From positions 1,364,001-1,428,000 of the forward strand of contig NZ_AP019632.1 in the NCBI RefSeq assembly GCF_007035645.1: a stretch of 64,000 nucleotides of DNA, read 5' to 3'. Position numbers and translations under genes: made by a program. The notes beneath the pieces were generated by a model that worked only from the letters and a program-made list of their open reading frames with translations, made no database searches and was not told where the DNA came from. Below, piece after piece: positions 1 to 64,000 of this stretch (position 1 is its first letter; every line of letters starts with the position of its first letter). The stretch comes from Enterobacter asburiae (GTDB taxonomy: Bacteria > Pseudomonadota > Gammaproteobacteria > Enterobacterales > Enterobacteriaceae).

Positions 1-2333
1 GCTTCCTGCATCGCATTGCTTATATTAAAGTTGACGCGCAGCTGGCCAGGGCCGATTTTCCGCACGCCTGACTCATCATCGCTTAAAAGCAAGCCGGAGG
101 CAGTAAGATTAGACGGATTATCAGTTAAAAACAGATCAAATTCTTGACTTGCAAGTCTTTCATCCGGCGTGATGCAGGCCGCTCCCCAGTTTTCTAACTG
201 ACGAACGACAATATTGCGGATCTCGTTCGAGGTCACGTCGACCATCACCACGACGTCATCCAGCAGACGTTCCTCATCTTCTTCCTGCGGATTGGCCGCC
301 ATTTTCACGTGCAGAGAATAGCGGGTGCCGAGGGATTCACGAGCTTTGATATTCAGGTGGCCGCCGAGCTTACGCGCCAGCTGATCGCACAGCCAGAAGG
401 TCAGGGCATTGGCCTTGCCGTAGCGATCGCTCTGCGTGTCATTCAGGAACGGGAAGTGCAGATTATCAATTTCGCTCGTTGTGACGCCTTCCCCGGTGTC
501 CAGGATGCGGAACGTCAGACGGTCTTCTGCCGACTCCTCGGTGCTGACTTCAAGGGTGATTTTGCCGATCTGCGTGGTGGTCACGGCATACTGAATAATC
601 ATCAGCAGAATTCGGCGCAGCGCTTCGCGATCGCCGTGGCGTTCGTCATTCGCAGGGAGATTGTTATTGATCAGCAGCTGCAGCCCTTTGCGCTTGATGA
701 CGGGCAGTACTTCAGGCACCACTTCATCGATCAGATCCTGAATGGAGAAGAGGGCTGGCGTTCCCTTCCAGAAATCATTCTCCAGCATGTTCGCCAGCTG
801 GATCTCATCAACCATTCTGACCAGCGAATCGGCCTGGCAGGCAAGCTGGTGGCTTTCAGAGATGTTTAACGCCGCCGCCTGGGTCGCCAGCGTTTTTAAC
901 GGCTGCTTGAAGGCATCGCCAATGTTCTGCATAAATGCGGCGCGCCCCTGCTGGTTTTTCTCATACAGCCTTTGTGCCTGCTTGAGCTTTTTATTGACCA
1001 GCACTTCGCGATCCTGATCACGGATAATGAAGATTTGCGTGCGGGGAGCCACCTGGCTGCGGAACTGACGGATCTCGTACAGTTCATTGTTGATGGTGGC
1101 CTGAATCACCCCCTGGTGTTGATCCGCCATGGTGGTGATGTTCTGCAGGTTAAGGTGCGGCAGCAGATGGTCGGCAATTTTGTTGCTCATCACCGTACGA
1201 TTCGCCTCCTGGTCGTGAACCAGGACCCCAAGCGGCAGCACGGAAACAATCTCTTCATTCAGTGCACGTAATACGCGCAGCTCATTGCTGGTGCCGGCCG
1301 GAACCGCAGAGGCGTCGCTCTGACGACCCGACTGAAAACGGAAGGTGCTGTAGCCAAACAGCGCCAGCGCCAGCAAACCGATATTCAACAGCAGAGGCAG
1401 CAGGATATTTTGCAGGGTATCGAGCAACAGCGTGCCAAACGGCACCTGCCACACCAGACGCATACCGGTCGAATTCAGCGATGAGGCAATTTCGATTTTC
1501 GAGCCGTTAAAGGAGATCGATACGCTCTCTGCGGCCTCTTTGTCAGACGCTGCCCGCATGTTCTGGGTGCTGCTATCGGGCTCCAGACGGAAGCTGTCGA
1601 GCGGCATGTCCGGCGGGATTAAATCATTAATCGGTAAATCGAAGGCCACCACCGTCGCCAGGTGTCCTGGCTGGTTAAACGTGGTGCGCAGGGTAAAATA
1701 ATGACCGTTTTGCCAGGCCAGACGACGCAGGGAAGAGAAGCTCTCACGTTCATCGAGGGCATTCGCCTGCTGCAGCATCTCTGCCCGGCGGGAATCGACG
1801 ATGCTGCCCACGGTTGTCTCTTTAAAGCCGGACGAGAGATCTTTTAACGGCAGCGTTGAGATCAGGATCATGCTGTTATCCTGACCGTTCAGATAATACA
1901 TCGACCACGGTACCGTTTCGGCACCCCAAAGGGTATCCAGATAGGTCGAAATACGCTGCGTCATCTCAAGCGTCGCGCTGTCGTGAGAACCGAAAATAAG
2001 AGCCTCGGTCTTACGCTGCGGTTTTTCGAGATAATAGACATCCTGCTTAAGCCGCGTCTCCTGAAGTCCATCCCCGGATGAGGAGGTCGGGGCAGCCGCG
2101 ATATTGTCGTAAATCTGCCAGGTGGCGTAGCGCCAGGTGTCTATGCGCTTGTGCACGGCGTGGGTGATATCAACGACCTGATAGCTCTTATCCTTCAGCC
2201 AGGCGTTAACCGCGCTTTGTACCATCACCCCCATGGTGACTAACAGCACAACGATCAAAAGAAGAAAGAAACGGGTGATGCTCCCTGGGAGGAGGGAGAA
2301 TTTGCTCGGGGCGGTAGTTTCAGTCTGACTCAT
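1..2333 (-). CDS. rcsD: Phosphotransfer intermediate RcsD, 3' end outside the window
   Basis: Inner-membrane phosphorelay protein that passes phosphate from sensor RcsC to response regulator RcsB (capsule, motility and envelope stress). About 777 codons are visible; the reading frame is open to the window edge, so the C-terminal part with the HPt domain is missing. The start MSQTETTAPSKF at 2333 is followed by a membrane segment near residues 20-40, a large periplasmic part, a second membrane segment near 305-325, then a cytoplasmic region with a degenerate histidine-kinase-like fold (motif ILDTGEGV). It is divergent from micF/ompC, exactly as in E. coli. The identification rests on synteny and on resemblance throughout the translation. 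Confidence 0.93.
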   Translation of the reverse strand, partial: MSQTETTAPSKFSLLPGSITRFFLLLIVVLLVTMGVMVQSAVNAWLKDKSYQVVDITHAVHKRIDTWRYATWQIYDNIAAAPTSSSGDGLQETRLKQDVYYLEKPQRKTEALIFGSHDSATLEMTQRISTYLDTLWGAETVPWSMYYLNGQDNSMILISTLPLKDLSSGFKETTVGSIVDSRRAEMLQQANALDERESFSSLRRLAWQNGHYFTLRTTFNQPGHLATVVAFDLPINDLIPPDMPLDSFRLEPDSSTQNMRAASDKEAAESVSISFNGSKIEIASSLNSTGMRLVWQVPFGTLLLDTLQNILLPLLLNIGLLALALFGYSTFRFQSGRQSDASAVPAGTSNELRVLRALNEEIVSVLPLGVLVHDQEANRTVMSNKIADHLLPHLNLQNITTMADQHQGVIQATINNELYEIRQFRSQVAPRTQIFIIRDQDREVLVNKKLKQAQRLYEKNQQGRAAFMQNIGDAFKQPLKTLATQAAALNISESHQLACQADSLVRMVDEIQLANMLENDFWKGTPALFSIQDLIDEVVPEVLPVIKRKGLQLLINNNLPANDERHGDREALRRILLMIIQYAVTTTQIGKITLEVSTEESAEDRLTFRILDTGEGVTTSEIDNLHFPFLNDTQSDRYGKANALTFWLCDQLARKLGGHLNIKARESLGTRYSLHVKMAANPQEEDEERLLDDVVVMVDVTSNEIRNIVVRQLENWGAACITPDERLASQEFDLFLTDNPSNLTASGLLLSDDESGVRKIGPGQLRVNFNISNAMQE

Positions 2334-2659
2334 TGATATCTTTAACCCGTTATGGTCGTGCTCTGTGGCGATAGGGCAGTATAAAGGGTAATAACTGAAT
2401 TTCCAGCGCGACTGTCCGGGAAGAGGCGACTTTTTCTCCGGACAATATCGGCGGCGGGGAGTGCAGAAAACATGTACAAACTCGCCATGCGCGTACAAAT
2501 AATCGACCCACGCCGTCAATAAATAGCACGAATTAACAAGAAATTAAGTTTTTGCACCAATTTATGGACTTCGAAGAATACCCGACGAGAATTTAGTTAA
2601 TAGTCGTTACAATTACTGTGCGGTAGCACAAAAAAAGAGAAGTTACGTAAAGAAAGGTA
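2334..2659. other. Intergenic region upstream of rcsD
   Basis: About 325 bases without a convincing gene. This is the 5' region of rcsD and the space downstream of the micF terminator. It is AT-rich next to micF and contains no long open frame. I see no repeat or recognisable operator here beyond what an rcsD promoter would need. Confidence 0.5.
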
Positions 2660-2752
2660 AAAAAAAACCGAATGCGAAGCATCCGGTTCAATTAGGGATA
2701 AACAGACATTCAAAACTGAATGACGGTAATAAATAAAGTTAATGATGATAGC
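2660..2752 (-). ncRNA. micF: MicF antisense regulatory RNA
   Basis: Hfq-dependent small RNA that base-pairs with ompF mRNA and represses its translation under OmpR, SoxS and Rob control. On the minus strand it starts GCTATCATCATTAACTTT and ends with the hairpin AACCGGATGC/GCATTCGGTT followed by an uninterrupted T run. Length of about 93 nt and position between ompC and rcsD, divergent from ompC, match the E. coli gene. The 5' end and the terminator are nearly identical to E. coli MicF from memory. Confidence 0.93.
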
Positions 2753-2907
2753 GAGAGTTATTTTAGAGATTAGCTGCGATCTTGTTTTGTCATTCAGTGC
2801 TGTAACGGATTTTATTGTAACTTACTGATGTTAATGGGGTGATTTTTTCGTTTGATTATAAGTGCTAATTTTCTAAGCTATTTGTGCTTTGTAAAAGTTC
2901 CTTGATA

Positions 2908-2968
2908 TTTACATTTTGAAACATGTTGATAGATAAATGAAACATCTTCAAAGTTTTCGTATCATATT
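2908..2968 (+). promoter_or_regulatory. ompC promoter with OmpR boxes
   Basis: Repeated GAAACAT-type elements (TTTACATTTTGAAACATG at 2908-2925 and ATGAAACATC at 2937-2946) match the OmpR-binding boxes of the E. coli ompC promoter. They are followed by a -10-like TATCATATT at 2960-2968, which leaves a leader of roughly 100 nt before ompC. The spacing and the conserved leader resemble E. coli. The box boundaries are approximate. Confidence 0.75.
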
Positions 2969-3077
2969 CGCATTGGATTATTCTGTAATTTTGAGGAGAA
3001 TGAAATTGCCGACTGGTTAATGAGGGTTAACCAGTAAGCAGTGGCAATTATAAGGCATATAACAGAGGGTTAATAAA

Positions 3078-4190
3078 ATGAAAGTTAAAGTACTGTCCCT
3101 CCTGGTACCAGCACTCCTGGTGGCAGGCGCAGCAAATGCGGCCGAAATTTATAACAAAGATGGCAACAAATTAGATCTGTACGGCAAAGTCGATGGTCTG
3201 CACTATTTCTCTGACGACAAGGGTGCCGACGGCGACCAGACCTACATGCGTCTTGGCTTCAAAGGCGAAACTCAGGTTAACGATCAGCTGACCGGTTACG
3301 GCCAGTGGGAATACCAGATCCAGGGCAACACCTCCGAAAGCGAAAACGATGCCTGGACGCGTGTGGCGTTCGCGGGTCTGAAATTCGGTGACGCGGGTTC
3401 TTTCGATTACGGTCGTAACTACGGCGTAATCTACGACGTAACCTCCTGGACTGACGTTCTGCCAGAATTTGGCGGCGATACCTACGGCGCAGACAACTTC
3501 CTGCAGTCCCGTGCTAACGGCGTAGCGACCTACCGTAACCAGGACTTCTTCGGTCTGGTGGATGGTCTGAACTTTGCCCTGCAGTATCAGGGTAAAAACG
3601 GCAGCGTAAGCGGTGAAAACGTAGGTGGCCGTAGCCTGCTGAAACAGAACGGCGACGGCTACGGTGCATCCGTGACCTATAACCTGGGCGAAGGTTTCAG
3701 CGTGGGTGGCGCAATGTCCTCCTCCAAACGTACCGCCGATCAGAACGGCGCAAGCGTTTACGGTCATGGCGATAACGCAGAAGTCTATTCTGGCGGCCTG
3801 AAATACGATGCCAACAACATCTATCTGGCAGCGCAGTACTCCCAGACCTACAACGCAACCCGTTTCGGTACCTCTAACGGCAGCAGCCCGACTACCGCTT
3901 ACGGCTTCGCTAACAAAGCGCAGAACTTCGAAGTGGTTGCTCAGTACCAGTTCGACTTCGGCCTGCGTCCATCCGTGGCTTACCTGCAGTCTAAAGGGAA
4001 AGACATCGAAGGTTACGGCGATCAGGATCTGCTGAAATATGTTGATGTTGGTGCGACTTACTACTTCAACAAAAACATGTCCACCTACGTGGATTACAAA
4101 ATCAACCTGGTTGATGAAAATGAATTCACCCGTCAGGCGGGTATCGGTACTGACGATATCGTCGCGCTGGGCCTGGTTTACCAGTTCTAA
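3078..4190 (+). CDS. ompC: Outer membrane porin OmpC
   Basis: Trimeric general porin of the outer membrane, 370 residues. Signal peptide residues 1-21 (cleavage after AGAANA), mature start [16 protein letters not shown], 16-stranded barrel pattern, and the typical C-terminal phenylalanine (GLVYQF) used for BAM recognition. The L3 constriction loop region contains the usual EFGGDT motif. Regulated by the OmpR boxes upstream; a strong terminator follows. The neighbours micF and rcsD confirm ompC rather than ompF or phoE. A long antisense open frame covers the gene but is a codon-bias artefact. Confidence 0.96.
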
Positions 4191-4210
4191 TCGCTTTACC
4201 GTGTGACGTA

Positions 4211-4234
4211 AGGGGCCTGATGGCCCCTTTTTTG
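4211..4234 (+). terminator. Rho-independent terminator of ompC
   Basis: Stem AGGGGCC/GGCCCCT with a four-base loop, followed by a T-rich run, located 20 bases after the ompC stop codon. Confidence 0.9.
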
Positions 4235-4304
4235 TGCTTCCCGGATTCTCACAACTCACCCGTTTTGGTGTACTCTTGCCGCCCTGGCATGAGGATAATA
4301 ATGA

Positions 4305-5360
4305 ATGGACATGACTTTTTTACGCGCCAGCTTTCTGGCTATGCTTTTTTTCCTGACCGCGTGTAACGATCCCACACCCGTGGCGAAAACCGACGCACCC
4401 GCCGCGACGGTGCTCGAAGGCAAAACGATGGGCACCTTCTGGCGCGTCAGCGTGATGAACCTTGATAAAACACGCACAGATGAACTTCGCGGCAAAATCC
4501 AGTCTCAGCTGGATGCCGACGATCAGCTGCTCTCAACCTATAAAAATGATTCGGCGCTGATGCGCTTTAATCTCTCCACCAGTACCTCCCTGTGGCCGGT
4601 GAGCGAAGCGATGGCCGATATCGTGACCGAATCCATACGCGTGGGTTACAAAACCAATGGGGCGATGGATGTGACCGTCGGACCTCTGGTGAACCTCTGG
4701 GGATTTGGCCCTAACAAACAGCCGATGACCACGCCTGAACAGGCGGCCATTGATGACGCCCGCGCCCGGACAGGGCTGCAGCATCTGACGGTGATCAATC
4801 AGTACGGGCAACAGTACCTGCAAAAAGATATCCCCGATCTGTTTGTCGATCTGTCGACGGTTGGGGAAGGCTATGCGGCGGATCATCTTGCTGCGCTGAT
4901 GGCCCAGGAAGGCATTTCCCGTTATCTGGTCTCCGTGGGCGGCGCGTTAGTCAGCCGGGGGATGAACGCCAGCGATAAGCCGTGGCGCGTAGCGATTCAA
5001 AAACCGACCGATCGGCAAAATGCCGTGCAGGCGATAGTGGATATCAACGGTCACGGCATCAGTACTTCCGGAAGCTACCGTAACTATTACGAGCTTGACG
5101 GGAAGCGTATTTCGCATGTTATCGATCCGCAGACCGGCCGTCCCATCACGCATAATCTGGTCTCGGTGACGGTCATTGCCCCCACCGCGCTGGAAGCGGA
5201 TGCCTGGGATACCGGATTAATGGTTCTCGGCCCGGAAAAAGCCAAAGAGGTGGTTCGCCAGGAAGGACTGGCGGTTTATATGATCACCAAAGAGGGCGAC
5301 GGGTTCAAAACCTGGAGCTCGCCGCAGTTCAAGAGTTTCCTGGTGCACGACAAAAATTAA
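4305..5360 (+). CDS. apbE: FAD:protein FMN transferase, lipoprotein ApbE
   Basis: Periplasmic lipoprotein that transfers FMN from FAD to threonine side chains of flavoproteins such as RnfG and NqrC. 351 residues with a type II signal peptide and lipobox LTAC at residues 17-20, followed by the family motifs KTMGTFW, VGPLVNLWGFGP, DLSTVGEGYAAD and the GSYRNYY/HVIDPQTGRP block that binds flavin and metal. The start at 4305 sits 9 bases after GAGGA; an in-frame ATG two codons later is the alternative. Synteny ompC-apbE-ada matches E. coli. Confidence 0.95.
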   Translation: MDMTFLRASFLAMLFFLTACNDPTPVAKTDAPAATVLEGKTMGTFWRVSVMNLDKTRTDELRGKIQSQLDADDQLLSTYKNDSALMRFNLSTSTSLWPVSEAMADIVTESIRVGYKTNGAMDVTVGPLVNLWGFGPNKQPMTTPEQAAIDDARARTGLQHLTVINQYGQQYLQKDIPDLFVDLSTVGEGYAADHLAALMAQEGISRYLVSVGGALVSRGMNASDKPWRVAIQKPTDRQNAVQAIVDINGHGISTSGSYRNYYELDGKRISHVIDPQTGRPITHNLVSVTVIAPTALEADAWDTGLMVLGPEKAKEVVRQEGLAVYMITKEGDGFKTWSSPQFKSFLVHDKN

Positions 5361-5432
5361 AAAGCAAGGTTGCGGGTTTTTTATCACTGGCGCTCAGGCA
5401 CGCTCTATGTATGCTTACATGAGGAGCCGATA

Positions 5433-6491
5433 ATGAGAAACCCGACCTTTATTACCGATGAGGATCGCTGGCAGGCCGTGCTGGCCCGCGATCCGCGCGC
5501 TGACGAGCGGTTTGTCTTCGCCGTGCAGACGACGGGAATTTTCTGCCGCCCGTCATGCCGTGCCCGCCACGCGCTGCGTAAAAACGTCCGCTTTTATCCC
5601 GATGCCCACCATGCCGTACAGGCAGGATTTCGCCCGTGCAAGCGCTGCATGCCGGACAAACGCGATCCGCAGGAGCAGAAGCTGGCAAAAGTGGAACACG
5701 CCTGCCGTCTTCTGGAGCAGGATCCCACGCTAACCCTTGAGGGGCTGGCGCAGCAGGTGGCCATGAGCCCTTTCCATTTCCACCGTCTGTTTAAGTCCGT
5801 GACCGGCATGACGCCAAAAGCCTGGCAGCAGGCGGCGCGAGGCCAGCGCCTGCGCACCGCGCTTGCACAGGGAGACAAAATTACCGACGCCGTGCTGGCA
5901 GCGGGGTTTCCCGACAGCAGCAGCTATTATCGTAAAGCCAACGATGCGCTGGGCATGACGGCGAAGCAGTACCGCAAAGGGGATGTGGCGGTGCGTTATG
6001 CCATCAGCGACTGTTCGTTAGGACGCTGTCTGGTGGCAGAAAGCGAGCGGGGGATCTGCGCGATCCTGCTGGGTGACAGCGATGAAGAATTAGCCGAAGA
6101 GCTTGCCGCGCAATTTCCAAAAGCAGCACATGCGCCGCTGGAAGAGGATTTCGCGCAGCGGGTCCAGCAGGTGATTGCCAGTATCGATAATCGCGACGTA
6201 CCGCTTGCGCTGCCGCTGGATATTCGCGGAACCGCATTCCAGCAGCGCGTCTGGCAGGCCCTTCGCAACATTCCCTGCGGCGAAACGGCAAGTTACCAGC
6301 AGGTGGCGCAGGCGATTGGCCAGCCCAGTGCGGTACGCGCCGTTGCCGGAGCCTGTGCGGCAAACACGCTGGCGATTGTGATCCCCTGTCATCGCGTGGT
6401 TCGTAACGACGGCGCGCTGTCGGGTTACCGTTGGGGGACGGCGCGAAAAGCGCTATTACTGAAACGTGAGGCGAAACGCCAGGAGGGATAA
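5433..6491 (+). CDS. ada: Bifunctional DNA alkyl transferase / transcriptional activator Ada
   Basis: Repairs O6-methylguanine and methyl phosphotriesters and, once methylated, activates ada-alkB. 352 residues from ATG 5433, which has a good ribosome site (GAGGAG); an upstream in-frame start at 5370 would add 21 residues unlike the family. N-terminal Zn domain with four Cys (TTGIFCRPSCRARH and RPCKRCMPD), an AraC-type helix-turn-helix in the middle (MSPFHFHRLFK), and the C-terminal methyltransferase active site IPCHRVV. The stop codon overlaps the alkB start (TAATG), so the two are translationally coupled. Ada itself is the expected activator. Confidence 0.96.
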   Translation: MRNPTFITDEDRWQAVLARDPRADERFVFAVQTTGIFCRPSCRARHALRKNVRFYPDAHHAVQAGFRPCKRCMPDKRDPQEQKLAKVEHACRLLEQDPTLTLEGLAQQVAMSPFHFHRLFKSVTGMTPKAWQQAARGQRLRTALAQGDKITDAVLAAGFPDSSSYYRKANDALGMTAKQYRKGDVAVRYAISDCSLGRCLVAESERGICAILLGDSDEELAEELAAQFPKAAHAPLEEDFAQRVQQVIASIDNRDVPLALPLDIRGTAFQQRVWQALRNIPCGETASYQQVAQAIGQPSAVRAVAGACAANTLAIVIPCHRVVRNDGALSGYRWGTARKALLLKREAKRQEG

Positions 6492-7147
6492 TGCTCGATC
6501 TTTTTGCGGATGCTGAACCCTGGCAGGAGCCGCTTGCGCCGGGGGCGGTGATCCTGCGCCGCTTTGCGCTCTCCCGTGCGGCGGCGCTGCTGGCCGGTAT
6601 CGACGAGGTGACGGCGGTTTCGCCGTTTCGCCATATGGTGACGCCGGGCGGCTACACCATGTCGGTAGCCATGGCCAACTGCGGCGAGCTGGGCTGGGCG
6701 ACGAACGAGCGGGGCTATCTGTATGCCCCGAACGATCCCGCTACCGGCCAGCCGTGGCCCCCGATGCCTGCGGTTTTTCAGGCTCTCTGCCACGAGGCCG
6801 CCGTAGCAGCGCAGTATCCTGACTTCCGGCCGGATGCCTGCCTGATCAACCGCTACGCCGTTGGCGCGAAGCTCTCGCTGCATCAGGACAAGGATGAACC
6901 CGATCTGCGCGCGCCTATCGTCTCGGTATCGTTAGGTTTGCCTGCCGTCTTCCAGTTTGGGGGATTACGCCGCAACGACCCGCTCAAGCGCATCATGCTG
7001 GAACATGGCGATGTGGTGGTGTGGGGCAGGGAGTCGCGGCTATACTATCACGGCATTCAGCCGCTGAAGCCCGGGGTCCATCCGCTGACGGGTGAATACC
7101 GTTTCAACCTGACCTTCCGTCAGGCGGGGGCGAGTAAACAAAAATAA
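6491..7147 (+). CDS. alkB: DNA oxidative demethylase AlkB
   Basis: Fe(II)/2-oxoglutarate dioxygenase that removes methyl groups from 1-methyladenine and 3-methylcytosine in DNA. 218 residues, full length. The iron ligands are visible as the HQD motif in LSLHQDKDEP and the later histidine in YYHGI, and the 2-oxoglutarate-binding arginine lies in YRFNLTFR. The start overlaps the ada stop by one base, so it is cotranscribed and coupled within the Ada response. Confidence 0.96.
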   Translation: MLDLFADAEPWQEPLAPGAVILRRFALSRAAALLAGIDEVTAVSPFRHMVTPGGYTMSVAMANCGELGWATNERGYLYAPNDPATGQPWPPMPAVFQALCHEAAVAAQYPDFRPDACLINRYAVGAKLSLHQDKDEPDLRAPIVSVSLGLPAVFQFGGLRRNDPLKRIMLEHGDVVVWGRESRLYYHGIQPLKPGVHPLTGEYRFNLTFRQAGASKQK

Positions 7148-7216
7148 GAATTATTCTTGATGTACACGCAGGGCAGTTTACACTGCTGGCTGATTTTTAT
7201 TGTCCGGATTGCCTGC

Positions 7217-8860
7217 ATGCAACTACTTCTCCTCGTCTGGCGTCAGTATCGCTGGCCCTTCATCGCAGTAATGGCGTTAAGCCTCGCCAGCGCCGCGCTG
7301 GGTATTGGCCTGATCGCGTTTATTAACGTGCGGTTGATTGAAATGGTCGACACCTCGCTCTCCGTTCTGCCGGAGTTTCTCGGCCTGCTGCTCCTGTTGA
7401 TGGCGGTTACGCTCGGTTCCCAGCTGGCGCTGACCGCGCTCGGGCACCATTTCGTTTTCCGTTTGCGCAGTGAGTTTATCAAGCGGATCCTCGATACCCA
7501 GGTTGAGCGCGTTGAGCAGCTCGGCAGCGCATCCCTGCTGGCGGGGCTGACCAGCGACGTGCGCGCCATCACCATCGCGTTCGTTCGGCTGCCGGAGCTG
7601 GTGCAGGGGATCGTTCTGACCTTTGGCTCGGCTGCCTATCTCGCCTGGCTCTCCAGCAAAATGCTGGCGGTGACCGCCCTGTGGATTGCCATTACCATCT
7701 GGGGCGGCTTTATGCTGGTGTCGCGCGTCTATAAACACATGGCGGTGCTGCGCGAAACCGAAGATAAGCTCTACAACGATTACCAGACGGTGCTGGAAGG
7801 GCGCAAAGAGCTCACCCTGAACCGCGAGCGCGCCGAGCATATCTTTAATCATCTCTATATCCCGGACGCGCGCGAATACCGTCATCATATTATTCGCGCC
7901 GATACCTTCCACCTGAGCGCGGTGAACTGGTCAAACATCATGATGCTGGGTGCCATTGGCCTGGTATTCTGGATGGCGAACGGCCTGGGCTGGGCGGACA
8001 CCAACGTCGCGGCAACCTACTCGCTGACGCTGCTGTTTTTACGCACGCCGCTGCTCTCGGCGGTCGGTGCGCTGCCCACCCTGCTGAGTGCGCAGGTGGC
8101 CTTTAATAAGCTCAAAAAATTCGATCTCGCGCCGTTTAAAGCCGAATTCCCGCGCCCGCAGGCCTTCCCGAACTGGCAGACGCTGGAGCTGCGTAACGTC
8201 ACGTTTCGCTATCAGGACAGCGCCTTCTCCGTGGGGCCGGTCAACCTGACGCTCCGCCGCGGTGAACTGCTGTTCCTCATCGGCGGCAACGGCAGCGGTA
8301 AATCTACGCTGGCGATGCTGCTGACCGGACTCTATCAGCCGCAGTCGGGCGAGATTTTGCTGGATGGCAGGGCGCTGAGCGCGGAGAAGCCCGAGGATTA
8401 CCGCAAGCTTTTCTCGGCGGTGTTCACCGACGTCTGGCTGTTTGACCAACTGCTGGGGCCGGAAGGGCAACCGGCCAATCCTGCGCTGGTGGAAAAATGG
8501 CTGGCGCAGCTGCAGATGTCGCACAAGCTGGAGTTACAGGACGGGAAGATCCTCAACCTGAAGCTTTCCAAAGGGCAGAAAAAGCGCGTGGCGCTGCTGC
8601 TGGCGCTGGCGGAAGAGCGTGACATCATCCTGCTGGACGAGTGGGCTGCGGATCAGGACCCGCATTTCCGCCGCGAGTTTTATCAGGTGCTGTTGCCGCT
8701 GATGCAGGAGATGGGCAAAACCATTTTCGCCATCAGCCACGACGATCACTACTTCATTCATGCTGACCGCCTGCTGGAGATGCGTGACGGCAAGCTGAGC
8801 GAGCTGACCGGTGAAGAGCGCGTTGCGGCCTCGCGTGACGCGGTAGCGCGCACGGCCTGA
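7217..8860 (+). CDS. yojI: ABC exporter YojI (microcin J25 / peptide exporter family)
   Basis: Inner-membrane half-transporter with fused ATPase; in E. coli it exports microcin J25 together with TolC. 547 residues from ATG 7217, the start that matches the E. coli N-terminus ([15 protein letters not shown]); the frame is open upstream to 7157. Six membrane helices in residues 1-300, then a nucleotide-binding domain with Walker [10 protein letters not shown], signature LSKGQKKR, Walker [11 protein letters not shown] and the H-loop in ISHDDH. It lies downstream of alkB in the same orientation with a 69-base gap. Confidence 0.93.
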
Positions 8861-8898
8861 TGCCCTTACCCTGGCCCTCTCCCACTGGGAGAGGGGAT
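8861..8898 (-). repeat. Palindromic intergenic repeat, copy 1
   Basis: Directly after the yojI stop codon. It contains the inverted repeat CCCTCTCCCACTGGGAGAGG and a flanking TGCCCTTACCCTGG. The same element occurs in the opposite orientation at 13578-13614, so it looks like a dispersed short palindromic repeat of the kind common downstream of enterobacterial genes. It may also act as a 3' mRNA stabiliser. Confidence 0.75.
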
Positions 8899-9008
8899 AA
8901 ATCGTGGCCGCGATGCCGCTTTTTTCTCCATCCCGCCGCGTTGTTTATTCTTATTTACATATCCCCGCGCTATGCTTAACCCCAACTCATTTAATGGATT
9001 TATGATTG

Positions 9009-10445
9009 ATGTCGGTATTAAAGAAAAACAGCGCCAGACAGCGTGACCAGGAGCGCGCGCGACTCATCTGGCTTCTCACGACCGATAAAGCGGTCACTTC
9101 TACGCTTTTAGGCAAACTCACCCTGGCTGAGCAATATGATGTCGGCACCCTGGCCGACGATATTGCTGAGGTAGGTGCGCTGGTTGCTCATTTACCCCCG
9201 CCGGATCTGGCGGATACCCTTGAAGCGCTGCCCTCGGAAGAACGCCACGCCCTGTGGCGTCTGGTGCAGGATCACGAGCGTGGGCAGGTGCTGCTTGAGG
9301 CCTCCGAAAACGTCTGGGACGACCTGATCGACGAGATGAGCGATCGGGATATTCTCGACGCTCTGCAAACCCTGGATATCGACGAGCAGATTTACCTCGT
9401 TCAGCACCTGCCGCGAAACCTGACCGGCCGCCTGCTGGCGTCGCTGCCTGCCGATGAACGCGCGCGCGTGCGCCAGGTGATGCACTACGAGAAAAACAGC
9501 GTCGGCGCGATCATGGAGTTCGGCGTTATCACGGTGCGACCGGACGTGACGCTCGGTACCGTGCAGCGCTATCTGCGTCGCCTGGGCAAAATGCCGGACA
9601 ACACCGATAAACTCTTTGTCACCTCCCGGGATAAAACCCTGCTTGGCGAGCTGGAGCTGAAAACCATCCTGCTCAACAGCACCCAGCGGAAGGTGAGCGA
9701 GGTGATGGAAAACGAGCCGATGGTCTTCTCTCCGGAAGACGACGCGGAAAAAGCGGCGCGTACCTTCGAGCGTGACGACCTGGTGAGTGCCGCCGTCGTG
9801 GATTCAGTCGGCAAACTGATGGGGCGTCTGACCATCGATGAGATCGTTGATGTGGTCTACGAAGAAACCGACAACGACCTTCGCGCGCTCGGGGGGATCA
9901 GCGCCGAAGATGACGTCCATGCCTCCGTCGGCAAGGCGGTGAAAACGCGCTGGGCGTGGCTGGCCATTAACCTGTGTACCGCGTTTATCGCCTCCCGCGT
10001 GATCGACGGTTTTGAACACACCATTTCGCAGCTGGTGGCGCTGGCCTCGCTGATGCCGATTGTGGCCGGAATTGGCGGCAACACCGGAAACCAGACCATC
10101 ACCATGATCGTCCGCGCGCTGGCGCTGGAAAATATTCAGCCCGGTAACTTCGCCTTTCTGATCTTCAGGGAGATGGGCGTGGCGCTGATCAACGGCCTGG
10201 TGTGGGGCGGGATTATGGGCGGCATCACCTGGTGGCTGTACGACGATATGGCCCTGGGTGGGGTGATGATGCTGGCGATGGTGCTGAACCTGCTGGTGGC
10301 ATCAATGATGGGGGTCATTATCCCGCTGACGATGACCAAACTGGGGCGCGACCCCGCGGTGGGGTCGAGCGTGATGATCACCGCCATCACTGATACCGGC
10401 GGTTTCTTTATTTTTCTTGGGCTGGCGACGATTTTTCTGCTTTAA
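9009..10445 (+). CDS. mgtE: Magnesium transporter, MgtE family
   Basis: Inner-membrane Mg2+ channel gated by cytosolic Mg2+. 478 residues from ATG 9009 (a TTG codon immediately precedes it in frame). The order is: N-terminal superhelical acidic domain (about 30-160), paired CBS domains (about 165-290; VITVRPDVTLGTVQ and MVFSPEDDAEKA), then five membrane helices containing the family motif GIGGNTGNQT. The usual E. coli neighbourhood has no mgtE here, so this is a genus-level insertion between yojI and mqo. Its 3' end overlaps the convergent SulP gene by 38 bases. Confidence 0.9.
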   Translation: MSVLKKNSARQRDQERARLIWLLTTDKAVTSTLLGKLTLAEQYDVGTLADDIAEVGALVAHLPPPDLADTLEALPSEERHALWRLVQDHERGQVLLEASENVWDDLIDEMSDRDILDALQTLDIDEQIYLVQHLPRNLTGRLLASLPADERARVRQVMHYEKNSVGAIMEFGVITVRPDVTLGTVQRYLRRLGKMPDNTDKLFVTSRDKTLLGELELKTILLNSTQRKVSEVMENEPMVFSPEDDAEKAARTFERDDLVSAAVVDSVGKLMGRLTIDEIVDVVYEETDNDLRALGGISAEDDVHASVGKAVKTRWAWLAINLCTAFIASRVIDGFEHTISQLVALASLMPIVAGIGGNTGNQTITMIVRALALENIQPGNFAFLIFREMGVALINGLVWGGIMGGITWWLYDDMALGGVMMLAMVLNLLVASMMGVIIPLTMTKLGRDPAVGSSVMITAITDTGGFFIFLGLATIFLL

Positions 10446-11643
10446 GTCGACGCTTAATGCGGGCGGGGAGGAGTGCCATGACGATAATCCCGCCCAGCAC
10501 GCCAATCGCCAGATTGCCGGTTGATACCGTGGCGGCAACGGTGACCAGCATGACGACCGTTTCTGCTATCGGGGCCGTTTTCACCGTGGCTGGCTGAAGG
10601 CTGTGCCAGCTGAAGGTTTTGACGGCGACAATCGCCATAATACCCGCCAGCACCGCCATCGGGATGTTGGCCATCACGTCGCTGAGCGCCGTCACCAGAA
10701 TCAGCAGCACAATGCCCGCCGCAAAGGTTGAAATGCGGCTTCGACCTTTCCCCATCTCCACGTTGACGATGGTTTGTCCGATCATCGCGCAGCCTGCAAT
10801 CCCGCCATAAAATCCGGCCAGAATATTGCCGACGCCTAGTCCAATGCTTTCGCGGCGTTTACCTGACGGTGTCGCGGTCAGCTCATCCACCAGCTTTGCC
10901 GTCAGCAGGGATTCCAGCAGGCCGACAAACGCGATGCTCAGCGCGCACGGCCAGATAATGCTCAGCGTCTGCACATTGAGCGGGACCAGCAGCTCGGTAA
11001 GACCCGGTAAACCGCCGCTCATGGAGCCTTCATCGCCCACGGTCGGCAGGGTTTGACCGGTTGAAACGGTGAACAAGGTAAGCACAACAATCGCAATCAG
11101 CGGGGAAGGGATGCTTTTGATATAGCGCGGCACCCACAGCACGATCAGCAGCGTCAGGACGAACAGGCCCACAATCAGCGGGCTTCGGCTCCAGAAATGC
11201 GGGACCTGAGCGAAGAAGATCAAAATGCCCAGGGCGTTAACAAATCCGGTCATGACCGACTGAGGTATAAAGCGCATCAGCCTTGCCATGCCCAGCACGC
11301 CAAACAGAATCTGAATTACGCCCGCCATCAGCACGGCGGGAAGAATGTACTGTACGCCGTGCTGATGCACCATCGGGCCAATGACCAGCGCCACGGACCC
11401 GGCCGCTGCCGTGACCATCGCAGGACGCCCACCGAGTACAGACATGGCAAGACACAGCACCACGGAGGCGATCAGGCTGACCTTCGGGTCAACGCCCGCC
11501 ACCACCGAAAATGAGATAACCTCGGGGATCAGCGCCAGGGCGGTAATCACGCCTGCCAGCGTTTCACGCGTCAGCTGCTTAGGGGAACGCAGCACGTTGG
11601 CTACGCGGTCTTCGGGGGATACGGCAGAATGGGGTAAGGACAT
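10408..11643 (-). CDS. SulP-family anion transporter without a STAS domain
   Basis: Predicted inner-membrane anion (sulfate or bicarbonate type) transporter. 411 residues from ATG 11643; the frame is open upstream to 11697. About 10-12 membrane helices with the SulP signature near the N-terminus (ITALALIPEVISFSVVAGVDP) and many Gly/Ala-rich helices. It ends shortly after the last helix (MALLPARIKRRLKAEKS), so the cytoplasmic STAS domain typical of larger SulP proteins is absent. The substrate cannot be told from sequence. It is convergent with mgtE and overlaps its 3' end. Confidence 0.85.
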   Translation of the reverse strand: MSLPHSAVSPEDRVANVLRSPKQLTRETLAGVITALALIPEVISFSVVAGVDPKVSLIASVVLCLAMSVLGGRPAMVTAAAGSVALVIGPMVHQHGVQYILPAVLMAGVIQILFGVLGMARLMRFIPQSVMTGFVNALGILIFFAQVPHFWSRSPLIVGLFVLTLLIVLWVPRYIKSIPSPLIAIVVLTLFTVSTGQTLPTVGDEGSMSGGLPGLTELLVPLNVQTLSIIWPCALSIAFVGLLESLLTAKLVDELTATPSGKRRESIGLGVGNILAGFYGGIAGCAMIGQTIVNVEMGKGRSRISTFAAGIVLLILVTALSDVMANIPMAVLAGIMAIVAVKTFSWHSLQPATVKTAPIAETVVMLVTVAATVSTGNLAIGVLGGIIVMALLPARIKRRLKAEKSSPAQEK

Positions 11644-11884
11644 AACAGTTCGCTGGTTAGGGCAGGCTTCCGTGCGCGCGATCGCAAAACGCAACATACT
11701 AGCCAGTAAAACCGCGCTTTACCAGACGCATCGATAATTCCTCACAAACAATCCATCATTAAATTTCACAATTACAATAATTTCGTAACCTTTAAACAAT
11801 ATTTAAAAGTTGTTACCGTGCCCCCGCAGCTTTTTTCACCTGCAATTTCCACGCATCAAGCACTTTTACACTAAGGCATAAATT
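11644..11884. promoter_or_regulatory. Divergent promoter region of the SulP gene and mqo
   Basis: About 240 bases between two divergent genes. The half next to mqo is AT-rich, with several A/T tracts. I see no confident operator. Control by ArcA or CRP would be expected from what is known of mqo in E. coli, but I could not identify their sites. Confidence 0.4.
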
Positions 11885-13534
11885 ATGAAAAAAATGACTG
11901 CCATGCTCTTTTCTCTGGCCGTGGGGCTTAACACCGTCTCAATGGCGGCGAAAGCTGACGCACCAAAAGAGCAGGAAACGGACGTCCTTTTAATTGGTGG
12001 CGGTATCATGAGCGCCACGCTGGGAACCTATCTGCAAGAACTGCAGCCGGACTGGTCTATGACCATGGTCGAGCGCCTTGATGGCGTGGCGCAGGAGAGT
12101 TCGAACGGATGGAATAACGCCGGTACCGGACATTCGGCACTCATGGAACTGAACTATACGCCGCAGAAAAAGGACGGTTCCATTAGTATCGAGAAGGCGG
12201 TAGAGATCAATGAAGCATTCCAGGTTTCTCGCCAGTTCTGGTCTCATCAGGTCAACAGCGGCGTGATGCACGACCCGCACTCCTTCATCAACACCGTGCC
12301 GCACATGAGCTTTGTGTGGGGCGAACAGAACGTTAACTTCCTGCGCGCGCGCTACGCCGCTCTGCAGCAGAGCACGCTGTTCCGCGGGATGAAATACTCT
12401 GAAGACCACGCGCAGATTAAAGAGTGGGCTCCGCTGGTCATGGAAGGTCGTGACCCGAACCAGAAAGTGGCGGCGACCCGTACCGAAATTGGTACCGACG
12501 TTAACTACGGTGAAATTACCCGTCAGCTGGTGGCGTCTCTGAAGAAAAAAGAGAACTTCAACCTGCAGCTCAGCACCGAAGTGCGCGGTTTCAAGCGCAA
12601 CGCGGATAACAGCTGGAGCGTGACCGTCGCCGATCTGAAAAACAACGAAGCCGAGCACGTCATCAAGGCGAAATTTGTCTTTATCGGTGCGGGCGGCGCG
12701 GCGCTGAAGCTGCTGCAGGAGTCCGGTATTCCGGAAGCGGACGACTACGCGGGCTTCCCGGTGGGCGGCCAGTTCCTGGTGTCCGATAACCCGGAAGTGG
12801 TGAATCGTCATCTGGCAAAAGTGTACGGCCAGGCTTCCGTTGGCGCACCGCCGATGTCTGTTCCGCACATCGACACCCGTATGCTTGACGGCAAACGCGT
12901 GGTGCTGTTTGGGCCGTTCGCGACCTTCTCCACCAAGTTCCTGAAAAATGGCTCCCTGTGGGATCTGCTCAGCGCCACGACCACCTCTAACGTCAAGCCG
13001 ATGATGGACGTGGGTCTGGATAACTTCGACCTGGTGAAATACCTGATTAGCCAGGTGATGCTCTCTGACGACGACCGTTTCGAGGCGCTGAAAGAGTACT
13101 ATCCGCAGGCGAAGAAAGAAGACTGGCGTCTGTGGCAGGCGGGTCAGCGCGTACAGATCATCAAGCGCGATCCGAAAGAGGGCGGCGTGCTGCGTCTGGG
13201 TACCGAAGTGGTAAGCGATAAGGATGGCACCATCGCCGCGCTGCTGGGTGCGTCGCCGGGCGCGTCTACCGCTGCGCCAATCATGCTGCACCTGATGGAA
13301 AAAGTGTTTAAAGATAAAGTCGCCAGCCCGGAATGGCAGGCGAAGCTGAAAACCATTATTCCATCCTACGGCACGAAGCTGAACGGCAACGTGAGCGCGA
13401 CGGAGCAGGAGCTGGAATACACCAGCCGCGTACTGCAGCTGCAGTACATCAAGCCACAGGCTGCGGATGCGGCGCCAAAAGCGGAGCTGAAGCCTCAGCC
13501 GGAAAACAAACCGGTTGCGGATATCGCGCTGTAA
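11885..13534 (+). CDS. mqo: Malate:quinone oxidoreductase
   Basis: Membrane-associated FAD enzyme that oxidises malate to oxaloacetate and passes electrons to quinone. 549 residues. Begins with a short hydrophobic signal-like stretch, then the FAD-binding motif [15 protein letters not shown] near residues 33-47 and the family segment [20 protein letters not shown]; a second dinucleotide-binding region [15 protein letters not shown] lies near 260. Residues after about 525 are an Ala/Lys/Pro-rich tail. A terminator follows 10 bases after the stop. Confidence 0.95.
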
Positions 13535-13544
13535 GGTAAAAGCA

Positions 13545-13571
13545 AAACGGTAACATCCGTTACCGTTTTTA
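13545..13571 (+). terminator. Terminator of mqo
   Basis: Perfect inverted repeat AAACGGTAAC/GTTACCGTTT with a four-base loop and a T run directly after the stem. Confidence 0.88.
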
Positions 13572-13577
13572 GTGTTT

Positions 13578-13614
13578 TCTCCCTCTCCCGGTGGGAGAGA
13601 GTTGGGGTGAGGGC
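13578..13614 (+). repeat. Palindromic intergenic repeat, copy 2
   Basis: CCCTCTCCCGGTGGGAGAG followed by AGTTGGGGTGAGGGCA. Its reverse complement aligns along its whole length with the element at 8861-8898, so the two are inverted copies of one short dispersed repeat. Confidence 0.75.
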
Positions 13615-13635
13615 ACCAGAGCGCACCCTTTCCTG

Positions 13636-13663
13636 GTCGGGTAAGGCGAAGCCGCCACCCGAC
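13636..13663 (-). repeat. REP (repetitive extragenic palindrome)
   Basis: On the minus strand it reads GTCGGGTGGCGGC...GCCTTACCCGAC, the usual REP stem-loop with its G-T bulge (compare the Klebsiella/Enterobacter form GCCGGGTGGCGGC). It sits six bases past the eco stop codon, between convergent mqo and eco, the typical position for REP elements. Confidence 0.8.
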
Positions 13664-13669
13664 TTATTT

Positions 13670-14173
13670 TTAACGTACTACGGCTTGTCCGATGTTCTCA
13701 TCAGCCTTCCAGATGCGATACTTCACTTCCACGTTTTCAGGCGTATAGACCACGATCGGCAGCTTGCTGTTGTAGCGCAACAGACTGTTGTCGCCCAGAT
13801 ACGCCGTTACAAATTTCTTCTCTTTCTTGCCGTCCGGGCAGGCCATCATGGTGGAAACCGGAGAGGTCACTTTGTCAAAGACGTAATAGTCGTAACCCCA
13901 GCCTTCCAGGGTTTTGCTTTCCAGCTGACCGCCCAGACGGTGCTGGTTGCAGTCCACTTCCAGCGTCTTGCCAATTAACAGTTCCACTTTGAAGTTCGCT
14001 TCATCCTGCTGAACCGGCAGCTGAATCACCTGACGCTTCATCCCTTTGTCCGCCTGCGGGTACGGAGCCACTTTTTCCAGCGGCTGCTGTTTTGGGGTTT
14101 CGCTGGCGAAAGCGCTGCTGCTGACGCACGCGGCGGCGATGAGGGCGATAGCAAATTTAGGTGCGTTTTTCAT
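13670..14173 (-). CDS. eco: Ecotin, periplasmic serine protease inhibitor
   Basis: Dimeric periplasmic inhibitor of trypsin-fold proteases (trypsin, chymotrypsin, elastase, neutrophil elastase). 167 residues from ATG 14173, placed about 7 bases after AAGGA; an ATG two codons earlier is abutted by the ribosome site and less likely. Signal peptide ends near AFA-SETP. Reactive-site loop [14 protein letters not shown] carries the P1 Met, and the single disulfide pair is C in EVDCN with C in MMACP. The C-terminal dimer arm [16 protein letters not shown] is intact. Confidence 0.96.
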
Positions 14174-14382
14174 TGTCATTCCTTTATGTCAAAACGATCC
14201 TGCGCAGGTTAACATAACAACGATGAATGATTGGTGTTATTTACTTACATTTTCACTATGGGTAGCGTTATACGCTTTTAATTTACCTGTTTAGTGGTTG
14301 TTTATGCTGGTGTGGAGTCAGGTGCCAGTTCGTGTTATTTTAGACCCTATATATTGTTATTCATCTGTAAAAGGGAAGAGAG

Positions 14383-14643
14383 ATGGTTCGTGCAAAACTG
14401 AAAACGCCTGAAGGCCGCAAGTTCCTCCTGGCGCTGCTGGTCGTATTTATGATTGCCGCCGCGTGCGTGGGGCGGGCAACCATTGTTGGCGTTATCGAAC
14501 AGTACAATATTCCCCTCTCAGCCTGGACAACCAGCATGTATGTCCTGCAGTCGGCGATGATCTTCGTCTACAGCCTGGTGTTCACCGTTCTGCTGGCCAT
14601 CCCGCTGGGCATTTTCTTCCTGGGCGGACGTGAGAAGCATTAA
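14383..14643 (+). CDS. Small inner-membrane protein, DUF2534-like
   Basis: 86 residues with two hydrophobic segments (about 14-36 and 52-80), a short basic N-terminus and the C-terminal tail GGREKH. The gene has a good ribosome site (GGGAAGAGAG) and its own terminator. From memory it resembles DUF2534 proteins found only in Enterobacteriaceae. Function unknown. It stands alone between eco and an MFS gene. Confidence 0.75.
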   Translation: MVRAKLKTPEGRKFLLALLVVFMIAAACVGRATIVGVIEQYNIPLSAWTTSMYVLQSAMIFVYSLVFTVLLAIPLGIFFLGGREKH

Positions 14644-14662
14644 GCGTCGACCTGCGATAACT

Positions 14663-14688
14663 AAGCCATCCTGCCGGATGGCTTTTTT
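14663..14688 (+). terminator. Terminator of the small membrane protein gene
   Basis: Stem AGCCATCC/GGATGGCT with a short loop and seven T, 20 bases after the stop codon. Confidence 0.88.
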
Positions 14689-14781
14689 TATGGTCTCATC
14701 CCACTCTCCTCAGGTTTTTTTAATCCGCGATATCCTATCCTGTAAGCATTCAGGCAACTGTTTTTAAAGCAGGAGCGGTAG

Positions 14782-15969
14782 ATGCGTTCCAGATTTCCAG
14801 TGCTCAGCCAGATCCCCAAAGGCGTCTGGGTTGTGGGAGGCGTCAGTATGTTGATGGATATCTCGTCAGAGAGTATTCACAGCCTGCTGCCACTTTTTAT
14901 GATGACCACCCTCGGTACGAGCGTGCTGTTTATCGGCCTGATTGAAGGGCTGGCGGAGGCCACCGCGCTTTTTATTAAGGTCTTTTCGGGGGCGATAAGC
15001 GACTACCTGGGTCAACGTAAGGGGCTGGCCCTGCTAGGGTATGGCCTGGGGGCGTTAAGCAAACCCCTTTTCGCATTAGCGTCCTCTTCCGGGATGGTTT
15101 TAGGCGCACGTCTGATAGATCGTACGGGGAAGGGGATACGGGGCGCACCGCGGGATGCGCTGGTTGCAGACGTCACGCCGCCGGAAATGCGTGGTGCGGC
15201 ATATGGTCTGCGTCAGTCAATGGATACCACAGGCGCATTTCTTGGCCCATTACTGGCCGTAAGCTTAATGCTGTTGCTGGACAACGACTTTCGCACTGTT
15301 TTCTGGATAGCCCTTATCCCCGGTCTGCTTTCAGTTGCCTTGCTCTATTTTGGCCTTCAGGAGCCGAAAACTCCCCTCGAACATAAACGCACAAACCCCA
15401 TTAAACGAGAGAATTTAAGGCGGCTGGGTAAAGCGTGCTGGTGGGTGATTGGCCTTGGTGCAGTGTTCACGCTTGCCCGGTTTAGCGAGGCTTTTCTCGT
15501 CCTTCGTGCGCAGCAGTCGGGCGTTCCTCTGGCCCTTATTCCGCTGGTGATGGTGGTCATGAACGTACTCTATTCCCTTTCCGCTTACCCTTTTGGCAAA
15601 CTTTCTGATGGCATGAGCCACACCCGGCTTCTGCAGTGGGGGCTAATGGTGCTGATTGGTGCAGATATTGTTCTGGCGCTGAGCAGCCACTGGATGGGGG
15701 TCATTTTAGGCGTCGCGCTTTGGGGAATACATATGGGTATGACCCAGGGACTACTGGCGGCAATGATCGCTAAAACCGCACCGCCCGATCTGCGCGGTAC
15801 GGCTTTCGGTATTTTTAGTCTGGTCAGCGGCGTAGGATTGTTAATCGCCAGCGTGGGAGCCGGCGCGATATGGGAAACGTTTGGCGCGGAATATACGTTT
15901 TATGCCGGAGCGGTGATTTGTCTGACTACGCTTGTGTATCTGCGCAAAACGCCGGACGAGGCGAAATAA
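14782..15969 (+). CDS. MFS transporter (12 helices)
   Basis: Inner-membrane major facilitator, 395 residues. Twelve hydrophobic segments; MFS motif A-like sequence GAISDYLGQRKGLALLG between helices 2 and 3 and the related loop GKLSDGMSHTRLL in the second half. The stretch DRTGKGIRGAPRDALVAD after helix 4 is typical of a drug/phosphate-type MFS subgroup. Substrate unknown. Start ATG 14782 follows AGGAGCGGTAG. It ends against the tRNA-Pro terminator, where the prophage attL begins, and is the last chromosomal gene on this side. Confidence 0.85.
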   Translation: MRSRFPVLSQIPKGVWVVGGVSMLMDISSESIHSLLPLFMMTTLGTSVLFIGLIEGLAEATALFIKVFSGAISDYLGQRKGLALLGYGLGALSKPLFALASSSGMVLGARLIDRTGKGIRGAPRDALVADVTPPEMRGAAYGLRQSMDTTGAFLGPLLAVSLMLLLDNDFRTVFWIALIPGLLSVALLYFGLQEPKTPLEHKRTNPIKRENLRRLGKACWWVIGLGAVFTLARFSEAFLVLRAQQSGVPLALIPLVMVVMNVLYSLSAYPFGKLSDGMSHTRLLQWGLMVLIGADIVLALSSHWMGVILGVALWGIHMGMTQGLLAAMIAKTAPPDLRGTAFGIFSLVSGVGLLIASVGAGAIWETFGAEYTFYAGAVICLTTLVYLRKTPDEAK

Positions 15970-15996
15970 AAAAACCAGCCATCAGGCTGGTTTTCA
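15968..15996 (-). terminator. Bidirectional terminator, original 3' terminator of proL
   Basis: AAAACCAGCC/GGCTGGTTTT with a short loop, flanked by A and T runs, so it can work in both directions. In the uninterrupted chromosome it would lie just after the tRNA-Pro 3' end on the minus strand; the prophage now separates the two by 40 kb. A related but altered copy lies at 56241-56267 next to the tRNA. Confidence 0.8.
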
Positions 15997-15999
15997 ATA

Positions 16000-16053
16000 T
16001 GTTTTTGGTCGGCACGAGAGGATTTGAACCTCCGACCCCCGACACCCCATGAC
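16000..16053. repeat. attL, left copy of the 54-bp prophage attachment core
   Basis: Identical over 54 bases to 56273-56326. It contains the 3' half of tRNA-Pro(GGG), from the anticodon loop through the CCA end, plus six bases beyond. With one mismatch (15999 against 56272) the similarity continues into the terminator. The tRNA half left here has no matching 5' half, so it is the displaced bacterial end. Confidence 0.95.
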
Positions 16054-16184
16054 ACCTGCGTAAAATGCTTCTAAGCCGCACCACTACTGGCCTGTAGCGC
16101 TTTTGACTGTATGAACAAACAGTGATTTTTATGCATTATCTGCACTATATACATCAATGAGTTAGGGGGTGGTTTCGCCATTGG

Positions 16185-17363
16185 CTAGCCTGCCTTTATC
16201 TCACCGTGTGGAACCATAACCCAGTCGATATGATTGCTGGTATAAATCTTTGTTGACTTGGCGTCACTATGGGCCATCCTTCCTTGTGGATCGATACCCT
16301 GGCTATCAAACAAATGCGCGGCCAGTGCCCTTATCTCGTGAAATGTTGGGCGTTCATCCATTGGAAGATGATCACACAATCCAAGCTTGTCACGTAGTGC
16401 AGAGAACGCTCGGCTAAGATAATCAGGTGCTACCTGCGTAGGGTGTGAAACCTCTTTACTCCGTTTGTTATTTCGTTCAGGTATTCGGTGTACGACATAC
16501 GGACTGGCAACACTATCCCGGCTATCGTCAATAATCCTCTTCAGCTCCCCTCCAATTGGGATCGCTACGTGTGATGCCTCTTTCTTTTGAACTTTCTGTC
16601 GGTGGATGTACAACGTACCGTATATCCCGTTTTCAGGTTCGTCTAACCATACACATCCACAAATGCCGTTTTTCGGCTCTCTTATGGAATATTTTATTCG
16701 CGAAACTTCGAGGCGGGCATGCGTCGTCTGCAGTGCCAAATCCATAGCTGTTCTCAACCATGGCTCAGCCGCGTTCCTCATAGCGATAAAGATATCCAAC
16801 GGAAGACGTTTACGCTTCTTCTCTTCAACACGCCGCATTTTTTTACGTGCTGCAGGGTTATCCATCATTAATGATTCATCAACTGCATAAGAGAACAGCT
16901 TTTTGAGAAAGCTTACCTTTCTGTTTTGAACGTTAGCGGATGCATCGGCATGGTACCGATTAATAAATTGGTTCACGTGTTCAAGAACAATGTCACAAGC
17001 CGGGATATTGGTAAAAAATTCCTTTACCCTGAACACGTCATTATTCCAATCATCCAGGGTGCCTGGTGATGGTTTTTCATCGGCAACGGCGCGGGCCATA
17101 ATTCGGTCAACATGCTCACTGAATGGTTTAGCTTCTCCATTAATTCCGCCCGAGTCTCTAATCAAGCTTTCTACTGACGGCACCTTTTCAGGTCGCATTC
17201 TTAGGTTATATTCTTTGGCAATAGCGATTGCCATTACGCGATCAGTTCCTATGCTTTTACGTTTTCCGGTTATAAGCGTAAAGCGATATTGCCCTGTAGC
17301 TTTATCAAAAAGCAGGAAGTCAGGGAGATTGCGATTCTCCCTTTTGCGTGGTCTTGCGGCCAT
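16185..17363 (-). CDS. int: Phage integrase, tyrosine recombinase
   Basis: Catalyses site-specific insertion into and excision from tRNA-Pro. 392 residues. N-terminal arm-binding region rich in basic residues (about 1-70), core-binding domain (about 75-180), catalytic domain with R217 (THARLEV), a likely beta-strand lysine K257 or K260, H342 and R345 (FHEIRAL), H365 (RMAHSD) and nucleophile Y374 (IYTSNH). It sits 130 bases from attL and is transcribed toward it, the usual arrangement. The excisionase gene stop lies one base upstream of the start. Confidence 0.95.
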   Translation of the reverse strand: MAARPRKRENRNLPDFLLFDKATGQYRFTLITGKRKSIGTDRVMAIAIAKEYNLRMRPEKVPSVESLIRDSGGINGEAKPFSEHVDRIMARAVADEKPSPGTLDDWNNDVFRVKEFFTNIPACDIVLEHVNQFINRYHADASANVQNRKVSFLKKLFSYAVDESLMMDNPAARKKMRRVEEKKRKRLPLDIFIAMRNAAEPWLRTAMDLALQTTHARLEVSRIKYSIREPKNGICGCVWLDEPENGIYGTLYIHRQKVQKKEASHVAIPIGGELKRIIDDSRDSVASPYVVHRIPERNNKRSKEVSHPTQVAPDYLSRAFSALRDKLGLCDHLPMDERPTFHEIRALAAHLFDSQGIDPQGRMAHSDAKSTKIYTSNHIDWVMVPHGEIKAG

Positions 17364-17364
17364 G

Positions 17365-17574
17365 TTAATCCTCTTGAATTAACTGACGAACTCTTTCACT
17401 GACAATTGAGTCAACGCCCCATTTTTCTGAGGAACTAACCAGGATCGTACCATCTACGATACGGCCCTGAAGCTTACCGTTTTCAATCCAGCGTCGGATA
17501 GTTCTGTTATCTGGAACAGAGCCTGGTTCAAACTCTCGCTTACCCCACAGACTCGCCTTCATCAACTTGGCCAT
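17365..17574 (-). CDS. xis: Excisionase
   Basis: Small DNA-bending protein that directs the integrase toward excision. 69 residues from ATG 17574 (MAKLMKASLWGKREF); the frame is open upstream but overlaps the neighbouring gene. Winged-helix pattern DNRTIRRWIENGKLQGRI with the later VSSSEKWGV, as in the Xis family. The one-base gap to int makes coupling likely. Confidence 0.82.
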   Translation of the reverse strand: MAKLMKASLWGKREFEPGSVPDNRTIRRWIENGKLQGRIVDGTILVSSSEKWGVDSIVSERVRQLIQED

Positions 17575-17605
17575 GGCTATTCTCCACTTAACCGGCTGCA
17601 CCCGG

Positions 17606-17875
17606 CTATCGCTTATAGAAAATGCAAGATGAGCAACCACCTCGGAGCCCATCATTGCAGGTACGACATCTTTTTGTTTCGGTGTAGTAGAGCTGGTGGA
17701 CCATTTCCTTTGGCATTAGAACCGGCATCGGCACGCGGATAACCAGTGCGCGGAGCCTGTCGATTTCCCCGGCCAGTTCCAGAAGGCGGTAGCGGCAATC
17801 CTCTGCTTCATCGCGCCACCAGGCCACATCGGCTTTAAGGCGGCGCATGCGCCGCTGTTTGAGTTTGCTCACCAT
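17606..17875 (-). CDS. Small Cys-rich phage protein
   Basis: 89 residues from ATG 17875. N-terminal half is basic and probably helical (KLKQRRMRRLKADVAWWRDEAEDCRYRLLELAGEIDRLRAL, in short runs a coiled-coil-like heptad pattern); C-terminus has four Cys in CRTCNDGLRGGCSSC, a possible metal site. Its start overlaps the stop of the 26-codon gene (ATGGTGA), supporting both. Function unknown; typical of accessory genes beside xis. Confidence 0.6.
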   Translation of the reverse strand: MVSKLKQRRMRRLKADVAWWRDEAEDCRYRLLELAGEIDRLRALVIRVPMPVLMPKEMVHQLYYTETKRCRTCNDGLRGGCSSCIFYKR

Positions 17876-17949
17876 GGCAGCCACCCCATACCCTGAAGTG
17901 CGCTGATGACCAGCAGCACGAACATCACTGCGTCGAATGGGTTAGGCAT
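17869..17949 (-). CDS. 26-residue membrane peptide
   Basis: Too short for routine gene calling. Translation MPNPFDAVMFVLLVISALQG plus MGWLPW: one hydrophobic segment of about 16 residues flanked by short polar ends. Its ATG overlaps the stop of the ASCH gene by 8 bases and its TGA overlaps the next ATG, so it fills exactly the gap in a chain of overlapping genes. Function unknown. Confidence 0.6.
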   Translation of the reverse strand: MPNPFDAVMFVLLVISALQGMGWLPW

Positions 17950-18223
17950 CGATATCAACCCTTATAGCGAATACATTCACGGGGTCTTCACCAAAATGCT
18001 TATGAATAATTGACTGCAGTTTGTAGCCTCGATATGGGACATCAATCCGACGCTCTGAATCATCAGCGCGCGGATACCCGCGAGTAATAATCAGCCTGTC
18101 ATATTCTCGGTTAACCAGTCGCTTGCGCCAGTAATCATTGAGTAGTCGATACTCAAATTTCTTCTCTCCGGACTTCATCTGGTCGAAGTATTCACCGTTA
18201 ACAGCCAGCTGCAGGTTAGCCAT
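17942..18223 (-). CDS. ASCH-domain protein
   Basis: 93 residues from ATG 18223, which overlaps the upstream TGA by one base. The opening LQLAVNGEYFDQMKSGEKKFEYR and the later pattern DRLIITRGYP match the ASCH fold, a PUA-like domain proposed to bind RNA. Such proteins are common in the early left operon of lambdoid phages of enterics. A role in controlling RNA or tRNA use is possible but unproven. Confidence 0.7.
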   Translation of the reverse strand: MANLQLAVNGEYFDQMKSGEKKFEYRLLNDYWRKRLVNREYDRLIITRGYPRADDSERRIDVPYRGYKLQSIIHKHFGEDPVNVFAIRVDIDA

Positions 18224-18864
18224 CACTTCACCTCCGGCATCGGTGCTGCTGGATATGCACTTCCTTCCTGACCTGGCTCGTTGCTTCCTGTACATGCATT
18301 CCGATGGTCATTGGCGTGCGGGCAGCGTTTGTTGCCGCATTCGGGGCAGACGACGAAGCGCATGTCAGTAAGGGTTATTGGTCGGCAGGTTCGGCACCAG
18401 CATTTGGTTGACGCTTCCGCGTTTTCCCGAAAATCTTTGGTTGACGAATTCACGATTTCCCGAAAATTGCCCGTGTCGCCATGCCCAAGACCTTCATCAG
18501 TGAACGAAATAATCACTTTTGACGGTTCAGCACACTGCGGAGATTCTCCATTTCGGAATACAACGAAGCTGCTGCCGTGGAGCTCAGCCATCTTCTCGGC
18601 CTTGGCTTGCCAATCAGGAATCACCGGAGAGTTGCCGCATTGCGCCGGAGGGATGCAGTTTTGCGCCGGGCGGCAACCGGAGTGCGCCGGAGAGTTGCCA
18701 TCGGCACCCTGAAGCATGGCGGCGCGGCCTTGCCAACCTTCCCACATTGCCGCCATCATCATGAACCAGACGTTTCCACAGCCAGCCTTTTTGTTATCAA
18801 AGAACCAGTCAGCAAACTCCCGACTCATGCCGTTTTGCTCTGCTATTTCGTAGCGATTATCCAT
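18223..18864 (-). CDS. Phage early protein with C-terminal Zn-ribbon-like motif
   Basis: 213 residues from ATG 18864. N-terminal part MDNRYEIAEQNGMSREFADW with a hydrophobic patch; middle part low-complexity with repeated G/N/S/P/C (NSPAHSGCRPAQNC); C-terminal pattern CWCRTCRP and CPECGNKRCPHANDH, a likely zinc-binding site found at the end of several lambdoid early proteins. It carries an exact-length 33-bp tandem duplication (18403-18468), giving two FRE-x-STK units. Function unknown. Confidence 0.6.
   Translation of the reverse strand: MDNRYEIAEQNGMSREFADWFFDNKKAGCGNVWFMMMAAMWEGWQGRAAMLQGADGNSPAHSGCRPAQNCIPPAQCGNSPVIPDWQAKAEKMAELHGSSFVVFRNGESPQCAEPSKVIISFTDEGLGHGDTGNFREIVNSSTKDFRENAEASTKCWCRTCRPITLTDMRFVVCPECGNKRCPHANDHRNACTGSNEPGQEGSAYPAAPMPEVK
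18403..18468 (-). repeat. Two tandem 33-bp units inside a coding gene
   Basis: Units 18403-18435 and 18436-18468 share TTTGGTTGACG at their start and TTCCCGAAAAT near their end, with a diverged centre. The length is a multiple of three, so the frame is kept and the protein has two copies of an 11-residue unit. Confidence 0.85.
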
Positions 18865-19423
18865 TGCTCTTCTCCTGATTAAGCATGGCGGCTCGGCAGG
18901 CGTTCCAGCCAAGCATGTAAGCGTCTCTGGTGCATTCCTGCCAAGACAGTCTATCGATTGCTGAAAGCGCTTTTTGCATTGTCATTTCATCAGGTACAGC
19001 TACCGGCGCTGGCGGGGCGGTTAAGTTAGAGAGCCCTTCCAGAAACCAAACTGTATGATCGATGTCATTTTTCCCTGGTTTCATCTGTCCTGCCTGCACC
19101 TTCTTCCAGAACGAGATGAAGTGCTCCAGGTTCTCAATTTCGAGCATCTGAGCTGGCGGGGCGGCGTATAGCTTGTCACCGATTTTCAGTCCAAGCTCTT
19201 TCGGTGGGCGGTAATAGACCAGTGTCCATGCTCCGTTGATGAACGCCACCGGCTCGGCACATTTCTCCGCTTCGAGCGATGCCAGCGCGATACGCGCCAG
19301 CTTCAGCTCAATTGACCATGTGCGTTCTTTGAGAGGCTCTAACTCTCCAGACAACATCATCTCTGCAAACTCAATACGCGCGTGCGCAGAAGCGATCAGT
19401 TGCTCTTTGGTGAAGGTGATCAT
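18857..19423 (-). CDS. Phage early protein of unknown function
   Basis: 188 residues starting MITFTKEQLIASAHARIEF. Predicted mostly helical at the N-terminus; the middle has an FINGAWTLVYYRPP segment, also seen in variable lambdoid early proteins, and a C-terminal DAYMLGWNACRAAML helix. No catalytic motif seen. It overlaps the next gene by 8 bases and the previous one by 4, so it belongs to the left operon. Confidence 0.6.
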   Translation of the reverse strand: MITFTKEQLIASAHARIEFAEMMLSGELEPLKERTWSIELKLARIALASLEAEKCAEPVAFINGAWTLVYYRPPKELGLKIGDKLYAAPPAQMLEIENLEHFISFWKKVQAGQMKPGKNDIDHTVWFLEGLSNLTAPPAPVAVPDEMTMQKALSAIDRLSWQECTRDAYMLGWNACRAAMLNQEKSNG

Positions 19424-19743
19424 GATGCCTCTCCTTTACCGGCTGCGGCGGGGACGTCGATGCCAGCAGCAGACAATGCAATGCTGAACGCCTCTTTCAA
19501 ATCTGCAATCTGCTTCTCTGCGGCTTCCAGCGCATTTACCAGATCATCAACGGTTCCAGCCGCTTGGCGTGCGTAATCTGTAATTGCCAGCTCGCATTCA
19601 ATTTCAGTTCCGTTTTCGTTGGTGTGGCAAATAGCAAAGTAATCGGAGTCGATTTCGTTATCAGCCAAATGCCTCAGCGTGTCGGCAACCAGCACTCCGT
19701 TTTCAATCAGCATCTCTGTTGCGCGTTTGTCGATGTTGCTCAT
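19420..19743 (-). CDS. Small phage early protein
   Basis: 107 residues from ATG 19743 (MSNIDKRATEML). N-terminal globular part, then a helical tail with a coiled-coil pattern (VDDLVNALEAAEKQIADLKEAF in heptads, about 65-90). ATGA overlaps on both sides place it in the coupled leftward operon. No function recognised; a start at 19848 is possible but would overlap the neighbour. Confidence 0.6.
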   Translation of the reverse strand: MSNIDKRATEMLIENGVLVADTLRHLADNEIDSDYFAICHTNENGTEIECELAITDYARQAAGTVDDLVNALEAAEKQIADLKEAFSIALSAAGIDVPAAAGKGEAS

Positions 19744-19958
19744 TGGGCGGCTCCTTCGATAACGTCTTCCCCACAGTGCATCTTCCCATTTCGGTAGCTC
19801 GGATGCTGAACGGTGTAGATAAGGTAAGCACTGCCAAACGCAGTCCATTTGCCCTCAATATGCCGCACCTTGCCGCTTTGCTTTCTGCCCTGACGGTCGG
19901 TGTAATTGACAGTTTCACCGACATTGAATTTTGGCTGTAATGCTTTTGCTTTGCTCAT
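19740..19958 (-). CDS. 72-residue phage protein, SH3-like
   Basis: Short basic protein: PKFNVGETVNYTDRQGRKQSG is a pattern typical of small beta-barrel (SH3/Tudor-like) proteins, followed by YLIYTVQHPS. Joined to both neighbours by 4-base overlaps. Unknown function. Confidence 0.6.
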   Translation of the reverse strand: MSKAKALQPKFNVGETVNYTDRQGRKQSGKVRHIEGKWTAFGSAYLIYTVQHPSYRNGKMHCGEDVIEGAAQ

Positions 19959-20785
19959 GACTGAGCTCCTTTGCGAAGCTGGGCGGCTATGGCTGTATGC
20001 TCATCAATAATTTGCGATGCTTCTGCATGGGCCATACCTTCGAGAGAGATAACACCTGTGTCACTTATCCCGGCCAGGCTAATCAGTTCAACAAGGCGAC
20101 GCGCTTTCTTAACGCTAATTTCTGGCGCTATAACGCTGCGGGTAACTTTCTTCTTACCCTTTGCGGCAGCGGAAGCTTTATCCTTCTGAAGAACCTCACC
20201 GGCCTTTTCGCCAAACTCTTTTACTCGGTCAACGGCAACATCAACAGACACGCTTCCAGACTTAACTTCTTTCTGAACGTCGTGGTTAGCTGTGCTAAGG
20301 AGCAGGAGCTTTTCGACAGTATGAACAGACTTGTTGACCAGTTTTGCGATCTCGCTGGTGGTCTGATTGAAGGCGTTATGCAGCTCCTGAATAACTGCAG
20401 CCTGTTCCATATCTGAGAGCGGCAGCTGGTTGTTACTGGTCATGATGCGCGCCAGGCGCTGCACATCGTTACCGTTAAATGGCATGATGTGGATGCGGTC
20501 TACTGGCTTGCCAGCTTCAGCGCAGCGCGCATAGCAGCGGCGACGGCGGTGACCTTCAACAACCCAAACACCACCTTCATCACGTGCGATAACTTCCAGT
20601 GGTGGAACTGATCCGCCGTTCATCAGATAGTTGAACAGGTCATCATCAGCCTGGCGGGTGCGTTCGTCGTCTTCACGCTTATTGAAACCTTCACGAACAT
20701 GGATATCGGAAAGGGCGATAAACATCCCGGTGTCGGTGCGCTTAATTACACCGGCCTTGGTCATTTGCTTGAATGAGTTAGCCAT
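19955..20785 (-). CDS. ParB N-terminal-domain protein
   Basis: 276 residues. Residues about 20-110 match the ParB/Spo0J N-terminal fold, including VPPLEVIARDEGGVWVVEGH and the arginine-rich GHRRRRCYAR patch that binds nucleotide in CTPase ParBs. A KorB-like helix-turn-helix (TTSEIAKLVNKSVHTVEKLL) lies near 140-160. No ParA partner or parS-like cluster is visible nearby, and the prophage is chromosomal, so a role in gene control or replication rather than segregation is likelier. Coupled to both neighbours. Confidence 0.8.
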   Translation of the reverse strand: MANSFKQMTKAGVIKRTDTGMFIALSDIHVREGFNKREDDERTRQADDDLFNYLMNGGSVPPLEVIARDEGGVWVVEGHRRRRCYARCAEAGKPVDRIHIMPFNGNDVQRLARIMTSNNQLPLSDMEQAAVIQELHNAFNQTTSEIAKLVNKSVHTVEKLLLLSTANHDVQKEVKSGSVSVDVAVDRVKEFGEKAGEVLQKDKASAAAKGKKKVTRSVIAPEISVKKARRLVELISLAGISDTGVISLEGMAHAEASQIIDEHTAIAAQLRKGAQS

Positions 20786-21144
20786 CAGAGAGCAACCTCG
20801 TTCTTCATGGAAATCACCACAGGAGGCAGTTCGCGGAGTTCACGCTGAGCTTCCAGAAGATGCATATTGGTTCGGGTCTTAGTGTGACGCTCCACAATGC
20901 GGTCGCACTCTTTAGCCCAACTCTCTACATCCTGGAGAAGGGTGGCGTTCTGCTCAGCCAGTTCCTTACGCTGCGCCAACGCTTCACAGAGCGCGACGCT
21001 GGAAACATCAAGGCGTGTAGCCAGTTCGTTAACCATCCAGCCGTAAGCTGCAGGGAGGAGAGGGGCGGCCTTACGAGCTGCGTCAATAAGCTGCTCTCTT
21101 GTCATGCGTGGTTGTAACTCGGTGACGTTCTGTGTGTTCGTCAT
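20785..21144 (-). CDS. First gene of the leftward early operon, unknown
   Basis: 119 residues from ATG 21144, preceded by CGGAGAAAC. Helical protein with a coiled-coil-like stretch around residues 50-85 (LAEQNATLLQDVESWAKECD). Stop and next start overlap by one base (TGATG) with the ParB-like gene, so the two are probably made together. Function not recognised. Confidence 0.6.
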   Translation of the reverse strand: MTNTQNVTELQPRMTREQLIDAARKAAPLLPAAYGWMVNELATRLDVSSVALCEALAQRKELAEQNATLLQDVESWAKECDRIVERHTKTRTNMHLLEAQRELRELPPVVISMKNEVAL

Positions 21145-21229
21145 GGATAGTTTCTCCGTGTTATAAGCGCTCTGCACAGCGCTGATTTTTGGTTGAACGA
21201 ATCCCTCGCCGTTCGGCGACAAAAATTAA

Positions 21230-21431
21230 AGGGGTTTCGTTTTAGTAAGCACCCAACCAGGGCACTTAGTGAAACGGGCGGCTGCCACCGCCAGTTAGCT
21301 TCTCCACAATTGGGAGCGCGTTCCCCTGAGTTGATTTAACGACTAAGGCCTCTCAAGGAACCGGCTGAACGCGCTTTCAGTTGTGTAAAAGGGGCGGTCG
21401 ACATTAAGGACATTCACAACTGCCGACCGCC
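21230..21431 (-). other. Structured non-coding leader of the left operon
   Basis: No gene. On the minus strand it contains consecutive inverted repeats: GGCGGTCG/CGACCGCC (21424-21431 with 21393-21400, followed by CCTTTT), CAGTTGTG/CACAACTG (21415-21422 with 21378-21385, interlocked with the first), GCGCGTTC/GAACGCGC around 21310-21375, GGCGG/CCGCC near 21275-21290, and an imperfect TAAGTGCCC/GGGTGCTTA. Such density suggests a folded RNA controlling readthrough into the operon, but no known class is recognised. Confidence 0.55.
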
Positions 21432-21489
21432 AAGACTACACACAGCATCTGGTACAGCTACTACGGTTTACCACGGTCCTAACGTGATG

Positions 21490-21618
21490 TGGTTGTGGCG
21501 CTGGGACTCGAACCCAGATAACGTCTGGCCAGCCGCATGAGATACTCCAGGTTATGATCCTTGAGTAGTGCTCAACTCCCCACAAAAGGGGCGCTCTATC
21601 CAATTGAGCCACATCCAC
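21490..21618 (-). other. tRNA-like sequence, non-canonical
   Basis: Minus strand. It has a perfect T-arm (CTGGG-TTCGAGT-CCCAG) followed by CGCCACA, a discriminator A and an encoded CCA end (21490-21492); a good D-arm (GCTC-AATTGGATA-GAGC); and a loop ATCATAA on a GG/CC stem that would read as a CAT anticodon. But it spans 129 nt, and the 5' acceptor candidate (GTGGATG) does not pair with the 3' one. Either a decayed or chimeric tRNA gene, or a tRNA mimic. Not a functional tRNA by simple folding. Confidence 0.5.
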
Positions 21619-21719
21619 AACGTTGAGAGCACTAAATGATGCTTCTAAACAGCTATCGGTTGGGCATCACGTAGCGTTTGCCTGGTGTGCTTATTCACAG
21701 ATAGTGCTCTCAACGTTGT
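21617..21719. repeat. 18-bp perfect inverted repeat around 67 bases
   Basis: Arms 21617-21634 (ACAACGTTGAGAGCACTA) and 21702-21719 (its exact reverse complement). The left arm touches the 5' end of the tRNA-like element. No gene lies between the arms. Confidence 0.85.
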
Positions 21720-21957
21720 ATCCTCGTCTCTTCCGAGGTGTCACACCTGATCGCCACGCTGGTGAAACGTCTCTGGCTGTCGTACACAACTGGCTTGCAC
21801 ATTCCGGCTACCCGCTGGATCGGGATACTGCCTAAGGAATCCCCGGACCGCTGCGGCACATGTGCCATATACCGTACTGCAACTGCTGCCTGTCTTTTCA
21901 CCACATCAGGCTCGGTGGTATTCTTGGAGTTCTCACACAACCAAGAAACTGAATAAC
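21720..21957. other. Intergenic stretch before the small membrane protein gene
   Basis: About 240 bases with no convincing gene on either strand; short overlapping frames lack ribosome sites. A weak promoter for the rightward gene may lie here but I cannot place it confidently. Confidence 0.35.
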
Positions 21958-22275
21958 ATGAACAATCCTTTATCCAACCTTCAGTTGGATGTTTGGTACA
22001 AGGCGCTGATCGTCATTTGCACAATCGTATTCCTCTCTACCGCTGGTGGACTGCTACCAAAATTACCTACAAATTCAGCGCTTCTTATTTCTCTTGGCGG
22101 CATATTTTTTTGCTGTGGTGAATGGAAAAATCATCCACGCTACACAATCCTCGAAGAGGCCATGGGCCAAAGATTTCTTGGTACCGGCTTCAAGCGCAAA
22201 TTCAGTACCACAGGCACCATTCTTTGCTTGCTTGGTGCTTATCTGATCTACAAGGGAATCATGCCACTTTTGTAG
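21958..22275 (+). CDS. Small membrane protein in the sieB-like position
   Basis: 105 residues starting MNNPLSNLQLDVWYK. Three hydrophobic segments (about 15-35, 43-58 and 84-103) with a polar GEWKNHPRY loop between them; it resembles a family of small membrane proteins seen in enteric prophages and plasmids. It is transcribed rightward inside an otherwise leftward region between the CI gene and the left operon, as lambda sieB is, so superinfection exclusion is a reasonable guess. A 102-codon minus-strand frame (22075-22383) overlaps it and is judged less likely. Confidence 0.65.
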   Translation: MNNPLSNLQLDVWYKALIVICTIVFLSTAGGLLPKLPTNSALLISLGGIFFCCGEWKNHPRYTILEEAMGQRFLGTGFKRKFSTTGTILCLLGAYLIYKGIMPLL

Positions 22276-22403
22276 GTCACAACCGCATTTAGGGCACTTG
22301 CTATAAACAGGTGTAAACATCATCCCTTTAGGGAGATTTACCATCTTTCTGTTTGCGCTAGTGCTCATGATGAATACCCACAATGTTCGCTGGTGATGGA
22401 AAT

Positions 22404-22446
22404 AATATAGCTACTTTAAGTAGATGAAATCAACTACTGAAAGTAG
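22404..22446 (-). promoter_or_regulatory. Left early promoter PL with two CI/Cro operators
   Basis: Two 13-bp palindromes, CTACTTTAAGTAG at 22411-22423 and CTACTGAAAGTAG at 22434-22446, centres 23 bp apart. Between and beside them, on the minus strand, lie TTGATT (22428-22433) and TATATT (22404-22409) with an 18-base spacer, a good sigma-70 promoter pointing to the int-side operon. The same palindrome recurs at the right operator. Confidence 0.82.
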
Positions 22447-22498
22447 AAAAAATTGAATGTTAGGTAGAGTGTTTGACTATGTGTATGAATTACAGGCG

Positions 22499-22523
22499 AA
22501 AAAAAACCGGCTTTCGCCGGTTT
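22499..22523 (-). terminator. Terminator of the CI gene
   Basis: AAACCGGC/GCCGGTTT stem with a short loop; on the minus strand it is followed by an uninterrupted T run. It lies 15 bases after the CI stop codon. Confidence 0.85.
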
Positions 22524-22538
22524 GGAATAAATGAAGTA

Positions 22539-23258
22539 TTAGCCAAATTCCATCATTTTTAATGGTAAGCATCTGATTAATTTGCCAAATATATAAACTT
22601 CATTCATCTCATGTTCTTCTATGAAGAAGGGAGGGTAGCGCTCATTATCTGAAAGAACTGCCAATCGTCTGCCCTTTACCTTCTGCAGTCGTTTAACAAA
22701 AGTGCTGTCTTCAAAGTTGAAAACGTATACGCCATCTCCGTTAAACCGGTCAATGCGGCTATCGATGAACAGTAAATCTTTCGGGCATAACGTGGGCATC
22801 ATGCTATCGCCATCAACGTTGATCATGACAATGCCATCTAGAGTTCTTCGACCGAATAATTCGTAAATTCTCTCTTCAGGAATCTCGATTGAACTGACTA
22901 TCGTTGGAAAAGGTTGGTTAATAAATCCTGAACCAGCAGACGCATGAACATCCAATTGCTCAATTCTTACGGTACCAACAGGGGGCAAGTCCCCGCCGTT
23001 AACTGGAACTCCGTAATCAAGATAGGCCGGTGAAACTGCAAGCCTTTCAGCAATTCGAATCATCTTTTCATCCCTTGGCTTTGCTGTGCCAAGAGTATAG
23101 CGTCGCGCCATCTCATATGAGACACCACTGAACTGTGACAATTCTTTTACTCCAATAGATTTCTCTTGGAGAGACTTGTTTAGCCTGTCGGCAAAGTCTT
23201 TGTATTTAGCATCTTCCACCATAAGTAGAAGATTAAGCGCACAAGACATAGTTGTCAT
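22539..23258 (-). CDS. cI: CI-type repressor with LexA-like self-cleavage domain
   Basis: Maintains lysogeny and is cleaved under SOS. 239 residues from ATG 23258. N-terminal helix-turn-helix (GVKELSQFSGVSYEMARRYT), C-terminal S24 domain with the cleavage site Ala108-Gly109 (HASAGSGF), nucleophile Ser152 (DGDSMMPT) and Lys189 (TFVKRL), 37 residues apart as in LexA. The start is uncertain: ATG 23222 (MVEDAKYKDF) fits homologues but has no ribosome site, whereas ATG 23258 lies close to the expected start of a PRM transcript (-10-like TAAAAT at 23263-23268), which would make a leaderless message as in lambda. Confidence 0.92.
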   Translation of the reverse strand: MTTMSCALNLLLMVEDAKYKDFADRLNKSLQEKSIGVKELSQFSGVSYEMARRYTLGTAKPRDEKMIRIAERLAVSPAYLDYGVPVNGGDLPPVGTVRIEQLDVHASAGSGFINQPFPTIVSSIEIPEERIYELFGRRTLDGIVMINVDGDSMMPTLCPKDLLFIDSRIDRFNGDGVYVFNFEDSTFVKRLQKVKGRRLAVLSDNERYPPFFIEEHEMNEVYIFGKLIRCLPLKMMEFG

Positions 23259-23260
23259 TT

Positions 23261-23299
23261 CTATTTTAAGTTGCTAATAAATGCTACTATAAGTAGTAT
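23261..23299 (+). promoter_or_regulatory. Right operator and PR/PRM promoter region
   Basis: Two operator sites: CTATTTTAAGTTG at 23261-23273 (two mismatches) and CTACTATAAGTAG at 23284-23296, centres 23 bp apart, the same spacing as at the left operator. A rightward promoter TTGCTA (23271-23276), 17-base spacer, TAGTAT (23294-23299) overlaps both. The site with mismatches abuts the CI start. Confidence 0.8.
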
Positions 23300-23327
23300 T
23301 GGTTGGTGCTTATCAATAGGAGACAAC

Positions 23328-23597
23328 ATGACACCTCATCTTAAGAATGTTACCGCCAAAGCTGTGAGGGCGGTGGGTTCTATCTCAGAAGTATCAAGAA
23401 GATTTGAATTTCAGTCAGTTCAATCTGTTGCTAATTGGATAGCTAAAAATCGAGTGCCATCTGAAAGAGTTATTCAATTATGTCAATGGGGCGGATGGGC
23501 AGTAACTCCCCATCAGCTCCGCCCTGACATCTACCCAAATCAAAATGACGGGTTGCCAGTTGTTAAAAACATTACACAACTCTCAGTTGAAAAATAA
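23328..23597 (+). CDS. cro: Cro-like repressor
   Basis: 89 residues from ATG 23328 with ribosome site TAGGAGA; an open upstream extension to 23271 runs through the operator and is not coding. YdaS/Cro-type helix-turn-helix: ISEVSRRFEFQSVQSVANWI, followed by VPSERVIQLCQWGGWAVTPHQLRPDIYP, the usual pattern of small phage Cro proteins. First gene of the rightward operon, expected to favour lytic growth by acting at the shared operators. Confidence 0.87.
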   Translation: MTPHLKNVTAKAVRAVGSISEVSRRFEFQSVQSVANWIAKNRVPSERVIQLCQWGGWAVTPHQLRPDIYPNQNDGLPVVKNITQLSVEK

Positions 23598-23616
23598 CTA
23601 CCAAAGGATAACCAAC

Positions 23617-24087
23617 ATGGTAGAGCCAAGCCTGAAAGAAGTAGTGAAAGCGATGTGCAAAGCGTACCCCGGTGGCCGTGAGGCTATGGCCGGTGCTCTT
23701 GGCATGTCAGTAACGCAGTTCAACAACAACCTGTACGAGAAGAACGGTTGCCGCTTCTTTGAAGTGAACGAGCTGGAGGCGATGGAAGACATTTCAAACA
23801 CGTCTCTCCTAGCTGATTACTTCGCGCAACGTCGCGGCGCTCTACTGGTGGACGTTCCGCAGCTGGAAGATCTCGATCGCGTAGATCTGTTTACCCGCGC
23901 TATGAGAACTGCAGCAGCACGCGGACAGGTTGATCAGATTATCCAGAAAGCCCTGGAAGATGGAGTGATTGAGCCGCATGAAGCTGAAGAGATTCACGAA
24001 CATCACCGCCGTCACCTGGCTGCGCGTGAAGAAGAAATCCGCGCGATTGTCGCGCTGTTTAGCCGGAATAAATCCCCAAAAAAGTGA
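23617..24087 (+). CDS. CII/YmfL-like regulatory protein
   Basis: 156 residues from ATG 23617. N-terminal helix-turn-helix (SLKEVVKAMCKAYPGGREA, MAGALGMSVTQFNNNLYEK), a segment typical of YmfL-family proteins of lambdoid phages, followed by a long acidic helical C-terminus (PHEAEEIHEHHRRHLAAREE). The position right after cro suggests a CII-type activator of lysogeny; it is not similar to lambda CII itself. The open upstream extension overlaps cro and is unlikely. Confidence 0.78.
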   Translation: MVEPSLKEVVKAMCKAYPGGREAMAGALGMSVTQFNNNLYEKNGCRFFEVNELEAMEDISNTSLLADYFAQRRGALLVDVPQLEDLDRVDLFTRAMRTAAARGQVDQIIQKALEDGVIEPHEAEEIHEHHRRHLAAREEEIRAIVALFSRNKSPKK

Positions 24088-24149
24088 CGCCAGCGGGCGT
24101 GCAGGCCCCTGGCGTCTTGGCGTGTCGTATTCAGTGGAGAAACTAACGC

Positions 24150-24488
24150 ATGAACAGTTTAAACCGATTGAGACCAGCGAAGCAATTCAGATGCCTTCCA
24201 CTGGTGGGAAAAGACTCCCCGTTCGGCTATGTGGAGAGATTAAACGACCAGGCTGGTGTGAACAACTACCAGCCTGAGAACGCGATGGTAGAGGCTTTTG
24301 CTCAGATGAACGAGAAGGGGCGTGAGGAATGGCTGAAGTTGACCGGCGATTCAGAGACCACAGAGGCATCCCCGTCCACGTCGTCAGGTGGGAGCCACAG
24401 ACTCGACGCGTTATATACCTTCGCGAAGGGTACGATCATGAGTGCTTCAGCCCTCTTGAACAATTCCAGCGTAAATTTACAGAGTTAA
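24150..24488 (+). CDS. Small phage protein of unknown function
   Basis: 112 residues, ribosome site GTGGAG 10 bases before the ATG. The segment PENAMVEAFAQMNEKGREEWLKLTG occurs, from memory, in short early proteins of other lambdoid prophages; the remainder (low-complexity Ser/Thr) overlaps the DUF4222 gene in another frame and may simply be readthrough in a frame without a stop. Confidence 0.5.
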   Translation: MNSLNRLRPAKQFRCLPLVGKDSPFGYVERLNDQAGVNNYQPENAMVEAFAQMNEKGREEWLKLTGDSETTEASPSTSSGGSHRLDALYTFAKGTIMSASALLNNSSVNLQS

Positions 24489-24541
24489 AGGACGACCATG
24501 AGCCTGTTGATGCCATCCCGGCCGATAGTGATAAACCCTGA
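24329..24541 (+). CDS. DUF4222 family protein
   Basis: 70 residues. RRFRDHRGIPVHVVRWEP and VIYLREGYDHECFSPLEQF match the DUF4222 pattern found beside replication genes of enteric prophages. It overlaps the upstream gene by 160 bases in another frame and the replication gene by 44. Its AUG lies after GTGAGG. Function unknown. Confidence 0.65.
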   Translation: MAEVDRRFRDHRGIPVHVVRWEPQTRRVIYLREGYDHECFSPLEQFQRKFTELKDDHEPVDAIPADSDKP

Positions 24542-25424
24542 CCTTGCGTACAGCATTGGCCTGAACGAGGCCATTGCGTTGCAGCAGGTTAACTACTGGC
24601 TTAAAGAAACCACCTCCGGACTGGAGCGTGACGGCGTGCGCTGGATTTACAACACCAACGAGCAGTGGCTGGAGCAGTTCCCGTTCTGGTCTGAGTCTAC
24701 GCTGAAGCGCACATTCACCCGCCTGAAGAACCTCGGCGTGCTCAAAGTTGAGCAACTGAACAAGTCTCAGCGCGACATGACGAACTACTACACGATCAAC
24801 TACGAAAGCGAACTTTTAGATGAGGTCAAAGTGACCAACTCGAAGAGTTCAAATTGCACTCTTCCATCAGGTCAAAATGAACCGATGGAAGAGGTCAAAG
24901 TGAAACGCTCCATCGGGTCAAAACGAACAGCTCTCATCAGGTCAAATTGCACTGATGTTCTTACAGAGAATACAACAGAGAATACTACAGATATTAAAAA
25001 ACCTATTTGTCCGGTTGCCCCGCAACCAGACGGTGATGTGTTTATCACCGATCAGGCTAAACAGGTTTTAACCCATCTGAACCAGGTGACCAGTTCGCGT
25101 TATCAGGTTTCAACAACTTCGCTGCAGAACATCCGCGCCAGAATCAGTGAAGGTTACACCGTTGAAGAGTTATCGCTGGTGGTGGATTACTGCAACGCCA
25201 AGTGGAGCGACGACCTCACGATGTCGGCTTACCTTCGCCCACAGACTCTTTTCCAGCCAACAAAGTTCCCAGGCTATCTGAAGTCAGCGAAAAGCTGGGC
25301 AAAAGCTGGGCGTCCTCCTCGCGTAAACGGAGAGTGGGCCCGAGAAGATGGCGTGTTCCGTTCCAGCTTCCAGAACACTGATTACAGCAAAGTCCCCAAC
25401 GGTTTCAGAGGAGCGAACTCATGA
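24498..25424 (+). CDS. Replication initiation protein, O-like
   Basis: 308 residues, ribosome site AAAGGACG. N-terminal winged-helix region (LNEAIALQQVNYWLKET, STLKRTFTRLKNLGVLKVEQ), a central low-complexity region that coincides with DNA iterons, and a C-terminal domain (SLQNIRARISEGYTVEELS, LRPQTLFQPTKFPGYL) of the phage replication C-terminal family (Phg_2220_C type). By analogy with lambda O it binds the repeats within its own gene. No DnaC-like or helicase gene follows, so the host loader or an unrecognised gene would be needed. Confidence 0.85.
   Translation: MSLLMPSRPIVINPDLAYSIGLNEAIALQQVNYWLKETTSGLERDGVRWIYNTNEQWLEQFPFWSESTLKRTFTRLKNLGVLKVEQLNKSQRDMTNYYTINYESELLDEVKVTNSKSSNCTLPSGQNEPMEEVKVKRSIGSKRTALIRSNCTDVLTENTTENTTDIKKPICPVAPQPDGDVFITDQAKQVLTHLNQVTSSRYQVSTTSLQNIRARISEGYTVEELSLVVDYCNAKWSDDLTMSAYLRPQTLFQPTKFPGYLKSAKSWAKAGRPPRVNGEWAREDGVFRSSFQNTDYSKVPNGFRGANS
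24824..24951 (+). other. Probable phage replication origin: six iterons
   Basis: Six copies of GGTCAAA (one is GTTCAAA) begin at 24824, 24847, 24870, 24893, 24916 and 24940: spacing 23, 23, 23, 23, 24. Extended forms read CATCAGGTCAAA or GAAGAGGTCAAAGTGA. An AT-rich stretch follows (24952-25010). Iterons plus an AT-rich element inside the initiator gene is the lambda ori arrangement. Confidence 0.85.
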
Positions 25425-25915
25425 GCTTTCTCAAAACAATCCAGCTTTTCGTGGCTAATAACCCCGGAATGACGAACAAGCAGATCGCCGCAGCACTACC
25501 GGAGTACGCATTGCACAGTGTTCAGCGTGCGGTATGCCGCCTGGTCATGCTTAACCGCGCTGAGCGCAAAGGTGTGCGTCCTAACTTCCGTTACTACGCA
25601 AAAGCCCCGACAGGACCTATTGGGCCGATCATCCCACGCGCGCCGATCAAAAAAGATGAAGTAACCCCTGAGCCAAAGCAGGAAGCGGCACCAAACACAG
25701 CCGTCATTGCGATGATGGACAAGGCTAAAGAGTTATCTGACAAGGGACTTTATCTGCGTGCTGCGACCGTTCTGATGGAGGCATTCAATCGCTCAAAGAA
25801 CGAAACCATGCGAGCCAAAATTCTCAAAGAGCGTAAGCGCTGCCTGAGCATGGCGCCGAGGGTTAAAACCACCGGTGATGGCTGGTGTCTGGCTGGCCGA
25901 GCGAGGAACATCTGA
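25421..25915 (+). CDS. PerC-like regulator with N-terminal winged helix
   Basis: 164 residues, starts in an ATGA overlap with the replication gene. The N-terminus (MTNKQIAAALPEYALHSVQRAVCRLV) looks like a winged helix-turn-helix; after a Pro-rich linker (TGPIGPIIPRAPIK) the C-terminal part AKELSDKGLYLRAATVLMEA...LKERKRCLSM resembles PerC-family proteins, virulence activators also carried by lambdoid phages. It lies where lambda P would be, but no helicase-loader motif is seen. Confidence 0.7.
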   Translation: MSFLKTIQLFVANNPGMTNKQIAAALPEYALHSVQRAVCRLVMLNRAERKGVRPNFRYYAKAPTGPIGPIIPRAPIKKDEVTPEPKQEAAPNTAVIAMMDKAKELSDKGLYLRAATVLMEAFNRSKNETMRAKILKERKRCLSMAPRVKTTGDGWCLAGRARNI

Positions 25916-26574
25916 TGAAATACTCTCTGATTTACGCTGACCCAGCCTGGGAATACGGCAACACTGTCAGCAACGGCGCGGCTACTAATCACTACGGCAC
26001 GATGAAGCTGATCGACATGAAGCGTATTCCTGTGTGGGACCTGGCTGCAGATGATGCAGTTCTGGCTATGTGGTTCACCGGCACGCATACCCGCGAAGCG
26101 ATTGAACTGGCTGAAGCCTGGGGCTTCAAGGTCCGCACGATGAAGGGCTTCACCTGGGTTAAGTTCAACCCGCTGGCAGAGCAGCACATCAACAAAGCTC
26201 TTCAGGCAGGTGGAGTAGAGGACTTTTACGACTTCCTCGACCTGCTGAACGAACAGACCCGCATGAACGGCGGAAACTACACCCGAGCCAATACGGAAGA
26301 CCTTTTGATCGCCACCAGGGGGAACGGACTTGAGCGGAAGTGCGCAAGCATCAAGCAGGTTATCTACAGCCCACTCGGTGAGCACAGCCAGAAACCTGCA
26401 GAGGTGCGTTTCCGTCTGGAGAAGCTCTATGGTGACGTTCCGCGCATTGAACTGTTCAGCCGTTGCGGTGTGCCTGGCTGGGACCACTGGGGTAATCAGG
26501 CTGAATCATCTGCAGTTGAATTGATACCCGGCGTTGCTGTTCCTGTCACAAATAACCGGGAGCATGCAGCATGA
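25915..26574 (+). CDS. MT-A70 family N6-adenine methyltransferase
   Basis: 219 residues from ATG 25915, overlapping the upstream TGA. The catalytic DPAW (a DPPW variant) at residues 9-12 (YADPAWEYG), followed by the pattern HYGTMKL and later GNGLERK and HSQKPAEVR, which match phage MT-A70 methylases. Predicted to methylate adenine in DNA. No restriction nuclease is adjacent, so it is likely a solitary methylase, perhaps protecting phage DNA or tuning promoters. Confidence 0.85.
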   Translation: MKYSLIYADPAWEYGNTVSNGAATNHYGTMKLIDMKRIPVWDLAADDAVLAMWFTGTHTREAIELAEAWGFKVRTMKGFTWVKFNPLAEQHINKALQAGGVEDFYDFLDLLNEQTRMNGGNYTRANTEDLLIATRGNGLERKCASIKQVIYSPLGEHSQKPAEVRFRLEKLYGDVPRIELFSRCGVPGWDHWGNQAESSAVELIPGVAVPVTNNREHAA

Positions 26575-26819
26575 TAAAACTATCAACCGAGCAGGATAAC
26601 GCGGTTCGTGATGTTGCTCGTCAATGCAGCACCGCGCTTAAGAAAGCTATCACAGAGAATCCATCAGCAGGTTGGAACTCAATAGCGACGCCGATCCTTA
26701 AGAAATATCACGAGAAGGTTAAGCCTATGGGGGTAAGCCTAATGATGTTCTACAGCATCATCGGGCGGCTTAACGGTCGCTTTGGACGCTACAAGGGTCG
26801 TATTGGGGAGGACTCATGA
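26571..26819 (+). CDS. Small phage protein of unknown function
   Basis: 82 residues, starts by ATGA overlap with the methylase gene and ends in an ATGA overlap with the next gene. Basic C-terminus (GRLNGRFGRYKGRIGEDS) suggests nucleic acid contact. No family recognised. Confidence 0.6.
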   Translation: MIKLSTEQDNAVRDVARQCSTALKKAITENPSAGWNSIATPILKKYHEKVKPMGVSLMMFYSIIGRLNGRFGRYKGRIGEDS

Positions 26820-27136
26820 ACGAGTTAACGCCGCGTCAAAGTGAAGTGTATGAAGCTATCAAGCTTCACATTGAAAAGGTTGGCTTCCCACCCACGTTGA
26901 TAGAGCTTGCTGAACTGATTGGTTGCTCATCGCAGAACGCTGCCGCTGAGCACGTTAAGGCACTAAAGAAAAAAGGCTACCTCTCTATTGCTCCTGGCGC
27001 TGCCAGGGGCATTACCGTCGTCAAAACGGAATGGGATACAGATCCGGTAGAGATCATTAAAGGCCTGTTATCTGGTGGAGAGAAAGCCAGAGAGTGTGCT
27101 GTAGAGTGGCTGAAAAAACAGGGAGCGAGTTTATGA
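26816..27136 (+). CDS. LexA-type DNA-binding domain protein without protease
   Basis: 106 residues. Residues 1-65 match the LexA winged helix (LTPRQSEVYEAIKLHIEKVG, then SSQNAAAEHVKALKKKGYL and IAPGAARGI), but the C-terminal S24 self-cleavage domain is absent and replaced by a short helix. It might bind LexA-type sites without being cleavable; this is inference. Coupled to both neighbours by ATGA overlaps. Confidence 0.8.
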   Translation: MNELTPRQSEVYEAIKLHIEKVGFPPTLIELAELIGCSSQNAAAEHVKALKKKGYLSIAPGAARGITVVKTEWDTDPVEIIKGLLSGGEKARECAVEWLKKQGASL

Positions 27137-27522
27137 AACTGGTGCTCCCGTTCCCGCCGAGCGTAAATACCTACTGGCGAGCCCCTAACAAGGGACCGTT
27201 AAAAGGCCGCCATCTTATCAGTGAGAAAGGCAGGGCATATCAGAGTGCGGCATGCGCAGCGATTATTGAGCAGCTGCGTTGCCTTCCAAAACCATCATCG
27301 TCGCCAGCAGCGGTGGAGATCCTTCTCTTTCCGCCAGATGCACGCTGCCGGGACATCGACAATTACAACAAGGCTCTATTTGACGCGCTTACACATGCTG
27401 GCATCTGGGAGGATGACAGCCAGGTACAGCGAATGCTGGTGGAGTGGGGCCCTAAAGTTCCGGGTGGCAGGGTTGAAATATCGATCACTAAACATCAACC
27501 AGCCGTAGGAGTAATAAGGTGA
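27133..27522 (+). CDS. rusA: Holliday junction resolvase RusA
   Basis: 129 residues from ATG 27133 (overlap with the LexA-like stop). Dimeric phage endonuclease that resolves four-way junctions during recombination and before packaging. Opening LVLPFPPSVNTYWRAP is typical; catalytic acidic residues D74, D76 and D94/D95 with K80 lie in RDIDNYNK and WEDDSQV. Confidence 0.9.
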   Translation: MKLVLPFPPSVNTYWRAPNKGPLKGRHLISEKGRAYQSAACAAIIEQLRCLPKPSSSPAAVEILLFPPDARCRDIDNYNKALFDALTHAGIWEDDSQVQRMLVEWGPKVPGGRVEISITKHQPAVGVIR

Positions 27523-28508
27523 GAGCAATACTGACACCTGAAGTAGCACCAATGTCGGGAGTTGTGCTGTTCCGCCCAGGCAACGAATTGCTGTGGCTGT
27601 TTCGTCGTGGCCGGGTTGTGATTGAGACACCTTCGGAAGCTATCCAGCATCTGCCATCTGGGCTGATTCCTGAAGCACACCAGCCACTGACGGATGATGT
27701 CAGTGTGCATGAGCTTTTCCTGAATGAGAGAGTTATTCAGCATGCTGGTGGTCTTAGCAGTCTTGATGCCTGGCTGGAGCGTAAATTCGAATGTCAGTGG
27801 CCCCACAATGACTGGCACTCAAAGGACTTCACGATAATGCGTCACGCACCCGGAAGCATTCGCCTTTGTTGGGGATGTGATAACCAGTTGCGCGAACAAA
27901 CCACTGAAAGACTGGCAGGAATTGCCATGCAGAACCTGGTAAAATGGCTACTCGAAAGGGTGAATATTATGCTGGGCTTTGGTGCAGACCACACCCTGAC
28001 GCTGCCGGAGTTCTGCTGGTGGATGGTACGTAACGATCTGGCTGACCTAATTCCTGAATCAGTGGCTAGCCAGGCGCTCCGGATTAAGCCTGAATCTCAC
28101 AGCTCAGTGATGCGGGAAAGTGAGATTGTTCCGTCTTTACCGGCGACTGAAATCCTCCAGGAGAAAGTTAAGAAGGTAGTCTCGGTGAAGGTCGATCCTG
28201 AATCACCGGAATCTTTCATGCTGAGGCCAAAGCGCCGCCGCTGGGAGAACGATAAGTACACCCGCTGGGTGAAGTCGCAGCAGTGCAGTTGCTGTAATAA
28301 CCCGGCAGACGACCCCCACCACCTGATAGGCCACGGGCAGGGTGGAATGGGTACCAAAGCGCACGACCTGTTTGTGATACCGCTGTGCAGAGCGCATCAC
28401 GATGAGTTGCACGCAGATCCTGTGGCATTTGAAGCGAAGCACGGCGACCAGTTATCGCTATTGATTCGGTTTTTAGATCGTGCGCTGGCAATAGGCGTAT
28501 TAGCATGA
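27519..28508 (+). CDS. DUF968 phage protein with HNH-like C-terminus
   Basis: 329 residues. The C-terminal half has CSCCNNPADDPHHLIGHGQG and PLCRAHHDELH, a zinc-ligated HNH-type arrangement characteristic of DUF968 proteins between rusA and Q in lambdoid phages. The N-terminal half is not recognisable. Start in an ATGA overlap with rusA. Nuclease activity is plausible from the motif but unproven. Confidence 0.8.
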   Translation: MRAILTPEVAPMSGVVLFRPGNELLWLFRRGRVVIETPSEAIQHLPSGLIPEAHQPLTDDVSVHELFLNERVIQHAGGLSSLDAWLERKFECQWPHNDWHSKDFTIMRHAPGSIRLCWGCDNQLREQTTERLAGIAMQNLVKWLLERVNIMLGFGADHTLTLPEFCWWMVRNDLADLIPESVASQALRIKPESHSSVMRESEIVPSLPATEILQEKVKKVVSVKVDPESPESFMLRPKRRRWENDKYTRWVKSQQCSCCNNPADDPHHLIGHGQGGMGTKAHDLFVIPLCRAHHDELHADPVAFEAKHGDQLSLLIRFLDRALAIGVLA

Positions 28509-28522
28509 ACAGTGGAGAAAAC

Positions 28523-28885
28523 ATGCGTGATATTCAGTTAGTTTTAGAACGTTGGGGTGGATGGGCCGCGTGCGATAACTCTGGAGTTGATTACTCACCA
28601 ATCGCTGCAGGCTTCAAAGGACTTCTTCCACAAACGAGTCAATACCGCCTTTCATGCACTGACGACGACGCACTAATTATTGAAGGCTGCTTAGCGCGTC
28701 TTAAAAAGCGTAAGCCCTATGAGCATTCGCTCTTAGTTGCGCATTATCTTTATGGCATCTCAAAACGGAAAATTGCGAAAGCGCGAAAAAAAGACGAGAA
28801 GATAATACGGATTGAAATTCAGATGGCAGAGGGTTTTATTGAAGGCTGCCTTTCCATGCTTGATGTTCAATTGGACATGGATTGA
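28523..28885 (+). CDS. Q-like late antitermination protein
   Basis: 120 residues from ATG 28523 (ribosome site GTGGAG); an ATG at 28505 overlaps the DUF968 stop and is an alternative. MRDIQLVLERWGGWAACD and the pattern GFKGLLP...CTDDDALIIEGCLARLKK match the Q family that loads on RNA polymerase at the late promoter. It is the last gene of the rightward early operon, followed by the moron and then the late genes. Confidence 0.85.
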   Translation: MRDIQLVLERWGGWAACDNSGVDYSPIAAGFKGLLPQTSQYRLSCTDDDALIIEGCLARLKKRKPYEHSLLVAHYLYGISKRKIAKARKKDEKIIRIEIQMAEGFIEGCLSMLDVQLDMD

Positions 28886-28892
28886 TGATAAG

Positions 28893-28925
28893 CCCCCGTA
28901 AATAATTAATTTACGGGGGGGATAT
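28893..28925. terminator. Shared terminator of the Q-like and TIR genes
   Basis: CCCCCGTAAAT/ATTTACGGGGG stem with a short AT loop between two convergent stop codons (28885 and 28927). It can serve both directions. Confidence 0.75.
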
Positions 28926-28926
28926 T

Positions 28927-29742
28927 TTATTCAATGCTGACTTTAAGAGGTTTATGACGATAGTTGATAATGCTAAATCTAATTTGATCTCTAATAAAAT
29001 CTTCAGGGAGGCTATAGCTATCCAAAGACGCCATAACTTCATCTTCATTGTAAATCCCTGATTGCATTATGCTTTCCAGTTGATTATTCAATCTCCGAAT
29101 CTCATTCTTTGTAATGTTTGCTTTTGTGGTTTTATTAGCATTTAATTCGTTGTTGTTGGCTTCGAGTTGTCTAACGCGCTGATTCAAGGTGCGAGTGTTA
29201 TTTAGTATTTCTGTCAGGATATCCTGCTCAGTTCGTGGAGGAATTACTTCTTGTGGTGGGTTGTTAACTAAGGCTGCATTGAAACTATCCTCAAACTGAG
29301 GCCAGTAGGTATCAAATACTTGTCTTAATATCCTCTCATCTAAAGCCTTGTCAACAAGGCAAGCATTAATTGTTCTTGTTAGTTCCCAAACACTATGATT
29401 GTTCGGAGTCGTATGATTGAATTGTGCAAGTGGGTCTTGTAAGTCTTCAGGATTAAGGTCAATCAAAAAAGTGCAAACTCTATTGGTAGTAAGGCCTTTA
29501 GCTAATGCGCCGGTTTCAAAAAGAATCCAAGGTTTATTTTTGTTCTCTTGTGTAAGACATACTACTCCCACTGAAACATCTTTCAATTTATCATTAATTT
29601 CTGAAAACCAAATTGCACCACGGTCAATGTCTCTTGTTGAGATCCAAGGTTGTGAAGCTTGGATTACGCACTTTAGCCAATCACTGAAAATCTCAGCCAC
29701 AACTTTGCTTCGCTGACCTGACCAACTTATAAATACTTTCAC
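28927..29742 (-). CDS. TIR-domain protein, candidate anti-phage moron
   Basis: 271 residues, GTG start at 29742 with AGAGG seven bases upstream. Residues 1-130 form a TIR-like domain: MKVFISWSGQRSKVVAEIFS, then WISTRDIDRGAIWFSEIN, VGVVCLTQEN and PWILFETGALAKG, where E76 is placed like the catalytic glutamate of NAD-cleaving TIRs. Residues about 165-215 look coiled-coil. It is AT-rich compared with its neighbours, opposite in orientation, and sits between the Q gene and the late promoter, the classic moron position. Function as an NADase or abortive-infection effector is inferred from the domain only. Confidence 0.85.
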   Translation of the reverse strand: MKVFISWSGQRSKVVAEIFSDWLKCVIQASQPWISTRDIDRGAIWFSEINDKLKDVSVGVVCLTQENKNKPWILFETGALAKGLTTNRVCTFLIDLNPEDLQDPLAQFNHTTPNNHSVWELTRTINACLVDKALDERILRQVFDTYWPQFEDSFNAALVNNPPQEVIPPRTEQDILTEILNNTRTLNQRVRQLEANNNELNANKTTKANITKNEIRRLNNQLESIMQSGIYNEDEVMASLDSYSLPEDFIRDQIRFSIINYRHKPLKVSIE

Positions 29743-29757
29743 GATTACCTCTTCTGA

Positions 29758-29779
29758 ATGGAAATGCAGATATTTCCAT
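29758..29779 (-). promoter_or_regulatory. Palindrome upstream of the TIR gene
   Basis: Perfect inverted repeat ATGGAAAT (29758-29765) / ATTTCCAT (29772-29779), six bases apart, 16 bases before the TIR start. Position and symmetry suggest an operator or an mRNA hairpin over the ribosome site. The surrounding sequence is AT-rich and could hold the promoter. Confidence 0.45.
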
Positions 29780-29799
29780 CAATTTACATCTAAAAAAAT

Positions 29800-29914
29800 A
29801 AAAAATCATTAGTGCGGTCCGCAATTTATGGGTTACTGTGCTAAGAGTGGTATCTACGCCACGAACTTAGAGCTATTCATAAACCGCGCAATGACGAGGT
29901 TTTTGTCACTTTAG
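29800..29914 (+). promoter_or_regulatory. Probable late promoter region (pR'-like)
   Basis: Between the TIR promoter and the terminator ahead of the lysis genes. In lambdoid phages the Q-dependent late promoter lies here. I cannot assign the -10 and -35 or the qut site with confidence; the assignment rests on position and on the terminator that follows. Confidence 0.4.
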
Positions 29915-29940
29915 AGGCTGCCTACTGGCGGCCTTTTTTT
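29915..29940 (+). terminator. Terminator downstream of the late promoter (tR'-like)
   Basis: GGCTGCC/GGCGGCC stem with a four-base loop and seven T, just before the holin. Q-type proteins normally read through such a terminator. Confidence 0.8.
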
Positions 29941-29986
29941 GTTTCCCCTCGTTCTGAGAGGACTTACGGCAATAAGAGGGGGCTAA

Positions 29987-30382
29987 ATGTCCGATCCTGT
30001 TTCTGGCACTACGGTAGCGACTGGTGGTCTGATGGGGGCCAGCATGTTCGGCCTGGCAACCGGCATAGATTACGGTGTGGTGTTTGGCGCATTCGCTGGT
30101 GCGGTGTTCTACGTCGCTACTGCGGTTAATATCAGTCGCCTTAAGCTAGTGGGCTACTTCATCACCTCATTCATCTTCGGTGTTATCGGCGCGCCACTGC
30201 TTGGCTCTTACTTCTCCAAATGGACCGGGTATAGCGACAGGCCACTTGATGCGCTGGGCGCGGTAATCGTAGCCGCCATTGCTATTAAGCTGCTGACGTT
30301 CGTCAATAGTCAGGATTTGGGTAGCCTGTTTGGAATTCTCTCACGTTTACGTGGTGGAGGGGCCAGCAATGGTAACAAGTGA
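29987..30382 (+). CDS. Holin, first
   Basis: 131 residues with three or four membrane segments (about 12-35, 40-55, 58-80, 90-108) and a basic tail. Start of the lysis cassette, 47 bases after the terminator. Its 3' end overlaps the second holin-type gene by 14 bases. The family is not certain; hydrophobicity and position argue for holin. Confidence 0.72.
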   Translation: MSDPVSGTTVATGGLMGASMFGLATGIDYGVVFGAFAGAVFYVATAVNISRLKLVGYFITSFIFGVIGAPLLGSYFSKWTGYSDRPLDALGAVIVAAIAIKLLTFVNSQDLGSLFGILSRLRGGGASNGNK

Positions 30383-30674
30383 TCCGAGTGCGATGGTGAA
30401 TGCCCTCATCTGTGGGGTGATCGTCCTTGCTCTGATGTTCTACCAGCGCGGCGGGGCGAGACATCGCCCTCTGATATCGCTGATGGCTTATTTCACGGTG
30501 CTGGTATACGCCAGCGTCCCTTTCCGTTACCTGTTCGGCCTGTACCATGAATCGCACTGGTTCGTGGTGCTGGTGAACGTCCTGATATGCGCCGCCGTTC
30601 TCTGGGCTCGGGGAAACGTAGCACGCATCATTGACGTCCTGAGGCATTCGCATGACCAAAGACGAAATTTTTAA
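30369..30674 (+). CDS. Holin, second (phage_holin_3 type)
   Basis: 101 residues from ATG 30369. Segments at about 10-25, 35-55 and 65-85; motif YQRGGARHRPLISLMAYFTV followed by YASVPFRYLFG is typical of this holin family. It overlaps the endolysin start by 23 bases, so lysis genes are tightly coupled. It could be holin or antiholin relative to the upstream protein. Confidence 0.78.
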   Translation: MVTSDPSAMVNALICGVIVLALMFYQRGGARHRPLISLMAYFTVLVYASVPFRYLFGLYHESHWFVVLVNVLICAAVLWARGNVARIIDVLRHSHDQRRNF

Positions 30675-31194
30675 TGCCATCCTCGGTAAAGAGGGCGGCT
30701 ATGTTAATCACCCTGACGACAAGGGCGGTCCAACTAACTGGGGGATCACACAAGCGGTAGCTCGCGCCCACGGATTCACCGGGGATATGCGGAACCTGAC
30801 CCGCCAACAGGCGCTGGATATCCTGACGGCTGACTACTGGACAGGGCCACGCTTTGATCTTGTTTCTGAGGTATCACCAGCCATCGCTGCCGAACTGTGC
30901 GATACCGGCGTTAACATGGGACCATCGGTTCAGACCAAATGGTTCCAGCGCTGGCTGAACGTGTTCAACATTCAGGGCTCGCTCTATCCCGATCTGATTG
31001 CAGATGGTTTTATCGGTCCGCGAACTATCAGCGCATTAAAAAGCTATCTTGCCCGGCGAGGAAAAGAGGGGGAGCTGGTTATGCTCCGTGCCCTGAATTG
31101 CAGCCAGGGTCAGCGTTATCTCGAACTGGCAGAACAGCGCAGCGCGAACGAGACGTTTGTTTATGGCTGGGTAAAGGAGCGGGTGGTTATATGA
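30652..31194 (+). CDS. Endolysin, glycoside hydrolase family 108
   Basis: 180 residues. Muramidase-type lysozyme: catalytic Glu14 in LGKEGGYVNHPDDKGGPTNWG, then the family segment YWTGPRFDL and a C-terminal peptidoglycan-binding part (DGFIGPRTISAL). No signal peptide, so it depends on the holins. ATGA overlap with the Rz-type gene. Confidence 0.88.
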   Translation: MTKDEIFNAILGKEGGYVNHPDDKGGPTNWGITQAVARAHGFTGDMRNLTRQQALDILTADYWTGPRFDLVSEVSPAIAAELCDTGVNMGPSVQTKWFQRWLNVFNIQGSLYPDLIADGFIGPRTISALKSYLARRGKEGELVMLRALNCSQGQRYLELAEQRSANETFVYGWVKERVVI

Positions 31195-31460
31195 CGCTTG
31201 AGATGATTACCGGACTCGTTGTCGCGGTGTTTGCTGCTATCGCCGCCGCGTTTGGCCTGGGTCATTCACGCGGCACCAGCAAAGCGGAAGCCAAAGCAGA
31301 CCAGCAGCGCACCGAAGAAAAGGCCGCAGCCACGGTCGCAGCAGCAGAACGCCGGGTAGAAGCAACGAAAGAGGCCAGCAATGTACAGCAGACTGTTAAC
31401 CACATGCCTGATGACAATGTTGATCGCGAGCTGCGCACAGACTGGACCCGCAAGGGTTGA
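31191..31460 (+). CDS. Rz-like inner-membrane spanin
   Basis: 89 residues from ATG 31191. One N-terminal membrane segment (ITGLVVAVFAAIAAAFGLG), then a charged Ala/Glu/Lys-rich helical rod that suits a spanin crossing the periplasm. The lipoprotein gene that follows starts inside it in another frame. A longer frame from 30939 is a shadow of the endolysin. Confidence 0.8.
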   Translation: MTLEMITGLVVAVFAAIAAAFGLGHSRGTSKAEAKADQQRTEEKAAATVAAAERRVEATKEASNVQQTVNHMPDDNVDRELRTDWTRKG

Positions 31461-31617
31461 GGTAGTGGACACGGCTTGCGACTGGGTTAAACCCATTTAC
31501 GGAACGGATCACGACTGGGATGTACTGGATAAGCAGACGAAGAAAGACATCCTGGCGCATAACAAAGCGTGGCAGGCGAACTGTCAGGAAATGAAAAACA
31601 GAGAACAGGCCTTTTAA
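31381..31617 (+). CDS. Rz1-like outer-membrane spanin lipoprotein
   Basis: 78 residues. Signal peptide with lipobox IASC near residue 18, then a Pro/Cys-containing part (DTACDWVKPIYGTDHDW) and a helical tail ending in CQEMKNREQAF, the form of Rz1/LysC proteins. It is embedded 80 bases deep in the Rz-type gene in a +1-shifted frame, the hallmark of nested spanin pairs. Confidence 0.82.
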   Translation: MYSRLLTTCLMTMLIASCAQTGPARVEVVDTACDWVKPIYGTDHDWDVLDKQTKKDILAHNKAWQANCQEMKNREQAF

Positions 31618-31623
31618 TTGGAT

Positions 31624-31755
31624 TTATTGGACTGTAAAGAATTCCTCAAAATAATCTATTAATCGAATAAGTTGATGAGTAGCTTCGTTAATATCGAAGA
31701 TTAAAACTATCCATATGGCAGCAAGCAACATCAGGATAACGTAAAGCACATACAT
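31624..31755 (-). CDS. 43-residue membrane peptide, antisense to the late operon
   Basis: Reads MYVLYVILMLLAAIWIVLIF, then DINEATHQLIRLIDYFEEFF and TVQ. One membrane helix of 20 residues plus an amphipathic acidic tail. ATG 31755 has a well-placed ribosome site (TGAGG, six bases before). It fills the 220-base gap between the spanins and the next terminator, on the opposite strand. The AT-rich, compact form is like small membrane toxins or exclusion proteins; function unknown. Confidence 0.55.
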   Translation of the reverse strand: MYVLYVILMLLAAIWIVLIFDINEATHQLIRLIDYFEEFFTVQ

Positions 31756-31836
31756 CACTAACCTCATTCAGACTGTCCATAGCATTGTTATCGATTATAG
31801 ATGTCACAAATCTAAGTTACAGACAAGCAAAAATAG

Positions 31837-31860
31837 GCCTCGTACAGTCGGGGCTTTTTT
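31837..31860 (+). terminator. Terminator after the lysis cassette
   Basis: GCCTCG/CGGGGC stem with a six-base loop and six T. It closes the lysis genes before the structured element and the next gene. Confidence 0.78.
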
Positions 31861-31900
31861 ATGCGCATCGCACGCGCACATCAAAGAAAGTCTTTCAGCT

Positions 31901-31954
31901 GTGAGCCTGGGCAAACCGTTAACTTTCGGCGGCTTTGCCGTGCGACAGGCTCAC
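31901..31954 (+). other. Structured element upstream of a small exported protein gene
   Basis: Nested inverted repeats: GTGAGCCTG (31901-31909) with CAGGCTCAC (31946-31954), and inside them GGCAAA (31910-31915) with TTTGCC (31934-31939). It has no T run, so it is more likely a folded leader or a processing site than a terminator. It ends 18 bases before the next start codon. Confidence 0.55.
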
Positions 31955-31971
31955 GCCTAAAAGGAACAACC

Positions 31972-32154
31972 ATGAGTACTTTTATCCTGATTTTTTCGCT
32001 GTATGCATCAGCATGGGCGGATAACGATTTCGCCAGCATCCGTTCACAGGAGTTTTCATCGCAGGAAACATGTGAGGCGGCTAAGGCGGAATTCCTTAAA
32101 CAGTTTGAAACTGCCCGTTCTACTAATACGCAAGCAATCTGTGTGAAAAAATAA
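31972..32154 (+). CDS. Small exported protein
   Basis: 60 residues from ATG 31972 (ribosome site AAGGAAC). Signal peptide MSTFILIFSLYASAWA, then a short mature part with two Cys (ETCEAAK and AICVKK) that may form a disulfide. Homologues are small proteins before terminase regions in enteric phages, to my recollection. Function unknown. TAA is directly followed by the glycosyltransferase ATG. Confidence 0.55.
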   Translation: MSTFILIFSLYASAWADNDFASIRSQEFSSQETCEAAKAEFLKQFETARSTNTQAICVKK

Positions 32155-33624
32155 ATGGGTAGCAATATGGATGTCACAATTAATGGTATTCCGTATGCTC
32201 CCGCCTGCACAAATTCATCGCGGATCGGCATTGCAATAACGACACACAACCGGGCAGACGTTTTAAAGCGCTCCATTGAGCAGCACCAGAAGCATCTTCC
32301 CGCCGGCGCGCTGGTGGTGGTTGTCGATGATGGTTCAAAACCTGCAGTGGTAGTGCCACACGGCGTGCAGCTGCTTCGCCATGAAACATCACTCGGCATT
32401 GTTGCTTCGAAGAACGCTAGCCTGTCAGCCCTGATGGATGCCGGGTGCGAGCACCTGTTTTTATGGGATGACGACGGCTGGCCTATCGCCGACAACTGGC
32501 ACCTGCCGTATATCGAATCTCCAGAGCCGCACCTGGCTTATCAGTTTCTCGATCTGGCTGGCCCGCGAAAGATTAACGATATGACCGTTCTGTACCGGGA
32601 TGATAAGCATATTGCTTACACCGGGCAGCGTGGTGTGATGCTGTACTACCATCGCAATGCTATTGAGAAGGTTGGCGGGTTCGATCCGGTGTATGGTAGG
32701 GGCATGTATGAGCATCCTGATTTGGCGCTTCGGATTTATAACGCTGGCTTAACGTCCTGGGCGTTTGCTGATGTGGTTGGCTCTGAAAAGCTGATTCATT
32801 CAATGGACGAGTACGAAGAAGGCGCGCGCAGCATACCGAGGCCAGAACGTGAAGCGCTCGATAAAAAGAACGCTGTGATTTACGGGCAGCGCCGGGATTC
32901 AGGCTATACAGGCTATGCCGAGTATCGATCTCAGCGCGACGTGGTTATCACTACGTTACTGACCAGCCAGCCAGACCCGCAGCGCGGTACGAAAATGGCT
33001 GCCTCGCCTGACATGCTGGCTAAATGGGCCTCATCACTTCGGAATTGTAGCCGTATTGCGCTGGTGGATGAGCTGCATACGGCACCGGCAGACGTTGAGC
33101 TGTATCGCGTCCCTGACGTGAAGATGAATGTCTACTTCCGGCGCTGGCTTCACATCTGGCAGCATCTACGCGATCACCCTGAATACCGGTTCGTCTGGTG
33201 TACCGATGGTACCGATGTCGAAATGCTTCGCGCACCATGGGATGAAATGCAGCCAGGGAATGTTTACGTCGGTTCCGAACCGAAGACCTACGCCGACACC
33301 TGGGCAAAGCAGAATCATCCTGAGCGTATCTATCAGGAGTTCATTGAAGCGCACCGCAATAATGTGATGCTTAACGCTGGTCTGCTGGGTGGCAGCCGCG
33401 CTGATGTTATGGCGTTCGCTCACGGCATCATCCGTCTTTACTACCGGATCGAGAGTTATCGCTTCTGGAAGAAAGAACAGGCTGGCGCTGCGGTGGGGGA
33501 TATGATCGCTTTTGGCATTGTCGCTAAGTCTTTTGGCGATCGCATTGTCACCGGCCCGCGCATCCATACAGTTTTTAAGACTGATGGTATTGGCAAAGAA
33601 TGCGCCTGGTTTAAACACAAATAG
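32155..33624 (+). CDS. Two-domain glycosyltransferase (GT2 plus second GT-A module)
   Basis: 489 residues, no membrane segment or signal peptide. Residues 22-260 are a family-2 glycosyltransferase (GIAITTHNRADVLKRS, VVVDDGS with D58-D59, LFLWDDDG with D105-D107, and GGFDPVYGRG). Residues 262-489 look like a second GT-A fold with its own metal site TDGTD (D351, D354) and VMLNAGLLGG. Cytoplasmic, placed just before the packaging genes rather than with wall-modification genes. Target (DNA, virion protein or surface glycan) unknown. An ATG at 32167 is an alternative start. Confidence 0.8.
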   Translation: MGSNMDVTINGIPYAPACTNSSRIGIAITTHNRADVLKRSIEQHQKHLPAGALVVVVDDGSKPAVVVPHGVQLLRHETSLGIVASKNASLSALMDAGCEHLFLWDDDGWPIADNWHLPYIESPEPHLAYQFLDLAGPRKINDMTVLYRDDKHIAYTGQRGVMLYYHRNAIEKVGGFDPVYGRGMYEHPDLALRIYNAGLTSWAFADVVGSEKLIHSMDEYEEGARSIPRPEREALDKKNAVIYGQRRDSGYTGYAEYRSQRDVVITTLLTSQPDPQRGTKMAASPDMLAKWASSLRNCSRIALVDELHTAPADVELYRVPDVKMNVYFRRWLHIWQHLRDHPEYRFVWCTDGTDVEMLRAPWDEMQPGNVYVGSEPKTYADTWAKQNHPERIYQEFIEAHRNNVMLNAGLLGGSRADVMAFAHGIIRLYYRIESYRFWKKEQAGAAVGDMIAFGIVAKSFGDRIVTGPRIHTVFKTDGIGKECAWFKHK

Positions 33625-33630
33625 GCTTAT

Positions 33631-34140
33631 ATGAAAAAGACCAGAACTTTCAGTGAAAGATTCTGGGAAAAGGTCGTTGTTGCTTCTCCAGATGAATGCT
33701 GGATCTGGAATGCGGCTAAGAGAAAGAGTCCTATAGGCGGTGGGAAGTATTTATTTTACGGGCATTTGAAAGCTGGAGTTACTGCTGGCGGGCCTGGAAA
33801 GATGATTCTTGCACACAGAGCTTCATGGGAACTTTGCAACGGACCTATCCCAGACGGATATTTGATTGACCATACCTGCCATAACACTCTTTGCGTCAAC
33901 CCAAAACATCTTCGAATAGCAACACCAAAACAAAACGCTGAAAACAGGCATCGTCACTCCTCTGCGTCAGGATTTCGTGGCGTTACTTGGAATCGGGATA
34001 TGAAGAAATGGTGTGCTCACTATAAAGAGCATGGTACCCGTCATCACCTTGGTTACTTTGACTGTAAGCATGAAGCCGCTGAGGTTGCACGACGAGCCCG
34101 TAATAAGGTGTTTACCCATAATGATGCTGACAGATATTAA
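33631..34140 (+). CDS. HNH homing-type endonuclease with AP2 domain
   Basis: 169 residues. HNH motif YLIDHTCHNTLCVNPKHL near residues 84-101 and a C-terminal AP2 DNA-binding domain (SGFRGVTWNRDMKKWCAHY, LGYFDCKHEAAEVARRA). This is the build of free-standing homing endonucleases. It sits between the two glycosyltransferase genes and overlaps the second by 17 bases, so it may have invaded this locus. No intron is visible. Confidence 0.85.
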   Translation: MKKTRTFSERFWEKVVVASPDECWIWNAAKRKSPIGGGKYLFYGHLKAGVTAGGPGKMILAHRASWELCNGPIPDGYLIDHTCHNTLCVNPKHLRIATPKQNAENRHRHSSASGFRGVTWNRDMKKWCAHYKEHGTRHHLGYFDCKHEAAEVARRARNKVFTHNDADRY

Positions 34141-34711
34141 GTTTGTTGTGGTTGGACATCACTCTCGCATAGGTCATGCGCAACGACTTACCGCGCTGCT
34201 GGATGCTCATCTGCTTATTGATGACGGTAACCACGGTGCTAACTGGAATCATCGGCGCGCTATCGAATGGGCTGCCGAGCAACCTTGCCGGGTAGTGGTG
34301 CTGGAAGACGACGCATTTCCGGTACCCGGATTCACCGAAAAGGTCACTGACTGGCTGGCTCGTTTTCCTGACGACATGTTGAGCTTTTATCTCGGTACTG
34401 GCCGACCACCTCAGTATCAAATGCAGATAGCTGAGCGGCTGATTGTTGCTGATAAGACTCAGGCTGATTACATCACGCTGCAGCGGCTTATACACGGCGT
34501 TTGTTATAGCGTACCCCCTCAGAATATTGAACGAGTCCTTTCTCGATGGGACAGCAGCAAGCCAGCTGATTATGCCGTAGGTGATGCCTATGGCGGCGCA
34601 GTGGTTTATCCGTGTTACTCGCTGGTGGATCATGCTGACGGCGAACCGGTTGAGCGTCACCCTGACTCAGCGCCACGAACAGAGCGACGTAGGGCGTGGA
34701 GGTTAGCCTAA
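34124..34711 (+). CDS. Second glycosyltransferase-like protein
   Basis: 195 residues from ATG 34124 (34121 possible). IKFVVVGHHSRIGHAQRL then LLIDDGNHGANWNHRRAIEW and VVVLEDDAFPVPGF give a GT-A-like core with the acidic pair LEDDA; YAVGDAYGGAVVYPCYSLVDH closes it, reminiscent of family-25 type transferases. It accompanies the two-domain enzyme and shares its orientation. The acceptor is unknown. Confidence 0.7.
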   Translation: MLTDIKFVVVGHHSRIGHAQRLTALLDAHLLIDDGNHGANWNHRRAIEWAAEQPCRVVVLEDDAFPVPGFTEKVTDWLARFPDDMLSFYLGTGRPPQYQMQIAERLIVADKTQADYITLQRLIHGVCYSVPPQNIERVLSRWDSSKPADYAVGDAYGGAVVYPCYSLVDHADGEPVERHPDSAPRTERRRAWRLA

Positions 34712-35061
34712 TGCCTGCGTTAATACCGAGAGCATGCCGCAAGCGTGGCTGTCCTGGCACAACCACAGACCGCTCAGGCTATTGTCCCAGGCACCTTAAC
34801 GAAGGCTGGCAGCAGCATCAGCGAGGACAGAGCAGACATCAGCGAGGTTATGGCAGCAAGTGGGACAGGCTGCGCCCAATCGTTCTCGACAGAGATAAAC
34901 ACCTTTGTCAGGAATGCCTGCGAAATGGAAGGTATACACCCGCTGAGACGGTGGACCACATCACCGCCAAAGCAAATGGGGGGACCGATGACCTGTCCAA
35001 CCTCGAAAGCCTCTGCAAGCCCTGCCACAGGGCGAAGACAGCGGTCGAAAGACTCAAATGA
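34711..35061 (+). CDS. HNH endonuclease, packaging-associated
   Basis: 116 residues from ATG 34711, overlapping the upstream TAA. Four-Cys zinc site (CRKRGCPG, then CQECL and CKPCH) and the HNH core TVDHITAKANGGTDDLSNLES. In HK97-type phages the equivalent (gp74) lies at the end of the genome beside cos and helps terminase cut; the same place here suggests the same role. Confidence 0.88.
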   Translation: MPALIPRACRKRGCPGTTTDRSGYCPRHLNEGWQQHQRGQSRHQRGYGSKWDRLRPIVLDRDKHLCQECLRNGRYTPAETVDHITAKANGGTDDLSNLESLCKPCHRAKTAVERLK

Positions 35062-35218
35062 CATCAATTCTCATTTGAGTAGACCGAGGGGGAGGGCGGG
35101 TTGAAAGTTCAGGAACGACGCGGCTAAGGACCGCCGCCTAACCTCTTTTCACATCGCCGCAGGTTAGAAAACTTTTTTATGGGGTCCCCCATTCGATGAT
35201 TAATAGGAGTTTTCGATT
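35062..35218 (+). other. Probable cos site region
   Basis: 157 bases without a gene between the HNH gene and terS, holding a G-rich run (GAGGGGGAGGGCGGGTTG near 35087-35104), an imperfect palindrome around GCGGCTAAGGACCGCCGC, and the ribosome site of terS. In HK97-like phages cos lies in exactly this position. The cut point cannot be read from sequence alone. Confidence 0.55.
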
Positions 35219-35692
35219 ATGTCTGGACCACCGAAAACCCCGACCCATCTACGTTTGGTGAGGGGTAACCCATCAAAACGCCCGATCAATGAGAACGAAC
35301 CAAAACCCGCTGCAGGGGTACCCCCAACGCCGAAGCATTTCGACAAGCAGGGGAAATACTGGTTCAAGCGGATGGCCGATGAGCTCGATGCTATTGGTGT
35401 TATGTCCCAACTGGACGCCAGAGCCCTTGAGTTGCTGGTTGAGGCATATACCGAATACCGGCACCACTGCGACACGCTTGAAATTGAGGGGTACACCTAC
35501 CGTACCGAAACGCAGAGCGGGGATGTGATGATCAAAGCTCACCCGGCGGCAATCATGAAAGCTGATGCCTGGAAACGTCTACGTGCCATGCTCGGTGAGT
35601 TCGGCATGACGCCAGCAAGCCGCTCTAAAGTGAATGCAAAAGGTCCTGATGCGGTCGACCCGCTGACCGAGTTTATGAAAGCGAGGGATTAA
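35219..35692 (+). CDS. Terminase small subunit, P27 family
   Basis: 157 residues. Recognises cos DNA for packaging. N-terminus MSGPPKTPTHLRLVRGNPSKRPIN (in short, the PTHLRLVRGNPSKR motif) is diagnostic for P27-type TerS, followed by a helical domain (LDAIGVMSQLDARALELLV). Stop and TerL start overlap by one base. Confidence 0.92.
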   Translation: MSGPPKTPTHLRLVRGNPSKRPINENEPKPAAGVPPTPKHFDKQGKYWFKRMADELDAIGVMSQLDARALELLVEAYTEYRHHCDTLEIEGYTYRTETQSGDVMIKAHPAAIMKADAWKRLRAMLGEFGMTPASRSKVNAKGPDAVDPLTEFMKARD

Positions 35693-37428
35693 TGGCTAAG
35701 GTTGCAGAAGGCATCCGCTACGCCGAGAGGGTGGTGGCGGGAGAAATTATTGCCTGTGAGTATGTTCGCCTTGCCTGCCAGCGTTTTCTTGACGATCTGG
35801 CACACGGCGAAGAGCGCGGTATTTTCTTCAGTGAGCCACGCGCGCAGCACATTCTGAATTTCTATAATTTTGTTCCTCACGTAAAAGGCGCTCTAGCAGG
35901 CCAGCCTATTGAGCTGATGGACTGGCATGTTTTCATCCTGATTAATATTTTTGGCTTTGTTATCCCGCTGGTTAACGAAGAGACGGGGGAAACCGTTCTG
36001 CGTAACGACGGCAGCGGTCGGCCGGTGATGGTTCGGCGTTTCCGTACAGCAGATGTTGAGGTGGCCCGTAAAAATGCCAAATCAACGCTTTGCTCCGGTG
36101 TGGGGCTTTATATGGCTGGCGCAGACGGCGAAGGCGGGGCGGAGGTTTATTCCGCTGCAACCACCCGTGACCAGGCGCGAATTGTTTTTGAAGACGCGAA
36201 AAATATGGTCAAGAAGGCGAAAGCCACTCTTGGGCGGATCTTCGAATTCAACAAGCTCGCTATCTACCAGGAGCAAACGGCCTCCAAATTCGAGCCTTTA
36301 TCATCAGATGCGAACAACCTCGACGGCCTGAACATTCATTGCGCCATCGTCGACGAGCTGCATGCTCATAAAACCCGTGACGTCTGGGACGTTCTTGAGA
36401 CGGCCACCGGCGCGCGCCTGCAATCTCTGCTTTTCGGTATCACCACCGCCGGCTTCAACAAAGAAGGCATCTGTTACGAACTACGCGATTACGCAATCAA
36501 GGTCCTGCGAGGCTTGGTTAAAGACGATACGTTTTTTGCCATCATCTACACCTTAGATGAAGGTGACGATCCCTTTGATGAAAAAGTCTGGCAGAAGGCG
36601 AATCCGGGGCTGGGTATCTGTAAGCGCTGGGATGACCTTCGCCGCCTGGCTAAAAAGGCGAAAGAGCAGGTTTCGGCCAGGATTAACTTTTTCACCAAAC
36701 ACATGAACATCTGGGTTACCGCTGAGTCTGCCTGGATGGACATGATGAAATGGGAAAAATGCGAGTTTATCGCCCCGCAGCACGAACTTAAAACCTATCC
36801 CTCCTGGGTGGGCGTTGACCTTTCAAACAAAATTGATATCTGTGCAGCCGCTAAAGTCTGGCGCGCACCAGGTGGCCACGTTCATGCGGATTTTAAATTC
36901 TGGCTGCCGGAGGGACGCCTTGATAAGTGTTCACGCCAGATGGCAGAGCTCTATCGTAAGTGGGCCGGGATGGACAAGCTGATCCTTACCGACGGGGATG
37001 TAATCGACCATGCTCAGATTAAGGAAGAGCTACAGGTGTGGGTTGCTGGCGAGAGTCTGAAAGAAATTGGCTTCGACCCGTGGAGTGCGACGCAGTTCAG
37101 CCTTGCGCTGGCAGAAGAAGGGCTGCCGCTGGTGGAAGTGCCGCAGACGGTTCGCAATTTCTCTGAGGCGATGAAAGAGGTCGAAGCACTGGTATACGGT
37201 GGCCGCTTCCATCACAGCGATCACCCGGTAATGAACTGGATGATGTCCAACGTAACCGTCAAACCTGACCGGAACGAGAACATTTTCCCGAACAAGTCCA
37301 CACCAGAGGCCAAGATTGATGGCCCGGCGGCATTGTTCACAGCAATGAGCCGCGTTCTGGTTAACGGTGGCAACGACCAGCAGGATCTCTCCGGATTCTT
37401 CAATAATCCCATCATGGTAGGTTTCTGA
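35692..37428 (+). CDS. Terminase large subunit
   Basis: 578 residues. Packaging ATPase and nuclease of the HK97 type. ATPase part has a Walker A-like ARKNAKST near 125 and Walker B CAIVDELHAHK near 222-232; the C-terminal nuclease part has acidic residues in WVGVDLSNKID and LTDGDVID. It overlaps terS and the portal gene by one base each. Confidence 0.94.
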   Translation: MAKVAEGIRYAERVVAGEIIACEYVRLACQRFLDDLAHGEERGIFFSEPRAQHILNFYNFVPHVKGALAGQPIELMDWHVFILINIFGFVIPLVNEETGETVLRNDGSGRPVMVRRFRTADVEVARKNAKSTLCSGVGLYMAGADGEGGAEVYSAATTRDQARIVFEDAKNMVKKAKATLGRIFEFNKLAIYQEQTASKFEPLSSDANNLDGLNIHCAIVDELHAHKTRDVWDVLETATGARLQSLLFGITTAGFNKEGICYELRDYAIKVLRGLVKDDTFFAIIYTLDEGDDPFDEKVWQKANPGLGICKRWDDLRRLAKKAKEQVSARINFFTKHMNIWVTAESAWMDMMKWEKCEFIAPQHELKTYPSWVGVDLSNKIDICAAAKVWRAPGGHVHADFKFWLPEGRLDKCSRQMAELYRKWAGMDKLILTDGDVIDHAQIKEELQVWVAGESLKEIGFDPWSATQFSLALAEEGLPLVEVPQTVRNFSEAMKEVEALVYGGRFHHSDHPVMNWMMSNVTVKPDRNENIFPNKSTPEAKIDGPAALFTAMSRVLVNGGNDQQDLSGFFNNPIMVGF

Positions 37429-38732
37429 TGAAAAAAAACAAACAGCCAGGCAGGGTGAAAAGCGCTCTGCTTAACTGGCTTGGTGTGCCTATCAGCCTGA
37501 CTACCGGCACGTTCTGGGAGGAATGGTTTGGCACCAGCAGCAGCGGAAAGGTGGTCACGGCCGATAAAGCCATCCAGCTATCGGCTGTGTGGGCATGCGT
37601 AAGACTGTTAAGCGAGTCTATTTCAACCCTTCCACTGAAAATATACGTTCGACAGCCTGACGGTTCGCGTAAAGCGGCAACCGATCATCCGGCCTATTCG
37701 ATACTGTGCCGCCGACCCAATTCAGAAATGACACCATCACGCTTTATGTTGATGGTGGTCGCCAGTATTTGCCTGCGCGGGAACGCCTTCATTGAGAAGA
37801 AATTCATCGCAAACCGCCTGGTTTCGCTGGTGCCTTTGCTGCCGCAGAACATGGTGGTTAAACGCCTCACTACCGGTGCGCTGGAATACAAATACACTGA
37901 AAACGGAAACGAGCGCGTCATTCCGGTCAAAAACATCATGCACATTCGCGGGTTCGGCCTGGACGGTGTTTGCGGCATGATGCCGATGAAGACTGGCCGG
38001 GATGTGATCGGTTCAGCAATGGCCGTTGAAGAGTCCGCGGCGAAGATATTCGAGCAGGGTCTGCAGAGCTCAGGTTTTCTCTCCGCTGATAATGCGCTGA
38101 CAGACGATCAACGTGAAAGACTTCGTGGCTATATGGCATCATTCACCGGCTCCAAAAACGCCGGAAAAATTATGGTTCTTGAAGGCGGCCTGAAATATCA
38201 GGGCGTGACCATGAACCCGGAAGATGCTCAGATGCTCGAAAGCCGCGCATTTAGCATTGAGGAAATCTGCCGATGGTTTCGCGTGCCGCCTTTCATGGTT
38301 GGTCACACCACGAAACAAAGCAGCTGGGCATCAAGCCTGGAAGGTATGAACCTGCAGTTCCTGACTCATACACTTCGACCGCTGCTGGTGAATATTGAGC
38401 AGGAAATTGGCCGGTGCTTACTCGACAGCGATGACGAAGTGTTTGCAGAATTCTCTGTTGAAGGTCTACTGCGAGCCGATAGTGCAGGTCGCGCGGCATA
38501 CTATACCAGCGCGCTTCAAAATGGCTGGATGTCCCGTAATGACGTTCGTCGTCTTGAGAACATGCCGCCAATTGAAGGGGGCGATATTTACACCGTTCAG
38601 CTCAACCTGACGCAACTGAAAAATCTCGAAAGCAGCAACCCTGCTGTTCAGGCACTGGCCCTGCGAGAGCTGCATAACCACGTATTCCCCGATATTTCCT
38701 TTGAACAATCTCCGCTGAAACAGGCCGCTTAG
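37428..38732 (+). CDS. Portal protein, HK97 family
   Basis: 434 residues. Dodecameric DNA channel at the head vertex. Family segments SAVWACVRLLSESISTLPLK, GLQSSGFLSADN and FRVPPFMVGHTTKQSSWASS are all present. C-terminal part (residues about 370-434) is short, so full length for the HK97 group. One-base overlap with TerL. Confidence 0.94.
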   Translation: MKKNKQPGRVKSALLNWLGVPISLTTGTFWEEWFGTSSSGKVVTADKAIQLSAVWACVRLLSESISTLPLKIYVRQPDGSRKAATDHPAYSILCRRPNSEMTPSRFMLMVVASICLRGNAFIEKKFIANRLVSLVPLLPQNMVVKRLTTGALEYKYTENGNERVIPVKNIMHIRGFGLDGVCGMMPMKTGRDVIGSAMAVEESAAKIFEQGLQSSGFLSADNALTDDQRERLRGYMASFTGSKNAGKIMVLEGGLKYQGVTMNPEDAQMLESRAFSIEEICRWFRVPPFMVGHTTKQSSWASSLEGMNLQFLTHTLRPLLVNIEQEIGRCLLDSDDEVFAEFSVEGLLRADSAGRAAYYTSALQNGWMSRNDVRRLENMPPIEGGDIYTVQLNLTQLKNLESSNPAVQALALRELHNHVFPDISFEQSPLKQAA

Positions 38733-38745
38733 GAGCACTTTCCTG

Positions 38746-39594
38746 ATGAGCAAAAAACAACTTCCGGTAGCACCGGCGGGTCGCCCCTGCGCGCGCGTTA
38801 CCTGTGAAACATTACCGTCCGCACTGGACCGCTGGGACGGCGGGATCAAAGCGGCGGCCACCGACGATAACAGCATTTCTGTTTTTGATGTTATCGGGCA
38901 GGACTACTGGGGCGAAGGGGTAACAGCTAAACGTATTGCCGGTGCGCTTCGGGCTATGAACGGCGCCGACGTCACGGTGAATATCAACTCACCGGGCGGC
39001 GACATGTTCGAAGGTCTGGCTATTTATAACCTGCTCCGCGAATACGAAGGCCGTGTAACGGTGAAGGTGCTGGGCATTGCCGCCAGCGCCGCCTCGATAG
39101 TTGCGATGGCCGGGGATGATATTCAGATTGGCCGCGGTGCCTTCCTGATGATCCACAACTGCTGGGTATACGCGATGGGAAACCGTCATGATTTTGCAGA
39201 ACTGGCACAGTCACTGGAACCCTTCGATACCGCTATGGCTGACATCTACGCGGCGCGCTCCGGCCTTGATATGGCCGCCGTGCAGAAGCTGATGGACGCG
39301 GAAAGCTATATAGGTGGCAGTGATGCTGTGGCGAAGGGACTGGCAGACAGCTTGCTTTCTGCTGATGCGGTCAGCGACGGCGACGAATCGCCTGCAGCCG
39401 CGCTTCGCAAACTTGATGCATTGCTGGCCAAGACAAACACCCCGCGCTCTGAGCGCAGAAAACTCATTAAAGCCTTATCCGGTGGCATGCCTGGCGCTGT
39501 CACCACCAACGACGGTACGCCGGGCGCTGCCGAAGATATCAAACCTGAGACCATCAATTCACTTGAAATCGCCCTGGCGGCGTTAGTCAAATAA
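38746..39594 (+). CDS. Head maturation protease, ClpP-type
   Basis: 282 residues. Cleaves scaffold or capsid during head assembly. ClpP fold: INSPGGDMFEGLAIYNLLR, nucleophile serine in GIAASAASIVAMAG, and catalytic His in LMIHNCWVYAMGN. The C-terminal 70 residues are low-complexity and might provide a scaffold-like tail. Placed between portal and capsid genes as usual. Confidence 0.92.
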   Translation: MSKKQLPVAPAGRPCARVTCETLPSALDRWDGGIKAAATDDNSISVFDVIGQDYWGEGVTAKRIAGALRAMNGADVTVNINSPGGDMFEGLAIYNLLREYEGRVTVKVLGIAASAASIVAMAGDDIQIGRGAFLMIHNCWVYAMGNRHDFAELAQSLEPFDTAMADIYAARSGLDMAAVQKLMDAESYIGGSDAVAKGLADSLLSADAVSDGDESPAAALRKLDALLAKTNTPRSERRKLIKALSGGMPGAVTTNDGTPGAAEDIKPETINSLEIALAALVK

Positions 39595-39603
39595 GGACCC
39601 TTT

Positions 39604-40815
39604 ATGTCTGAAGTAAACGATATTCTGAAAAAAGTCACGGCCAGCATTGAAGAGGCAACCGGCAAGTTCAACGCTAAAGCAGAAGATGCACTCAAAGAGG
39701 CGCAGAAATCCGGCAAGCTGTCAGAAGAAACAAAGGCAGCCGTCGATAAAATGGCTTCTGAGTTCAACGCACTGCGTGAGGCAGAAAAAACGCTGAAGGC
39801 AGCTATGGGCGAACTGGAACAACATGTTGCCCAGATGCCGCTGGCAAACGCGAAGCATGTTGTGGAGTCAATCGGCCAGCAGGTGATCTCTGCCGAGGCG
39901 CTCAAAACCTTTGCTGCCGGTGTTGAAGGTGGTAAACGTATCAGCATCCCTGTGAAGGCTGCTTTGACTTCTGCAGATGTTCCTGATGGTGTTGTGGAGC
40001 CTCAGCGCCTGCCGGGTATTGATACGGCACCGAAGCAGCGCCTGTTCATCCGCGATCTGATTGCACCAGGTCGCACTTCCTCCCCGGCTATTTTCTGGGT
40101 GCAGCAGACAGGCTTTACCAATAACGCGAAAGTGGTTCCTGAAAATACGCAGAAACCATACAGCGAAATTGAGTTCACGCCTAAAATCACTGGCGTCAGC
40201 ACTATCGCCCACCTGTTCAAAGCCTCAAAGCAGATCCTGGATGACTTCGCACAGTTGCAGTCCACCGTTGATGCCGAAATGCGCTACGGGCTGAAGTATG
40301 CAGAAGAGCAGGAAATTCTCTTCGGTGATGGTACCGGCGTTCATCTGCATGGCATCGTTCCTCAGGCATCCGCTTTTAATCCGGCGTTCACTGTCGAACA
40401 GCAGAGCGGGATTGATGATCTGCGTCTGGCAATGTTGCAGGCGCAGTTGGCGCGCTTCCCTGCATCCGGTCACGTTCTTCACTTCATTGACTGGGCGCGG
40501 ATCGAGCTGACAAAAGACAGCCTGGGCCGTTACATCCTGGCAAACCCGGCGGCACTGACTGGCCCGACATTGTGGGGTCTGCCGGTTGTTGCAACGGAAG
40601 CGGCAGCCTTCCAGGGTAAATTCCTGACCGGTGCATTCAACGCTGGCGCGCAAATCTTCGACCGCGAAGATGCGAACGTGGTGATCTCCACGGAGAACGC
40701 CGACGACTTCGAGAAAAACATGATCACCATCCGTTGCGAAGAACGTCTGGCGCTGGCTGTGAAACGCCCTGAGGCGTTCGTGTACGGTTCATTCAGCACC
40801 GGCGCGGGTAGCTGA
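39604..40815 (+). CDS. Major capsid protein, HK97 fold
   Basis: 403 residues. N-terminal about 110 residues are a charged coiled-coil (delta domain, normally removed by the protease; KKVTASIEEATGKFNAKAED), then the HK97 fold with FIRDLIAPGRTSSPAIFWVQ, PYSEIEFTPKITGVSTIAHL and a C-terminal AVKRPEAFVYG. Followed by a strong terminator. Confidence 0.94.
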   Translation: MSEVNDILKKVTASIEEATGKFNAKAEDALKEAQKSGKLSEETKAAVDKMASEFNALREAEKTLKAAMGELEQHVAQMPLANAKHVVESIGQQVISAEALKTFAAGVEGGKRISIPVKAALTSADVPDGVVEPQRLPGIDTAPKQRLFIRDLIAPGRTSSPAIFWVQQTGFTNNAKVVPENTQKPYSEIEFTPKITGVSTIAHLFKASKQILDDFAQLQSTVDAEMRYGLKYAEEQEILFGDGTGVHLHGIVPQASAFNPAFTVEQQSGIDDLRLAMLQAQLARFPASGHVLHFIDWARIELTKDSLGRYILANPAALTGPTLWGLPVVATEAAAFQGKFLTGAFNAGAQIFDREDANVVISTENADDFEKNMITIRCEERLALAVKRPEAFVYGSFSTGAGS

Positions 40816-40823
40816 TAAATATT

Positions 40824-40847
40824 GCGGCCTTCGGGCCGCTTTTTTTC
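40824..40847 (+). terminator. Terminator after the capsid gene
   Basis: GCGGCC-TTCG-GGCCGC with a seven-T tail, within the late operon directly after the major capsid gene. Confidence 0.85.
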
Positions 40848-40858
40848 GGGGCAAACAA

Positions 40859-41185
40859 ATGATTGATCAAGATGTGGTGAAACAGCACTGCCGAATTGAT
40901 ACCGACTTTACCGGTGATGATGCCCTGCTGACTTTATACACCGGTGCGGCGGCCCGGTACGTCCAGACATGGACAAGGCGAACGCTGTATGAGAACGAAA
41001 GCAGCCCTGGCTATTCAGACGACCCGGATCCGATTCTACTGAATGATGATGTTAAGACAGCCATGTTATTGCTGATCGGACACTGGTATGCCAACAGAGA
41101 GACAGTGTCCGTCGGCCAGACAGTGGCAGAAGTACCCTTTGCAGTTGAAGCCTTGCTGCAACCATACCGAATTTACGGGGTGTAA
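40859..41185 (+). CDS. Head-tail connector protein (gp6-like)
   Basis: 108 residues. Adaptor under the portal. MIDQDVVKQHCRIDTDFTGD, then LLTLYTGAAARYVQTWTRRTL and ALLQPYRIYGV, the usual pattern of phage gp6-type connectors. Confidence 0.85.
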   Translation: MIDQDVVKQHCRIDTDFTGDDALLTLYTGAAARYVQTWTRRTLYENESSPGYSDDPDPILLNDDVKTAMLLLIGHWYANRETVSVGQTVAEVPFAVEALLQPYRIYGV

Positions 41186-41187
41186 AA

Positions 41188-41343
41188 ATGTCCTGTTCAG
41201 GATGCGCTGAAAGGCGCGAGTGGTTAAAAAAATGGGTTAAAATTGCGTATGAACGAGCAACAGGCAAACGAACTGATATCGGCGCTACGCGAACAGACAG
41301 CAGCGCAAATGGCACAAACGGACGCGATAAACCGACTGGCTGA
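41188..41343 (+). CDS. 51-residue CxxC protein, overlapping
   Basis: Too short for routine gene calling. MSCSGCAERREWLKKWVKIA then YERATGKRTDIGATRTDS and a Gly/Asn-rich end. The CxxC near the N-terminus and the first 25 residues resemble small proteins encoded in head gene clusters of enteric siphophages. Its ATG lies three bases after the connector stop; the second half overlaps the next gene in another frame. Confidence 0.6.
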   Translation: MSCSGCAERREWLKKWVKIAYERATGKRTDIGATRTDSSANGTNGRDKPTG

Positions 41344-41461
41344 TTCGAATGTGGCACTATGTGACCTCATTATCCAGTCTATGGCTGAAGATGACACAAT
41401 CGAAATTTCTGCGCTTGATGATTTGAAGCCACAATACCTCAGCCAAAAAGCAAGGGGGTAG
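41249..41461 (+). CDS. Small helical phage protein
   Basis: 70 residues from ATG 41249. MNEQQANELISALREQTAAQ followed by a helical NRLADSNVALCDLIIQSMAE, ending in a short acidic part. Its 5' part overlaps the 51-residue gene. Function unknown; common in HK97-type head clusters. Confidence 0.65.
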   Translation: MNEQQANELISALREQTAAQMAQTDAINRLADSNVALCDLIIQSMAEDDTIEISALDDLKPQYLSQKARG

Positions 41462-41462
41462 T

Positions 41463-41795
41463 ATGCAGGCCGGGAAATTACGGCACCAGGTAACAATCCA
41501 GGAGCCGGTGACGGCACAGAATCCTGATACAGGAGCTGTAAATAAAACCTGGCGTGATGTCGCAATTGTCTGGGCAGAGGTTTACCCGTTGTCTGCCCGT
41601 GAATTTATCGCGGCGCAGGCATCGCAGGGAGAAATCACTACCCGCATAACGATTCGCTTCCGTACCGGGATTACTCGCAAACATCGCATCCTTTTTCGCG
41701 GTGGAATATACAATATCGAAGGTGTTTTACCTGATCCAAAAAGCGGGAATGAATATCTTACTCTTCCGTGTTCAATGGGGGTAAGCGATGGCTGA
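41463..41795 (+). CDS. Head closure protein
   Basis: 110 residues. Beta-rich adaptor (SPP1 gp16 type) with the characteristic start MQAGKLRHQVTIQEPVTAQ, then TWRDVAIVWAEVYPLSARE and GGIYNIEGVLPDPKSGNEYL. Closes the head before tail joining. Overlaps the next gene by 8 bases. Confidence 0.88.
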   Translation: MQAGKLRHQVTIQEPVTAQNPDTGAVNKTWRDVAIVWAEVYPLSAREFIAAQASQGEITTRITIRFRTGITRKHRILFRGGIYNIEGVLPDPKSGNEYLTLPCSMGVSDG

Positions 41796-42273
41796 CAGTG
41801 TCGAATTTAAACTTACTGGTATTGATTCCTTACTTGGAAAACTGGATGCCATACAGAGCGAGACTAAGCGCAAGTCGGGAAGAGCAGCTCTAAGAAAAGC
41901 GGCCAATGTAATTCTTGAACAAGTAAAACAGAATGCCATGCGTTTAGACGACCCTCACACCGCGCGTAAAATCTCCGATAATGCCGCCGTTCGCTGGAAT
42001 AACAGACGCTATAAACAAACAGGTGATCTGGCTTTCCGGGTAGGAATTCTTCAGGGGGCAGTTCTGAAGAAAGATCCAAGCCTGGCAAAAGATGCTCCCA
42101 CGCCACACTGGCGTTTACTGGAGTTTGGTACCGAAAAAATGTCACCTAAACCTTTGGTTAGAGCTGCTGCGAATTCACGCATGAATGAGGTTTTTACAAC
42201 CTTTTCTGTGAACTTTGAAGCCGGTATAGATCGCGCTATTAAGCGAGCTCAGAAAAAGGGAACATCAGCATGA
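41788..42273 (+). CDS. HK97 gp10 family neck protein
   Basis: 161 residues. Neck or tail-completion protein: VEFKLTGIDSLLGKLDAIQS, then AALRKAANVILEQVKQNA and HWRLLEFGTEKMSPKPLVR, the conserved gp10 motif. C-terminal basic tail. Confidence 0.87.
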   Translation: MADSVEFKLTGIDSLLGKLDAIQSETKRKSGRAALRKAANVILEQVKQNAMRLDDPHTARKISDNAAVRWNNRRYKQTGDLAFRVGILQGAVLKKDPSLAKDAPTPHWRLLEFGTEKMSPKPLVRAAANSRMNEVFTTFSVNFEAGIDRAIKRAQKKGTSA

Positions 42274-42638
42274 TAGCTCCAATATTTCCTATATGCTCTG
42301 CCAGTTCTGAGGTTATTAATCTGCTTGGTTCAAGCCCTGTCAGGTTGTATCCATTTAAACTTCAGACGGATCAGGTTGTTTACCCATATGCCGTGTGGAC
42401 AAACATGCCTGGTGGTGGCCCTGAAAACTATTTAAAGCAGCGTCCAGATGCTGACTCATTTTCGATTCAGGTTGACGTATATGCAAAAAGCGAAGAAGAA
42501 GCAATCGCTGTTGCTAAAGCATTACGCGATGCAATTGAACCTCATGCTTATATCGTCAGATGGGGTGAGCAGGACCGGGATGATGAAACCAAAAGTTACC
42601 ACTATTCATTTGATGTCGACTGGATAGTCCCCCGATAA
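42270..42638 (+). CDS. Tail completion protein, DUF3168
   Basis: 122 residues. Joins head and tail (gpU-like). PYAVWTNMPGGGPENYLKQR then FSIQVDVYAKSEEEAIAVAK and a HYSFDVDW end are typical of DUF3168. ATGA overlap with the gp10-type gene. A terminator follows. Confidence 0.85.
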   Translation: MIAPIFPICSASSEVINLLGSSPVRLYPFKLQTDQVVYPYAVWTNMPGGGPENYLKQRPDADSFSIQVDVYAKSEEEAIAVAKALRDAIEPHAYIVRWGEQDRDDETKSYHYSFDVDWIVPR

Positions 42639-42652
42639 AGTAACCTTCAACA

Positions 42653-42675
42653 AACCCGCTTAGGCGGGTTTTTTT
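42653..42675 (+). terminator. Terminator before the tail tube gene
   Basis: AACCCGC-TTAG-GCGGGTT followed by T run, 15 bases after the DUF3168 gene. Confidence 0.83.
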
Positions 42676-42691
42676 ATGTCCGGAGATAACT

Positions 42692-43174
42692 ATGTCTGTA
42701 TTGACGCAGGGAACCCAGTTGTATGGGTTAATTCGTGGGGTGATCCACGAGATTGAATGTATTACCAACTTTAACCCTGGCACCAACCCGGCTGACCAGA
42801 TCGAAGATACTTGTCTTAGTGAGCGTAACAGTAAGAAGTTTAAGAAGGGATTGCGCACGCCAGGGCAAGCTTCGGCAACGATTAATGCCGACCCGAAAAA
42901 CGAATCGCATTTCTTAATGTGGCAACTCGCTGAAGATGACCAATATCAGGATGAAGTCATCCAATGGGCTATTGGCTGGTCTGATGGTGAAAGCGCTCCA
43001 ACGCTGGTTAATGGGGAAATGGACCTGCCACCTGACAGAACCTGGTACACCTTCCAGGCGTATGTCAGTGACTTCCCGTTTGACTGGCAGCAGAACACGG
43101 TTGTAACGACGGCCGCAACTCTGCAGCGCAGCGGAGCTGGCGTCTGGGTTCGTAAGGTCGAATCCGGGAGTTAA
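42692..43174 (+). CDS. Major tail tube protein
   Basis: 160 residues. Forms the tail tube. [60 protein letters not shown]: the pattern of the siphophage major tail family. It is flanked on both sides by intrinsic terminators. Confidence 0.87.
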
Positions 43175-43185
43175 AGATAAAACAT

Positions 43186-43207
43186 GCGGGGGATTACTCC
43201 CGCTTTT
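43186..43207 (+). terminator. Terminator after the tail tube gene
   Basis: GCGGG/CCCGC stem with a loop of about eight bases and a T run, directly after the tail tube stop. Confidence 0.7.
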
Positions 43208-43222
43208 TAATGGAAGATGATG

Positions 43223-43603
43223 ATGAAACTGACGCTCGACACGATTAAAAATGCAGGGGCATTCACCGGTCGTCCGGTAGAGAAGGAGATTGAATGGACC
43301 GATAAGGAAGGTAAAAAACATGTGGCCACGACTTATGTGCGTCCAATTGGATATCATTCTGCTAAGTTTGACATCCTTGCTTTGAGCGGAAAATCAGACG
43401 GGGTGGCTGGTCGTATTGCCTCTTCCATTTGCGATGAGAATGGCGAACCTGTTTTCACTCCTGATGATATTACCGGACATGCTGATCCTGAGCGTGGGGC
43501 CCTCGATGGAAGCCTGACTATTGCCCTCCTTGTAGCAATCCAGGAAGTTAACTCTCTGGGAAAGGAGAGCTCAGTGCAGAAGACGAATTCTGGTGTGAAT
43601 TAG
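43223..43603 (+). CDS. Tail assembly chaperone, G-type short form
   Basis: 126 residues from ATG 43223; two in-frame ATGs just upstream abut the ribosome site (GGAAG). Chaperone that wraps the tape measure protein during tail assembly. In-frame product of a locus with a programmed frameshift: the heptamer GGGAAAG at 43558-43564, positioned as G-GGA-AAG, allows a -1 shift that yields the longer form with the T region. Confidence 0.87.
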   Translation: MKLTLDTIKNAGAFTGRPVEKEIEWTDKEGKKHVATTYVRPIGYHSAKFDILALSGKSDGVAGRIASSICDENGEPVFTPDDITGHADPERGALDGSLTIALLVAIQEVNSLGKESSVQKTNSGVN

Positions 43604-43869
43604 TCCTCAATGGCATAGGTGGAAGGACCATTGCTGAAGCCCAGGAAAAGTTGAGCATCAGGGAATATCAAATCTGGTCAGTGTACCGTTCCAAGTTCGG
43701 CAGCCTTAACCCAATGATGCGCACCGAATGGGCTGCCGGCTTGGTTGCTTCTGTGCTGGCAAACATCAACCGGGGAAAAGATACCCCACCTTTCAGAATT
43801 ACAGACTTCACCCCCCACATCAACGCGCCCGCGATCACTCTCGAAGAGGCCATGAAGGAGTGGACATAA
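43564..43869 (+). CDS. T region of the chaperone, expressed by -1 frameshift
   Basis: Frame -1 to the G gene, entered at the slippery sequence GGGAAAG (43558-43564). The extension starts GELSAEDEFWCELVLNGIGG and continues through LSIREYQIWSVYRSKFGS and MRTEWAAGLVASVLANI. There is no independent ribosome site before the first ATG at 43651. The fusion product would be about 215 residues. Arrangement and slippery site match lambda gpG-T. Confidence 0.85.
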   Translation, partial: GELSAEDEFWCELVLNGIGGRTIAEAQEKLSIREYQIWSVYRSKFGSLNPMMRTEWAAGLVASVLANINRGKDTPPFRITDFTPHINAPAITLEEAMKEWT

Positions 43870-43872
43870 ATT

Positions 43873-46431
43873 ATGGCTGGGAAAAATCTCGGTACACTGA
43901 CAATCGACCTGATTGCAAAAACTGGTGGATTTGTTTCAGGTCTTAATCAGGCAGAACGCGCTTCAGCGAAGTGGAGCAAACAGGTACAGGATGATGCGGC
44001 ATCAGCCAGTGCGGCGCTGGCTGGCATTGGTGCTGCAGCAGTAACTGCAGGTCTGGCTGTTGGTGCTGCTGGCTTTCAGTTACTGAAAAGTACTTCCAAG
44101 CAGATAACCGAAACTGACCGTTGGGCAAAGTCGTTAAGGATATCTACACAGGAGCTTTTAGCCTGGCAGTTTGCTGCAGAAAAGGCAGGCGTATCAGGCG
44201 ATCAGATGGCCGATATCTTCAAAGATATTGGCGATAAAATTGGAGACGCAGTCCTTAATAAATCTGGTGAGGCTGTTGATGCGCTGAATGCTCTTGGCCT
44301 GTCTGCTGAGAAATTATCAAAAGTAAGCCCTGACAAACAACTTCTGGCGATTGGTGAGTCTCTTGGAAAAATCGGCACCAATGCTGAAAAGACAACCATT
44401 CTTGAAAGTCTAGGCAATGATCTTTCAAAACTGCTTCCGCTGTTTGATAACAATAATGAAAAACTGAAACAGTTTATTGATCTGGCGAAAGAATACGGGG
44501 TAGCACCAGACCCTTCCTCTATTGATGACCTGGTAAAGGTAAACCAGTTATTCGAAGATATGGAGGCACAAGTTTCGGGGCTTAAAATTCAGATTGCCGC
44601 AGGCCTGGCAAAAGTTGATCTTACCCCATTGCAAAAGTCTCTGGATAAGCTTCGGGATGTTTTAACCGACCCGGTAGTATTACAGGGACTTGCTGACCTG
44701 GTTTCTGAGGTTGCTCAACTCGCTGGCTGGCTTGTTAAAGCGGCAGCAGGTGCTGGTCAACTCGCCGCAAGTACTGGCAATAGATTTGCGGCTCTGAGCG
44801 GTAAAATTGACCTCAACAACATTGATCAGGTTAATGAGCGCATTGCTTATCTTCAAAAAAATCTTGAGGGAAGAAAGAGTATTTACTCTCAGGATAAATC
44901 AATGTTCTCCTGGTTCACCGGTGGTGATGATAGCGTTAAAGCTCTCAACGATGAGCTGAGTATGCTCATTCAAACCCGAGATAAACTTGCTAAACCAGTT
45001 GTTGGAGCCCTTCCTCTGGGTTCGGCTACTGTTGGAACAGCCGGACAATTTGGACTCCCTCCAGGTCGCACTAACGGTAAAGTTACCCCTGACGCAGGTG
45101 CCAAGAAACTTGAATCTGCATTCAAGGCTCTGGAAACGAGTTATCAGCGCCAGATCGCGTTAATCGACGTCACCGGTAAAAAAAATCAGGAAGTAACCGA
45201 GGTTGAAAAACTCCGGTTCGATTTAACAACAGGCAAGCTAACCGGCATTAATGCCGCCCAGCAGGAGAGGCTTCAGCAGTTAGCTACAGAGGTTGACAGG
45301 CTTAATGCTCTCAAAAAGTCCAATGAGGAAAACCTGAAGCTTGCAGAGTTCGCGGCAAATCTCAGAAAGCAAAATCAAAACGACAAGTCTGCCAATGATG
45401 CGGAGTTCGTTGGTGCTGGTATGGGCAAGAAGACGCGCCAGCGCATGCAGGAACTACTGGATATTCAGAGTGGTTTTCTTGAAAAACAAGCAGATCTTCA
45501 GAAACAGTATCAGAGTGGAGACATTACAAAATCCCTCTATGACAAAGAAACGCAGGAGCTACAGGACGCTCTGAATGAACGTCTGGAAATACAGGAGGAC
45601 TACTACCTAAAATCTGATGACAAGATGGGCGACTGGCAAAGCGGAATATTCGACTCGTTGAATGATTATGCTGAGAAGTCATCTGACTATTATCAGATTG
45701 CCGCTGATGGGATGACATCTATCCTTGATAGCGCAACGTCTTCTATAGCAGATAATCTTCAGGATTTAATTACTGGTGCTGAAAGCGTTGGTGATTTCTT
45801 CAGCAACGTTTTTTCTGACCTCGGCCAGATAGTTATTAAAACCCTTACGGAGATGGCCGCCCAATGGCTGGTGTATCAGGGTGTTCAACTGCTTGTCGGT
45901 AAAACTGCTCAGGCTTCCGCAGCAGGAACACTGATAGGTAATGCACAGGCGACATCATTCCAGGCTCAGCTCGCCGCGTACGCATCAACAGCTGCAATCC
46001 CTATCGTTGGTCCAGCACTAGCGCCTGCTTCTATGGCTGCCGCAGCAGCTATCACCGCTCCCCTGGTTGCTGGTGTAAGCGTATCAGCTCTTTCTGGTAT
46101 GGCACACGATGGCATGGACAGCGTGCCAGAAACAGGGACTTGGTTATTACAGAAAGGTGAAAGGGTTACTACAGCTAAAACCAGTGCAAAACTGGATGCC
46201 ACTCTGGATCGTGTTAATAAACAATCATCAGCACAGCAGGCAGGAAATGTTACCGTTCCTATCGAGATTCATGGTGACCCTGACCAGCGTACGCTGTTAC
46301 TGATAGAGGATGCTGTGAAACGTGGCGCAGCTCTTGGTCATCAGATGACGGCTAACGATCTTTCTGCCGGAACCGGTAAAGCTTCGAAAGCTCTGAATAG
46401 TGGATGGACTGCATCGAGGAAGAGGGGCTAA
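43873..46431 (+). CDS. Tape measure protein
   Basis: 852 residues. Sets tail length. N-terminal LGTLTIDLIAKTGGFVSGLN, then helical and Ala-rich stretches, two hydrophobic patches (about 45-65 and 690-740), and long coiled-coil regions around 410-600. It follows the chaperone by 3 bases and overlaps the next gene by one. The gene length predicts a tail of roughly 120-130 nm at 0.15 nm per residue, an estimate only. Confidence 0.93.
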   Translation: MAGKNLGTLTIDLIAKTGGFVSGLNQAERASAKWSKQVQDDAASASAALAGIGAAAVTAGLAVGAAGFQLLKSTSKQITETDRWAKSLRISTQELLAWQFAAEKAGVSGDQMADIFKDIGDKIGDAVLNKSGEAVDALNALGLSAEKLSKVSPDKQLLAIGESLGKIGTNAEKTTILESLGNDLSKLLPLFDNNNEKLKQFIDLAKEYGVAPDPSSIDDLVKVNQLFEDMEAQVSGLKIQIAAGLAKVDLTPLQKSLDKLRDVLTDPVVLQGLADLVSEVAQLAGWLVKAAAGAGQLAASTGNRFAALSGKIDLNNIDQVNERIAYLQKNLEGRKSIYSQDKSMFSWFTGGDDSVKALNDELSMLIQTRDKLAKPVVGALPLGSATVGTAGQFGLPPGRTNGKVTPDAGAKKLESAFKALETSYQRQIALIDVTGKKNQEVTEVEKLRFDLTTGKLTGINAAQQERLQQLATEVDRLNALKKSNEENLKLAEFAANLRKQNQNDKSANDAEFVGAGMGKKTRQRMQELLDIQSGFLEKQADLQKQYQSGDITKSLYDKETQELQDALNERLEIQEDYYLKSDDKMGDWQSGIFDSLNDYAEKSSDYYQIAADGMTSILDSATSSIADNLQDLITGAESVGDFFSNVFSDLGQIVIKTLTEMAAQWLVYQGVQLLVGKTAQASAAGTLIGNAQATSFQAQLAAYASTAAIPIVGPALAPASMAAAAAITAPLVAGVSVSALSGMAHDGMDSVPETGTWLLQKGERVTTAKTSAKLDATLDRVNKQSSAQQAGNVTVPIEIHGDPDQRTLLLIEDAVKRGAALGHQMTANDLSAGTGKASKALNSGWTASRKRG

Positions 46432-46904
46432 TGGCTATCACAACCAATATCAACTATCCGCACGACTCGCTTCCTGTCCCTCTTCAGGAGGGATATGGAT
46501 TAAAGCCGGTAAGCCCGTTACTCAGAACGTCATTAACTTCAGGTCGAGCAAGACAGCGTAGACGCTATATGTCTACCCCGACAATGGCCAGTGTCACATG
46601 GACATTCACTGATATGGAGGCCCAGGCGTTTGAGGCATGGTTTCGTGATGCAATAACTGACGGCTCAGCATGGTTCAATATGAAGCTACGAACACCTGGA
46701 GGCGAGTCTTCAAAGGTTTGTCGCTTCACTGATATCTATCAGGGGCCAAACATCATAGGGGGAAACTACTGGCAGTACACCGCAGAGTTAGAACTCTATG
46801 ATCGTCCGATTGTTCTTCCTCCGCCATGGGGCCAGTTCCCGGAATTTATTACCGGGATGGATATTATCGACATTGCGCTTAACAGGGAGTGGCCAGCAGC
46901 ATGA
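46431..46904 (+). CDS. Minor tail protein
   Basis: 157 residues from ATG 46431 (TAATG overlap). Pattern GYGLKPVSPLLRTSLTSGRA then TFTDMEAQAFEAWFRDAITD and NYWQYTAELELYDRPIVLPP, seen in tail genes between tape measure and tip proteins of lambdoid siphophages. Predicted distal tail or tail-tip hub partner; the exact role is unknown. Confidence 0.75.
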   Translation: MAITTNINYPHDSLPVPLQEGYGLKPVSPLLRTSLTSGRARQRRRYMSTPTMASVTWTFTDMEAQAFEAWFRDAITDGSAWFNMKLRTPGGESSKVCRFTDIYQGPNIIGGNYWQYTAELELYDRPIVLPPPWGQFPEFITGMDIIDIALNREWPAA

Positions 46905-47383
46905 CGGTATTAAACAGGCTCTATGCCAGCAGTGGTGATGAGGTGATCATTGATACCCTGCAAATAACAGTGGGCGGCGTCGATTACTGGTTAACGCGTG
47001 GCTGGGACGATATCACGGTGACACTGGAAAATGGGCAACAGGAAACGTTCACCGGCTCTGCGATTGATATCGCCTTACCAGCCAGAAACGCTGATGGTAC
47101 GCAGGACCTGAAATTTGCCATCAGCAATATTGACGGGGTGGTTTCAACGGCTATCAGAAACGCGCTTGATAATCTGAGCAATGCCAGCCTGACATTCAGG
47201 CGTTACGTTTCATCTGACCTTACCGCACCCGCTGCACCTCCTTATACGCTGGCGATTAAAGGCGGGTCATGGACTGCTACCGAGGTGCAGATTACAGCAG
47301 GCTATATGAATATCCTTGATACCGCGTGGCCCCGTTACCGTTACACACTCCCTGACTTCCCTGGTCTTCGTTATCTGACGTAA
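46901..47383 (+). CDS. DUF1833 tail protein
   Basis: 160 residues from ATG 46901 (ATGA overlap). NRLYASSGDEVIIDTLQITV and GWDDITVTLENGQQETFTG, with the end WPRYRYTLPDFPGLRYLT, match DUF1833 proteins of the tail tip region. Likely functions like lambda gpL. Confidence 0.82.
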   Translation: MTVLNRLYASSGDEVIIDTLQITVGGVDYWLTRGWDDITVTLENGQQETFTGSAIDIALPARNADGTQDLKFAISNIDGVVSTAIRNALDNLSNASLTFRRYVSSDLTAPAAPPYTLAIKGGSWTATEVQITAGYMNILDTAWPRYRYTLPDFPGLRYLT

Positions 47384-47392
47384 GGACTGCTC

Positions 47393-47773
47393 ATGTTTGA
47401 TCCAGATAAATACCGTTCAGTCACCTGGCTGAAGGGCGGCCGCGTTTACCCTGAACTTGACTGTTTCGGGATAGTGAACGAAATCCGTAGTGACCTTAAT
47501 TTGCCTCTGTGGCCTGAGTTCGCCGGGGTAACAAAGGATAATGACGGCCTTGACAGAGAAGCGCGCGGGCTGATGTCAGAGCTCACAAAATGCGATCCAG
47601 CACCAGGGGCGGGGATTGCATGCTATTCGGGTGGGATGGTAACGCATGTAGCTATTGTCGTGGATATTGGCGGTTCGCTTTATGCTGCTGAGTGCAACCC
47701 TAAATCCAACGTCACATTCCTCCCCCTGTCACGCTTTGAGAGTCGTTTTGTGAAAGTGGAGTATTACCAGTGA
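47393..47773 (+). CDS. NlpC/P60-type tail tip peptidase
   Basis: 126 residues. The catalytic Cys lies in LDCFGIVNEI (residues about 22-31) and the His in MVTHVAIVVDIG; a third residue follows near AECNPKSN. Probably acts on peptidoglycan during entry or shapes the tip, like gpK. It overlaps the tip protein gene by 4 bases. Confidence 0.86.
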   Translation: MFDPDKYRSVTWLKGGRVYPELDCFGIVNEIRSDLNLPLWPEFAGVTKDNDGLDREARGLMSELTKCDPAPGAGIACYSGGMVTHVAIVVDIGGSLYAAECNPKSNVTFLPLSRFESRFVKVEYYQ

Positions 47774-50700
47774 CAATCAGAATCTACCCGTCAAGGCTGC
47801 CAGGTGAGCCGCTGGAAACTCACGAAAATGATGACGTAAGCCTTTCAGGCTGGCTAACTGAAAACGTTGAAGGGTGGACTCTCGAAAGAGAACATCCAAT
47901 TTCAGTTGAAGTAAACAACAAGCCAGTGCCACCAGACCAGTGGGAAGGCTTGATTCTTCACCAGGAAACTGACGTTAAAATCTATCCAGTGCCATACGGT
48001 ACAGGTCTGGAGATAGCTGCATGGGCCGCAGTTGCGGTTGCGGTGGCGAGTGCTGCGTATTCCATCTTTATGATGAGCAATATGCAAACTGGCGGTTACA
48101 GCCAGCCTGGTAATGGCGATCAGATTGACCTCAACCCGGCGAAAGCGAATACCGCCAAACTCGGTGATCCAATTCGTGAAATTTTCGGCAAGTACCGCGT
48201 ATGGCCAGATTACGTTGTACAGCCGGTAAGTCGTTTCGTTAACGAAAAAGACATGATCACCAGCATGTTTCTGAATATTGGAATTGGCCGCTTTGCCATT
48301 CCTGCGACAGAAATGCGTATTGGTAATACCCCGTTCGCTGCTTTTGGGGAAGATGTTTCTTATACCGTCTATCCGCCTGGCGCGGATGTTTCTGCCGATA
48401 CCCGAACCGAGAACTGGTTCAACTCACCAGAGGTTGGAAATACAACATCTGGCACTGCCGGTCTTGATCTTGGTTCAAGCGGTCCTGAGACAGTAAGCGT
48501 TGTCTCAGAGGCGATTTTATTTAATACCAATACGGTTACTTTGATTGGTTCATCGTCCAGTTCTGAAGATACAGAAATTCCTCCTTCCTGGACCACCGGC
48601 ACCATCATTGATATTGAAGCACCTGACACTTATTCCATCGATATCAACAACGGCTACAGCGTAATTTATGGCTCTGTGTCGGAGATGGCTCCGGTTGTAG
48701 GGATGGCCATGACGCTTGAGGTGAATAATGATACGTTTGATTTGTTCGTTGCCGCATATAGCCCAGCAGTTCCAGCGGTACCTGGGGTAGGTGGAAGCAC
48801 AGCGAGTATTGCTGCCAGCGCTTCCCCAACCACTTATGATTTCAGCAGCACCCCTCAGACCTTCACAGTCACCTGGAAAACCATAACGTATACAATTTCC
48901 CTGACCAGTAATTATGTAACGATGAGCGGTCTTGTTAATGCCATAACCAGCCAGCTTGGCTCATCCGGTTTAAGGGCAAGGGATAATTCAGGTAGAGTGG
49001 TCATTGACGAACAAAGCAGCCCGTTTGCTGGTGGATCGATTACCCATAGCACTTTGCCGTTAAGTGTATTTGGAAGCGCTCCGGTTGATACTGCCGGCGT
49101 TAAATCCACTGGTGGCACTGCTGCTGTTCCAGCAAGTATCCGCCTCGCTTACGATTCAGCAACCGGAACGAAATTTGCCGGAATACCTGTCGGGGCTCAG
49201 CGTCTGACATTATATCCAACAGAATATAGCTATAAAATTACGTCAATTTCTGGGCTAACCATTACGGTCAGCAGGGTGAAGGTAACTACGGATGGCTCCG
49301 GAAATACAGTCATCACGGACGATCCGACATGGACAGGATTTATTCAGCGTACTGTTCTTGATGGTTCAGTTACTGGCGTAAATGATGACTATGACTGGAT
49401 AGGCCCGTTTCTTACTTGTCCTGATGGCGAGACCACTAACTGTATTGAGGTTAACCTTAACTTTCAGAATGGACTGGCAAAATACAACAGCAAGGGTAAG
49501 AAGCGCTCCAAAACAGTAGGCATTTATATTCAATACCGGATTGCCGGTGCCGTAGACTGGACAACTTTAGAGCTGGAATACACAAGGAGCGTTGAAGACC
49601 AGATTGGTTTTACCAGAGTGATCGATGTTTCTCCTGGGCAGTATGAAATCCGTATGCGAAGGAAAGAAGCACCGGCAGGAGGTTCTACCCGTGATCAGGT
49701 CTACTGGCAGGCGCTACGTTCACGCTTACCTAAAAGGCCAACGAGCTATCGTGATATCACGACGATAGCTCTGAGCATCAGAACAGGCAACAGATTGGGA
49801 GCTCAGTCTGACAGGCGCGTAAATGTCACACCTACACGCCAGTATGATGAGGGCAGTTCCAGAAGTATCAGCGCAGCTCTGTATCATGTGCTCAAGTCGC
49901 TTGGGTATAACGATACTGAAATTGACAGAACAGCGATTGATGCTCTTGAGGAAACTTACTGGACCCCTCGTGGCGAGACGTTTGACTTTGCAACAACGGA
50001 TACGGTTTCGGCACTGGAAATGCTGAAGACGATCACTAATGCAGGCATGGGATATTTCCTTCTTTCTGACGGGATGGCATCAGCTGGAAGGGAAGGGGTA
50101 AAGCCCTGGACGGGTATGATCACGCCACAGGAAACCACTGCCGAGTTGACAACATCTTTCAAGGCACCGAATGAAGATGATTATGACGGCGTTGATGTGA
50201 CATACATTAACGAACTCACCTGGGCAGAGGAAACTGTTCAGTGCCGGTTACCTGATAAACCAACACCTGTGAAAGTTGAGAATTTCAAGCTTGATGGTGT
50301 TCTTAACCAGGATAGAGCGTATCGCATTGGAATGCGGAGGTTGCTTGGGTATCAACTCCAGCGCCTTTCACATGACACATCGACTGAAATGGATGCGCTC
50401 TGTTATGAATTTATGGACAGGGTGATTTTCACGGATGATATACCGGGTAATCAGACGCTAAGTTGCCTGATTGAGAAGATGAGTTATAACAGCAGCATCA
50501 TAACGCTGACACTCAGTGAAGCACCTGACTGGTCCTTCCAAAATCCACGGGTTGTAATTCGTGACCAGGAGGGCATGGCATCAGCGCTGCTTATTCCAAC
50601 CAGGATAGATGACTTCACACTTACCGTCCCTTACAGCAGCTCGTTATCTCCTGAAACATGGATAATGGGCGATCCTTCAGTTGAGCCGCCACGACTGATG

Positions 50701-50847
50701 TTCTGTTCTTCAATCCGTGTAGGCTATGACGCTCTTATAGGTGAAATATCACCGGGAAATGATGGAACGAATGATGTGACCGCAATCCAGTACAACCCAG
50801 CAAAATATCAGTACGACGATGCCTCCTACCCCGGCGATGTCGCTTAG
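47770..50847 (+). CDS. Tail tip / host attachment protein, gpJ-like
   Basis: 1025 residues. N-terminal segment with a ubiquitin-like region (PSRLPGEPLETHENDDVSLS) and a membrane-like stretch (WAAVAVAVASAAYSIFMMSN), followed by the phage-tail_3 tip region (KANTAKLGDPIREIFGKYRV, RQYDEGSSRSISAALYHVLK), and a C-terminal region that closes the tail tip. Receptor binding in this phage is more likely done by the esterase tailspike that follows. Confidence 0.88.
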   Translation: MTIRIYPSRLPGEPLETHENDDVSLSGWLTENVEGWTLEREHPISVEVNNKPVPPDQWEGLILHQETDVKIYPVPYGTGLEIAAWAAVAVAVASAAYSIFMMSNMQTGGYSQPGNGDQIDLNPAKANTAKLGDPIREIFGKYRVWPDYVVQPVSRFVNEKDMITSMFLNIGIGRFAIPATEMRIGNTPFAAFGEDVSYTVYPPGADVSADTRTENWFNSPEVGNTTSGTAGLDLGSSGPETVSVVSEAILFNTNTVTLIGSSSSSEDTEIPPSWTTGTIIDIEAPDTYSIDINNGYSVIYGSVSEMAPVVGMAMTLEVNNDTFDLFVAAYSPAVPAVPGVGGSTASIAASASPTTYDFSSTPQTFTVTWKTITYTISLTSNYVTMSGLVNAITSQLGSSGLRARDNSGRVVIDEQSSPFAGGSITHSTLPLSVFGSAPVDTAGVKSTGGTAAVPASIRLAYDSATGTKFAGIPVGAQRLTLYPTEYSYKITSISGLTITVSRVKVTTDGSGNTVITDDPTWTGFIQRTVLDGSVTGVNDDYDWIGPFLTCPDGETTNCIEVNLNFQNGLAKYNSKGKKRSKTVGIYIQYRIAGAVDWTTLELEYTRSVEDQIGFTRVIDVSPGQYEIRMRRKEAPAGGSTRDQVYWQALRSRLPKRPTSYRDITTIALSIRTGNRLGAQSDRRVNVTPTRQYDEGSSRSISAALYHVLKSLGYNDTEIDRTAIDALEETYWTPRGETFDFATTDTVSALEMLKTITNAGMGYFLLSDGMASAGREGVKPWTGMITPQETTAELTTSFKAPNEDDYDGVDVTYINELTWAEETVQCRLPDKPTPVKVENFKLDGVLNQDRAYRIGMRRLLGYQLQRLSHDTSTEMDALCYEFMDRVIFTDDIPGNQTLSCLIEKMSYNSSIITLTLSEAPDWSFQNPRVVIRDQEGMASALLIPTRIDDFTLTVPYSSSLSPETWIMGDPSVEPPRLMFCSSIRVGYDALIGEISPGNDGTNDVTAIQYNPAKYQYDDASYPGDVA

Positions 50848-50862
50848 ATAATAGTTGATAAC

Positions 50863-50887
50863 AAACCCGCTTCGGCGGGTTTTTTTA
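50863..50887 (+). terminator. Terminator between tail tip and tailspike genes
   Basis: AAACCCGC-TTCG-GCGGGTTT with T run. Very similar to the one at 42653-42675. Confidence 0.85.
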
Positions 50888-50901
50888 TTTCTGAGGAAGC
50901 T

Positions 50902-52869
50902 ATGACAACCTATAACACAGGCAATCCGATTGGTTCCACTGACCCTCGCGATTTGTACGACAACGCGCAGAATTATGACTTTGCATTGAACAGCCTTACT
51001 GAGGCTATCTGGTTAGACCGTTTTGGTGTTGGGCGTCGTACCTGGTATGGGCTTGAAGTCATGGTTGCAGATGCTGCAGCTTCATACGGGATCATTACTT
51101 TGTCTGGTGTTAGCTTCACCACTGGTGCTACAGTTAACCTGAATGAAGCTCTTCTGAATACTGCCAACAACACATATTACAAATGGACAGGAAGTTTCCC
51201 TGCTGGTGGTAAAGTTGTTCCTCCTTCATCTACACCAGAATCAACTGGCGGCATAGGGCCTGGAAAATGGTTGAGTGTTGGAGATACCGCCCTTCGTAAC
51301 GATCTGGCTTCTCCAGGCGGCGTCAACCTGGTGAATGGTGCGGCAAAACAATCTGATTTAGTGGCGCTCACAGGTAGAGTCACGGCCGTTGAGAATATTG
51401 TCTATTATCGCGGTAAAACCGCAGCCACATTAGGGAAGCTCCTCCAGGCTGGAACGGCATTAAAAATTAAGGGGTTTGGTGACTCAACAATGAAAGGTGC
51501 ACGTTCAGGCGATATTAACAACGTCAGCCCTAACGAACCGATGAAAATGCTGAAAGAAGCGTTGCTGCTAATCACAGGCGTTAATTGCACCGTCACTAAT
51601 TATGGCATTAATAGCACAACTCTTTACGACATGATGAGAGGAACTGATAACCCGGAAGGGAAGACCTATGAGCAAAGACTGACTGAATCAGCATGCGATA
51701 TTGTTTATTGCAACCATGGGATCAACGATAACCAGACGGGAAAAGATATTTTAACCTATCGACTAGACCTCATCGATTTTGTAAATATTTCAAGAAAAAA
51801 TAATGCTGTCCCTGTTCTTGTAACGCCAAACCCGAACGTTCCAATACTAACCGGCACTCCAGCAAACAATAGAAGGCTTAAATTATTTGTGGATGTGATG
51901 CGTCAGGTTGCGAGGGATATGTGCGTAGACCTGGTTGATCAGCATGAGTTGTTCAATCAGTCGACCAATGTTATCAGCCCAAGCGTGTCTTTCCCGGACG
52001 GCGTGCACCCATCCGATGCCGCATATCGGCAGGCTGGTTATAACCTCGCGATGCCTTTGACTACCTATCACGAGATTTCCAATGCTGGCGATAATGCTGG
52101 GCTCGACGGAAGCCAGTTTTTTACGAACTCAACGAATTACACGATTACAGAGCATGGATCGAGATGTGGTCCCACCATGACAATGACCAAGGAATCGTCA
52201 GTGACCGGGTTGAACTATCCGGTTAAATTCGCTAAGGGTCAGAAGGCAATTCAATTAAATCAGCTGCAATGGACAGGCGCATGCATTGCATCTGTTACAG
52301 ACAATGCTGATTCAATGGGAATTATTTATCCTCAGAAGCAGTACGGCGGACCGGACTTCAACTGGGATTCAACCACTAAGTTTTACCGTCCAATGTATGC
52401 AGGGTTGCATGTAATAGGCATTAACTTACAGCAAAGCGCATCCATTGGTAATGACATGACATTTTCAGGAGTAATATTACCAACACTTAATATTGCCTCA
52501 ACCACGACTCGGAATAATAAAAATTATTCCTCAGAAATGATCGGTCTTGGCGATGCTATTTGTTTCAATGCTGCAATGAGTGATGGAACAGAAATCATTC
52601 TCAGCGACTTCAATGGGGTTAAGGCCGCATCAGTCAAACTTACATCAGGAACATTGAGGCTAGGCCTGTTTTTAAATGGATCTGAGACGCAGGGTGTTAA
52701 TCTTGGTACTGGCGTTACGGCGGGTACATTTGCCATTCAGTTCATAGTCAATTCAACAGGGATTCAGTGTGATGTTGGCATCTTGACGGCTACTTTAACA
52801 ACAGTCACCAACCTGCCAAATCTCAAGCTTTTCAACTCAGGGATTCCGTTTGTAATAAGCAAGGCTTAA
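50902..52869 (+). CDS. Tailspike with SGNH esterase domain
   Basis: 655 residues. N-terminal head/tail-binding part (MTTYNTGNPIGSTDPRDLYD, typical of phage fibre proteins), then an SGNH hydrolase: Ser195 in GFGDSTM, Asn275 in NHGINDN, and Asp366/His369 in PDGVHPSD. The C-terminal third is a beta-rich part (GSQFFTNSTNYTITEHG) for binding or trimerisation. Probably removes acetyl groups from a surface polysaccharide, making the glycan accessible. The acyltransferase gene next to it may make the opposite modification. Confidence 0.85.
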   Translation: MTTYNTGNPIGSTDPRDLYDNAQNYDFALNSLTEAIWLDRFGVGRRTWYGLEVMVADAAASYGIITLSGVSFTTGATVNLNEALLNTANNTYYKWTGSFPAGGKVVPPSSTPESTGGIGPGKWLSVGDTALRNDLASPGGVNLVNGAAKQSDLVALTGRVTAVENIVYYRGKTAATLGKLLQAGTALKIKGFGDSTMKGARSGDINNVSPNEPMKMLKEALLLITGVNCTVTNYGINSTTLYDMMRGTDNPEGKTYEQRLTESACDIVYCNHGINDNQTGKDILTYRLDLIDFVNISRKNNAVPVLVTPNPNVPILTGTPANNRRLKLFVDVMRQVARDMCVDLVDQHELFNQSTNVISPSVSFPDGVHPSDAAYRQAGYNLAMPLTTYHEISNAGDNAGLDGSQFFTNSTNYTITEHGSRCGPTMTMTKESSVTGLNYPVKFAKGQKAIQLNQLQWTGACIASVTDNADSMGIIYPQKQYGGPDFNWDSTTKFYRPMYAGLHVIGINLQQSASIGNDMTFSGVILPTLNIASTTTRNNKNYSSEMIGLGDAICFNAAMSDGTEIILSDFNGVKAASVKLTSGTLRLGLFLNGSETQGVNLGTGVTAGTFAIQFIVNSTGIQCDVGILTATLTTVTNLPNLKLFNSGIPFVISKA

Positions 52870-52912
52870 TGTGGTAATATTCACTCACCACAAATAATCT
52901 AAGCCTGATTTC

Positions 52913-54832
52913 ATGAATTTTCGTTATGATATCAACGGACTGCGTGCGTTTGCAGTATTCGCTGTAGTCCTTTTCCATTTTAACCCAACTTGGTTGCCTG
53001 GCGGATTTGCGGGCGTCGATGTGTTTTTTGTTATATCTGGTTATTTAATGACCAGAATAATTGTTGGCAGATATGATACAGGAAAGTTATCAGTCTGGGG
53101 ATTTTACCTTGATCGAGGTCGACGAATAATTCCTGCGCTGGCATTTCTGTGTGCTGTGTTGATGGCTTATGGCATCTGGAAGTTGTCACCGATTGGCCTG
53201 ACACAGTTAGCTAAACACACAGTTGGTAGCCTGTTGTTTATCTCTAACGGAATGTATTGGCTCGAGTCAGGCTACTTTGATGCCTCCTCACACACAAAAT
53301 GGCTGCTTCATACCTGGTCTTTGTCGGTGGAGTGGCAATTTTATCTTATTTATCCTTTCATCATTCTCTGTCTTGTCAGATATTTAGGTCGGAATCGTCT
53401 CGGTGTAGGGTTAATAGGCGTATGTGGATTGTCGTACGCATTGTCCATTCTAACCCCTGAATCGCATCAAAGTTCGGCGTTTTATCTGATCCATACGCGT
53501 GCGTGGGAGATGGTGGCAGGTGGGCTGGTTTGCCTTTACCCTTTGGGCCTAACCGCAAAACGAGCAAAATTTGTCGAGTTGACAGGGTTTATTCTGGTTT
53601 TGGCGTCTTATCTTTTAATGAGCGAGCGTGTTGCGTGGCCGGGGTATATGGCACTGATTCCTGTTCTCGGTGCCAGCATGATTCTTGCTGCAAATAGGCA
53701 TGACTCCATCCTCACCAATAACAGGTTTGCGCAGTTCCTCGGAACGACATCGTATTCTATTTACCTGTGGCATTGGCCCGTCGTCGTATACATGCTTCAG
53801 AATGAAATTTCTGGCGCTTCGGCTTCGCTATGCGGCATCGTAGTATCCATTATGCTTGGATGGATATCGTATACACTGGTAGAAAACAGACTTCGCGGCG
53901 ACAAATCTCTCAAATTGAAGGCGTCTTTCGCTCGTCGGCACGTTCTGGCAGCAGCATTCAGTGTTGTTCTGGCATCAGGTTTATTTGTTTATCAATCTGA
54001 AGGTCTTCCATCTCGCTACGATGGGAAAATTAATGAACTGACCAAGATTAAGGATGTTTACTCCTTCTTTGAGATACCTGCTGTCTGGAGAAATGGCGTG
54101 TGTCATTCATCTCCTATCGGTATGAGTGAGCAGGAAAGGATCCGCCAGTGTGCAGAGACAGGTAAACACAAAATATTCTTGTGGGGTGACTCGTATGCAG
54201 CGGCCCTATACCCTGGACTGAAAGCTCTTCAGAAAGAAACCAAGAAATCATTCTCCATCGAACAGTTTACCGACGGTAATGGTTCACCATTCTTTACTAA
54301 CCTGTCGCTGGCCGATAACAAGAAAGACCTGATTACAACGAACGAGGAAAAACTACAGATTCTGGCTGCCATCAAACCGGAGAAAGTTGTAATCACCTGG
54401 ATGGTTTTAGGAAGTAACACTATTCAGGACCCAGCGCAGGCTGTCGCAGGAATAAAAGACACTATTGCCAGAATTCGCCGGGCTTCACCGGCAACAGAGA
54501 TCATAGTTATCGGACCGGTACCTCAGTGGAACGAGAATCTTGTAGCAATTATGTTGAAGTACTGGGACCAGTTTGGAACATACCCTCCAAAATACATGGA
54601 GTATGGACTCAATAAAGGTATGTTTGCTTGGGATGAACTGCTCAGTAAAGAACTAAAAGCGGATGGGGTCGAGTATATCTCAGCGATGAAAGAGCTTTGC
54701 AATGACCAAGGCTGCGTTACTCGAGTGGGAGAAGATGCTCATTCTTTAGCTGCAGCTGACTGGGGCCATCTAACCCCAGCCGCCTCACGATACTTCATCG
54801 AGCGTATAAAGGATAAGTTACTGCCTCAATAG
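52913..54832 (+). CDS. O-acyltransferase, OafA/OatA type with SGNH domain
   Basis: 639 residues. Ten or eleven membrane segments in residues 1-340 forming an acyltransferase-3 domain with the R-X10-H motif (Arg11 to His22, NGLRAFAVFAVVLFHF), then a soluble SGNH domain with GDSYA (Asp426, Ser427) and DWGH (Asp616, His619). This is the two-domain build of OafB and OatA proteins that O-acetylate polysaccharides. In a prophage it is a candidate for serotype conversion or receptor masking. It overlaps the convergent hydrolase gene by 7 bases. AT-richer than its surroundings. Confidence 0.86.
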   Translation: MNFRYDINGLRAFAVFAVVLFHFNPTWLPGGFAGVDVFFVISGYLMTRIIVGRYDTGKLSVWGFYLDRGRRIIPALAFLCAVLMAYGIWKLSPIGLTQLAKHTVGSLLFISNGMYWLESGYFDASSHTKWLLHTWSLSVEWQFYLIYPFIILCLVRYLGRNRLGVGLIGVCGLSYALSILTPESHQSSAFYLIHTRAWEMVAGGLVCLYPLGLTAKRAKFVELTGFILVLASYLLMSERVAWPGYMALIPVLGASMILAANRHDSILTNNRFAQFLGTTSYSIYLWHWPVVVYMLQNEISGASASLCGIVVSIMLGWISYTLVENRLRGDKSLKLKASFARRHVLAAAFSVVLASGLFVYQSEGLPSRYDGKINELTKIKDVYSFFEIPAVWRNGVCHSSPIGMSEQERIRQCAETGKHKIFLWGDSYAAALYPGLKALQKETKKSFSIEQFTDGNGSPFFTNLSLADNKKDLITTNEEKLQILAAIKPEKVVITWMVLGSNTIQDPAQAVAGIKDTIARIRRASPATEIIVIGPVPQWNENLVAIMLKYWDQFGTYPPKYMEYGLNKGMFAWDELLSKELKADGVEYISAMKELCNDQGCVTRVGEDAHSLAAADWGHLTPAASRYFIERIKDKLLPQ

Positions 54833-55509
54833 CGGGCGCGATAGTAATAGTTGACAGGGAAGTCAGCCATTTTCTTATTAATTTCTATCTTCCATAAGGT
54901 GTAACCCACGGCATTCAGATGGATGCCATCGCTGATCGAGAATTCCTTCTTAAGACCTTCCTTCCCGATCATTCCCTCTGGCATGGGAATCACCTGGCAG
55001 TTTATATATTTTGCGCAAGCAGTATGGATTTTTGCATTAGCGGATGCGAAGTCAGATGAAACGGTAAGGTTCATAGTCCTGTTAGGGATGAACGTCTCCA
55101 TAACAAATAGTTTCTTTGCTTTAGGGGCCGCATAATCAATAACCTCCATTAACTCATCACCAAGATCCCATCCAGATTCTCCCTGCAAGAAGTTATTGGC
55201 TCCCACTGAAACGAGAATTCCATCATATCTTTCGATAGGCGTCTCCCGTATTCTTTTGAAAACGCCATGGACAGTATCGCCACCGATCCCTAGGTTAACG
55301 TAACTCATATGCATTCCGTTAGGGTTTAAGCCCTGAATGATGGAGTCACCAAAAAATAAATAATTCTTTGGTGTTGCCTGCGATAGTCTCATGTTATTGA
55401 TTTTATTTGTAATACCGAAAAAGCTAAGCTGTCCCTCATCAATTCTGTATGCAGATTCTGCGTGACTGAAAAATGGCATAAGCGCCAGTAATAATGCTGT
55501 TTTTTTCAC
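54826..55509 (-). CDS. Secreted SGNH/GDSL hydrolase
   Basis: 227 residues from GTG 55509 (ribosome site AAGGGG); an ATG at 55542 would only extend the signal peptide. Signal peptide VKKTALLLALMPFFSHA, then SGNH blocks FFGDSIIQG, VNLGIGGDTVHG, VGANNFLQG and DGIHLNAVGYTLW, complete with Ser, Gly, Asn and Asp/His. Periplasmic or secreted esterase, probably acting on acetylated glycans. Opposite orientation to the acyltransferase, with 7-base overlap. Lysogenic-conversion cargo is likely. Confidence 0.85.
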   Translation of the reverse strand: MKKTALLLALMPFFSHAESAYRIDEGQLSFFGITNKINNMRLSQATPKNYLFFGDSIIQGLNPNGMHMSYVNLGIGGDTVHGVFKRIRETPIERYDGILVSVGANNFLQGESGWDLGDELMEVIDYAAPKAKKLFVMETFIPNRTMNLTVSSDFASANAKIHTACAKYINCQVIPMPEGMIGKEGLKKEFSISDGIHLNAVGYTLWKIEINKKMADFPVNYYYRARY

Positions 55510-55591
55510 GGTAACCCCTTTTTTTAAGGGCGATTTTAGCATCCGAAGCGTAGCAATACGACAGTTGATCTAAATGCATTCCTTAATTATG

Positions 55592-55607
55592 CTGTACGCA
55601 TATACAG
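55592..55607 (+). promoter_or_regulatory. SOS (LexA) box
   Basis: CTGTACGCATATACAG matches CTGT-N8-ACAG exactly, with an AT-containing centre. It lies 17 bases before the ATG of the 79-residue gene. LexA control of the two-gene operon follows from it. Confidence 0.9.
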
Positions 55608-55624
55608 TATTAATTGAGGTGTAT

Positions 55625-55864
55625 ATGCCACGCCAATCAGACATACGTTCAGCATTTACAGAAGCAATACAGCAGAACACAAAGGGTTATCTCTTCCTTA
55701 GAACAGATTGCTTCATTGCTAAGTTAAGAGAGAAGAACTGGCACTTCAGCCGCGGCGATGCAAACGCATGGATTGAACGTTATCAGCCTGATTTCGCCGA
55801 CAAAACTACCGACTGCAGCGATAACCGTTACTGGATACTGCGCAACATGGGGAGGGTGTTCTGA
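55625..55864 (+). CDS. SOS-controlled small phage protein
   Basis: 79 residues from ATG 55625 (ribosome site TGAGGT). Basic and probably globular: MPRQSDIRSAFTEAIQQNTK, then YLFLRTDCFIAKLREKNW and DNRYWILRNMGRVF. Not recognised by me as DinI or Tum, though it occupies the place such SOS-induced phage genes have. TGA overlaps the next ATG by one base, so the two are made together. Confidence 0.7.
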   Translation: MPRQSDIRSAFTEAIQQNTKGYLFLRTDCFIAKLREKNWHFSRGDANAWIERYQPDFADKTTDCSDNRYWILRNMGRVF

Positions 55865-56184
55865 TGGGATTTCCTTCACCGGCTATGGATCACCAGGAAC
55901 AGCGGCTAACCATCGATCTGCTATGCGGAATCGACGGGAACTGCAGGGTAATAGAAACGACGTCTGGTTGGGCTCTGATTAACGTTGCTCTGAGGCCTGA
56001 GCAGGGAGATACGCTACTGGTAAGAATGGATAACAGGAACGAGTTTGCAAAGCTCTACGGGTCGGCATTGATAACTGAAGATGGTGAAGCGATAGAAGGC
56101 GATGCGCTGGATGACGTTGAGGTTTTTGGCGTGCTAACACATAGTCTTAACCGGGTCGGTAACGATGATTGCCCGGCAATTTAA
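55864..56184 (+). CDS. UmuD'-like protein lacking the catalytic pair
   Basis: 106 residues. It starts MGFPSPAMDHQEQRL, which lines up with UmuD right after its self-cleavage site (Cys-Gly-Phe-Pro-Ser-Pro-Ala), so the product resembles ready-processed UmuD'. The end DALDDVEVFGVLTHSLNRV also matches UmuD's C-terminus. The middle lacks the GDSM serine and the catalytic lysine. P1 HumD is a known UmuD'-type phage protein. It is coupled to the gene upstream and to the SOS box. Confidence 0.7.
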   Translation: MGFPSPAMDHQEQRLTIDLLCGIDGNCRVIETTSGWALINVALRPEQGDTLLVRMDNRNEFAKLYGSALITEDGEAIEGDALDDVEVFGVLTHSLNRVGNDDCPAI

Positions 56185-56240
56185 AGGAAGGTTCTACCAT
56201 CATTTCACCATTGTTTCGCCATTACAATTTCACGAAAATA

Positions 56241-56267
56241 AAAAACCAGCCATAAGAGTCTGGTTTT
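56241..56267 (-). terminator. Phage-supplied terminator beside tRNA-Pro
   Basis: AAAACCAG/CTGGTTTT stem with an 11-base loop. It differs from the chromosomal version at 15968-15996 in loop and stem length. After integration this copy, not the original, follows the tRNA 3' end. Confidence 0.65.
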
Positions 56268-56272
56268 CAATG

Positions 56273-56326
56273 TGTTTTTGGTCGGCACGAGAGGATTTGA
56301 ACCTCCGACCCCCGACACCCCATGAC
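56273..56326. repeat. attR, right copy of the 54-bp prophage attachment core
   Basis: Identical to 16000-16053. It lies inside the intact tRNA-Pro gene and covers its 3' half from the anticodon loop on. Because the 5' half is chromosomal and continuous with this copy, the 3' half of the present tRNA was brought in by the phage. Confidence 0.95.
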
Positions 56327-56355
56327 GGTGCGCTACCAGGCTGCGCTACGTGCCG
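56279..56355 (-). tRNA. proL: tRNA-Pro, anticodon GGG
   Basis: 77 nt with encoded CCA. Acceptor CGGCACG/CGTGCCG, D-arm GCGC-AGCCTGGTA-GCGC, anticodon loop ATGGGGT (GGG at 34-36), T-arm GGAGG-TTCAAAT-CCTCT. Nearly identical to E. coli proL, and next to yejM as there. The prophage is integrated at its 3' half without destroying it. Confidence 0.97.
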
Positions 56356-56427
56356 ACGCATAAAAAGAATACTACTCGATTCCGTTTTGAATGCAAGGGA
56401 ATCTGTCGCTAACTGGTTTATTATTAA

Positions 56428-58188
56428 TCAGTTAGCGATGAAGCGCTTCTCATCCGTCAGGACCTGAAGCAGCAGGCTCAGCTGCGGTTTCTGGTCTTTC
56501 AACCGTTCGCCCTGCAGATTATACGTCTGATAATTCCCGTTGCTGTTCAGCACCAGCGTCAGCTTCGGCGTGGTCACCACCAGCGTATTATTCCCCGCCG
56601 CCGTCACCCAGCTGTGGCGGCGCGCGGCGCTGAAGAGATCCTGACCTTGCGAATACTCGTTTGCTGGCGTGCTGACGTGCAGCAGGCGTTGCATCAGGGT
56701 GGTCATCACATCTTTATGCTCGGTGAGCATATTGATGCGCTGCGCCGGGGTGCCTGGCCAGTGGATCACCAGCGGAACCTGCAGATTCGGGCGAGACCAG
56801 CTCATACTCTTCGTCTCGTCACCTAGCGGGATGCCATGGCCCGCGGTCACGATCACCACGGTATTGTCCAGCTTGCCCGACTCGCGAAGCGCGTCAAGCA
56901 CGCGGCCTATCTGCGCATCAACATCGCCAGCCGCGCGACCGTAGCGGCGCGCAAAGTCACTCTTATTGCTGTTGGCAAGCGTTGTGCCGTTAAAGGCAAC
57001 CCATGAGAACCAGCGGTTATCTTCCTGGGCGTAGCGCTGCAGCCAGTTTATCCACTGGCTGGCGGTCTGCGCGTCGGACTGATTTTGTGCCGTCGGCAGT
57101 GAGAAATCGGACAGCAGCGCCTGGCGGTAGAGCGGGCTGTTAAAGCCATCGGAGGAGAACAACCCTAGCTGATAGCCTTGCTGATTCAGCCCGGTGATCA
57201 GCGCCGCAGGCGTGCGGGTAGACAGTACGCCGTCCATGTAGCCGGCTGAAATGCCATAGAAGAGGCCAAAGATGCCCGCATCGGTTGTGTTACCGGAGCT
57301 CATATGCTGAGTAAACGAGACGTTCTGACTCGCGAAAGCGGCCAGCGCAGGCATCTGCTTCTCGAAACGGGAATAGTTCAGGCCATCGACGGTGATCAGC
57401 AGGACGTTTTGCCCGCGCCCCATATCGCGGTAGTTCAGGTCGCTCAGAGGATACTGAACGCTGACGGCTTCCGGGTTGCCCTGCTCGATAAGACGGCGCT
57501 GGTACTCTTGCGCATCAAGCAGACCGTGTTTCTCGAGGAAGCGACGGGCCGTCATCGGGTACGAGAGCGGCAGGTTCGCGCGCTGCATGGTAATAGGGCG
57601 ATAGAAGTTCGCATCCGCCCAGATATACATGATGTGCGAACTGATAAAGGAGACGAAAAAGAGCGCGGCGACGGGCTTCGCATAATGGCGTCGCCGGGTC
57701 AGACTGCGGAGTTTTTGCCAGCTCCAGGTGGCGAACAGCATCTCAATCAGCAGGATCACAGGGACGCTGATAAACATCAGCTGCCAGTCACGGGCCGTTT
57801 CGTTCTGGTCGGGGTTAATCACCAGTTCCCAGACGATGGGGTTGAGGTGCAGGTGGAAGCGGGTGAACACTTCACTGTCGATAAGCAGCAGCGTCATCCC
57901 CACCGTCGCAAGGATGGCGGACAAGAACCGCATCAGACGCTGCGACATGACGATAAACGTCAAGGGGAACAGGATCAGCAGATAGGTGGCGAAAACCAAA
58001 AAGCTAAAGTGACCGACAACGCTTATCCAGGAGTAGATACGCCCGGTTAGCGTTGTTGGCCAGTCTGCGACAAACAGATAACGGCAGCCAATGACCGTCG
58101 CCAGCAGAATGTTGAACAGGGCAAACCAGTGCCCCCAGCTGACCATCTGGGAGACTTTTTCACGGTAGCGCTGACGATTCGTCACCAT
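56428..58188 (-). CDS. yejM: Inner-membrane lipid-A regulator YejM (LapC/PbgA)
   Basis: 586 residues from ATG 58188, the E. coli length; the frame is open further upstream. Five N-terminal membrane helices (about 15-35, 50-70, 80-100, 130-150, 165-185) followed by a periplasmic sulfatase-fold domain (NVLLITVDGLNYSRF, VIVTAGHGIPLGDE). Regulates LPS synthesis by controlling LpxC degradation through LapB. Lies downstream of yejL, upstream of proL, as in E. coli. Confidence 0.95.
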   Translation of the reverse strand: MVTNRQRYREKVSQMVSWGHWFALFNILLATVIGCRYLFVADWPTTLTGRIYSWISVVGHFSFLVFATYLLILFPLTFIVMSQRLMRFLSAILATVGMTLLLIDSEVFTRFHLHLNPIVWELVINPDQNETARDWQLMFISVPVILLIEMLFATWSWQKLRSLTRRRHYAKPVAALFFVSFISSHIMYIWADANFYRPITMQRANLPLSYPMTARRFLEKHGLLDAQEYQRRLIEQGNPEAVSVQYPLSDLNYRDMGRGQNVLLITVDGLNYSRFEKQMPALAAFASQNVSFTQHMSSGNTTDAGIFGLFYGISAGYMDGVLSTRTPAALITGLNQQGYQLGLFSSDGFNSPLYRQALLSDFSLPTAQNQSDAQTASQWINWLQRYAQEDNRWFSWVAFNGTTLANSNKSDFARRYGRAAGDVDAQIGRVLDALRESGKLDNTVVIVTAGHGIPLGDETKSMSWSRPNLQVPLVIHWPGTPAQRINMLTEHKDVMTTLMQRLLHVSTPANEYSQGQDLFSAARRHSWVTAAGNNTLVVTTPKLTLVLNSNGNYQTYNLQGERLKDQKPQLSLLLQVLTDEKRFIAN

Positions 58189-58207
58189 AAACTGTTGTTC
58201 GTATCCC

Positions 58208-58435
58208 TTAATGGGCCGGGTCGTTGCTGACGGACGACTGTAAAGCCTGGGCGAAAGATTTTGCGATCGCCTGACGCTGAGCCGGAGCAACGCTGGTGTT
58301 AATCAGGTTGGTGACCATATTTCCCAAAACCATCAGGGAGAGATCGGTCGGCGTTTTATGTTTTTCCAGTACGTTGACCAGCTCACTGAGCAGTTGTTCA
58401 ACGTGTTCATCACTGTAGCGGGAATGTTGTGGCAT
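58208..58435 (-). CDS. yejL: YejL family protein (UPF0352)
   Basis: 75 residues, E. coli length, [20 protein letters not shown] and the helix [17 protein letters not shown] are nearly identical to YejL. Small helical cytoplasmic protein of unknown function, probably cotranscribed with yejM, 19 bases away. Confidence 0.94.
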
Positions 58436-58569
58436 AAATCAAAATCAGTTTGTTGATGAAAGGGCAACATATTACCGTAGCAACAGCTTTTTTTCCCCTT
58501 TTTTATCTGTTGTTGCACACATGTCCTGGTGGTGGTTGAATACCGCCCGGTCTAAAAGGAGAGTTTATC

Positions 58570-59577
58570 ATGAGTCTGGAAATCAACCAGATTGCCTTGC
58601 ACCAGCTTATCAAGCGTGATGAGCAAACCCTTGAAGTGGTGCTGCGCGATTCGTTACTGGAACCCACGGCGACCGTGGTGGAGATGATGGCAGAGCTGCA
58701 TCGCGTCTACAGTGCCAAAAATAAAGCCTATGGCCTGTTCAGCGAAGAGAGTGAACTGGCCGATAGCCTGCGCCTGCAGCGTCAGGGCGAAGAGGATTTC
58801 CTGGCGTTTAGCCGCGCCGCCACCGGGCGTCTGCGCGACGAGCTGGCGAAATATCCGTTCGCCGACGGCGGGATCGTGCTGTTCTGCCACTATCGCTACC
58901 TGGCGGTCGAGTATCTGCTGGTTACCGTGCTGAATAACTTAAGCAGCATGCGCGTGAACGAGCAGCTGGATATCAGCTCAACGCATTATCTGGATATCAA
59001 CCATGCGGATATCGTGGCGCGTATTGATTTAACCGAATGGGAAACTAACCCGGAGTCGACCCGCTACCTGACTTTCCTGAAAGGGCGCGTGGGCCGCAAA
59101 GTGGCGGATTTCTTTATGGATTTCCTCGGTGCCAGCGAAGGTCTTAACGCCAAAGCGCAGAACAAAGGGCTGCTCCAGGCGGTTGACGACTTCACGGCTG
59201 AAGCGCAGCTCGATAAATCTGAGCGCCAGACCGTGCGCCAGCAGGTTTACAGCTACTGCAACGAACAGCTGCAGGCAGGGGAGGAGATCGAGCTGGAGTC
59301 CCTGTCAAAAGAGCTGGCGGGCGTCAGCGAAGTCAGCTTCCAGGAATTCACCGCGGAGAAAGGCTATGAGCTTGAAGAGAGCTTCCCGGCGGATCGCAGT
59401 ACGCTGCGTCAGTTAACCAAGTTTGCCGGCAGCGGCGGTGGGTTAACCATCAACTTTGACGCGATGTTGCTGGGTGAGCGCATCTTCTGGGATCCGGCCA
59501 CCGATACGCTGACCATTAAAGGTACGCCGCCGAACCTGCGCGATCAGCTTCAGCGCCGCACCTCGGGCGGGAAATAA
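58570..59577 (+). CDS. yejK: Nucleoid-associated protein YejK (NdpA)
   Basis: 335 residues. Abundant nucleoid-associated protein that binds DNA and interacts with topoisomerases. [20 protein letters not shown] and the end [20 protein letters not shown] match the family. Ribosome site AAAGGAG. Divergent from yejL. Confidence 0.95.
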
Positions 59578-59585
59578 CAGCCATA

Positions 59586-59615
59586 AAAAAACCCCGCAGA
59601 AGCGGGGTTTTTTTT
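59586..59615. terminator. Bidirectional terminator between yejK and rplY
   Basis: AAACCCCGC/GCGGGGTTT stem with A and T runs on both sides; sits between two convergent stop codons. Confidence 0.9.
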
Positions 59616-59629
59616 CGACGTGTTTGCGA

Positions 59630-59914
59630 TTACGCGCGAACGAAGTCGATGTGAGTCAGTTTTGGCTTGAACGCGTGACGCTGAACAGCCTGAACTTTCA
59701 CTTTTTCTTCTTTACCGCCAACAACGATGGTCAGAACTTCGCTGTAGAATTCAGCTTTGGTCTGCAGGTTCCACAGTTTGTCGTGATCCAGTTCGATTGC
59801 AACTGGAGCAGCTTCGCCACCGTAAACGATAGCCGGGAACTTGTTAGCGTTACGCAGGCGGCGGCTCGCACCCTTACCCTGCACGTTACGTACTTCTGCT
59901 TCGATAGTGAACAT
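59630..59914 (-). CDS. rplY: 50S ribosomal protein L25
   Basis: 94 residues, the short enterobacterial form. Binds 5S r[33 protein letters not shown] and [10 protein letters not shown] are family hallmarks. Ribosome site AGAGAG. Monocistronic. Confidence 0.97.
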
Positions 59915-60039
59915 TGATTTCTCTCTGTATTTAAAACCCTACTACAGGCGACCCAGCAGCAGGTGAGTGTTCTGCCTCACGGATGTGAAGCGGGCGGCAT
60001 TTTATACTCAAATGCCCCTCACATCAATGAAAAGTCCCG

Positions 60040-61800
60040 CTAACCGCGCAATTCGTTGGCGCGACGGAAGCGACCTTCGTAGTCAAAGAGCTTCTCGCGC
60101 ACCTGCCAGAACTGGCCTTTCTTACGGGCGACGACAAAATCCGGATGGCGTAATAACACCTGCTGGCGCACGATATCGGCGACGGTTATCCAGCGCAGGG
60201 GCACGCCCGGCGTGCGGGTATGCGGGCGGATAAACAGCTGTTCGAAGGCCATTCGCTGGGCAGGCGTCTGAACCCGGAAGCGCTCGCTGACGTCCGCCCC
60301 GTCTTCGTCGTAATAGGTGATTTTCAACCACTCGCCTTTTTCATCGGCGCCGGGCTGCAGTGCCATGCCGGAACAACGCAGCACCAGGGCATCTTTCAGC
60401 TTTAGCGCCGCTTTCAGCATGTCGTCCGGGTCAACCAGCACCGTGTCGCATTCCCGGCAGCGGCGGGCGGCAATGTCGTTTTCGGCGTTGCACTGCGGGC
60501 AGTTTTTGAACCGAAAGCGGAAATCGCACTGCTCGCGGTGCCCGACATCATCTTCAAACCAGCCCTGACAGCGGCGGCCAAAGTGTTCGATCAGCGTACC
60601 GTCGGCGGTGGTTTTTCCCCAGAAGGTGTTGGCAAAACCGCAGGCAGGGCAAAAGACCTGCACGGGCACGTTGTCGCTTTTTCCTTTTGGCGCGCCGACC
60701 TCAGGCGTATAGAGATCGTGCGGGTTACCGGCATAATCCAGAATCAGGCAGTCGGTTTTTCCCGGGGCCAGGCGCAGGCCGCGGCCAACAATTTGTTGAT
60801 ACAGACTGACCGATTCGGTCGGGCGCAAAATGGCGATCAGGTCGACGTGCGGGGCGTCAAAGCCGGTGGTCAATACCGACACGTTTACCAGATAGCGGAA
60901 CCGCTGGGCTTTAAAGGCGTCAATCAGGCCGTCGCGCTCCGGGCCGGGCGTTTCGCCGGTGATTAACGCCGCGTCGCCGGCGGGCAGTAACCCGGTGATC
61001 TCTCGCGCGTGCTCAACCGTAGCGGCAAAGATCATTACCCCTTTGCGCGTCGCGGCGAACTCCTCAATCTGGCTGATGATATGCGGCGTAATACGCTTCT
61101 GCTTTTTCAGCTCCTGGTTGAGATCCGCTTCGCTGAATAAGCCGTTGCTCTGCGCCTGCAAACGGCTGAAATCGTACTGCACCACCGGCATATCCAGCCG
61201 TTCAGGCGGCGTCAGGTAGCCATGTTTAATCATGTAGCGCAGCGGAAGTTCGTAAATGCAGTCGCTAAACAGGGCCTTCTCATCGCCGCGCACCATGCCG
61301 TGATAATGGTAGCGATAGATCCAGCCTTTCCCCAGGCGAAACGGGGTCGCCGTCAGGCCCAGCAGGCGCAGGTGAGGGTTCACCGCTTTCAGGTGAGCCA
61401 GGATTTGCTGATACTGGCTGTCGTCGTCATCGCTGATGCGGTGACACTCGTCAACAATCAGCAGCGAAAATTCGCTGCGAAACAGCTCCAGATTGCGCGC
61501 CACCGACTGCACGCTGCCGAAGACCACTTTGCCGTGGCTCTCTTTGCGCTTTAGCCCGGCGGCGAAAATATCGGCTTCCAGCCCAAGCGCACAATACTTG
61601 GCATGGTTTTGCGCGACGAGCTCTTTGACGTGTGCCAGCACCAGCACGCGACCACGGGCCAGACGCGCCAGTTCGGCGATGACCAGGCTTTTGCCTGCGC
61701 CGGTCGGGAGCACAATCGCCGCCGGCTCGCGATGTTTACGGAACCAGGCGAGGGTGGCGTCAACGGCTTCCTGCTGATAGGGACGAAGTGTAAAAGTCAT
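60040..61800 (-). CDS. radD: DNA repair helicase-like ATPase RadD (YejH)
   Basis: 586 residues, the E. coli length. SF2 ATPase that works with RecA in double-strand break repair. Walker A LPTGAGKS, Walker [15 protein letters not shown] (DECH), motif [15 protein letters not shown] and C-terminal zinc ribbon (CPACGF, CPQCN). Divergent from rsuA. Confidence 0.95.
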
Positions 61801-61952
61801 GGGGTCTCGGTTTCGTTATTCCGCACATAGTATGCCACGAAACTTTTTCCCTTGAGTGACGCAACCAGACCATTATACTGAACCGTTCCAGACTGCTTCT
61901 TTTTTCGGACCTGTTGTCCGACTTCCAGCACCATTAAGGCTAAAAAGATTTC

Positions 61953-62660
61953 ATGCGACTTGATAAGTTTATCGCTCAGCAACTCGGCGTAAGCCGCGCT
62001 ATTGCCGGGCGCGAAATTCGCGCCAGCCGCGTTACCGTGGATGGCGACATTGTGAGAGACAGCGCGTTCAAACTGCAACCTGACCATCAGGTGGAGTATG
62101 ACGGCAATCCGCTGACCCAGCAGCACGGTCCGCGCTACTTCATGCTCAATAAGCCGGAAGGCTACGTCTGCTCAACGGACGATCCCGATCACCCGACGGT
62201 GCTCTATTTCCTCGACGAACCGGTGGCGCACAAGCTGCACGCCGCAGGCCGCCTCGACATCGACACCACGGGTCTGGTGCTGATGACCGACGACGGGCAG
62301 TGGTCGCATCGCATTACTTCCCCGCGTCACCACTGCGAGAAAACCTATCTGGTCACGCTGGAGTCGCCGGTGTCGGATGACACGGCAGAGCAATTCACGA
62401 AAGGCGTTCAGCTGCATAATGAAAAAGATCTGACCAAACCCGCCGTGCTTGAGGTGATCGCGCCGACGGAGGTCCGTCTGACCATCAGCGAAGGGCGCTA
62501 CCATCAGGTGAAACGTATGTTTGCCGCGGTGGGGAACCACGTTGTTGGCCTGCATCGTGAGCGGATTGGTGCGATCGAACTCGATCCCGACCTGGCGCCA
62601 GGCGAATATCGCCCGTTAACGGAAGAAGAGATCGCCAGCGTCGGTCTGCCTTCGCACTAA
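61953..62660 (+). CDS. rsuA: 16S rRNA pseudouridine(516) synthase RsuA
   Basis: 235 residues. N-terminal S4 domain ([20 protein letters not shown]) and pseudouridine synthase domain with catalytic Asp in [10 protein letters not shown] and the motif [16 protein letters not shown]. Sits upstream of bcr with a 15-base gap, so they may be cotranscribed. Confidence 0.96.
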
Positions 62661-62675
62661 TTTCAGGAGAGCTCT

Positions 62676-63872
62676 GTGACCACCAGGCCACACTCGTCGT
62701 TCAAAATCGTCTTCATTCTTGGCCTGCTGGCCATGCTGATGCCGCTGTCTATTGATATGTACCTGCCCGCGCTGCCGGTCATTTCCGCGCAGTTTGGCGT
62801 TCCGGCGGGCAGCGCGCAGATGACGCTCAGCACCTATATTCTCGGCTTTGCCCTCGGCCAGCTGTTTTATGGCCCGATGGCGGACAGCCTTGGACGCAAG
62901 CCCGTTATTCTGGGCGGGACGCTGGTCTTTGCAGCCGCAGCGGTTGCCTGTGCGCTGGCGCAGACCATCGATCATCTGATTATCATGCGCTTCTTCCACG
63001 GTCTGGCGGCGGCTGCGGCAAGCGTGGTGATTAACGCCCTGATGCGCGATATCTACCCGAAGGAAGAGTTCTCCCGCATGATGTCGTTCGTGATGCTGGT
63101 GACGACGATTGCGCCGCTGGTGGCCCCGATGGCCGGTGGCGCGGTGCTGGTGTGGTTTAGCTGGCATGTGATTTTCTGGATCCTGGCCCTGGCCGCGCTG
63201 CTGGCCTCGGCGATGATCTTCTTCTTTATTGATGAAACGCTTCCCGTCGAGCGCCGTCAGAAATTCCACATCCGAACCACAATAGGCAACTTTGCCTCGC
63301 TGTTTCGCCACAAGCGCGTGCTCAGCTATATGCTGGCAAGCGGGTTCAGCTTCGCCGGGATGTTCTCCTTCCTGAGCGCCGGGCCGTTTGTCTACATTGA
63401 GCTGAACCACGTTTCGCCGCAGCACTTCGGCTACTATTTCGCGCTTAACATCGTCTTCCTGTTCATCATGACCATCATCAACAGCCGTTTTGTCCGGCGG
63501 GTGGGGGCGCTGAACATGTTCCGCGCCGGTCTGTGGATCCAGTTTGTGATGGCTATCTGGCTGGTGGTGAGCGCGTTTCTGGGCGTGGGCTTCTGGGCGC
63601 TGGTGGTCGGCGTGGCGGCCTTTGTCGGCTGCGTGTCGATGGTGTCATCTAATGCGATGGCGGTGATCCTGGATGAGTTTCCGCATATGGCGGGTACCGC
63701 CTCTTCCCTGGCGGGGACGTTCCGCTTCGGTATTGGCGCTATCGTTGGGGCGTTGCTTTCAATGGCCACCTTTACGACAGCATGGCCCATGCTGTGGGCG
63801 ATGGCTTTTTGCGCAACCAGCTCGATACTCTTCTATCTTTACGCCAGTCGACCGCGAAAAGCGGCCCACTAA
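62676..63872 (+). CDS. bcr: Bicyclomycin/multidrug MFS exporter Bcr
   Basis: 398 residues with a GTG start preceded by AGGAGAG. Drug:H+ antiporter of the DHA1 family that exports bicyclomycin. Twelve membrane segments; motif [17 protein letters not shown] and the motif C region [16 protein letters not shown] are clear. Nearly identical in plan to E. coli Bcr. Confidence 0.95.
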
Positions 63873-63881
63873 AATACAGAG

Positions 63882-63905
63882 AAGGCCCGACAGGGCCTTT
63901 TTTGT
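63882..63905 (+). terminator. Terminator of bcr
   Basis: AAGGCCC-GACA-GGGCCTT followed by T run, 10 bases after the bcr stop. Confidence 0.9.
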
Positions 63906-64000
63906 TGATGCATATCAACCAAACCCCCGTTCGTTTATTCCGTGTTTGTTTATTTTATGTAAAATCTATTTGTGTAAAAAGTCACATCATTGTATTCAAA

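Follow-up and report, generated by a model that had tools for sequence, protein, structure and literature searches.

The window analysed here, a stretch of 64 000 nucleotides from Enterobacter asburiae, contains a prophage with integrase, repressor, CII-like protein, terminase, portal, head, tape-measure and tail-fibre genes. Within this prophage, a 271-residue open reading frame on the reverse strand (28927–29742), which starts with GTG and was confirmed as real by ORF calling, lies between the gene for the late antiterminator Q (28505–28885, forward strand; PF06530, 1.1e-52) and that for the holin, the first lysis gene (29987–30382, forward; phrog_198), with the endolysin gene beyond (30652–31194, forward; phrog_315). 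The gene runs antisense to Q as well as to the genes for holin and endolysin, as the original prediction had stated, and the predicted AT-richness is borne out by a GC content of 37.4% compared with 51.8% for the window, 50.5% for DUF968 and Q and 54.9% for the lysis genes. A ribosome-binding site of its own, AAGAGG, is present upstream of the GTG codon (29748–29753, reverse), and the range first given for the feature, which ended at 29779, corresponds to the ORF plus its 5' leader. The leader does contain the predicted palindrome (29758–29779, 8 bp arms), but the palindrome is not conserved among relatives at the same site, and a conserved operator at this position was rejected on that alignment. 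A terminator shared with the TIR gene is not supported by hairpin scoring: the hairpin with a T-rich tail that follows Q (28893–28919) is terminator-like on the forward strand only.

On the other side of the gene, a pattern match to the signature GCGGTCCGC...TAAGAGTGG (29814–29850, forward) marks a putative late promoter, followed 3' by a terminator-like hairpin identified by hairpin scoring (29913–29936, forward). The gene is convergent with Q and divergent from this putative promoter, and its placement as a moron is supported. The palindrome GCGGTCCGC (29814–29822) overlaps the place where the −35 element of the late promoter would be expected. Elsewhere in the prophage, PHROG matches identify glycosyltransferase and O-antigen acetylase moron genes (32155–33624 and 52913–54832), and an antisense ORF of 113 residues without a PHROG match is found in the head region (41224–41565, reverse).

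TIR proteins belong to the immune enzymes and in many cases cleave NAD. The predicted N-terminal TIR domain is corroborated in the window protein by matches to Pfam TIR_2 (E 1.2e-6; 29.4 bits, the cut-off being 28) and to the PADLOC TIR-TM model (2.6e-58 over residues 1–230) and by the AlphaFold prediction that had been proposed as a check, which returned a model with a pLDDT of 88 and a TIR fold from residue 1 to about residue 149 (29296–29742, reverse), followed by helices at residues 172–208, 212–227 and 247–263. ThsB_TIR is absent from the seven Pfam matches of the protein at E 1, and among PHROG profiles the gene matches PHROG 13899 (9.6e-102), a family of unknown function. The best fold matches of the model in the PDB are SPARTA, SpbK and SARM1. 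A phmmer search of the PDB at E 10 gave no sequence relative of any kind, and the likeness to SpbK is one of fold. Glu76, in the sequence PWILFETGAL (codon 29515–29517, reverse), is invariant in two alignments of relatives (102/102 and 99/99), in keeping with the conserved glutamate originally proposed, and occupies the position of the catalytic glutamate in the WxxxE motif of NADase-type TIR domains; the spacing of this motif is the same in SARM1. The product of the TIR gene would be expected to cleave NAD+. Among 198 genomes of the host family, one other TIR match was found, a weak one over residues 166–239.

Relatives were sampled by scanning GTDB and IMG/VR contigs for sequence patterns, with 80 of 343 confirmed genome matches kept. 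TIR domains are known in proteins that act on host physiology or outside the cell, and further genes of the conversion type occur in the window prophage, so a role of this kind could be considered for the TIR protein; it appears highly improbable, however, as the relatives are spread over many bacterial phyla and some archaea and recur in phages. The TIR gene of phage mEp390 (mEp390_047), which is 60.6% identical, has the same place and orientation, and further TIR genes that adjoin Q and are antisense to it occur in L005–L009, L012, L021, L023, L030 and L036.

The two parts of the protein have diverged at different rates. For the TIR part, dN/dS is 0.02 against L005 and 0.03 against L006, whereas for the C-terminal part it is 0.23 and 0.12, so that the latter appears about 4–11 times looser in comparisons with these nearest relatives from the same site. 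Across four window pairs the TIR part remains at 0.02–0.05, although in every window pair except L005 synonymous change has come close to saturation or passed it, so that the remaining ratios are rough. For L007, identity is 92% in the TIR part compared with 45% in the C-terminal part, and for L008 90% compared with 39%. A remnant was rejected on the dN/dS values, which point to strong purifying selection on the TIR part. The contrast in rates suits, but does not prove, a fixed enzyme joined to a changing sensor, the proposed sensor being the helical, faster-evolving region of residues 161–271 (28930–29262, reverse).

A quick tree built from 128 rows places chromosomal genes from Marinobacter and Marinomonas (L031 and L032) within the group formed by the TIR genes found next to Q. 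As the support is only 82, the phage site may have been entered once or a few times. The close Marinobacter relative (L031, 5956–6804) lies in an apparent integron cassette array, in which small genes on the same strand are separated by repeats starting with TAACAA and finishing with GCGTTA. A strict motif search gave one attC candidate, and the reading as an integron cassette array therefore rests on the repeats. In another four loci (L114, L115, L116 and L123), TIR relatives lie beside a common antisense gene of about 153 residues that is GemA-like by eye, as in Mu-like phages.

The original prediction made no mention of the fact that insertions recur at this position. The slot that receives them extends from the Q stop codon to the late promoter in lambdoid phages with a 21-type Q. 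Its cargo is interchangeable, mostly antisense and often defence-like, which makes the slot a hotspot, and in some phages it is empty. When viral contigs were scanned with the window Q and the best 80 of 274 loci were taken, four were too short after Q and 76 slots could be evaluated; among these, the cargo directly after Q is antisense in 72 and on the same strand in four, and no slot is empty. The antisense ORFs are supported by homologous clustering and by tight neighbouring junctions; the DUF968–Q junction has a median of −3 nt (74 loci) and the Q–holin distance a median of 1633 nt (50 loci).

The 72 antisense slots fall into about 13 cargo sets, which include a KAP NTPase, TIR, PDC-S42 and many unknowns. 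The larger sets are C0+C1 (14 slots), C2 (11), C3 (10), C4+C5+C6 (eight) and C7+C8 (seven); TIR accounts for four and the KAP NTPase for three, C13, C11+C12+C14 and C15 have two each, and nine architectures occur singly, several of them being variants of the sets just named. The same-strand cargo comprises L174, which encodes a DUF6602 and NucC-like protein, its near-copies L220 and L223, and L175, to which a putAbiC match from the pooled scan was assigned. Scans of 32 cargo proteins, one of them from E. coli 21AR0133, gave PADLOC matches to PDC-S20/PifA/QatA for L162 (KAP), to PDC-S42 for L154 (C6), to a TIR effector model for L211 and to NucC for L174, and in pooled scans to TIR-TM, NYN, mREase_II/SRA and SDH_protease. 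Representatives of C2 (L180) and C3 (L204) had no PADLOC match and nothing above any Pfam cut-off, and that of C8 (L193) was also without a PADLOC match; that of C1 (L153) had a weak PADLOC match alone (0.0056), an equivalent E. coli gene being annotated as DUF6731.

A cargo-blind set of 125 loci, 120 of them viral and five from genomes, was assembled from the right border of the slot and shares many contigs with the Q survey. Q was recognized in 104 of the loci, the other 21 lacking a recognized Q in some cases owing to a short stretch. Of these 104, 64 are occupied, with 558–1764 nt between Q and the border palindrome, and 40 are empty, with Q ending at most 30 nt from the palindrome start. 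Empty slots make up 37 of 43 at a Q identity of 50–75% and three of 61 at 75% or more; occupancy is thus tied to lineage, the empty slots mostly going with a more distant Q. These counts bear on the possibility that the cargo is retained mainly for its antisense position, as a spacer or regulator separating Q from the late promoter, with the function of the protein being secondary. The antisense cargo in 72 of 76 slots near the window Q type, none of them empty, would agree with such a role, but the 40 empty slots among 104, the same-strand cargo in four slots and the low dN/dS of the TIR part in four window pairs make it highly improbable.

The left border of the slot is the Q stop codon, after which many sets carry a hairpin-like repeat that belongs to the cassette. 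The right border is GCGG[AT]CCGC, followed in the cargo direction by a stretch resembling GTTAGTGATTTTT. This palindrome occurs within 330 nt in 66 of the 72 cargo sets, and in the late-promoter block beyond it the stretch upstream matches that of the window, wholly or partly, at 66 of 72 loci. The pattern GCGGWCCGCN{18,24}AAGAGTGG has one match in the window and none in 100 shuffles, is found in at least 120 viral stretches and is kept in relatives, suggesting that a late promoter lies at 29814–29850. In the 198 host-family genomes, five matches, including that of the window itself, compare with eight for the reversed control, so the bare signature is unspecific at genome scale and needs the context of Q or cargo. 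The identification of GCGGWCCGC with a known Q-binding element is unsupported; the 21Q-binding element published in PMC6606751 (excerpt) is a direct repeat of TGAGCA, which it does not resemble.

On the reverse strand, a −10-like hexamer, TAAATT (29781–29786), in a position common to several cargo classes, lies 17 nt from a weak −35-like ATGATT (29804–29809). A TATAAT-like hexamer starts 27 nt past the palindrome in the cargo direction in 47 of 91 distinct occupied sequences and in never more than 15 at any other of the 25 positions tested; among 20 empty sites it occurs in none at position 27, in 13 at position 17 and in ten at position 19. By class, it is present in TIR (7/7), C8 (7/7), C2 (15/16), C6 (9/11), C16 (2/2), C10 (3/6) and C12 (2/4), in only 2/18 of C1, and in none of C3 (0/10), C13 (2), C15 (1), C23 (2) and C24 (1). 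Since seven cargo classes share the position of this hexamer, the slot may provide a leftward promoter; the sequences are related and the counts non-independent, making the evidence suggestive only. A consensus promoter scan found nothing at the TIR start and gave three matches in 1.2 kb compared with 3.2 in shuffles.

The explanation that best accommodates these observations, and which we consider somewhat better than an even prospect, is that the TIR gene encodes a single-gene anti-phage factor and is exchangeable cargo in a dedicated slot of lambdoid prophages. It would be transcribed leftward in the lysogen, probably from a promoter adjoining the late promoter; the helical C-terminus would probably sense an infecting phage and cluster the TIR domains, which would use up NAD+ and abort the infection in a manner like that of SpbK. 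Early transcripts reading past Q would collide with the convergent transcription of the TIR gene, and on induction its expression might also be blocked by the action of Q at the late promoter; late transcripts do not cross the gene directly, as the late promoter points away. We infer the trigger, the expression in the lysogen and the switch-off on induction. Against this explanation, the proposed leftward promoter departs from the consensus, being only a weak match, and the promoter scan missed it.

The arrangement can be compared with phi80 Tai and S. aureus Tha (PMC11364771 and PMC11087260, excerpts), which are likewise prophage defence genes antisense to phage operons. Their proteins and sites are unrelated to those of the window, in which the cargo is flanked by Q and the late promoter, convergent with the former and divergent from the latter. 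In S. aureus 80alpha, the antisense arrangement balances immunity against induction (PMC11087260, excerpt). In phi80, over-expression of Q lowered Tai, and the Tai level was unchanged after mitomycin C induction (PMC11364771, excerpt); the latter observation disfavours a simple switch-off. SpbK of ICEBs1, the model for the proposed mechanism, has its TIR domain at the C-terminus (residues 111–266; PMC12847820, excerpt), in the opposite order to that of the window protein, with which it shares 17% identity. Activation of SpbK depends on a phage portal protein.

Alternatively, the TIR protein could respond to infection by making an ADP-ribose messenger, as has been suggested for AC1 and described for Thoeris; the membrane effector switched on by it would be separate and supplied by the host or by another element. 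A precedent is AC1, in which a cloned three-gene set that includes a TIR relative protected E. coli C (PMC9122126, excerpt). The AC1 TIR protein is homologous to that of the window (38% identity in the TIR part), is also phage cargo and also matches PADLOC TIR-TM, but it is encoded alongside a 2TM and a 1TM protein, and its C-terminus, phage type and slot differ. The AC1 result supports a defence reading for the TIR family, while its inclusion of two membrane genes counts against a single-gene factor. The PADLOC 2TM-TIR and 1TM-TIR models, which match the two AC1 neighbours as a positive control, match none of 53 prophage ORFs (at least 75 residues, picked mostly longest first), in agreement with the original statement that no partner gene is visible; nor were PADLOC matches to the cyclase or pAgo partners of CBASS, Pycsar and SPARTA found among these ORFs at E 1e-5, a search without a positive control.

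In the own genome, PF08937 (ThsB) is absent, the control search being positive in Caulobacter; AC1 1TM and 2TM, ThsA_Macro, SLATT_1 and STALD gave no match there or in the control genomes, ThsA having been sought with PF20016 and PF18185, so that a working control exists for the ThsB search only. The resemblance to Thoeris lies in the TIR protein itself and in relatives that adjoin Thoeris genes, as assigned by Pfam: one lies beside ThsB_TIR and ThsA_Macro (L042, 4533–6792) and another beside ThsB_TIR (L052, 6001–8413). The window protein differs in matching TIR_2 rather than ThsB_TIR and, in a search whose control genomes were likewise blank, in the lack of a ThsA match in its genome.

A third relative, with 79% identity to the window protein in the TIR part, lies beside a SLATT protein (L032, 4580–7946), in a same-strand run with two more genes that are TIR-like by eye. 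The surroundings have the appearance of a multi-TIR cluster. BLAST clusters place a Thoeris- or SLATT-type neighbour within 3.5 kb in 11 of 149 loci, duplicates included. In 106 window-like loci, a same-strand neighbour of fewer than 400 residues within 300 nt has a predicted membrane helix upstream in 14 and downstream in six, and in 44 both flanks are free of same-strand neighbours out to 150 nt. Neighbours of the membrane-helix, Thoeris or SLATT type would suit a signalling TIR, but the absence of partner models in the prophage, the lack of matches in the own genome (with a working control for ThsB only) and the 44 loci without a close neighbour leave messenger production an unlikely, if serious, alternative. 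A self-contained, SpbK-like TIR NADase is favoured over a TIR that makes a messenger.

The TIR protein itself varies an established type. The slot resembles the defence hotspots of P2 and P4 (PMC9122126, excerpt) in being a fixed phage site with interchangeable cargo, and differs in belonging to other phages and in its borders, the Q stop and the late-promoter palindrome. No description of it was found in the open-access literature covered (excerpts of PMC9122126, PMC10884400, PMC11087260, PMC11364771 and PMC12111858), which is not proof that it is unreported. IbfA, a 518-residue ATPase/TOPRIM plasmid protein (PMC12111858, excerpt), was dropped as a relative of the cargo.

We also propose, tentatively and with less than even confidence, that 21-type-Q lambdoid phages keep a standard immune socket, from the Q stop to GCGGWCCGC, with a leftward promoter that would be on in the lysogen and shut by Q and early transcription. 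TIR would then be a new, partner-free defence plug whose variable C-terminus reads the invader, and C0+C1, C2, C3, C7+C8 and others would be further undescribed defence systems. If this is correct, a short DNA signature combined with Q context would bring to light large numbers of candidate defence genes in prophages, some of them from families that match neither Pfam nor PADLOC, as is the case for C2 and C3 at least, judging by the representatives scanned. It would also offer a testable model of how a prophage immune gene can be on in lysogeny and yet out of the way at induction, and would help to separate two readings of a widespread TIR family, as self-sufficient NADases or as messenger makers. 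In the E. coli YJ4 prophage (L355), the slot of which holds a two-gene antisense cargo, a gene annotated with an Acb2/Tad1 domain is found after the lysis genes (7208–7381).
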